Notes under the pieces: generated by a model
The model's input: only the letters and a program-made list of their open reading frames with translations
Told to the model about the DNA's origin: nothing
The model's database searches: none
NCBI RefSeq assembly: GCF_003611695.1
Contig: NZ_RAWE01000035.1
Coordinates: 1-61,932, forward strand
From: Corallococcus carmarthensis
GTDB taxonomy: Bacteria; Myxococcota; Myxococcia; Myxococcales; Myxococcaceae
DNA: 61,932 nucleotides
Reading direction: 5' to 3'
Translations under genes and position numbers: made by a program
In this document: positions 1-61,932 of the stretch, piece by piece
Position numbering within the stretch: the first letter of the stretch is position 1
Layout: each line of letters begins with the position of its first letter

Positions 1-198
1 TTGGCACCCAGAGCGAGGACGGCAGCCGCTTCGTCGAGCGCATCCTCACGGCCGTGATGAGCCTCAGGAAGCAGGAGCGCAACGTGCTCGACGCTCTCAC
101 TGCGTCCCTTGAAGCCCATCTCCACGGCACTCCCGCACCATCGCTGCTGCCCGGGACCTGATTCACGCTCGCGGTCGCCAGACCCCGTGAACGCTTAC
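1..198 (+). mobile_element. IS66-family insertion sequence, right end
   Basis: Right-hand end of an IS66-family element that extends out of the window to the left. It holds the 3' end of the transposase gene. About 30 bases after the stop the sequence reads ACGCTTAC (191-198), the complement of the GTAAGCG terminus usual in IS66 elements, so I place the element's end at 198. The next eight bases, GTCAAGAG, would be one copy of the target duplication; the other copy is outside the window. The boundary is inferred from the terminal motif alone. Confidence 0.65.
3..161 (+). CDS. IS66-family transposase TnpC, C-terminal fragment (cut by window edge)
   Basis: The open frame enters from the window edge and ends at TGA 159-161, giving 52 residues. 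It contains SRFVERILTAVMSLRKQ followed by RNVLDALTASLEA and a terminal SLLPGT, which matches the usual end of IS66 TnpC proteins (FVERxLTVxxxxxxQxRNVLxYLTxxxEA). This tail lies after the DDE catalytic core, so nothing can be said about activity. No start codon is visible because the gene begins upstream of the window. Confidence 0.8.
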   Translation, partial: GTQSEDGSRFVERILTAVMSLRKQERNVLDALTASLEAHLHGTPAPSLLPGT

Positions 199-264
199 GT
201 CAAGAGTTCGTGCGTATCGAGCACGTTGACCGCCGTCGCTGATTCGGTGTGCCCTGGGCTCTGC

Positions 265-1218
265 CTACTCGTGCTCCTTTGGACTCAAGCAACCCGACGC
301 GCCTTGAAGTGCTTCAGGCAGCTCTGCTTGTTCCGGCAACACGACCTTTTGAATGTTCCACGAGGAACGCAGAGCAGACATGCCCTGCTCGGCCTTGCGC
401 CAATTGGAGAGGGCACAGTCCCGCTCGCGCTCCGAAAAGGAGAACATCTGCGGGTTGGCGGTGAGCTGACTCTGGAATAGCCGCAACCAGCATTCAACCC
501 AGAACGAACCGTAGATGGTGGCATTCTGCTCCCCCCGTGGCGTTTGATGGCCGAGGGGCGCGCCGCCAGAGTAGGCGTCCAAGACATGGCCTAACTCGTG
601 CGCAGCGATGAAGATGTAGCGGGTGAGTGCATCCATTTCCGGAAGCGCGAATTGATACAGCTTCCGAGGCGCGCATGATCCCCTGAAGAAGATGACCTCC
701 GCCTGACCGCTGTCCTCTTCCACGGGGCGGACCACAGCATTGACTTGAAATGCCCCGGCGTATCGTTCGACGTCCACATACTCCCAGGTGCGAACAGCAT
801 TGAAGACCTTCCAGAGAGAGCCCCTCAGTTCTCCCTCTTCGAGGAAAGACTCCCAGGGCTTGTTGCTGTCGTCATAGAACGAGGGGCGAGCTGGCTTGCG
901 CCGCACTTCTTCAAGACTCAGTTTCGTTCCCCAGATACCTGCCTTCTCCACCGCTTCGTGGAATAGCGGGGTCTTGAAGATATCTTTGCAGAGAGCGAGA
1001 TTATCCTCGACTTGAAATACCAATCCTAGCGGCACGGCGATCTCAAGCTGACCCGCGGCATCTCGCTTGAAGCAGAAATCGTCCTTATCGTTGCTCCCGA
1101 TACCCTCGCAGGATTCGACCTTCGGTAGAGGCAGGCTGGCCGGCATACTGTCCGCCGACGCGGTGCAACCTGCGAGAAGCAGGACGCCCAGCATTCTCCA
1201 ACGGGATACGCGGCTCAT
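265..1218 (-). CDS. Lipoprotein with zinc-metallopeptidase HExxH motif
   Basis: Predicted lipoprotein of 317 residues. I chose the ATG at 1218 because AGGAAGGG lies nine bases upstream; in-frame ATGs at 1224 and 1239 are alternatives. A short basic N-terminus leads into a hydrophobic stretch ending LLLAGC, a lipobox with Cys18 as the lipidated residue. Near residue 207 is AAHELGHVLDAYSGG, a zinc-binding HExxH motif of the gluzincin or zincin type, with the second His directly followed by GHVLD as in many secreted peptidase-like proteins. There is no wider family match I recognise. It is the last gene of a three-gene minus-strand operon. The role could be proteolysis at the cell envelope, or the fold could be kept without activity. 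Confidence 0.7.
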   Translation of the reverse strand: MSRVSRWRMLGVLLLAGCTASADSMPASLPLPKVESCEGIGSNDKDDFCFKRDAAGQLEIAVPLGLVFQVEDNLALCKDIFKTPLFHEAVEKAGIWGTKLSLEEVRRKPARPSFYDDSNKPWESFLEEGELRGSLWKVFNAVRTWEYVDVERYAGAFQVNAVVRPVEEDSGQAEVIFFRGSCAPRKLYQFALPEMDALTRYIFIAAHELGHVLDAYSGGAPLGHQTPRGEQNATIYGSFWVECWLRLFQSQLTANPQMFSFSERERDCALSNWRKAEQGMSALRSSWNIQKVVLPEQAELPEALQGASGCLSPKEHE

Positions 1219-1259
1219 GAGCATGTGCCCTTCCTGCATCTAACGGTCGAGAGTAGAAC

Positions 1260-1781
1260 TTAAACCTTCCCTCCTCCAGCCGGAGTCGATGCACCAGCTC
1301 CGCTGCGCGACTCAAGGAACTCTCGTCTGAAGACGAGCAATCCGAACCAGCCGAGACTCAAGATGAGCGTCAGGTATTGAAGCCGCTCTGACCAGACCCG
1401 GCTCGGCGAGTAGGGGTCATGGATATCCGCCTCGAGCTGGTTACGGACGGCAACCATCCACAAATGACCAAAGAAGATGGAAACCACTGCAGAAACCAAC
1501 ACAGCTGCCGCACAGGCGAACTCTGCATTGGTCCATTCCCCGCGGCGCTCTTTCAGGTAGTAGGCCACGACGCCGATGATGGCCAGGGCAGAAGCGGAAA
1601 AAAGCTTGGAGACCTCCAGCTCTATTGCGATGGCCTGCTTGAGCACGTCATTGAGCTGTCCTCCAAGACGTCGCCCCTCCGCAGTGTCCGCCAGAAAGAA
1701 GAGTTCAAAGAGAATGAACACCCCAGCCAGGAGCAGGGGCGTACCGCTCAGCACCCACATGCGCAGGGAGGCCTTCCTCAT
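1260..1781 (-). CDS. Four-helix membrane protein of unknown function
   Basis: Protein of 173 residues with about four hydrophobic segments: near the start (LLLAGVFILFELFFLA), SALAIIGVVAYYLK, AAAVLVSAVVSIFFGHLW and LTLILSLGWFGLLVF. A charged loop between the last two holds NQLEADIHDPYSP. The ATG at 1781 overlaps the TGA of the upstream gene as ATGA, which implies translational coupling and decides the start; the open frame itself extends upstream to 1820. I do not recognise a family. The neighbours on both sides are exported proteins, so the three probably work together in the envelope. Confidence 0.6.
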   Translation of the reverse strand: MRKASLRMWVLSGTPLLLAGVFILFELFFLADTAEGRRLGGQLNDVLKQAIAIELEVSKLFSASALAIIGVVAYYLKERRGEWTNAEFACAAAVLVSAVVSIFFGHLWMVAVRNQLEADIHDPYSPSRVWSERLQYLTLILSLGWFGLLVFRREFLESRSGAGASTPAGGGKV

Positions 1782-2608
1782 CGGGTAGTCCTCGGTTCTG
1801 GCAGCTTCACCAGCATACACTTGAGTTCGGGTGGGTCAGATGGCTCGCCTGCGAGCACTAGCGCATGACGACTGCCGTTGACGAGGACATGGCGCTCACT
1901 ATCGCCCGAGGCACACTTGAAATTGATTTGAAGCACGCAGTCCAAATAGCCATCCCTTTTGAAGATAGCGCTGCGCTGGTCGTCGCACTCGAAGTGCAAG
2001 GTTGCCGGAAAAGGAACCTTGCCCCGGACGGTCTTACCCGAGCCGGGATTGGCAATAACCAACTCGGACTCCTGGGGTTCAGAGGTGAAGGTGAACATCG
2101 CCTTCTTTTCAGGCACACCCATTCCCCCTGCTTCCCGGCAGCGCTTCTCTGACTTGCGGAGGGTAAACGTGAAAGCCTCAACGCTGGCGCTACTGTCATC
2201 CCTCCTCGAACTCAACTCCGCGCTAATCGCCTTGGCGCCCGCTGACGCACTGCTCCAGCATCCAAACATAGTGACTGTGCCAGGCTTGAAGCCGTCGTCT
2301 TGCCGCGTAAGCGTGGTGAGCGCGCTGAGTCCATGGATTGAAGTTATCGACAAGGTCGGTCGTTCGTCAGTAGGCGCCTCGAACAAGGCGGGAAGGACGC
2401 CGACGACCTTTCTCGATGCACTAACCTCAAAGACTTGTCCCTTCGCCAAGCCATCTGGGTCCTCAACGACCACGCGCCAATATGGGGCTGGCGCCGCTTC
2501 AACGAGGGTTCCCATGAGCAGGCATGCCCCAACAAGGAAAAGCCTCAATCCGGAGTCCTTATTCATTCGTAGATGGGTGGCGCGATAGCATTCGCTGTCC
2601 GTTTCCAT
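1778..2608 (-). CDS. Exported protein of unknown function
   Basis: Hypothetical secreted protein, first gene of the operon that continues into 1260-1781 and 265-1218. The start at 2608 is supported by a strong AAAGGAGG five bases upstream; a second in-frame ATG at 2566 (MNKDSGLRL) would put the signal peptide at the very N-terminus. The hydrophobic segment LRLFLVGACLLMGTLVEA followed by APAPYW is a likely signal peptide with cleavage after VEA. The mature part has at least five cysteines and no motif I can name. GC content here and in the upstream region to about 2730 is visibly lower than in the rest of the window, which fits acquired DNA. Confidence 0.6.
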   Translation of the reverse strand: METDSECYRATHLRMNKDSGLRLFLVGACLLMGTLVEAAPAPYWRVVVEDPDGLAKGQVFEVSASRKVVGVLPALFEAPTDERPTLSITSIHGLSALTTLTRQDDGFKPGTVTMFGCWSSASAGAKAISAELSSRRDDSSASVEAFTFTLRKSEKRCREAGGMGVPEKKAMFTFTSEPQESELVIANPGSGKTVRGKVPFPATLHFECDDQRSAIFKRDGYLDCVLQINFKCASGDSERHVLVNGSRHALVLAGEPSDPPELKCMLVKLPEPRTTR

Positions 2609-2737
2609 CTGCCTCCTTTCAACGTACGCGCGGTTTCTCTGCATACGGCTTAACGAGGATTTTGCCGTACAACATACACGGCTTCGGATAACAAATCGTC
2701 CCATGTAAACGGCGCACCCCTTTCTACCCAGAACCAC

Positions 2738-2935
2738 TTCGATGTATGGGCCGCTCCCAGGCTGTCCGCCAAGGACCGCTCTGCCCTCCGGGAGGCCCGG
2801 CGTCAGGCGCTGGCCGTGCTGCGCTCGGAGGTGGCCGTGCCGCTGGACGCACGCCTCACTGCGGAGGTGGGCCTGCCTTCACCGGAGGTGGGCCTGGCGC
2901 TGCTGGACTCGCTGGAGCAGGAACTCTGGGCCTGA
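2738..2935 (+). pseudogene. 3' remnant of a second ferritin-like gene
   Basis: Reading in frame to TGA 2933-2935, this segment begins FDVWAAPRLSAKDRSALREA and ends LLDSLEQELWA. The end of the intact gene at 3007-4380 reads DIDAWAMPRLSAEEQTRLRE and MLDSLEQELWA. The similarity starts abruptly at about 2738, and nothing upstream encodes the rest of the protein. It is therefore the last ~65 codons of a tandem paralogue whose 5' part has been lost. The open frame through this segment can be read as part of a longer ORF in another frame, but that reading is an artefact of high GC. Confidence 0.85.
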
Positions 2936-3006
2936 TGTCCCACGCGTCCGGGGGCGCGTGTCCAAGGGGGGCGGGCTTGGGGCCCGCGCTCAACTTCGAG
3001 GGGATC

Positions 3007-4380
3007 ATGAACGTCAACCGTCTGCGGGTTCTCTTCTCCCATGCCCTGCGGGCCTCCCTGGCCACGCCGCTGCTGATCACGGGATGCGATGGGAGGCCCA
3101 CCGTCACCGTGGAGCCAACCCCGAAGCCAGAGCCCGTCGACCTGAGCCAGCACTCGGACGTCGCCTGCGTGAACAGCTTCCCCGCGCTCACGGGCCTGAC
3201 GGTGGACCCTCCTCCGGACGTGCTCCAGATGCGCACCATCAAGCGCCGGTATCCGCCCTCATCGCCTCCGGAAGCCGACCTCCAGACGTCGGAGGGCGTG
3301 CCCTGCGCGACGGCCACGAACCCCCAGGCGTGCCTGGACCAGCTCGATGCGCTGGCGGTCACTCGCGGCTTCCCGAGGATTTGTGGCTACAGCATCGAGT
3401 GCTACGAGAGCCTCCTCGTCACGACCCGCGGCGACGAGGTGACGACGTACACGACCGCGGACTCCGTCCGGGCCCTGCTGGGCCGCATCGACACCCCGGA
3501 AGAGGCCGCGCTCCTGGTCTATGCCTCGGGTTATGCGCTGTGCGGTTACCCGGCCTACGAGCGCGGGAAGATCCGGGCCCTTCCGGACGGGACCTTCAGC
3601 GTCGTCAGCATCCAGGACTACGACTGTGAAACGAACGTGTACGAGACCCGGCACGACCTGAAGGTCACGCCGTCCGGTGTGGTGACGGAGGAAGGCACCT
3701 TTCCCCTCAAGGAGGGCACGCCCGACTGCGTCGTCGGCCGGAGGCCCGTGGGGCTCCAGGATGCACGGGCGGGTGGCTGCGAGGACGCACGGGGCGGCTA
3801 CTTCGCGAACGCCGCCCGGCTGGAGGCCGCCGCCATCCACGCGTTCCTGCGCCTGCGCGACGAGTTGGCCCTGCACGGCGCGAGCAGTGAGTTGCAGGAC
3901 GCGGCGCTCGCCAGCGCGGCAGACGAGGTGCGGCACACTGAAGTCACCCTGCGGCTGGCCCACCGCTTCGGCGCCACGCCTGTGCCTCCCGCGGTCACGG
4001 CCCTGCCGCTGCGCCCGCTGGACGAAGTGCTCCTCGACAACGCCGTGGAGGGCTGCGTGCGGGAGACCTATGGCGCGCTGGTGGCGCACCACCAGGCGCT
4101 GCACGCGCGCGACCCGGAGATCCGCGAGGCCATGGTGCGCATCGCGGAGGACGAGACGCGCCACGCGGGCCTGTCCTGGGACATCGACGCCTGGGCCATG
4201 CCCCGCCTGTCCGCCGAGGAGCAGACCCGGCTTCGTGAGGCGCGGCGGCAGGCCGTCACGGTGCTGCGCGCGGAGGTGGCCATCCCGCTCGACGCGCGCC
4301 TCACCGCCGATGCGGGCCTACCCTCCGTGGCGGAAGGTCTCGCGATGCTCGACTCGCTGGAGCAGGAACTCTGGGCCTGA
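3007..4380 (+). CDS. Ferritin-like (di-iron) domain lipoprotein
   Basis: Protein of 457 residues. The ATG at 3007 follows GAGGGG and opens a signal sequence ending LLITGC, a likely lipobox. Residues up to about 260 form a Cys-containing N-terminal part of unknown fold. The C-terminal ~180 residues carry the paired helices of a ferritin-like four-helix bundle: RLEAAAIHAF, then ADEVRHTEV, then GCVRETYGAL, then EDETRHAGL. The E...ExxH pattern appears twice, as expected for a di-iron centre. Such proteins are usually oxidoreductases or metal-storage proteins; the substrate is unknown. A truncated copy of the same gene lies just upstream, so this was a tandem pair. Confidence 0.75.
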   Translation: MNVNRLRVLFSHALRASLATPLLITGCDGRPTVTVEPTPKPEPVDLSQHSDVACVNSFPALTGLTVDPPPDVLQMRTIKRRYPPSSPPEADLQTSEGVPCATATNPQACLDQLDALAVTRGFPRICGYSIECYESLLVTTRGDEVTTYTTADSVRALLGRIDTPEEAALLVYASGYALCGYPAYERGKIRALPDGTFSVVSIQDYDCETNVYETRHDLKVTPSGVVTEEGTFPLKEGTPDCVVGRRPVGLQDARAGGCEDARGGYFANAARLEAAAIHAFLRLRDELALHGASSELQDAALASAADEVRHTEVTLRLAHRFGATPVPPAVTALPLRPLDEVLLDNAVEGCVRETYGALVAHHQALHARDPEIREAMVRIAEDETRHAGLSWDIDAWAMPRLSAEEQTRLREARRQAVTVLRAEVAIPLDARLTADAGLPSVAEGLAMLDSLEQELWA

Positions 4381-4384
4381 GTCG

Positions 4385-5407
4385 CTACAGCACTTCCTCG
4401 CGAAGGTCGGGGAACACCTTCCCCACCTTGCCGAGCAGGTAGTCCCCATACGTGCCCCGGAAGGCGTGCACGCTCTGCCAGTCCCAGCGCTCCGCGTGGT
4501 CGTCCGCGCCCGCGTCCTTCAACGCAGGCGAGTCGATGGCGTGGATCTCCGCCGTCCAGTCCGGGTCGAAGAAGAACGGCAGCGACAGCCGGTCGCGGCC
4601 CGCGCGATTGAGCACCCGGTGCGGCGTGGAGCGGTACACGCCGCGCGTCATCCGGTCGAGCATGTCGCCGATGTTGCACACGAACGCGTTCTCCACCGGC
4701 GGCGCGTCCGCCCAGCGCGTGTGCCCGTCCTGCCGTGTCTTCACCTGGAGGCCGCCCGCGTCGTCCTGCTTGAGGATGGTGAGCACACCGTAGTCGGTGT
4801 GCTCGCCCACGCCCCACACTGGCAGCCCTTGCGCGTCCACCTCCGGGCCCGGCGGATAGTTGAAGATGCGGAACAGCACCGTCGGATCCGCCATGTACCG
4901 CCGGGCGAAGAAGTCCGCCTCCAGTTCCAGGCTGAGCGCGATGCCGGACATCAGCGCGTGCCCCAGCGACGTCAGCGCCGACATGTATTCGAGCACCGCG
5001 CCGCCCAGCCCCTCCGGCTCCCGGGGGAACAGGTTCGGTCCGTGCAGCGGGGTGCCTGCGCGCACGCGAGGATCCTCCGGCGGAAGCTCCGTGCCGAAGT
5101 ACAGCCCCTCCTTGCGGTCCGGCCGGCCCGACGTGAGTTCCCCGCCCACCGGGAAGAAGCCTCGCCACGCCCTCCCACCGAGCGCCATGCGCACCCGCTG
5201 TTTCTCCTCCTCCGACCGCGCGAAGAAATCCCGCGCCAGCGCTTCCAGCCGGGACTGGAGCCCCAAGTCCACACCGTGGCCCACGACATAGAAGAAGCCG
5301 GTGTGGCGGCATGCCGCGCCCATGCGGGAAGCGACCTCCCTGCGGGCCTGGGGACTCGACGAAGCGTCGACGAGGGCTCGGACGTCGATGAGGGGCACGG
5401 TGTCCAT
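4385..5407 (-). CDS. 2-oxoglutarate/Fe(II)-dependent oxygenase, isopenicillin N synthase family
   Basis: Protein of 340 residues, the usual length for this family. The N-terminal DIOX_N segment contains RHTGFFYVVGHGV. The jelly-roll core has all metal and cosubstrate ligands: His203 and Asp205 in GEHTDYGVLT, His263 in STPHRVLNR, and Arg273 and Ser275 in RDRLSLPFFF, which bind 2-oxoglutarate. It should catalyse an oxidative reaction such as hydroxylation or desaturation in the cytoplasm. The gene is convergent with the ferritin-like gene, only four bases apart, and no close partner gene is visible. It could tailor a metabolite, but it is 4 kb from the NRPS gene and on the opposite strand, with other genes between, so the link is weak. 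Confidence 0.88.
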   Translation of the reverse strand: MDTVPLIDVRALVDASSSPQARREVASRMGAACRHTGFFYVVGHGVDLGLQSRLEALARDFFARSEEEKQRVRMALGGRAWRGFFPVGGELTSGRPDRKEGLYFGTELPPEDPRVRAGTPLHGPNLFPREPEGLGGAVLEYMSALTSLGHALMSGIALSLELEADFFARRYMADPTVLFRIFNYPPGPEVDAQGLPVWGVGEHTDYGVLTILKQDDAGGLQVKTRQDGHTRWADAPPVENAFVCNIGDMLDRMTRGVYRSTPHRVLNRAGRDRLSLPFFFDPDWTAEIHAIDSPALKDAGADDHAERWDWQSVHAFRGTYGDYLLGKVGKVFPDLREEVL

Positions 5408-5566
5408 GGCGTAACTCTAAGGAGATGACCAGGAGTTCGTCGCCAAATCCTGCGCGGAAGCACGGCTCGGGCGGATGCGTCCAAGGTCCATCGACACAGG
5501 CACTCTCTCTACGGGAGGGCGTACAACGCTTCAAGGTCGCCCAAGGGTGCGAAGGGCTCTCACCGC

Positions 5567-7147
5567 TCACGAAGCAGGGCGGCCCAGGGCATGGGCTATG
5601 AAGCGCCAGAGGCGCGCAGCCCACCGGCCCAGGAGCCCTTGGGTCTCGTGAAGAGGCTCGTCCTCCACAGGCACCGCCACTTGGATTTGTCCGAGAGAAT
5701 CGGTGGGTAGAGTTCCTGGCTGGAGGCCCCCCTCCGGAGACGAAACGCCCCAATCCGTCCGACAGTCGGACAGGATTCCCAAGGCAGCGTCCGTCCCATC
5801 CCCTCCGGTGCACTCCCCACCGGGTTCGCACATAGCGGGCCCAGGGTCAGTTGGAAGTAGCAGCGCCCCGCTGTCGGCCTCCATGGAAAGGGCCTCACCA
5901 TGAGGACAGGGTGTACCGCCGAGCAACTCGGTGTCGCCGGTGGCGGGCGCGAGGCCACCGGGACCATGCACCCCAACGCAGGGGTGTACCTCCATCGCCT
6001 CGTCCTGGTGAGGAACCGACGTGGGGTCTCGGAGGTCATGCTCCTCAACAAAGGGGCGTGCCTCCATCGTATCGTCCTGGTGCGGAACTGACGTGGAGTC
6101 TCCGCGACCACGTTCCTCGACGAAGGGACGTTCCTCCATCGCATCGTCCCGGTGAGGAACCGACGTGGGGCCACCGCGGCCACGTTCCTCAACGAAGGGA
6201 CGTTCCTCCATCGCATCGTCCTGGTGAAGGACGGACGTGGGGTCTCCGAGGACACGTTCCTCAACAAAGGAACGTGTCTCCAGAGCCTCGTCCTGGCGAT
6301 GGACTCTCGTGGGATTGCCGAGGCCACGCTCTTCAACGCAGGGGCGTGCCTCCATGACCTCGTCCTGCTCGGTGGCTGACGTGGAGTCGCCGAGGAGGCC
6401 CTCCCGGGAGCCCTGGGCTTCGGGGCACTCCTCCTGCTCCTGGGGGACGGGGGCGAAGTCGTCCAGCACGCGCTCATCGCACGCCTTCAGCAGCGCCGGC
6501 AGCTCGTGCTGGAGTCGCCGCACGTCGCGAGTGTCCAGGGCCCCCATCGCGCAGGTGGTCCACTGGCGCAGCGGCTCGCCGCCCATGAGGGACAGCAGCC
6601 GGGATGCATTGCCTCGCAAGGCCCACTGCAGCGACTGGATGAGGAGCAGGTGCCCTGGGCGCTCCGCAATCCGGGCCGCCAGCCTCAGCAGCTCGAATTC
6701 CAACTGCGCGCAGCGGACCCCCGGGTGCCAGCGCGCCGCGTCCCATAGCCTGAAGCAGGCATCCTCCAACGGGCGCAGGTCCGCCCCGGAGGCCCTCGCG
6801 CAGCAGTCGGCCAGCAACTCCACCAGCACCTGCCGTTTGAGGCTGAAGAAGCCTTCCAGCAGCCGCCGGCACTCCGGGCCGCCCTCGTCATGCAGCGCCA
6901 GGCCCAGGTTCTCCAGCGTCAGCGACTCATCCAGCGCCACCGCTCGTGCCCTGCGCGCGGAGCGCTGCACCACCAGCCCTCGCGCCGCCAGCCGCCGCAG
7001 TGCCTCGCGCACCGTGCCCCGACTCACCCCGTAGATGCGCGCCAGCATCCTTTCCGAGCCCAACTGCCCGCTTCTCGGCAGCTTCCCCAGCGAAATATCG
7101 CGCTCGATCTGCTCCTCCACGTACGCCACGAGTCCCACCCGCACCAT
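5567..7147 (-). CDS. FadR/GntR-type transcriptional regulator with repetitive acidic tail
   Basis: Protein of 526 residues. The ATG at 7147 is preceded by AGGAGG nine bases upstream; the open frame extends to 7462 but that part looks non-coding. Residues ~1-75 are a winged-helix GntR domain (LGSERMLARIYGVSRGTVREALRRL). Residues ~80-235 are helical and resemble a FadR-type effector domain (RRLLEGFFSLKRQ, CAQLEFELLRLA). After that comes a low-complexity tail with six copies of a 24-residue unit (PTSVPHQDDAMEERPF...), encoded at 5974-6405, and a final segment rich in Gly, Asp and Leu. Normal GntR regulators end near residue 240, so more than half of this protein is extra. It is divergent from the Gfo/Idh oxidoreductase gene, a possible target. 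Confidence 0.75.
   Translation of the reverse strand: MVRVGLVAYVEEQIERDISLGKLPRSGQLGSERMLARIYGVSRGTVREALRRLAARGLVVQRSARRARAVALDESLTLENLGLALHDEGGPECRRLLEGFFSLKRQVLVELLADCCARASGADLRPLEDACFRLWDAARWHPGVRCAQLEFELLRLAARIAERPGHLLLIQSLQWALRGNASRLLSLMGGEPLRQWTTCAMGALDTRDVRRLQHELPALLKACDERVLDDFAPVPQEQEECPEAQGSREGLLGDSTSATEQDEVMEARPCVEERGLGNPTRVHRQDEALETRSFVEERVLGDPTSVLHQDDAMEERPFVEERGRGGPTSVPHRDDAMEERPFVEERGRGDSTSVPHQDDTMEARPFVEEHDLRDPTSVPHQDEAMEVHPCVGVHGPGGLAPATGDTELLGGTPCPHGEALSMEADSGALLLPTDPGPAMCEPGGECTGGDGTDAALGILSDCRTDWGVSSPEGGLQPGTLPTDSLGQIQVAVPVEDEPLHETQGLLGRWAARLWRFIAHALGRPAS
5752..5777. repeat. Palindromic element, copy 1 (inside the GntR-type gene)
   Basis: Near-perfect dyad with core GTCCGAC-A-GTCGGAC and outer arms AATCC/GGATT; one base is missing from the left arm. 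It lies inside the 3' part of the regulator gene, in the poorly conserved tail. Three further copies of the same core occur in the window at 7242-7266, 37790-37804 and 37842-37866. Confidence 0.7.
5974..6405 (-). repeat. Six tandem 72-nt repeats in the regulator gene
   Basis: Six imperfect units of exactly 72 bases start at 5974, 6046, 6118, 6190, 6262 and 6334. Each encodes 24 residues, so the frame is kept. The encoded unit is acidic and has the form PTSVxHQDxAMExRPFVEERGxGD. Because the unit is a multiple of three, copy number can change without breaking the protein. Confidence 0.9.
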
Positions 7148-7508
7148 CCCCGTCCCCCTCCTGCCCAAGCCTCCGCCACCAAACCACAGGGGTCTGACAT
7201 GGACGCGAAAGCGGGCGCGGCCCTGGGCCGGATGCGACGCGAACTGGTCCGACTGTCGGACCAGTTGGGCGACGGCGCTCCCGACAGGGCGCCTCTGTCC
7301 GTGGACTCGCCTTGGCATCCGATCCGGCACCCATGCGCGGTCCACCGTCGCGCTCCGCGCTACACCCGCTCTCGCGGAGGCCATCGGGTCGCAGGACTTT
7401 TTCACGAACTTCTGTCGACCCGCCTGGCGCGCCGGTGTCGGGAAGGCGGCAGGGACAGGCACTCACGCCTGTCCGCGCCGGGGCCACTTCCCGCTACCCT
7501 CCTGGCCC
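7148..7508. other. Divergent intergenic region with palindrome
   Basis: 361 bases between the divergent starts of the GntR-type regulator and the Gfo/Idh oxidoreductase. It holds the palindrome at 7242-7266 and presumably both promoters. A less GC-rich stretch near 7398-7415 (GACTTTTTCACGAACTTC) is the best place for a promoter, but I cannot assign -35/-10 boxes with confidence. No small gene is convincing here. Confidence 0.5.
7242..7266. repeat. Perfect 25-bp palindrome, copy 2 of the GTCCGAC element
   Basis: Two 12-base arms around one central T: outer part AACTG/CAGTT and core GTCCGAC-T-GTCGGAC. It is about 95 bases upstream of the GntR-type regulator's start. By position it could be the regulator's operator, but the same core occurs inside coding sequence elsewhere in the window, which argues for a dispersed palindromic element instead. 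Confidence 0.75.
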
Positions 7509-8561
7509 ATGACCTCCGCTCGCGTCCCTGGCTCCCCGTTGCGGGTGGGCCTCCTCGGCTATGGCCTGTCCGGCTCGCGCTTCCATGGACCCCTCATCGC
7601 CGCGGAGCCCGCGTTCACCCTGGTTGCCGTGGCATCGAGCCGCGCGGAGGCCGTTGCGCGCGACTGGCCGGGCGTCCGCGTGGGCACCGTGGAGTCCCTG
7701 CTGGCGGATCCGGACCTGGATGTACTTGTCGTGTGCACGCCCAATGACTCGCACGCATCGCTCGCGGCACAGGCGCTGCGCGCGGGCAAGCACGTGGTGG
7801 TGGAGAAGCCCTTCGCGCTGGACGCGGATGAAGCCATGCGGCTGGACGCGCTCGCGAAGGAGCGCGGGTTGTGCCTCACCGTGTTCCACAACCGCCGCTG
7901 GGACGGCGACTTCCTCACCGTGCGCCAACTGCTGGAACAGGGGCGGCTGGGGACGCTCTACAGCGTGGAGAGCCACTTCGACCGCTTCCGGCCCCAGGTG
8001 AAGGCGCGCTGGAAGGAGCAGGACGTGCCCGGCGGCGGCACGCTGTGGGACCTGGGTTCGCACCTCGTCGACCAGGCCGTGCAGCTCTTCGGTCTGCCGG
8101 AGTCGGTGGCCGCGGACCTGGGCCGGCAGCGGCCGGGCGCGCAGGGCACGGACTGGTTCCACCTGGTGCTGCGCTACGGCACGCTGCGCGTGGTGCTGCA
8201 CTCCGGCTCCGTGGTGCACGCGCCGTGGCCCCGCTTCGTGTTGCAGGGCGACCGGGATGCGTACCTGAAGCACGAGCTGGATCCGCAGGAAGGACAGCTT
8301 GAAGCGGGCCTGCGTCCCGGCCACCCGGACTTCGGCCGCGAGCCCTCGGAGCGCCACGGCCGGTTGCTGGCCTCGGGAGAAACCGTCGCCACCGTGCCCG
8401 GCGACTACGGCCAGTTCTACCGGCAGCTCGGCGCCGCCATCCTCCACGGCGCGCCCGTGCCCGTCACGGCCCAGAGCGCGATCGAAACCGTGCGCGTCAT
8501 CCAGGCCGCGCTCCAGAGCGACCTGGAGGGCCGCCGCATCCCCCTGCTCCCGCGCGACTGA
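7509..8561 (+). CDS. Gfo/Idh/MocA-family NAD(P)-dependent oxidoreductase
   Basis: Protein of 350 residues, the normal length. The N-terminal Rossmann domain has LRVGLLGYGLSGSRFHGP (GxGxxG nucleotide-binding motif) and VVVEKPFAL, the family's EKP signature with the catalytic-region lysine. The C-terminal alpha/beta domain includes GGGTLWDLGSHLVDQ, which carries the conserved Asp and His of the active site. These enzymes oxidise or reduce sugars, inositols or related hydroxy compounds; the substrate cannot be read from sequence. The ATG at 7509 was chosen because the protein starts MTSARVPGSPLRVGLLG as expected, although the open frame reaches far upstream. It is divergent from the GntR-type regulator. 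Confidence 0.9.
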   Translation: MTSARVPGSPLRVGLLGYGLSGSRFHGPLIAAEPAFTLVAVASSRAEAVARDWPGVRVGTVESLLADPDLDVLVVCTPNDSHASLAAQALRAGKHVVVEKPFALDADEAMRLDALAKERGLCLTVFHNRRWDGDFLTVRQLLEQGRLGTLYSVESHFDRFRPQVKARWKEQDVPGGGTLWDLGSHLVDQAVQLFGLPESVAADLGRQRPGAQGTDWFHLVLRYGTLRVVLHSGSVVHAPWPRFVLQGDRDAYLKHELDPQEGQLEAGLRPGHPDFGREPSERHGRLLASGETVATVPGDYGQFYRQLGAAILHGAPVPVTAQSAIETVRVIQAALQSDLEGRRIPLLPRD

Positions 8562-8563
8562 CG

Positions 8564-9037
8564 TCAGAGCGTCTTTTCCAGCACCAGGAACGTGGGCGCC
8601 GTGTAGCCCGCGTGCGTGCCGTGTGAATGGAAGCCGTAGCCCTGGCGCGCGTACCACGCATGGTGCGACGTGAGCGCGAGCCGCACCGACAGCCTCACTC
8701 GCGTCTGGCCCAGTTCGCGCGCACGGGACTCCACCGCCTCCATGAGGCGCAACGACACGCCCTGGCCCCGGTGTGACGGCAGCACCGCGAGCCGGTCCAG
8801 ATACAGGTGGTCCGCCTTCGGGTGGAAGAACACACAGCCGAAGAGGACTCCCTCCACCTCCGCGATGAAGGCGCCGCCGTCTGATAGCTCGCGCCGCACC
8901 ACGGACTCCGTCTTGTCGTGCGCGCTGGAGGGCGGATCCAGACGGCCCCGGTATTCCTCGAACGCGTCGCGCAACACCTGGGTGATCCGCGCGGCGTCGG
9001 CGGGCACGGCTTCGCGAATCAGGAGGGACTCAGGCAT
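8564..9037 (-). CDS. GNAT-family N-acetyltransferase
   Basis: Protein of 157 residues with a single GNAT fold. Motif A, the acetyl-CoA pyrophosphate loop, reads LAVLPSHRGQGVSLRLMEAV (R/QxxGxG/A form HRGQGVS). The N-terminal part IREAVPADAARITQVLRDAF is typical of the family. The acceptor substrate is unknown. It is convergent with the Gfo/Idh gene (two bases between them) and divergent from the NRPS-PKS gene, from whose start it is separated by about 280 bases. Confidence 0.85.
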   Translation of the reverse strand: MPESLLIREAVPADAARITQVLRDAFEEYRGRLDPPSSAHDKTESVVRRELSDGGAFIAEVEGVLFGCVFFHPKADHLYLDRLAVLPSHRGQGVSLRLMEAVESRARELGQTRVRLSVRLALTSHHAWYARQGYGFHSHGTHAGYTAPTFLVLEKTL

Positions 9038-9070
9038 TCCCGAAGTCTAGTGGAAACGTCAGGCGCGGGC

Positions 9071-9091
9071 GTTTCACCACCACGGTGAAAC
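9071..9091. promoter_or_regulatory. Inverted repeat in the NRPS upstream region
   Basis: GTTTCACC-accac-GGTGAAAC, eight-base arms around a five-base spacer, between the divergent GNAT gene (start 9037) and the NRPS-PKS gene (start 9320). The size and position fit an operator for a dimeric repressor. No regulator gene next to it identifies the binding protein. Confidence 0.45.
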
Positions 9092-9319
9092 ACCGCTGAG
9101 ACATGCCACCAGACACCGTGCGTGGAGCGGAATTCCCGCGCGGTTCACAACAGCGCACGACCGCACTCCCGAGCGGGCTGACAGCCAGGCCCCCGCGAGC
9201 AAATCGCTGCGGCCGTGTCGGAGGGGCTGTCTACTATCCCGCGCGCTCGCGAGCCCGGGACCCCGTCACATCGTCTTCCCGAGCGTTCGCGAGGTCCCCT
9301 CCCAAGGAGTCGCAGGTTC

Positions 9320-41593
<32,274 letters not shown>

Positions 41594-41607
41594 GCCCGCG
41601 ACCCGCA

Positions 41608-41636
41608 CCGGCGCCGTGCCACCCGCACGGCGCCGG
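41608..41636 (+). terminator. Strong hairpin after the NRPS-PKS gene
   Basis: Perfect 12-bp stem (CCGGCGCCGTGC / GCACGGCGCCGG) with loop CACCC, starting 15 bases after the stop codon. There is no T-run, so it is not a classical intrinsic terminator; it could still stop transcription or protect the mRNA end. Confidence 0.5.
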
Positions 41637-41712
41637 GGGTGCGCCCACCGCGATGTGCGTGGCGGGCCCTGAGGGGGCATGACAGGCCGCCTCCTGGGAG
41701 GAGCCAGCGCGC

Positions 41713-41728
41713 GTGCCAGGACTGGCAC
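41713..41728. promoter_or_regulatory. Dyad upstream of the GON-lipoprotein promoter
   Basis: GTGCCAG-ga-CTGGCAC, seven-base arms. It lies about 100 bases upstream of the sigma54-type -24 element, the usual distance range for an activator binding site. The binding protein is unknown. Confidence 0.4.
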
Positions 41729-41813
41729 GTTCGCGGCGCGGCCACTTCATCCCAGGGGCCCGGCGCGTACGTAACGCCCCGGAATCCCAACGGCGAGGCC
41801 CCGGCGAGCCGCG

Positions 41814-41828
41814 TGGCCCCGCCCTTGC
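41814..41828 (+). promoter_or_regulatory. Sigma54-type promoter for the GON-domain lipoprotein
   Basis: TGGCCC-CGCCC-TTGC: GG at 41815-41816 and GC at 41827-41828 keep the invariant 12-base offset of -24/-12 promoters. The expected start of transcription is near 41840, leaving a leader with AAGGAG (41852-41857) before the ATG at 41867. Confidence 0.6.
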
Positions 41829-41866
41829 CATGGGAAGGCTCCGCAACCTCCAAGGAGCCCATCCCC

Positions 41867-43216
41867 ATGAACTTCCCGAAGCCATCCGCCGTCCCCCACC
41901 TTCCCCGCCGCGCGCGGACCCTGACCTGGAGCCTGCTGGTGCTCGCCGCCGCCGGCTGTGGCGCCAGCGACAGCGACGGGCCCGGCGCGCTGACGACACG
42001 CCCCCAGGCGCTCGCCACGCTGCCCACGACCTGTCTGGACATCCGGACCGCTCAGCCGAGCGCACCGGACAGCGACTACACGCTGTACCTGGCCGGTGAC
42101 GCCAGCGCGAACTGGACGGCGTACTGCCACGACATGGCCGGCACCCCCAGGGAGTACCTCACGCTCGTGCGCACGGACGCCGGCTCCAACTTCTCGCAGT
42201 ACACCGCTGGCGGCGCCTCCCCCGGCACCGATGTGCGCACCTCCTACACCCGGCTGCGCATCGACCCCATCACCCTGCGCGTGGACACGGCGGACCAGAC
42301 CTTCGCCTCCTCCACGGGCGCGCTGACACACTCGCCGGACACCGTCACCGCGATGCCCTACGGCGTGGCCATGGCCTGCCGTGCATCGCAGGGCGTCGGC
42401 AACATCGACCTCCGGGGCACCCCGTTCACGGTGGAAGCGAGCGCGTTCGGCGTGGGCGGCGCGGACGCATCCGGCGCCGCCGTCTCCAGCGAGGAGGGCC
42501 AGGTCGTCACGCTGTCCGGCGGTGGCGCCTGCGGCTGGGTGGGGCCGCAGGGCAGCTACAACCCCTACAACCAGCACGGCGTCCCGCTCCAGCTCGGCTA
42601 CCGCGGCGGGAACCGCCCCGCGTCGTGCCAGGACGTCCTGACGTTCAGTCCCGGCGCGCCGGACGGCGAGTACACGCTGTTCGTGAACAAGGATCCGCTG
42701 AAGCGCTGGACGGCCTGGTGCAAGGACATGGCCGGCACGCCCAAGGAGTACCTCCCCCTCGCGCACACGGAGGAGGGCACCAACTACTCGCAGTACACGG
42801 CGGGAGGGAACTCCCCCGGCACCCACGTGCGGACCCGGTACACGCGCGTCCGGCTGAACCCCGTCACCCTGGCCGTGGACACCGGCGACCAGAGCTTCGC
42901 GGCGTCCACCGGCCTCCTCATGCACGTCAACAAGGAGCGGGTGACCGCCATGACCTACGCGGCGGCCATGGGGTGCAGCACGACGGGGCTGGCGAACGTG
43001 GACCTGCGGGGCACGCCCTTCTCCGTGCCCACGGGCGCCATCGGCCGCGCCGGCCCCTCCAGCGGTTCATCGTGGTGGACGTTCGGCGCCAACAACCAGG
43101 TGGTGGAGATGCGCGGCTACGGCGGCTGCGGCTGGGTGGGCCCGCTGGGCAGCTACAACCCGTTCAATCAGAACGGCGCCCTGCTGCCCCTGGCGTACAC
43201 CGTGCCGCAGCCGTAG
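41867..43216 (+). CDS. Lipoprotein with two GON domains
   Basis: Protein of 449 residues. AAGGAG nine bases upstream sets the ATG at 41867. A twin-Arg/basic N-terminus leads to LLVLAAAGC, a lipobox with Cys31. The rest is two copies of a ~190-residue GON domain, first described at the C-terminus of ADAMTS proteases. The repeats share CxD, Dxx[74 protein letters not shown] and CGWVGPxGSYNPxNQ. Conserved cysteines probably form disulfides. The protein should sit on the outer face of a membrane; its ligand is unknown. It follows the NRPS-PKS gene but has its own sigma54-type promoter. Confidence 0.85.
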
Positions 43217-43225
43217 CCCCGGCGT

Positions 43226-44050
43226 TCAGGGCGAAGGCACCAGCCCCGCGCCGGGCTTCACCAGCACGGCGCGGGAGTAGGCCATCTGGAAGCCCAGGCG
43301 CATGGCGTTGCGCTCCGTGGGGATGCCGGGCGAGGACATGATGGCCGCCAGGTCGCTGCCCTTCTCCAGCCCCCGCGCCAGCCGCGCGGCGATGAGCGCC
43401 TGCTGCACGCCGCGCCGCCGGTACGCGGGCAGCACCGACGTGCCGAACAGCGAGGTGAGCCCGTCGCTCACCTCGCAGCTCCCGGCCCCCGCCGCCACGC
43501 CGTCGATCCACGCCACGTAAGAGTCCGAGAGGGGATTGCGCGCCGCCTTCAATCCCATCTCCCGGAAGACCTCCGGCATCGGCTCGCCTTCCGGAACGAA
43601 GCCACTGCCGGCGACCTCCACGAACCTGTTCACCGCCGCGTCGTCGGACGGATCCACCCGCTCGACACGCAGCCCCGGGGGCGAGCCCTGCGTCAGCCGC
43701 GCCAGGTCCTCCCCCGCGTGGAGCGGCCGGTACAGCACCGTCTCGAACTCACGCAGCACGAAGCCCCGGTCCGCCAGTCCCTTCAACAGGGCCTGCGGCG
43801 TGAAGGGGCTCAGCTCCGCCTTGGGCTCCACGCCGCGCGACGCGAAGAAGTCCACCAGCGCGTCCAGCTCCGCGTCCGTGACGTCGCGCTCGAAGCCGTA
43901 GCCACACGACTTGTTGATGTAGGAACCCACGCCGCCGAACGCCATCCAGCCGTCCGCGAGCGGCGCGGAGGCCGTCGCCAGCGCCGCCGCGGAGGTGCCC
44001 TGCTTGTGTTCGAACCGCCGCGCGATCTCCACCAGGTTCACGTCATTCAT
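43226..44050 (-). CDS. GNAT-family N-acetyltransferase (two-domain form)
   Basis: Protein of 274 residues. The C-terminal half is a GNAT domain with TSVLPAYRRRGVQQALIAARL, the acetyl-CoA binding loop. The N-terminal half has the look of a degenerate GNAT-like lobe (GYGFERDVTDAELDALVDFF). Single-domain GNATs are ~150-170 residues, so this is a longer, fused type. The substrate is unknown. It is convergent with the GON lipoprotein gene and followed 32 bases later, on the same strand and upstream in transcription order, by the GH18-like gene; the two may form an operon. Confidence 0.82.
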   Translation of the reverse strand: MNDVNLVEIARRFEHKQGTSAAALATASAPLADGWMAFGGVGSYINKSCGYGFERDVTDAELDALVDFFASRGVEPKAELSPFTPQALLKGLADRGFVLREFETVLYRPLHAGEDLARLTQGSPPGLRVERVDPSDDAAVNRFVEVAGSGFVPEGEPMPEVFREMGLKAARNPLSDSYVAWIDGVAAGAGSCEVSDGLTSLFGTSVLPAYRRRGVQQALIAARLARGLEKGSDLAAIMSSPGIPTERNAMRLGFQMAYSRAVLVKPGAGLVPSP

Positions 44051-44082
44051 CCGGCCCTATTACACCGGGGCGGGCCTCCGCG

Positions 44083-45726
44083 TCAGTGCGAGGGAACGCT
44101 CCCCAGCCCCTCACCCATGCCCCGCATGTCCCGCACCCCGGGCCCCAGCGGACGCACCTGGCCGGGCACGTAGGTGGAGGCCATGTCGAACACGGTTCGC
44201 AGGGCCTGGGCGCCCAGCCCCTCGCGCGCCGCGTTGTGGAGCAGCCCGGTGTCCTGGTGCGCGGCCCCGCAGAAGACGCCGCCCAGGCCGTGGGCGGCGG
44301 CGAACTCCGCCTTCGCCTTCACCGTGCGGGGCGTGTCCAGGGTGATGAGCTGCCGGGCCTCCTCGCTGTAGAGGTAGTCCGCGTCCGCCCAGCGGTCCGT
44401 GCACAGGTCGAAGCCGTTGCGGCCCACCGGCGGCCGGGCGGAGAAGTCCACCTGGTTGCGCAGGAGGTCGTACAGCTCCACCACGCCCGCCTCGAAGGTG
44501 CCCAGCGCGGCGCCCTCCAGGTTGTACTGGAGCGAGTCCCGGCTGGCGCCCGCCGCGGCCTGCCCTTCCGCCGCGTAGCCCAGGTGCAGGCACCCCGGAT
44601 CCACCTTGCGCGACAGGAGGGACTCCACCGCCAGCTCGATGGAGTGCGGGGAGCCCGGGTAGCGCTTGAGGTTCGCGTGGTGGACGACGGCGCGCGACGT
44701 CCCCGGGCTGAAGAAGTCGAAGCCCTTCAGGTAGACGCGGTCCAGCCCCACATCCCGGAGCACCGGCACGTTCACGAGCCGCAGCTTCGCCAGGTCGCAG
44801 CTCGCCGCGACGGAGATCTCCTTGCGGCCCAGGCTGCGCGCCGCCCCATCCAGCGCCGCGCGCAGCTCCGCCACCAGCCGGACGTAGTTCGCGCTGTCGT
44901 CCTTGGAGGACTCGTCGCTCGCCAGCCACCCGCCGCCCAGGCAGTCCCAGTCCAGGTCCACGGAGGAGAACATGGGGAAGAGGGCGAACATCTCCACGAT
45001 GCTGGAGACGAACTCCGCGCGCTCCCGGGGGCTGGCCGCCATCCCGGAGAAGTGGCCGGACATCAGCCACCCGCCCACGCAGAACGCCAGCTCCAGCGCG
45101 TGTCCCTGCGCCGCGGCCTGCTGCTGCAGGTTCCTCAAGCCGCCCAGCATCCCCAGGGCCCGCTCCTGGGAGAAGTACAGCGCATGGTAGTTGGTCAGGC
45201 TGGCGCCCACCTTCGCCATGGACACGCCCTGGAAGGGGAACGACGCCACGTCCTGCAGGTAGTCCACGATGGTGACGCGCCCCCGCCGGTCCAGCTGCGC
45301 TCCCCGCGCGTGCTTGCGGATCTGCGCGGCGCGAGGCCCTGCATCCCCCACGATGCCCAGCGAACCGAAGATGAGCCGGTCATACGCCGTGGGCGGCAGG
45401 CGTGAGACATCGAAGCCACGGCCGAAGAAGCGCGGCTCCTCCAGGCCCAGCGGCCGGCCATCCTCCAGGCCCAGGTCTGAAACATAGGCGGACAGCCGGG
45501 GCGCTCCCGGGGCCCGGGGATACGTGTTGTAGACAGGCCGGCCCACGCGGACCGGCGTATAGGAGAGGTTGTTCCCCAGGCCGTCGCCCCGGTAACCCAC
45601 GGTCCGGTAGGCCCGCCGCGTCGAGACATCGTCCAACGCCAGCGCATCCGGGACGAACGTCTCCGGCCCATCCTGCTTCGGCTCCATCCGCCGCATCCCA
45701 GCCCATCCCCGCTTCGGATCCATCAT
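44083..45726 (-). CDS. Glycoside hydrolase family 18 (chitinase-like) protein with altered catalytic motif
   Basis: Protein of 547 residues without an obvious signal peptide. AFCVGGWLMS (VGGW at 217-220) matches the SxGGW strand of GH18 barrels, and SVDLDWD (255-261) stands where the catalytic DxxDxDxE motif ends. The last position, the catalytic Glu, is Asp here, so chitin hydrolysis may be weak or lost. The ~150-residue N-terminal extension is of unknown fold. Long GH18 proteins without signal peptides occur with insecticidal toxin complexes, but no toxin-complex gene is visible here. The adjacent start codons at 45726 and 45723 are equally possible. Confidence 0.65.
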   Translation of the reverse strand: MMDPKRGWAGMRRMEPKQDGPETFVPDALALDDVSTRRAYRTVGYRGDGLGNNLSYTPVRVGRPVYNTYPRAPGAPRLSAYVSDLGLEDGRPLGLEEPRFFGRGFDVSRLPPTAYDRLIFGSLGIVGDAGPRAAQIRKHARGAQLDRRGRVTIVDYLQDVASFPFQGVSMAKVGASLTNYHALYFSQERALGMLGGLRNLQQQAAAQGHALELAFCVGGWLMSGHFSGMAASPRERAEFVSSIVEMFALFPMFSSVDLDWDCLGGGWLASDESSKDDSANYVRLVAELRAALDGAARSLGRKEISVAASCDLAKLRLVNVPVLRDVGLDRVYLKGFDFFSPGTSRAVVHHANLKRYPGSPHSIELAVESLLSRKVDPGCLHLGYAAEGQAAAGASRDSLQYNLEGAALGTFEAGVVELYDLLRNQVDFSARPPVGRNGFDLCTDRWADADYLYSEEARQLITLDTPRTVKAKAEFAAAHGLGGVFCGAAHQDTGLLHNAAREGLGAQALRTVFDMASTYVPGQVRPLGPGVRDMRGMGEGLGSVPSH

Positions 45727-45831
45727 GACCTGTCTTCCCTTTCACCGTTTGGAGAAACACCGCGACATCAAACACAGACAATAAATGCGACGCCCCGGGC
45801 GCCCGCGCCACGCCGTCCCGGGGGCAATGCC

Positions 45832-46788
45832 TTACAAGGCAGACAGCAGCGTCCGGAAGACGGGCTTGTCCTCCAGCTGTTGCTGGAACGCGGCCACCAG
45901 CTGGTGCGCCTGCGCGCCCGGCATCAGCGGGAGCGCCTGGTAGTAGAGGCAGCCCTGGAGGAAGAGCGACGGCGAGGACCGGGCCGCCTTCCGCCGGGGA
46001 AGTTCCAGCCCCTGGCCCACCGCGCCCAGCAGGGTGAGCATCTCCGTGGCGAGCGCGCCCAGGAGCAACAGCCGGTCATGCTGACCGGGCGGATGCGGCC
46101 CGCCGGAGTCCTGCGCCATCCGGGCGAGCACCGGAGGTGAAAGGAGCTCCGGGGCCGGGTCCTCCAGCCGCGCGGCCATGTCCACGACCGCCTTCGCCGA
46201 AGCGGTGCGCAGGCTGGTGGCGAGGCACCAGGGTGCCCGCGGCGCTCCCCGCCCCGCGCAGACGAGCGCCACCACGGGGACGCGCCAGGCAGTGAGCCGC
46301 ACGTCCCGCACCCGCCCCGGGCGCATCGACGCGGGGGCCCACGCCGAGGCTGGACGGCAGACCCCGCCGTCGTGGAAGGCCTCCGTCTCCGGAGCCACCC
46401 GCACGACGTAGTCCAACCGCAGGGCGCCCAGCCGTTCCAGGAGGTGGGGCGTGCCGAAGCCCTCGTCCGCCACCAGCACGGCCCGGAGCGATGGGGGCAC
46501 CAGCTCCCGCAGCCGCACGAGCACCGCGTCCTCCACCTCCGCGCGCACCCGCGGCAGCGCGGCGTCCTCCACCGTCCTCCACAGCAACGGCGTGGGCGGG
46601 CTGCGCTTCGCCAGCAGCGACGCGACCAGGGTCGCGTGCCCCTCCTTGGGGAAGCGCAACCAGCGCAGGACGAGGAGCGCCCGCGAGCGCTGGCCCAGGA
46701 TATAGGGCACCCAGGAAGCGAAGAGGCTCCACGCGCCGGGAGGCGCCACGGGTCGGGTGGATGGGGGCAAGGAGCAGCGAGGGGACAT
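45832..46788 (-). CDS. IS4-like transposase relative, probably inactive
   Basis: Protein of 318 residues; GGAGGAAG upstream supports the ATG at 46788. PLLWRTVEDAAL and VLVADEGFGTPHLLERLGALRLDYVVRVAPE resemble the second catalytic region of IS4-type transposases (DRGFG...), and LLLLGALATEMLTLLGAVG matches their C-terminal helix. The first catalytic Asp is not seen: the strand reads LVLRWLRFPKEGHAT where a D-W would be expected. The YREK region is also unrecognisable. It looks like a decayed or domesticated copy; no terminal repeats or target duplication could be found. Confidence 0.55.
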   Translation of the reverse strand: MSPRCSLPPSTRPVAPPGAWSLFASWVPYILGQRSRALLVLRWLRFPKEGHATLVASLLAKRSPPTPLLWRTVEDAALPRVRAEVEDAVLVRLRELVPPSLRAVLVADEGFGTPHLLERLGALRLDYVVRVAPETEAFHDGGVCRPASAWAPASMRPGRVRDVRLTAWRVPVVALVCAGRGAPRAPWCLATSLRTASAKAVVDMAARLEDPAPELLSPPVLARMAQDSGGPHPPGQHDRLLLLGALATEMLTLLGAVGQGLELPRRKAARSSPSLFLQGCLYYQALPLMPGAQAHQLVAAFQQQLEDKPVFRTLLSAL

Positions 46789-47501
46789 GGATGGCTTCCT
46801 CCGGATCAGCGTCCGCGCGGCCAGCGCAATGACTGGCGGGACCGGAAGCTGAAGCCCGCGCCCGGGGGCAGCAACTGCATCCCAGGTCCAATTCCCGGGA
46901 AGACAAATGCGACACATCCCCAAACACACACCTGAACAGGACAATCTGGCATTTCGACACGACCTGGAAGTACAGGACCATGCCCCAGGGGGCCAAAAGC
47001 CTAGACAATCCTTGCACGCGCGGGCATGGATCCGCGCAACAACATATTTTGACGACAGTCGCGACGGCGCCGGTATCAATGATTCAGGGACGGGTTCCGG
47101 GGACGGGTGGGAGGGTGCCCCCTTGGACCTGGGTCCACGGGCTCCTCTCCGTACCCTCAGGCACATCATCCGCCCCAGGGGCAGTGAGTGCGTGCGTGGA
47201 ACCACCCTGACCGGACCTCGTGGCCGGATAGCGGAGCACCTTTCCTGCCATCCCGGGCGCTGCCCCACCGTCCCCAGGTCCAGGGGCTGCCGCCCCGCCG
47301 GCCGGATGCCCGTCACACCCAAGGAACGGAACCTGGGCTGCGTGAGTCCCCGGGGGGCCGCTTACTGATTGTATCAAATGGGCAGACAGACACGGCCTGT
47401 GACTTCAGGCCACGCACCCGCGTACGGCACCGGCTTGAATGGCAACCGCCCTGCACCCAAGGCTCACGCGAACGGTGTTTCAGGTTTCGCGATAAAGCCA
47501 A
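46789..47501. other. 713-base gap without a convincing gene
   Basis: The stretch between the transposase-like gene and the kinase partner gene has open frames on both strands, but none has domain-like sequence or normal composition. The part from about 46890 to 47080 is clearly less GC-rich (for example ACAACATATTTTGACGAC near 47040) and may hold the transposase gene's promoter. It may also be the worn remains of mobile DNA. Confidence 0.4.
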
Positions 47502-48230
47502 TCACCCGGGTCCTCTCCCCGGTGGCGGGGCGGCCGGTGCCGGCGAGGAGAGCAGTCCGTCCAGCATGCCGTAGGCGTAGAGCGCCGCGAAGGCATAGGC
47601 CCCCACGAGATAGGAGACATTGAAGGCCCTGGCCGTGGGCGCGTCCTGCTCCGAGTAGCGGCCGTCGGAGCCGCGCAGGGACAGGGCCACGCCCAGGGAG
47701 ACGGCGGACACGGCGAAGGTCGTGCCCTGCCCCACCGCCAGCACGGTGCCCTTGGAGCGCTGGCCGTGCACGAGGTGGCCCACGCCAAACGGCACCAGGT
47801 ACCAGCCCTGCGAAGCCGGACGGGATTCGACGAGAACGGGGATGGAGCTGGAGGGCGTGGGCAGGAGCTTGGGCGGCCGGCGTTGAGCTGAGCGCTGGAT
47901 GATGCGCTCGTGGCGAAGGACGTTCACCCGTTCGACGAAGGCGATGAAGTCCGGCGGATACACCAGGGGGTCCAGCTTCGCGTCGGGGTTGAGCGCGAGC
48001 CCCTCCACCGCCTCCTGCTCCGCGCGGGGCAGGTCCTCCTGGGCGTGGAGCGTCGCGGAGAGCAGCAGGTGGGCCTCGGACTCCTCCTGGAGGTTGGAGA
48101 GCCGCAAGGGCTGAAGCAGGCCCTCCAGCGAGACCCGGGCCCGGGGGAGGTCGCCGGACTGATAGGCCTCGCGGGCAGGGCCCAGCGAGGAGGACGCCGC
48201 GAGCACCAGGGCCACGATGGCGGTCTTCAT
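47502..48230 (-). CDS. Exported TPR-like protein paired with the Ser/Thr kinase
   Basis: Protein of 242 residues with an N-terminal signal peptide (MKTAIVALVLAASSSLG). Residues ~20-90 have helix pairs like tetratricopeptide repeats (AREAYQSGDLPRARVSLEGL, ATLHAQEDLPRAEQEAVEGL). Two hydrophobic segments follow near the C-terminus (GTTFAVSAVSLGVALSL and SYLVGAYAFAALYAYGML), as in many myxobacterial proteins found with PEGA proteins. Its ATG overlaps the TGA of the kinase gene by four bases, so the two are co-translated and likely work together at the membrane. Confidence 0.7.
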   Translation of the reverse strand: MKTAIVALVLAASSSLGPAREAYQSGDLPRARVSLEGLLQPLRLSNLQEESEAHLLLSATLHAQEDLPRAEQEAVEGLALNPDAKLDPLVYPPDFIAFVERVNVLRHERIIQRSAQRRPPKLLPTPSSSIPVLVESRPASQGWYLVPFGVGHLVHGQRSKGTVLAVGQGTTFAVSAVSLGVALSLRGSDGRYSEQDAPTARAFNVSYLVGAYAFAALYAYGMLDGLLSSPAPAAPPPGRGPG

Positions 48231-50065
48231 GGTGACGCCTCCAGCACGACCGTGGTGCGGGTTCCCGCCACCGCGTTGAGCGCTTGCCTCAGCACGTTGC
48301 CCCCGGGGTCCCGGGCGGACAGGAGGTGGCCTCCGTGCGTGAGCTTCACGGGGTTCGGCAGCGGGGCCACGCCCACCTCCAGGCCGTCGACAAAGACGCG
48401 AGACGCGGCGGGCGCGACGATGGTGACCTCCGCATCCCGCACGCGCAGGGAGACTTCACGGGAGACGGTTGCGCCGGCAGCCACTTCGATCAACTCCTCG
48501 ACGGGTTCGCACAGGGGATTGTCGAAGCGGAGCCGGTGCGTTCCGGGAGGCAATCGCAGCTCGCGAAGCCGTGGGGTGTAGCCCCGGCTCTGGCCGTCCA
48601 CGAACACCTCGGCCCAGGGGCGGGTCACCACCGTGAGGGTCGCGAAGTCCTGGGCATCAGGAACGCGCACAGGCAGCTCCGAGCCGGTGGGCCCCCGCTG
48701 CGAAGCGGTCTGGGATGAAGGTGCCAGCGGAGCGGAGGACCTCCGGGGCAGGTTGCCCCGCGTGTCAGGGCGGGCCGCCCGGGCTGGAGTCTCCGCCGCC
48801 TTCGTCACAGGTCGTGCATCCGGCGGAGGAACAACGGGGGCATCCGCCAACGCGGTCGAACTGGAGGCTGAAGAATGAGCCACGGGGACAACCGTCGGGG
48901 GATCGGAATCCGCGTCACGCTCACGCGAACTCCATCCCCACGTCACCAGGCCCCCCAGCACTCCCGCAAGGATCACACCCGCGACAGGCCCCTTCCTCCG
49001 TCCCGACCACGCGCGCCGGAGCAGGCCTTTCTTCATGGGGCGTGAGCGCAGGAGCGCCAGCACTTCGGGGGCCCCGGGTTGGAGCGCCAGCGCGGCGTTG
49101 AGACACCGGGCCGCCTGGGCCCCCTGCCCCGCCGTGAGCAGCGCACGGCCTTCGCCCAACAACCGCTGGAATCCGTCCTCGCGCCAGCGGGCCCCGGAGG
49201 CCTCTGGTGCCAGGAAGAAAGCGCGCGACGCTTCAGGGGGAGCACCGACCCACGACCGCAGCACCGCATCCAGTTCCCGCGCCAGCGCGGCGCCATCCGC
49301 GGGCCGGTCGCGAGCATCCCGGGCAAGGCACCGAGCGACCAGCGCGCCCAGTGACGCGGGAGTGCCCGGTGCGACGTCCAGCAGGGATGGCGCATCGCGT
49401 GTCATCACCGAGACCGCCAGCCGGGCACTGCCCTCCCCAGCGTGCGGCGTCGTGCCCGTGCACAGCTCGAACAACACGACGCCCACGGCGTAGACATCCG
49501 ACGCCGGAGACCACGCACCGGTGTCGATGCGCTCGGGCGCCATGTACGCCAGCGATCCGATGACGGCCCCCGTGCTCGTCAGCCGGGTCCGGTCCGCCAG
49601 CGCGGCGATGCCGAAGTCCGCGAGCTTCAGCGGGCCGCCGCGCGCCACGAGCACGTTCTCCGGTTTGACATCCCGGTGCACCACGCCGCGCGCATGCGCC
49701 GCTTCCAGCGCGCGAGCCAGCTCCCAGCCCAGGAGCGCGACGGCTTCCGGCGGCATGGGGGCCAGGCGCCGCGCCAGCTCGCGAAGGTTCTCACCCTGCA
49801 CCCACTCACAGACGAGGAATGGGCCGCGCACGGCGTCCTCGCCAAAGTCATGCACCGCCAGCACATTGGGGTGCTGGAGCGACGCCACCACCTCCGCCTC
49901 CTGGCGGAAGCGTTCGGTGAAACGGGCCTCCATGCCCGGATGCAGCACCTTCACCGCCACGCGACGGGACAGCCGGAGGTCGAGGGCCAGGAAGACCGTC
50001 GCCATCCCGCCCCGCCCCAACTCCTGCTCCAACTGGTAGCGGCCGGCCAGCAGTTCGCCCGTCAT
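48227..50065 (-). CDS. Serine/threonine protein kinase with transmembrane segment and PEGA domains
   Basis: Protein of 612 residues. Residues 8-270 are a bacterial Hanks-type kinase: glycine loop LGRGGMATV, Lys39 in VAVKVL, HRDVKPEN at 130-137, DFG at 150-152 and APE. All catalytic residues are present. A linker leads to one transmembrane helix (359-378). The part outside the membrane has a Ser/Pro/Ala-rich stretch and then two PEGA-type beta domains: TVVTRPWAEVFVDGQSRGYTP near 475 and TIVAPAASRVFVDGLEVGVAP near 555. PEGA repeats usually bind surface or envelope structures. The kinase probably couples an envelope signal to phosphorylation in the cytoplasm together with the overlapping downstream gene. 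Confidence 0.9.
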   Translation of the reverse strand: MTGELLAGRYQLEQELGRGGMATVFLALDLRLSRRVAVKVLHPGMEARFTERFRQEAEVVASLQHPNVLAVHDFGEDAVRGPFLVCEWVQGENLRELARRLAPMPPEAVALLGWELARALEAAHARGVVHRDVKPENVLVARGGPLKLADFGIAALADRTRLTSTGAVIGSLAYMAPERIDTGAWSPASDVYAVGVVLFELCTGTTPHAGEGSARLAVSVMTRDAPSLLDVAPGTPASLGALVARCLARDARDRPADGAALARELDAVLRSWVGAPPEASRAFFLAPEASGARWREDGFQRLLGEGRALLTAGQGAQAARCLNAALALQPGAPEVLALLRSRPMKKGLLRRAWSGRRKGPVAGVILAGVLGGLVTWGWSSRERDADSDPPTVVPVAHSSASSSTALADAPVVPPPDARPVTKAAETPARAARPDTRGNLPRRSSAPLAPSSQTASQRGPTGSELPVRVPDAQDFATLTVVTRPWAEVFVDGQSRGYTPRLRELRLPPGTHRLRFDNPLCEPVEELIEVAAGATVSREVSLRVRDAEVTIVAPAASRVFVDGLEVGVAPLPNPVKLTHGGHLLSARDPGGNVLRQALNAVAGTRTTVVLEASP

Positions 50066-50117
50066 CGAGCGGGCACTCTAGGAAGCGCGATCCTGGCGAG
50101 CAAACGCCGGGGCTGCG

Positions 50118-50651
50118 TCACGGCTGGCACACGCGGAGGGTGGAACCAGGAAGCAGCACGCACGCACCGGGCTTCGCGTCAGGACACTCCGCATCCGACC
50201 GGCAGGGTTGGTGGCACTTCTTCCCACTCCCGGAGTCAGCACAGAAGCCGCAGCGGGTGCAGTCCATGGAGGTAGTGCAGTAGCTGCCCAGGGTGGCGGG
50301 AGTCATTCCCTCGCAGGTCTCCACGCACGTGGATTCCGGTCCACACAGGTAGCCCACGGGACATCCCTGGCCACAGCCCTGCACACAGCGCCCCCCCGTA
50401 CAGCGCGCGTTCCCGGAACAAGAGGTGGCCGCGGAGCAGGGCTCGGTGAGGCGGGGGCCGTCCTCGCAGTCCTTGAAGAAGAGATTGCAGCGCTGTCCCG
50501 CCGGACACTCCCGGTCTGCGTCACACGGGCTCGAACAGGAACTTTCGCTACAGCCCGCGTCCGGCGCCTCGCGGACCTGGATGTCGAGCGGACAGCCCGG
50601 GCCCACGACCAGGACCAGGAGCACGAGGAGGAACGAAAGCGAGAAGCGCAT
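50118..50651 (-). CDS. Cysteine-rich lipoprotein
   Basis: Protein of 177 residues. A hydrophobic N-terminus (LSFLLVLLVLVVGPGC) gives a lipobox-like end with Cys20. The mature part has more than 20 cysteines in short CxxC and CxxxxC spacings (CDADRECPAGQRC, CVQGCGQGCPVGYLC, CRSDAECPDAKPGAC), the pattern of small disulfide-knotted repeats common in myxobacterial surface lipoproteins. The function is unknown. It stands alone between the kinase gene upstream and the SUKH gene. Confidence 0.7.
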   Translation of the reverse strand: MRFSLSFLLVLLVLVVGPGCPLDIQVREAPDAGCSESSCSSPCDADRECPAGQRCNLFFKDCEDGPRLTEPCSAATSCSGNARCTGGRCVQGCGQGCPVGYLCGPESTCVETCEGMTPATLGSYCTTSMDCTRCGFCADSGSGKKCHQPCRSDAECPDAKPGACVLLPGSTLRVCQP

Positions 50652-50717
50652 GGGGGTGGATGCAGGAGTACTTCAACGCGCTGGGCGAACGCACGCAGTG
50701 GCGATCGCTCGGAGCCG

Positions 50718-51203
50718 CTACTCCTCCTCCTGAAGCCAGAACCATTCTTCGTTGGACCGGAGCGCTCCGCCCAGAAACTCCGAGAAGGAACCCGCGATCT
50801 GCCGGTTGTAGGCAGGGTCCGGAAACGCTTCGCGGTAGCCATCCCGGATGACGTACCGTTCACCGGCCTCCTGGCTCACGTCGACAAAGATGTAGTTGGT
50901 ATCCCGGACCTCGTAGACCGCGTACCAGGACGCGGGGCCCGCCCTGTCCGTGTCTTCCTTGAGCAGGACGACGCGAGCGCGGCGAATCTTCGCCAGTGGG
51001 TAGAAGAAGAAGGCGGGATCGACGCGGTCGGACAGCTTCGCGCCGTCGCAATGCAGGTAGAAGGCACGGAGGTCCGGGTCCAGGCGCCATCCCACCCGCT
51101 GCTCGAAGGCATCGATTTCCGATGGAGTCGCGGGCGGATTGGGGAAGTGGAGCCGCGACACCTGTTCCAGCATTGCCGACATGGTTTCGGAGCTACTCGC
51201 CAT
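50718..51203 (-). CDS. SMI1/KNR4 (SUKH) family protein, possible immunity protein
   Basis: Protein of ~161 residues. The conserved part begins PATPSEIDAFEQRVGWRLDPDLRAFYLHCDGA, the classic SUKH opening, and ends FSEFLGGAL. In bacteria many SUKH proteins neutralise nuclease or other polymorphic toxins. The start is uncertain: GTG 51224, ATG 51203 and ATG 51182 are all in frame and none has a good ribosome site. I took 51203. The gene overlaps a short ORF just upstream (51193-51336), which could be the end of a lost partner gene. Confidence 0.75.
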   Translation of the reverse strand: MASSSETMSAMLEQVSRLHFPNPPATPSEIDAFEQRVGWRLDPDLRAFYLHCDGAKLSDRVDPAFFFYPLAKIRRARVVLLKEDTDRAGPASWYAVYEVRDTNYIFVDVSQEAGERYVIRDGYREAFPDPAYNRQIAGSFSEFLGGALRSNEEWFWLQEEE

Positions 51204-51336
51204 AGGGGTGATCCACTCCGACACGCGTCCATGGAGGCTGATTCGCGTAGCACTGGTTGTAGGGCCCTAGCAGATCTTCGTGGAGGTCCTGGGGAAACGG
51301 CAGGAGGTTGGTGGAAGCTGCATCGCCACATCCCAT
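51193..51336 (-). CDS. 47-residue ORF upstream of the SUKH gene
   Basis: Small open frame, MGCGDAASTN... ending WTRVGVDHPYGE, directly between the FHA regulator's stop codon and the SUKH gene, which it overlaps. Composition looks protein-like (Pro, aromatic and His residues, one internal Cys). It may be a true small protein or the C-terminal tail of a toxin gene whose upstream part was deleted. I do not recognise a family. Confidence 0.35.
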   Translation of the reverse strand: MGCGDAASTNLLPFPQDLHEDLLGPYNQCYANQPPWTRVGVDHPYGE

Positions 51337-51338
51337 GC

Positions 51339-53063
51339 TCAGTCCTCTTCCCCCAGGTAGCGGAACACGGAGCGCAGACCGATGCCCAGGGCCCGGGCCG
51401 CCTCCTTCTTGCTTCCGCCGCTCCGGGCAATGGCCTCACGCACGTAGCGCGACACGAAGGCATCGCGCGCCTCATCCAGGGGCACCAGCGGCGCCGGGTC
51501 CGCGGCCAGGTCCAGGTCCTCGACGCCGATGAGCTCCCCTGACGCCAGGATGGCCGCGCGCCGCACCCGCGAGACGAGCTCGCGGACGTTCCCCGGAAAG
51601 GGATGACCGCGCAGGGCCTCCGCCGCCTTCTGCGTGAACCCCCGCGCGCGAGCCCCCTCCTGCTTCAGGACGTGGTGCGCGATGAGCAGCACGTCCTCGC
51701 CGCGCTCGCGCAGCGCGGGCACCTCCACGCGCACCTCATCCAAGCGGAAGAGGAGGTCCTCGCGGAAGGCTCCCCGGGCGACCAAGGCCTTCAGGGGCTG
51801 GTGCGTGGCGGCGACCACGCGCATGTCCACCTTCCGCGGCCGGTGCTCTCCCAACCGGGTCACCTCGCGCTCCTGCACGACGCGCAGCAGGCGCGACTGG
51901 AGCGACAGCGCCATGTCTCCAATCTCATCCAGGAAGAGCGTGCCTCCATCCGCCGCCTCCACCAGGCCCGCGCGGTCGGAGGTCGCGCCGGAGAACGCCC
52001 CGCGCACATGGCCAAACAGCTCGCGTTCGATGAGCGACTCCGGCAGCGCCGCGCAGTTGATGGCTACCAGCCGTCCCCGCCGGCCGCTCCGCCGGTGAAG
52101 AGCGCGGGCCACCTCCTCCTTGCCCGTGCCCGTCTCCCCCTGGATGAGCACGTGTAGCGTCGTAGGCCCCAGACGCTCCACCTGCCGGTACAGGTTCCGC
52201 ATGGCCGGGGACTCACCAATGAGCCCTTCGAACGTGGCCGCGGCGATGCGCTGCGTGAGGCTGTCCACCTGGGCCCGCAGCTCGGTCAGCTCCCGCGACG
52301 TGGCCAGCAGCAGCGCCGCGAGCGACGACAGCGCCATCGCCTCCTCCAACTCGCGAGGAGAGAACGGAGGACTGCCCAGTCGCCGTCCCAGGTACACGGC
52401 GCACAGCGGAGCGGAGCCCGCGCGAAGCGGCAGCACGAGCGCGGAGGTCAGCCGCAGGGCCAGGACACTGGGAGCCCCCGCGAGCGCCGCCTCCGCCGCG
52501 ACATCCGGCACCAGCACCGGAGCCCCCGAACCCACGACCTGATCCACCAGGCTGTCCACCACCACCGAAGCCGGAACGGAGCCGGTGGCCCCCAGCACCT
52601 GCCGCCGGTCGCCCTCCACCGACACCAGGAAGCCGACGTCCGCGGAGGTGACGTCCGCGATTCCCCGCAGCACGGCCTCCAGCAACTCCGACGCAGGACG
52701 CTGCACGAGCAGCCGCGAAGCAAAGTCCGTCAGCACGCCCAGCAGCCGGGAGGGCGCCGCGGAAGGCTCCGCCCCAACCGGGGCCTCGGAAGCCGTCAGC
52801 GTGAGCGAGGCCTTACCCAGGCTGAAGGCCGCCCCCGGCTCCAGCGGTGACAGCTCCACCCGCTTGCCGCGCACCCGGACGTCGCAGTCCGGAGCAGCGG
52901 CGGACACCGTCCACCCGCGCGCGTCCCGGAACAGCAGGGCGTGGCTGCCCCTCACTCCGGGCGCGGAGAGGACGACGTCGCACGCGGGCTCGGAGCCCAC
53001 GGACACCACCGGCTTCTCCAGCGCGAAGGAACGTCCGTCCGGCAGGGTCAGGAAGAAGCGCAT
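51339..53063 (-). CDS. Sigma54-dependent activator with FHA and GAF domains
   Basis: Protein of 574 residues. Residues ~1-90 form an FHA domain (VSVGSEPACDVVLSAPGVRGSHALLF), which binds phosphothreonine proteins. Residues ~105-265 are GAF-like. The AAA+ domain follows with GETGTGKEEVARAL (Walker A), GAFSGATSDRAGL (the sigma54-contact loop, with Ser for Thr in GAFTGA) and GTLFLDEIGDM (Walker B). The C-terminus is a Fis-type helix-turn-helix (SKKEAARALGIGLRSVFRYL). Such proteins link Ser/Thr kinases to sigma54 promoters in myxobacteria; a Ser/Thr kinase is encoded 1.3 kb away on the same strand, downstream in transcription. Confidence 0.92.
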   Translation of the reverse strand: MRFFLTLPDGRSFALEKPVVSVGSEPACDVVLSAPGVRGSHALLFRDARGWTVSAAAPDCDVRVRGKRVELSPLEPGAAFSLGKASLTLTASEAPVGAEPSAAPSRLLGVLTDFASRLLVQRPASELLEAVLRGIADVTSADVGFLVSVEGDRRQVLGATGSVPASVVVDSLVDQVVGSGAPVLVPDVAAEAALAGAPSVLALRLTSALVLPLRAGSAPLCAVYLGRRLGSPPFSPRELEEAMALSSLAALLLATSRELTELRAQVDSLTQRIAAATFEGLIGESPAMRNLYRQVERLGPTTLHVLIQGETGTGKEEVARALHRRSGRRGRLVAINCAALPESLIERELFGHVRGAFSGATSDRAGLVEAADGGTLFLDEIGDMALSLQSRLLRVVQEREVTRLGEHRPRKVDMRVVAATHQPLKALVARGAFREDLLFRLDEVRVEVPALRERGEDVLLIAHHVLKQEGARARGFTQKAAEALRGHPFPGNVRELVSRVRRAAILASGELIGVEDLDLAADPAPLVPLDEARDAFVSRYVREAIARSGGSKKEAARALGIGLRSVFRYLGEED

Positions 53064-53115
53064 GCGGCGGACGAGTCTAGGACGGACCCGAGCAAGACGT
53101 CCGACGGCCTCCGCC

Positions 53116-53784
53116 TCACTCCTTCGTGAGGTCGTAGACCTCCTGGATGTTGTGGAGCGTCTGGACGAAGTCCAGCTTCAGGTCCTGGAGGATGCCGTTG
53201 CGCAGGTCGAACACCCATGAGTGCACGATGGGGAAGCCGCGCGCCAGGTAGGACTTCTGCACGGCGGCCGTCTTGATGATGTTGATGCTCTGCTCCAGGA
53301 CGTTGAGCTCCACCAGCCGCTCGTAACGCTGGGTTTCATCCGAGATGCCGTCCAGCTCCTGCTTGTGGAAGCGGTACACGTCGCGGATGTTGCGCAGCCA
53401 GGGGTTGAGGATGCCCAGGTCCTTGGGCTGCATCGCCGCGCGCACCCCGCCGCAGCCGTAGTGGCCGCAGACGATGATGTGCTTCACGTCGAGCTGACGG
53501 ACGGCGTAGTTGATGACCGCCATCACGTTGAGGTCGACGTTGTTCACCAGGTTGGCGACGTTGCGGTGCACGAACACATCACCGGGCGCCAGGCCCATGA
53601 TCTGGTTGGCGGGCACGCGGCTGTCCGAACACCCGATGTAGAGGAAGTCCGGCTGCTGCGACACCGACAGCTTGGCGAAGTAGTCCGGATCCGCGCGGAG
53701 CTGCTCCTCCGCCCAGCGCTGGTTGTTCTCGAAGATCTTGTCGTAGGGCGTCACGTCCGTGACGCTCGCATGAGCAGGGCCCAT
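53116..53784 (-). CDS. Beta-class carbonic anhydrase
   Basis: Protein of 222 residues from the ATG at 53784; a GTG at 53823 would overlap the upstream gene by 14 bases. It interconverts CO2 and bicarbonate in the cytoplasm. Zinc ligands are Cys52 (in GCSDSRVPAN), His108 and Cys111 (in CGHYGCGGV), with the Asp54-Arg56 pair also present. The segment GDVFVHRNVANLV is typical of the plant-like subgroup. It lies 25 bases after the sulfide:quinone oxidoreductase gene on the same strand and is probably co-transcribed. Confidence 0.95.
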   Translation of the reverse strand: MGPAHASVTDVTPYDKIFENNQRWAEEQLRADPDYFAKLSVSQQPDFLYIGCSDSRVPANQIMGLAPGDVFVHRNVANLVNNVDLNVMAVINYAVRQLDVKHIIVCGHYGCGGVRAAMQPKDLGILNPWLRNIRDVYRFHKQELDGISDETQRYERLVELNVLEQSINIIKTAAVQKSYLARGFPIVHSWVFDLRNGILQDLKLDFVQTLHNIQEVYDLTKE

Positions 53785-53809
53785 CGTCGAGCAGTGACTT
53801 TCCCAAGTG

Positions 53810-55072
53810 TCAGGCGCGGCCACGGAGCATCCAGTCCCAGTACAGGCGCGGCAGCCCGTACTTCTTGAGCAGCCACAGGTCGCGGCGCTCCACGAGGGTA
53901 TTGATGAACGGAAGGCTCGGCGCGGGCCGGCCCTCGTAGTCGAACTCGGCGAGCAGCATCCGCCCGTAGCCCGTCACCAGCGGACAGGACGCATAGCCGT
54001 CGTACCGGCCAGTGGGCTCCCGCCCCTCCATCACGGCCACCAGGTTCTCGACGAGCACCGGCGCCTCCGCCCGGACGGCCGCCCCGGTGCGCGACGTGGG
54101 CAGGTCGCTCGCGTCTCCAATCGCGAAGACGTTCGGATGGTCCGGGTGCTGAAGCGTGTGCTTGTGCGCCTTGACCCAGCCCGCGTTCGGGCCGTCCGCG
54201 TGGGCCAGCGCGCTGCGCTTGATGAAGTCCGGCGCGCTCTGCGGAGGCGTGACGTGCAGCAGGTCATACCCCAGCGTCACCCGCTCCCGGCGTCCATCGC
54301 GCGTCACCGCGAAGACGGCCTCGCGGGTGCCCGCGCGCACCTCCACCAGGTCGTGGCCAAAGTGCGTCTCGATGCCGTAGCGGTCCACGACGCCCTCCAG
54401 CACCCGCGCGAAGGGCTGCACCGCGAAGAGGGTCCGCGCCCCCGAGCCGAAGACGACGCGCGACTTTCCGGCGAGTCCGTTGCGGCGCAGGTGATCCGCC
54501 ACCAGGTACATGATCTTCTGCGGCGCCCCCGCGCACTTCACGGGCGTGGCCGGGTGCGTGAAGAGGGCCGTGCCGCCCTGGAACGCCCGGACCATCTCCC
54601 ACGTCTTCGGCGCGAGCTGGAAGTCGTAGTTGCTGGAAACAAAGGGCGTCTGGAGTGCCTCGCGCAGGCCGCGCACCCGGTCCCAGTCCAACTGGATCCC
54701 GGGAGCGACCACCAGGAAGTCATAGGCCAGGCGCACCCCACCTCGCGTGAGCACCTGCTGACGGACGGGATCCACCTCCTCCGCCCGGTCCTGGATCCAC
54801 CGCGTCCCCTCCGGGATGTAGTCCGCCTGCGGCCGCACGGAGCTCGCGATGTCCGCGGCGCCAGCGCCCACCAGCGTCCACAGCGGCTGGTAGTAGTGAT
54901 GCGCCGAGGGCTCGAGGATGGCGACGCCCCGCACACCCTTGCGCCTCAGCCGCGCCGCGACCGTGAGGCCCGCGGTGCCGCCGCCGATGATCAGCACCCG
55001 GTGGTGCTCGGAGGCAGGCAGATGTTTGAGGGGGATGGGCGCCTCGCGGGGCGCGTCCTGGGGAGCGGACAT
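53810..55072 (-). CDS. sqr: Sulfide:quinone oxidoreductase, type II
   Basis: Flavoprotein of 420 residues that should oxidise sulfide to persulfide and pass electrons to quinone at the membrane. The N-terminal FAD site is RVLIIGGGTAGLTVAARL. PVKCAGAPQKIMYL and SCPLVTGYGRMLLAEFDY hold the two redox-active cysteines in the setting found in mitochondrial-type (type II) enzymes, and NVFAIGDASDLPTSRTGAAV is the second FAD-binding segment. The C-terminus (LLKKYGLPRLYWDWMLRG) is the usual membrane-binding end. YeeE/YedE genes lie upstream on the same strand and a persulfide dioxygenase gene is divergent, so the context agrees. Confidence 0.92.
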   Translation of the reverse strand: MSAPQDAPREAPIPLKHLPASEHHRVLIIGGGTAGLTVAARLRRKGVRGVAILEPSAHHYYQPLWTLVGAGAADIASSVRPQADYIPEGTRWIQDRAEEVDPVRQQVLTRGGVRLAYDFLVVAPGIQLDWDRVRGLREALQTPFVSSNYDFQLAPKTWEMVRAFQGGTALFTHPATPVKCAGAPQKIMYLVADHLRRNGLAGKSRVVFGSGARTLFAVQPFARVLEGVVDRYGIETHFGHDLVEVRAGTREAVFAVTRDGRRERVTLGYDLLHVTPPQSAPDFIKRSALAHADGPNAGWVKAHKHTLQHPDHPNVFAIGDASDLPTSRTGAAVRAEAPVLVENLVAVMEGREPTGRYDGYASCPLVTGYGRMLLAEFDYEGRPAPSLPFINTLVERRDLWLLKKYGLPRLYWDWMLRGRA

Positions 55073-55207
55073 GTGCGGCCTCCGTGAAGCACCGGCGCCG
55101 GGCGTTGAAGCAAGCCACCAGCCTGCGCGCCGAGGAAGCCGCGTGCCAACTGCCCCGCGAGGCGAACGCGCGTCACCGGGTTCACATCTCGCGAGTCCCC
55201 AGCGGGC

Positions 55208-55663
55208 TCACGCGCGCACGGCCTCCGATGGATCCTCGGCCTTCACACGCCGCGACGCGGACACGCGCCGGGCCACGGCCATGCCCGCGAGCATGGCCGG
55301 CACGAACACCCACGCGGCCGCGGCGCCGCTCGTGAGCGAGGTGAGCGCGGGCCCGGGGCAGTAGCCAGCGAGGCCCCACCCCACGCCGAAGAGGGCCGCG
55401 CCGCCCACGAGCCCCGCCTCCACCCGCTGGCGGGGGAAGGACGGGAACGTCGCGGCGAACAGGGGCTGCTCGCGCCGGAGGATGAGGCGCCGCAGCGGCG
55501 CGTGCACGGCGATGGCGCCGCCCATCACCAGCGCGAGCCGGAAATCCCAATCGCCCGCGACATCGAGGAAGGCCAGGACCTTCGCCGGGTCCGTCATGCC
55601 GCCCAGCCCCAGGCCGATGGCGAAGAGCAGTCCGCTGAGGAGCGCGCAGAGAGAAGAACGCAT
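55208..55663 (-). CDS. YeeE/YedE-family membrane protein (second half-transporter)
   Basis: Protein of 151 residues with about four membrane helices. [19 protein letters not shown] and [13 protein letters not shown] are the signature segments of the C-terminal half of YeeE/YedE transporters, which move thiosulfate or related sulfur compounds. The Cys in AGYCPGPA is the conserved transport residue. It starts three bases after the stop of the partner gene at 55667, so the two halves are made together. Confidence 0.88.
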
Positions 55664-55666
55664 GGG

Positions 55667-56092
55667 TCAGAGCACGTGACGGACGAGGAAGACGGTGAGG
55701 ACGCCGGTGGCCATGAACGTGAGCGTGGCCACGATGGAACGCACGGAGCCCCGGCTGATGCCGCAGACGCCGTGGCCGCTGGTGCAGCCACTGCCCAGCT
55801 GCGAGCCGAAGCCCACCAGCAGCCCGGCGCCCCCCAGCAGCGACGCGCGCCCCACGTCCAATGCCACGGGGGCCGGGAACCCGCCCGGATGCAGCCACGC
55901 CAGCAACAGGCCCCCCGTGAGCAGGCCGCCAAGGAAGAGGATCCGCCAGGCGACATCCCCCCGGACGGGGCCGAGCAGCGCCCCCACGACGCCGCTGATG
56001 CCCGCCACCCGGCCATGGGCGAGCAGCAGGAGGGAGGCACTCAGCCCGATGAGGGCTCCACCCAGGAGCGGAAGGACAAATGGAGAAGACAT
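55667..56092 (-). CDS. YeeE/YedE-family membrane protein (first half-transporter)
   Basis: Protein of 141 residues with about four membrane helices. [23 protein letters not shown] is the N-terminal-half signature with the two conserved cysteines; the adjacent gene provides the other half. Split YeeE/YedE pairs of this size often accompany sulfide oxidation genes. It is the first gene of the minus-strand sulfur operon and diverges from the persulfide dioxygenase gene, 78 bases away. Confidence 0.88.
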
Positions 56093-56170
56093 ACCTTTCT
56101 CGAAGCCTGATTTCTGGCGGAGGATTCAGGGCCGTAGCGCGAGCCCCCGCTGAACCCGCTTCCCCCCATC

Positions 56171-56899
56171 ATGGCGCGCCTGGACCGAGACCTCGACATG
56201 CTCTTCCGCCAGCTCTTCGACTCCGAGTCCTCGACCTACACCTATCTCGTGGGTGACGAGGCCACGCGCCAGGCCGTGCTCATTGATCCGGTGCTGGAGC
56301 AGGTGGACCGCGACCTGCGGCTCGTGGGCGAACTGGGGCTCGTCCTCTCCTACGTCTTCGACACCCACGTGCACGCGGATCACGTCACCGCGTCCGGCAT
56401 GCTGCGGGAGCGCACGCGGTGCCAGGTGGTGGCAGGCGCGGGCGGGGCCGAGTGCGTCGACCTCCAGGTGCGGCACGGCGACACGGTGCACGTCGGACAG
56501 TGTGTCTTCCAGGTGCTCGCCACGCCGGGCCACACGGACGACAGCGTGAGCTATCTCCTGGGGGATCGCGTGTTCACCGGGGATGCGCTGATGGTGCGCG
56601 GCAACGGCCGCACCGACTTCCAGAACGGGAGCGCGGGCCAGCTCTACGACTCCATCACCCGCGTCCTCTTCCCGCTCCCGGACGCGACGCTCGTCTTTCC
56701 CGCGCACGACTACCACGGTCACACGTCGACGAGCATCGGCGAGGAGAAGCGGCACAACCCGCGGCTCGCGGGCAAAAGCCGCGAGGAGTTCATCGACGTG
56801 ATGAACCACCTCGAGCTGCCCCGCCCCAGGAAGATGGACCTCGCCGTCCCGGCCAACCGCGCCTGTGGACGGACGGGGCCCAAGGCGCCCGGGGCCTGA
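56171..56899 (+). CDS. ETHE1-like persulfide dioxygenase (MBL fold)
   Basis: Protein of 242 residues that should oxidise glutathione persulfide to sulfite using one Fe(II). THVHADH (65-71), ATPGHTDDSVSYLL, FTGDALMVRGNGRTDFQ and FPAHDYHGHTSTSIGEEKRHNP are the family motifs; only the 2-His-1-Asp iron site is used in these enzymes. The N-terminal FRQLFDSESSTYTYLV is diagnostic. An internal ATG at 56198 is an alternative start, since many homologues begin there. It is the natural partner of the sulfide:quinone oxidoreductase, whose product it consumes. Confidence 0.93.
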   Translation: MARLDRDLDMLFRQLFDSESSTYTYLVGDEATRQAVLIDPVLEQVDRDLRLVGELGLVLSYVFDTHVHADHVTASGMLRERTRCQVVAGAGGAECVDLQVRHGDTVHVGQCVFQVLATPGHTDDSVSYLLGDRVFTGDALMVRGNGRTDFQNGSAGQLYDSITRVLFPLPDATLVFPAHDYHGHTSTSIGEEKRHNPRLAGKSREEFIDVMNHLELPRPRKMDLAVPANRACGRTGPKAPGA

Positions 56900-56901
56900 C
56901 G

Positions 56902-57453
56902 TCAGGCCGGCTTCGCCAGCGCCGCGTCAATGGCCTGCACGAGGCGCGGATCCTCCGCCGTCACGTCCGGAGCGAAGCGGCCCGCGACGCGGCCATCCCG
57001 GCCGATGAGGAACTTCTCGAAGTTCCATTGCACCTCCGGCTGCGGGTTGGGCTCGATGCCGTAGCCCTTGAGGTTCGCGCGCATGGGCCCTTCACCCGTG
57101 GCCTCCGGGATGGCGCCCGTGAGCGCGTGGTAGAGCGGGTGCTTGTCCTGCCCCACCACGGAGATCTTCGAGTACAGCGGGAAGGTCACGTCGTACTTCA
57201 AGGTGCAGAACTGCTGGATCTCCGCCTCGGAGCCCGGCTCCTGCCCCATGAAGTTGTTCGCGGGGAAGCCCAGCACCTCCAGGCCCTGTCCCTGCTTGCT
57301 CGCGTAGAGCTTCTGCAGGCCTTCGTACTGGGGCGTCAGGCCGCACTTGGAGGCGACGTTCACCACCAGCAGGACCTTGCCCCGGTACTGACCGAGCGTC
57401 CGGGGAGCACCGTCGATGCCTTTGAGGGGGATGTCGTAGAGGTTCTGGCTCAT
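56902..57453 (-). CDS. Glutathione peroxidase-type thiol peroxidase
   Basis: Protein of 183 residues, the normal length. The peroxidatic Cys37 lies in NVASKCGLTPQYEGL. The second motif reads FPANNFMGQEPG, where the usual form is FPCNQFGxQEPG, so the resolving-type Cys is Ala and Gln is Asn. WNFEKFLIGRDG holds the catalytic Trp and Asn. It reduces hydroperoxides with glutathione or thioredoxin. The gene is convergent with the persulfide dioxygenase gene, two bases apart. Confidence 0.93.
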   Translation of the reverse strand: MSQNLYDIPLKGIDGAPRTLGQYRGKVLLVVNVASKCGLTPQYEGLQKLYASKQGQGLEVLGFPANNFMGQEPGSEAEIQQFCTLKYDVTFPLYSKISVVGQDKHPLYHALTGAIPEATGEGPMRANLKGYGIEPNPQPEVQWNFEKFLIGRDGRVAGRFAPDVTAEDPRLVQAIDAALAKPA

Positions 57454-57607
57454 GGTGAGGCTCGGTCTCCGTTCGAGGGGGCGGCCACTCTAGCGCAGGC
57501 TCGCGAAGGGGCGCCCCGTAAGCCGGCCCGGCAAAGTGCCAGCCCCGGTGTGGTGATTTGCGGCGGTCGCGGGGTGGCCGGATGCGCGGGCCCCTGGAGG
57601 GAACGGC

Positions 57608-57622
57608 TGGCCCGGCCCTTGC
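57608..57622 (+). promoter_or_regulatory. Sigma54-type promoter for the kinase/regulator operon
   Basis: TGGCCC-GGCCC-TTGC with GG at 57609-57610 and GC at 57621-57622, the correct 12-base offset. The predicted transcription start near 57634 leaves only about 13 bases before the ATG at 57647, and no clear ribosome site is seen in that leader. Confidence 0.6.
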
Positions 57623-57646
57623 GTTGTGTGGACTCCCTCCCGCCCC

Positions 57647-59773
57647 ATGCACCGGCTCCTCGCTCCCCTCCTCCTCTTGCTCGTCGCCCTGGCCAGCGTG
57701 GCGGGCGGAGCCGTGTGGTTCATCCAGCGCGACCGGCAGGCGCTCGTGGAACAGTTCGGGCGAGACCGGCAGGCCCAGCTCGACGAGGCCGCCAGCGGCG
57801 TCGCCCGTTCGCTCGAGGACCTGGGGGACAACCTGCGCTTCGCGAGCGAGCTGCTCGCCCAGCCCGGCTCCGCTGGAGACCATCACAACGAGCTGCGCGC
57901 CCTGCTGGAGGCCGTGGGCCAGTACCGCGCCATCGCCGTGCTGGGCCCGGATGGCGAAGAGCGCCTCTTCCTGGTGGATCACAAGTCGCGCCACCTGCCG
58001 AGGGAAGCGGTCCATCCCCCGGCGCTCGCGGACACCGCGCGGCAGGCGCTCACGGCCCCGGTGGGGCACGTCATCCCCTCGCATCCCATTGAAGGCGCCG
58101 CGTCCTCCGGGTGGATGCGCGTGTTCGCCACCCGCATCGACTCCGGCGCGCCCGGGGGTGGAGGCGCCGTCGCCATCCTCGTGGACACCGAGCCCCTCTT
58201 CGCGCCGCTGCGCGTGGTGACGGTGGACGGGAACACGCGGTTGCTCCTGCTGGGCGCCCACGGCACGCCCGCGCCCATGAGCGACCCGGCCCTGGCGTCC
58301 TGGCATGGGCGCCTGGGCGAATCCGCGGGCACGCTCGTGCCGGGGCTGCGCGCGATGGTGGAGCGGATGCGCGCGGGCGCGTCCGGGACGCTGCGGCTCA
58401 ACGAAGCGGAGGCCCAGCGCCTGGGCCTGGGACCGGCGGACGCGGTGGCCACGTTCCGGCCCCTGCGCATGCGAGGCGAGGCGTCCTGGTCCGTGGCGAC
58501 GCTCTCCTCCACGAGCGCCCTGCGCTCCCACGAGCGCACCCTCGTCCTGCGCCTGTCGCTGGCGGCGCTCCTCATCGCGGTGTTCCTGGTGGCGTTCGGA
58601 ACCTACGTGGTGCTGGCCAACCGCCGGGCCGTGGCGCTCCGGGAGAGCCTGCGACACGCCGCGAGGTTCGCGCACCTGCACGAGGAGACGCAGAAGATCC
58701 TCGACCACATCCCCACGGGCATCCTGGCCTTGAGCCACGAAGGCCGCATCAGCGCGGTGAACCAGGCCTTGCGCGCGCGCCTGCCCGCCACCGCCGTGGG
58801 GAGCACCCTGCCAGAGGCCTTCCCCACCGCGCCCGCGGCGGCGGTGCAGCGGCTGGAGGCGATGGTGCTGTCCGCGCGGGACAAGGGCGCCGTGCGCAGC
58901 CTGCACGGCGAACCCCTCAGCCTCTTCAATGAGAAGGACCAGTTCAACGTCCACGCCGTCCCGCTGGAGCACGGCGACGGAGAGGTGAGCACGCTGCTGG
59001 TGCTGGAGGACCTGAGCAACGTGCGCATGCTGGAGGACCAGCTGCTGCGCGCGGAGAAGCTGGCCACGGTGGGCGTGCTCGCCGCGGGCGTGGCCCATGA
59101 AATCGGCACGCCGCTGGGCATCATCCGGGGCCACGCCGAGTACATGCTCCAGAAGGTGGGCGGCGTGGAGCACCCGCAGGGCCGGGGCCTCAATGCCATC
59201 GTCACGCAGATCGACCGGGTGAGCCGCATCATCCGCCAGCTCCTGGACCTCTCGCGCCTGCAACCCGCCCGGGCCGGCGTCGTTCCCCTCGCACCCGTCG
59301 TGCGCGGCCTCCAGGAGCTGCTCGACGTGGAGGCCGAACGCCGGCACGTGCACTTCGAGCTGGACGTGCCCGAGCGGCTGCCCAGCCTCGCTGCGGACGC
59401 GGATCAACTCCAGCAGGTGCTGCTCAACCTCGCGCTCAACGCCTGTGATGCCTGCACTGCCGGAGGCCACGTGCGGCTGAGCGCGTCGGTGTGCGCGGCG
59501 GGAGATGCCGGGGCGGTGGAGCAGGTGGAGATCCGCGTCCAGGACGATGGCCGGGGCATCGCGCCGGAGCACCTGCACCAGGTGTTCGACCCCTTCTTCA
59601 CCACCAAGAAGCGGGGCCAGGGCACGGGCCTGGGATTGAGCGTGGTGGCCCAGATCGTCCGCAATCACGGTGGCCAGGTGGGGGTCGACAGCGAGCCCGG
59701 CCGGGGCACCGTCGTCACGCTGCGGTGGCCGGTGGCCGCCGCTTCCGGCTGGGAGGAACGACATGCCGTCTAG
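57647..59773 (+). CDS. Membrane-bound sensor histidine kinase, NtrB-type
   Basis: Protein of 708 residues from the ATG at 57647; an upstream in-frame GTG at 57626 is less likely. Transmembrane helices at 4-26 and 299-324 enclose a ~270-residue periplasmic sensor that looks like a double Cache fold. A PAS-like domain (about 350-460) is followed by HisKA with His484 in AGVAHEIGTPLGII, and a HATPase domain with LNLALNACDA (N box), QDDGRGIAP, DPFFTTKKRGQGTGLGLS. All kinase boxes are intact. The last 11 bases overlap the start of the response-regulator gene, so the pair is translationally coupled. The ligand is unknown. Confidence 0.93.
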   Translation: MHRLLAPLLLLLVALASVAGGAVWFIQRDRQALVEQFGRDRQAQLDEAASGVARSLEDLGDNLRFASELLAQPGSAGDHHNELRALLEAVGQYRAIAVLGPDGEERLFLVDHKSRHLPREAVHPPALADTARQALTAPVGHVIPSHPIEGAASSGWMRVFATRIDSGAPGGGGAVAILVDTEPLFAPLRVVTVDGNTRLLLLGAHGTPAPMSDPALASWHGRLGESAGTLVPGLRAMVERMRAGASGTLRLNEAEAQRLGLGPADAVATFRPLRMRGEASWSVATLSSTSALRSHERTLVLRLSLAALLIAVFLVAFGTYVVLANRRAVALRESLRHAARFAHLHEETQKILDHIPTGILALSHEGRISAVNQALRARLPATAVGSTLPEAFPTAPAAAVQRLEAMVLSARDKGAVRSLHGEPLSLFNEKDQFNVHAVPLEHGDGEVSTLLVLEDLSNVRMLEDQLLRAEKLATVGVLAAGVAHEIGTPLGIIRGHAEYMLQKVGGVEHPQGRGLNAIVTQIDRVSRIIRQLLDLSRLQPARAGVVPLAPVVRGLQELLDVEAERRHVHFELDVPERLPSLAADADQLQQVLLNLALNACDACTAGGHVRLSASVCAAGDAGAVEQVEIRVQDDGRGIAPEHLHQVFDPFFTTKKRGQGTGLGLSVVAQIVRNHGGQVGVDSEPGRGTVVTLRWPVAAASGWEERHAV

Positions 59774-61136
59774 CGCGCGCATCCTCGTGGTGGATGACCA
59801 CGAGGAGATGGGACAGATGTTGAAGGAGCCCCTCACGGACGCGGGCTATCGCGTGGACCTCTCCACGGGGGGCGCGGACGCCATCGCCCAGCTGCGGGCG
59901 CGCGTCTACGACGTCGTGCTGTGCGACCTGCGCATGGAGGAGGTGGACGGGCTGGACGTGCTCGCGGCGGCGCGCCGGCACGACCCGGAGCTGCCCGTGC
60001 TGCTGATGACCGCCTTCGGCGCGGTGGAGAGCGCCGTGGAGGCGATGAAGCGGGGCGCCTGGCACTACCTCACCAAGCCCTTCCGGCTGGACGAGGTGCT
60101 GCTCCACGTCGGCCGTGCGCTGGAGGCCCGGCGCCTGAGGGCCGAGCACCGCGACCTCAAGCGCCAGGTGGCCCAGCGCAGCGGCCTGGGGGCGCTCTTG
60201 GGCCACAGCGTGCCCATGCGGACGCTCTATGAGCTCATCGACCGCGTGGCGTCCTCGGAAGCGCCGGTGCTCATCCGGGGAGAGAGCGGCAGCGGCAAGG
60301 AGCTGGTCGCGAGGGCGCTCCATTCCGAAGGGCCCCGCAGCCAGGCGCCCTTCGTGGCGGTGAACTGCACCGCCCTGCCCCATGCGCTGCTGGAGAGCGA
60401 GCTGTTCGGCCACATCAAGGGCGCCTTCAGCGGCGCCACCACCACGCGCCGGGGCCTCTTCGTGGAAGCGGACGGAGGCACGCTCTTCCTCGATGAGATC
60501 GGGGACATGCCTCCGGAGCTCCAGGCGAAGCTGCTGCGCGTCCTCCAGGACGGCGAGGTGCGGGCCGTGGGCGCGGACGGCTCGCGCCGGGTGGACGTGC
60601 GCATCCTGGCCGCCACGCATCAGGACCTGGACGCGCGCGTGAAGGAAGGCCGCTTCCGGGCGGACCTCTTCTACCGGCTCAATGTCGTATCGCTGCGCGT
60701 CCCGCCGCTGCGTGAGCGCACGGAGGACATCCCGAAGCTCGCCGAGCACTTCGTGACGCAGGCCCGCGCCCGCAATCCGCGCTCCCCCGTCACCACCCTG
60801 GCCCCCGAGGCCGTGGCCACGCTCGGGCGCATGCCCTGGCCCGGCAACGTGCGCGAGCTGGAGAACCTGGTGGAGCGGCTGGTCGTCCTGGGCGCGCAAC
60901 CCACGGTGGACCTGGCCCAGCTGAAGCTGCACACCACGGACGCCGCGCCGGAGGTCCACCCGCTGGCCGCGGCCCACGGACAGGTGGTGCCGTTGAGACA
61001 GCTGGAGGGTGAATACATCGCGTGGGTGGTCGCCCGCTGTGGAGGCAACAAGACGCGCGCGGCGGAGCTGTTGGGGATTGATGTCTCCACCATCCACCGC
61101 AGGGAGCGGACCGACAGCGGCGTTTCGCAACGCTAG
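59763..61136 (+). CDS. NtrC-family sigma54-dependent response regulator
   Basis: Protein of 457 residues; GGAGG lies just upstream of the ATG at 59763. The receiver domain has the acidic pair Asp11-Asp12, the phosphorylated Asp55 (VLCDLRM) and Lys105 in TKPF. The AAA+ domain has GESGSGKE at 173-180, GAFSGA at 220-225 (Ser in place of Thr of GAFTGA) and LFLDEIGD at 241-248. A Fis-type helix-turn-helix ends the protein (GGNKTRAAELLGIDVSTIHRR). It should be activated by the coupled kinase and open sigma54 promoters, of which one lies before this operon and one before the next gene. Confidence 0.95.
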   Translation: MPSSARILVVDDHEEMGQMLKEPLTDAGYRVDLSTGGADAIAQLRARVYDVVLCDLRMEEVDGLDVLAAARRHDPELPVLLMTAFGAVESAVEAMKRGAWHYLTKPFRLDEVLLHVGRALEARRLRAEHRDLKRQVAQRSGLGALLGHSVPMRTLYELIDRVASSEAPVLIRGESGSGKELVARALHSEGPRSQAPFVAVNCTALPHALLESELFGHIKGAFSGATTTRRGLFVEADGGTLFLDEIGDMPPELQAKLLRVLQDGEVRAVGADGSRRVDVRILAATHQDLDARVKEGRFRADLFYRLNVVSLRVPPLRERTEDIPKLAEHFVTQARARNPRSPVTTLAPEAVATLGRMPWPGNVRELENLVERLVVLGAQPTVDLAQLKLHTTDAAPEVHPLAAAHGQVVPLRQLEGEYIAWVVARCGGNKTRAAELLGIDVSTIHRRERTDSGVSQR

Positions 61137-61195
61137 AACGCCGCGCTTTGCCAGTGATTGCGCCGCACCGCACGCGGCGCCAGACGGGAGGACAG

Positions 61196-61211
61196 CGGCA
61201 CAGCCCTTGCT
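61196..61211 (+). promoter_or_regulatory. Sigma54-type promoter for the Pal/OmpA-type lipoprotein
   Basis: CGGCAC-AGCCC-TTGCT with GG at 61197-61198 and GC at 61209-61210. It matches the TGGCAC-N5-TTGCW consensus except at the first base and is the best match of the three in the window. The expected transcription start (about 61222) rules out the ATG at 61213 and favours the ATG at 61225. Confidence 0.7.
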
Positions 61212-61224
61212 CATGTATCAGGGC

Positions 61225-61749
61225 ATGAACCGAACCCACCTGGTCCTCCTGCTGTCAGTCATTGGTCTCACCGGTTGCGCGCGGCGCGCGGCCAACACGA
61301 ACACGGCCGACGCGGCGGTCCATCCGCCGGCCCCCTCCGTCAGCGACCGCGGCAATGCAGCGCGGCCCGCGCCCGACGACACGGAGCAGGCGCTCGCGGC
61401 GCTCAACGCGGCGCCCATCTACTTCCCGCTCGACTCCTCCGTCCTGCCGTCCGAGGCCACCGACGAGCTGGCGCGCATCGCCCAGGCCCTGCGTCAGCGG
61501 AGCCTCGCGAAGGTGACGGTGGCGGGCCACACCTGCGAGCTGGGCACGACCGAATACAACATCGCGCTGGGCCAGCGCCGTGCCGCCAGCGTGCGCGCCT
61601 ACCTGGTGAACCTGGGCGTCGAGCCCGCACGCATCTCCGTCATCTCCTACGGCGAAGAGCGCCCCGCGGACGCGAACGCCCCGGAGAAGAACCGCCGGGC
61701 GGAGTTCTCCTTCCGGCTGGCCGAACAGGCCCGCGCCGGCGAGCTGTAA
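61225..61749 (+). CDS. Pal/OmpA-type peptidoglycan-associated lipoprotein
   Basis: Protein of 174 residues. MNRTHLVLLLSVIGLTGC is a lipoprotein signal with Cys18. After a Pro/Ala-rich linker comes an OmpA C-terminal domain: IYFPLDSSVLPSEATDEL, VTVAGHTCELGTTEYNIALGQRRAASVRAYL and EERPADANAPEKNRRAEF. Such proteins tie the outer membrane to peptidoglycan. The Asp that contacts diaminopimelate in OmpA (GYTDRxG) is Cys here (GHTCELG), while the partner Arg in GQRRA is kept. The first ATG of the frame (61213) is upstream of the predicted transcription start. It lies behind its own sigma54-type promoter just after the response-regulator gene. Confidence 0.85.
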   Translation: MNRTHLVLLLSVIGLTGCARRAANTNTADAAVHPPAPSVSDRGNAARPAPDDTEQALAALNAAPIYFPLDSSVLPSEATDELARIAQALRQRSLAKVTVAGHTCELGTTEYNIALGQRRAASVRAYLVNLGVEPARISVISYGEERPADANAPEKNRRAEFSFRLAEQARAGEL

Positions 61750-61782
61750 GTCCTTTCGATCCTCCATCGCTTCCCCATCCAC

Positions 61783-61932
61783 ATGAGCCCCAGCGAAAAC
61801 GCCCCCCTTCCGCCGTCCCCTGTCCGTTCCATGCGCTGGCCCCTGGGTATCGCCGCGGTCGTGGCGCTCCTGGCGGGAACGAGCTTCTTCGTCCTGCGCA
61901 CGTCGGAGCCGCCCCCCGCCCCTCCGCCTGAA
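61783..61932 (+). CDS. N-terminal fragment of a membrane-anchored protein (cut by window edge)
   Basis: Open frame from ATG 61783 to the window end, 50 residues so far. A Pro/Ser-rich start is followed by one transmembrane helix (PLGIAAVVALLAGTSFFVL) and a new Pro-rich stretch (SEPPPAPPPE). The topology fits a protein anchored in the inner membrane with a periplasmic part. It lies 33 bases after the Pal/OmpA-type gene and is probably in the same operon. The family cannot be told from this part. Confidence 0.55.
   Translation, partial: MSPSENAPLPPSPVRSMRWPLGIAAVVALLAGTSFFVLRTSEPPPAPPPE

Follow-up and report, generated by a model that had tools for sequence, protein, structure and literature searches.

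Genes and features of the locus

The window, the whole 61,932-nucleotide stretch of Corallococcus carmarthensis DNA analysed here, opens with the end of an IS66-family insertion sequence, followed by a low-GC block of three genes, the remnant of an upstream ferritin-like lipoprotein gene (para1), its intact downstream paralogue (para2) and an oxygenase gene (Table 1). The comparison set comprised 16 Corallococcus genomes, including the window genome (G000) and that of C. interemptor (G007). As the window begins at a contig end (G000:C288, position 1), the left flank had to be sought on another contig and was located on C410. This border consists of a zinc-binding dehydrogenase gene, whose best match among solved structures is 5k1s_A, the AibC structure (638 bits), and an HMG-CoA synthase gene (mvaS), which scores above the Pfam cut-off and reaches 342 bits for NCBIfam TIGR01835, just under the cut-off of 360. 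The possibility that the mvaS terminator hairpin is a dispersed repeat was rejected, as its exact pattern (no mismatches allowed) occurs once in its own genome.

Table 1. Coordinates of the features at the left end of the window.
Feature	Position	Strand	Remarks
Right end of IS66-family element	1..198	+	C-terminal transposase end and terminal repeat ending ...CGCTTAC
8-bp target-site duplication of the IS66 insertion	199..206		GTCAAGAG; same 8 bases directly before the other IS end on C410
Low-GC three-gene block	207..2733		Left edge near the mvaS terminator (C410), not base-exact; right edge CCCAGAA, 2727-2733
ORF1, 324 aa	265..1239	-	No confident family; lipobox-like LLAGC at the N-terminus and an HELGH motif, both by eye
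ORF2, 174 aa	1260..1784	-	Hydrophobic, membrane-protein-like (by eye)
ORF3, 262 aa	1778..2566	-	Signal-peptide-like N-terminus (by eye)
para1 remnant	2734..2935	+	Startless; final 66 codons of the upstream gene for a ferritin-like lipoprotein; own-genome search and DNA alignment
para1-para2 spacer, 71 bp	2936..3006		Also conserved where relatives have the tandem pair
para2, 457 aa	3007..4380	+	Intact, lipoprotein-like, C-terminal ferritin-like domain
2-oxoglutarate/Fe(II) oxygenase gene	4385..5407	-	Right-hand slot border; PF14226 and PF03171

The lower GC content that the first-pass annotation had ascribed to the operon was borne out, at 0.577 over 199-2697 versus 0.704 for the window; no other 2.5 kb of the window is poorer in GC, a scan with 595 sliding windows of that size giving one value as low, and GC3 is 0.65-0.69 in the block genes versus 0.90-0.96 in the other genes compared. 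ORF2 and ORF3 are present in 2 of 195 genomes of the phylum and ORF1 in three, the third with a weak match (30%) that covers part of the protein, and a search of named genomes with ORF1 returned a single locus, in C. interemptor. ORF1 had no match in plasmid and phage records and no relative by sequence among solved structures, ORF3 had no relative among viral contigs, and models of defence systems matched neither the three block proteins nor para2. A Pfam M78 match of ORF1 was weak and under the cut-off, and the predicted structures of para2 and ORF1 (mean pLDDT 41 and 33) are too poor for fold comparison. The block may have originated outside the genus; as no donor was found there, the label "foreign" rests on GC content and rarity. 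The block ends carry no convincing terminal repeats, only short repeats occurring within 180-2760. A 13-bp direct repeat (12/13) was considered as a marker of the ends and rejected: one copy (2722-2734) spans the right edge, and its partner (493-505) lies inside ORF1, so the repeat does not mark two block ends.

Beyond the block, the truncated ferritin-like copy and intact paralogue of the first-pass annotation are both confirmed, with the DNA-level match of the truncated copy beginning at 2735/2736 rather than 2738 and the spacer being one base longer than the 70 given. In an own-genome search the remnant corresponds to residues 392-457 of para2 (71% identity, E 1.6e-23). The two ExxH motifs that para2 carries in its ferritin-like domain (residues 307-310 and 383-386, by eye) are thus upstream of the part retained in para1; the Pfam Ferritin_2 and Rubrerythrin scores of para2 are below the curated cut-offs (14.7 bits against 24.7, and 13.0 against 22.8). 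The frame of the remnant is open from 2654 and, by eye, has no ATG, GTG or TTG ahead of the remnant, which is therefore a pseudogene scrap. At the protein level the upstream copies in G001, G003 and G011 are 74-79% identical to it, six downstream copies 62-71%, the single gene of G009 69.7% and a gene elsewhere in G002 74.2%. Given these last two values, similarity by itself is not decisive, and the remnant is best assigned to the upstream copy by position and similarity together.

The 198-bp IS66 end is identical at eight other contig starts, and the opposite end lies on C410; the assembly breaks within the element, and what separates the two ends, whether a single IS66 or more, is unassembled. 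G002 carries a relative of the element that matches this end at 91% identity and has a 476-aa frame with PF03050 DDE_Tnp_IS66 (E 4.2e-39). The duplication at the two IS ends is perfect and joins mvaS straight to the block, which suggests that IS66 entered an existing mvaS-block junction, at a point 22 bases beyond the terminator hairpin; the element thus appears to have arrived after the block and to have removed nothing. mvaS and the block flank the two IS ends and their shared duplication, and no IS end is found on the block's other side, so the block is not bracketed by IS copies as a composite transposon would be. The block separates the IS66 end from the para1 truncation, 2.5 kb away.

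A slot of variable content between mvaS and the oxygenase gene

The mvaS 3' region was found in all 16 genomes of the genus and the oxygenase gene on the examined stretch of 13 (the window and 12 relatives, but not G005, G010 or G011). The two are joined on one stretch in 12 genomes, at distances from 7 to 4002 bp. Depending on the genome, the slot between them is empty or holds ferritin genes, the three-gene block, a 472-aa protein, a DUF4879 protein or a SET-methyltransferase, and also ferritin scraps. In three genomes (G001, G003 and G011) an uninterrupted tandem pair of ferritin-like genes is present without the block, as the first-pass annotation had anticipated; the para1 3' end, spacer and para2 of the window align continuously with those of G001 and G003. 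The block has therefore taken over the site of the para1 5' part, and this replacement, likewise proposed at first pass, is well shown. In G005 and G010 a different gene, for the 472-aa protein (459 aa in G010, where it is on a separate contig), takes the place of para1, with similarity to the ferritin region resuming at about the para1 stop codon, and G005 retains about 110 codons of para2. The single gene of G009 is mostly para1-like, with the last ~100 alignment columns appearing para2-like against three of the four para2 genes compared.

Ferritin genes also decay in the slot by other routes. In G013, where no gene has been inserted, para1 is gone and para2 is reduced to its leader and start in a 292-bp slot, so that truncation at this site needs no block; no 3' para1 scrap was detected there. 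In G008 a 3' ferritin scrap alone lies beside another gene; three of the four references give it a score above all 300 shuffles, whereas with the G009 reference 169 of 300 shuffles were as good. The slot stretches of G006 and G010 contained no ferritin 3' scrap above shuffles. Apart from IS66, Pfam scans of the window's slot genes and of four such genes from relatives found no integrase or transposase. Conserved borders, differing contents and no integrase in the genes scanned are thus combined at this site. Outside the genus the arrangement was not encountered: mvaS was sought in 67 genomes of the family, giving 41 matches in 40, and among the 30 loci examined (7 within the genus, 23 outside) none of the 23 had a ferritin, oxygenase or ORF3 match within 1.5 kb. 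The papers found on gene transfer and genomic islands and on the pan-genome and mobile elements in Corallococcus, judged by titles and the beginnings of abstracts, include none on this slot.

The block in C. interemptor and the age of the swap

C. interemptor carries the same block in the same place and orientation, without IS66 there and with a shorter ferritin scrap. The two blocks are 78.3% identical over 281-2697, and their similarity stops at the same CCCAGAA; the G007 block then continues into 33 nt of ferritin 3' end and the conserved spacer. This scrap is 29/33 identical to para1 of G003, its score being reached by 0 of 300 shuffles for each of four references; it matches para2 3' ends equally well and is assigned to para1 from its place ahead of the spacer. 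The block edge is therefore fused directly to ferritin coding sequence in both block genomes, at two different points, about 200 nt and 33 nt before the gene end. The first-pass annotation had read an island boundary here; with the block and, largely, the truncated copy found in a relative and the blocks 22% different, the swap looks old rather than fresh.

Between G000 and G007, dN/dS is 0.10-0.20 for the block genes (0.10-0.15 for ORF1, which is split by a frameshift in G007). Synonymous values, which cover this pair and two G000-G001 genes, are 0.76-1.0 for the block, 2-2.6 times the para2 value of 0.38, with 0.27 for the oxygenase gene and 0.14 for mvaS; between G000 and G001 para2 gives 0.39 and the oxygenase gene 0.25. 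Weaker codon bias may contribute to the higher block dS, and separate acquisition of diverged alleles in the two genomes would also be compatible with it. In an rpoB tree of 15 of the 16 genomes (G013 had no rpoB match), the window genome and C. interemptor are not sisters, and descent alone would thus need losses in several species, the alternative being exchange between species. In none of the mvaS, oxygenase and para2 trees do G000 and G007 group together, as would be expected of an exchanged tract, and para2 of G007 pairs with that of G010. Within clade A, the window's lineage, the rpoB, mvaS-region and oxygenase trees are poorly resolved.

A model for the swap and comparison with known systems

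Taken together, the data probably reflect a variable slot in which recombination in the shared flanks and in ferritin 3' ends exchanges the contents without an integrase, with an old block swap and a later IS66 insertion. This model proposes that the slot, bounded by the mvaS terminator at the end of an aib-type operon and by the 3' end of the oxygenase gene, probably first held the tandem ferritin-like lipoprotein pair in clade A. An ancestor common to this lineage and C. interemptor, whether by descent or by interspecies exchange, would have received the AT-richer block in place of all the DNA between the vicinity of the mvaS terminator and a point in the 3' part of the upstream copy, which was left as a startless 3' scrap. 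We infer that the incoming DNA recombined in the mvaS flank and the conserved ferritin 3' end, without an integrase. C. interemptor may afterwards have lost most of its scrap and acquired the ORF1 frameshift, and IS66 would later have inserted past the hairpin in the window's lineage with a simple 8-bp duplication. Confidence is reduced by the loss of para1 without an insert in G013, the unassembled IS interior and the less clear chimera in G009. A broader version, in which ferritin-like 3' ends are recurrent landing anchors and fixed-edge blocks are exchanged without integrase, the same edge being fused to different ferritin points in each species, is doubtful.

The first-pass annotation had linked the swap to IS66, and it could be supposed that this element, or a composite including it, brought the block and deleted part of para1. 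The IS end adjoins the block, low GC suggests transferred DNA, and the unassembled middle between C410 and C288 leaves room for a composite insertion. However, the duplication shared by the IS ends connects the block with the mvaS flank, C. interemptor has block and scrap without the element, and the IS end is distant from the truncation, making this scenario extremely improbable. The different fusion points of the CCCAGAA edge could instead mean two independent integrations of the block, one of them in C. interemptor and the other in the window's lineage, as the higher dS of the block than of its flanks and the non-sister position of the two genomes would allow; otherwise a G007 deletion beginning exactly at the block edge must be accepted as coincidence. 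Yet the same slot, orientation and left border would be needed a second time, the difference is simply accounted for by a secondary deletion in G007, and the block ends offer no convincing terminal repeats, so that two integrations seem unlikely. It is similarly improbable that the 5' part of para1 was deleted first and the block inserted into the gap later. The decay of ferritin genes without the block, in G013, in G005 and, beside another gene, in G008, is in keeping with such an order; however, the block edge sits directly on ferritin coding sequence in both block genomes, a 3' para1 scrap with no inserted gene was seen in none of the 16 genomes, and the loss in G013 left no detectable one.

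The preferred reading, an integrase-free slot with an old swap, provides a base-level example of the turnover of a small accessory block at one myxobacterial site without recognised mobile-element machinery, and cautions that an insertion sequence beside a broken gene need not be the cause. It also draws attention to three selected proteins of exported or membrane type, of unassigned function, present in only two Corallococcus genomes of the collections searched. The window's IS66 resembles its family in the terminal GTAAGCG repeat, the 8-bp target duplication and the DDE_Tnp_IS66 transposase of the related complete copy in G002; such ends with an 8-bp duplication are typical of IS66, and the element is an ordinary member rather than the cause of the swap. 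At the left border, the dehydrogenase and HMG-CoA synthase genes recall the myxobacterial aib operon, which includes AibC and MvaS (PMC9131029); the likeness concerns the border, no link of the slot genes to that pathway having emerged. Integrase-free hotspots of horizontal transfer hold variable accessory genes between conserved genes with no recognised mobile element (Oliveira et al., 2017; PMC5635113). The present slot likewise has variable genes between two conserved ones, plausibly exchanged by double homologous recombination in the flanks; unlike those hotspots, it is a single small slot compared across the species of one genus, and the 3' ends of ferritin genes look like an extra internal anchor.

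The block and the truncated ferritin-like gene

The first-pass annotation had described a ferritin-like gene that lacks its 5' side, with the break at about position 2738, beside low-GC genes for exported proteins and near an IS66 end; the truncation and the low GC content both hold. The remnant (2734-2935) encodes the C-terminal 66 residues of a ferritin-like protein whose intact copy, starting downstream at 3007, has 457 aa (71% identity, E 1.6e-23). Neither ExxH motif nor a start codon was seen in the remnant by eye, and the two copies share an identical 30-base 3' end. GC content is 57.7% over 199-2697 against 70.4% window-wide, with 1 of 595 sliding 2.5-kb windows equally low. When relatives were searched for an uninterrupted pair, as had been proposed, two ferritin-like genes were found after mvaS in G001, G003 and G011, and both copies are open reading frames in all three. 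In G001 and G003 the remnant aligns continuously with the 3' end of the upstream copy, the spacer and the downstream copy. These three genomes have the pair without the block, so the block stands where the 5' part of the upstream copy was.

In Corallococcus interemptor (G007) the block occupies the corresponding slot, oriented as in the window, and the two versions are 78.3% identical over 2.4 kb. After it come 33 nt from the 3' end of a ferritin gene, then the conserved spacer. The 33-nt scrap shares 29 of 33 bases with the upstream copy of G003 (0 of 300 shuffles as good) and matches downstream-copy 3' ends equally well, and is assigned to the upstream copy because of its placement before the spacer. 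Block similarity stops at CCCAGAA in both genomes; near the mvaS terminator, divergence is too great to place the left edge to the base.

The three genes, ORF3, ORF2 and ORF1, run leftward towards mvaS and overlap or stand closely spaced. ORF1 matches no Pfam or NCBIfam model at its cut-off; a lipobox-like stretch and HELGH, seen by eye, suggest a lipoprotein with metal-protease character. Among 195 genomes of the phylum, ORF2 and ORF3 were found in two; ORF1 was found in both of these and has a further, weak match in G020. The named genomes gave one ORF1 locus, in C. interemptor AB047A (contig NZ_RAWM01000037.1, 68,355 bp). The dN/dS of 0.10-0.20 between the window and G007 suggests that selection maintained the proteins, although ORF1 now carries a frameshift in G007. 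That they form a small envelope-located complex is a low-confidence guess. No integrase or transposase was found among the block genes with Pfam, and no repeats mark the two block ends.

The IS66 element at the left flank

The same annotation had suggested mobile DNA as the cause of both the loss of the upstream copy's 5' part and the arrival of the foreign genes; the placement agrees with the tandem pairs of relatives, but a role for IS66 is not supported. The window starts at the first base of contig C288 in an assembly of 10.8 Mb and 530 contigs. Eight other contigs begin with the same 198 bases, which places this contig end within a repeated IS element. The mvaS 3' region, detected by probe in 16 of 16 genus genomes, lies in this genome on contig C410, which stops shortly after. 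There the terminator hairpin is followed by 22 bases ending in GTCAAGAG and then by GTAAGCGTTCACGG, an IS end, while in the window the other IS end is followed by GTCAAGAG and then by block sequence. GTCAAGAG on both IS sides is an 8-bp target duplication; mvaS and the block were thus already joined when the insertion took place, and no sequence was lost. The domain DDE_Tnp_IS66 is present in a related element of G002. The middle of the element at the window is unassembled and may be a composite of several ISs, which would leave the order of events unchanged. The IS66 insertion is later than, and unrelated to, the block replacement.

Contents of the slot across the genus

The slot between the mvaS terminator and a 2-oxoglutarate/Fe(II) oxygenase gene is variable. 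In the 12 genomes whose mvaS probe and oxygenase matches lie on one fetched stretch, the gap separating the two, counted from where the probe match ends, is 7, 8, 292, 794, 865, 1424, 1463, 1560, 2110, 2855, 2951 and 4002 bp.

Slot contents in Corallococcus genomes, and separate features observed elsewhere
Feature	Genome	Coordinates	Remark
Empty slot	G002, G015		
Downstream ferritin copy lost, leader and start left	G013		Beats all 300 shuffles with each of three references, in one case narrowly
Single ferritin gene	G009		Like the upstream copy; over its final ~100 columns nearer to three of four downstream copies compared
Tandem ferritin pair	G001, G003, G011		G011: no oxygenase on fetched stretch
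Block	window, G007	window 207..2733	
472-aa protein gene, signal-peptide-like start, at upstream-copy place	G005	L043 8987-10405	No Pfam match
459-aa relative of the 472-aa protein, at upstream-copy place	G010	L083	Slot split over two contigs
DUF4879 protein	G004		Similar reading frame in G014 (by eye)
SET-domain and methyltransferase gene	G012	L090 8176-9408 (-)	Clade-B genome; Pfam; similar frames in G006, G008 by eye
Separate: mvaS-probe copy (last ~195 bp) with terminator, 86% identical	G002	L093 (G002:C74:8000-19550) 5110-6726	Directly upstream of ferritin-like lipoprotein gene; another place than the genome's own mvaS slot; three adjoining reading frames without Pfam match
Separate: two more tandem ferritin-like lipoprotein genes	window's genome	G000:C519:95074-98699	Third piece matches N-terminal part only
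Separate: tandem repeat array, 72-bp unit, about 5.5 copies	window	5953-6394	C-terminal part of a reading frame with N-terminal GntR domain

Beside the 472- and 459-aa genes the downstream ferritin copy is intact in G010 and reduced to about 110 codons in G005, and in G008 a ferritin 3' scrap beats all 300 shuffles for three of four references, the fourth not. From these contents, the ferritin pair was probably ancestral in the lineage that includes the window (clade A) and has decayed repeatedly in the slot; a ferritin gene was perhaps ancestral in the genus. At 23 loci of other genera, no ferritin, oxygenase or ORF3 match lies within 1.5 kb of mvaS. The methyltransferase part of the G012 protein matches PADLOC mad2 (E 1.7e-19), which may merely reflect a common methyltransferase fold.

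Age and probable route of the replacement

In the rpoB tree, which covers 15 of 16 genomes, the other seven clade-A genomes included lie together and that of the window branches off outside them (uniting fork supported at 83/93). G007 sits within a star-like group of six, and the genomes that carry the block are therefore not sisters. Their synonymous divergence is 0.76-1.0 for the block against 0.38 for the downstream ferritin copy, 0.27 for the oxygenase, 0.14 for mvaS and 0.07 for rpoB, values that are not strictly comparable because codon bias is weaker in the block (GC3 0.65-0.69 against 0.90-0.96 in the downstream copy, oxygenase and mvaS) but that still argue against a recent transfer of the block between these two genomes. 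Between the window's genome and G001, the downstream copy and oxygenase stand at 0.39 and 0.25.

Overall, the locus records an old replacement by a gene block within a variable slot, ordinary in kind and well resolved. On the right the block ends within the conserved 3' end of a ferritin gene, and on the left close to the mvaS terminator, a hairpin whose exact pattern is found a single time in the genome. Recombination through these shared border sequences is inferred as the most likely route; trees of the mvaS region, oxygenase and downstream copy revealed no tract common to both carriers. Such a route would resemble that of the integrase-free hotspots described by Oliveira et al. (PMC5635113).
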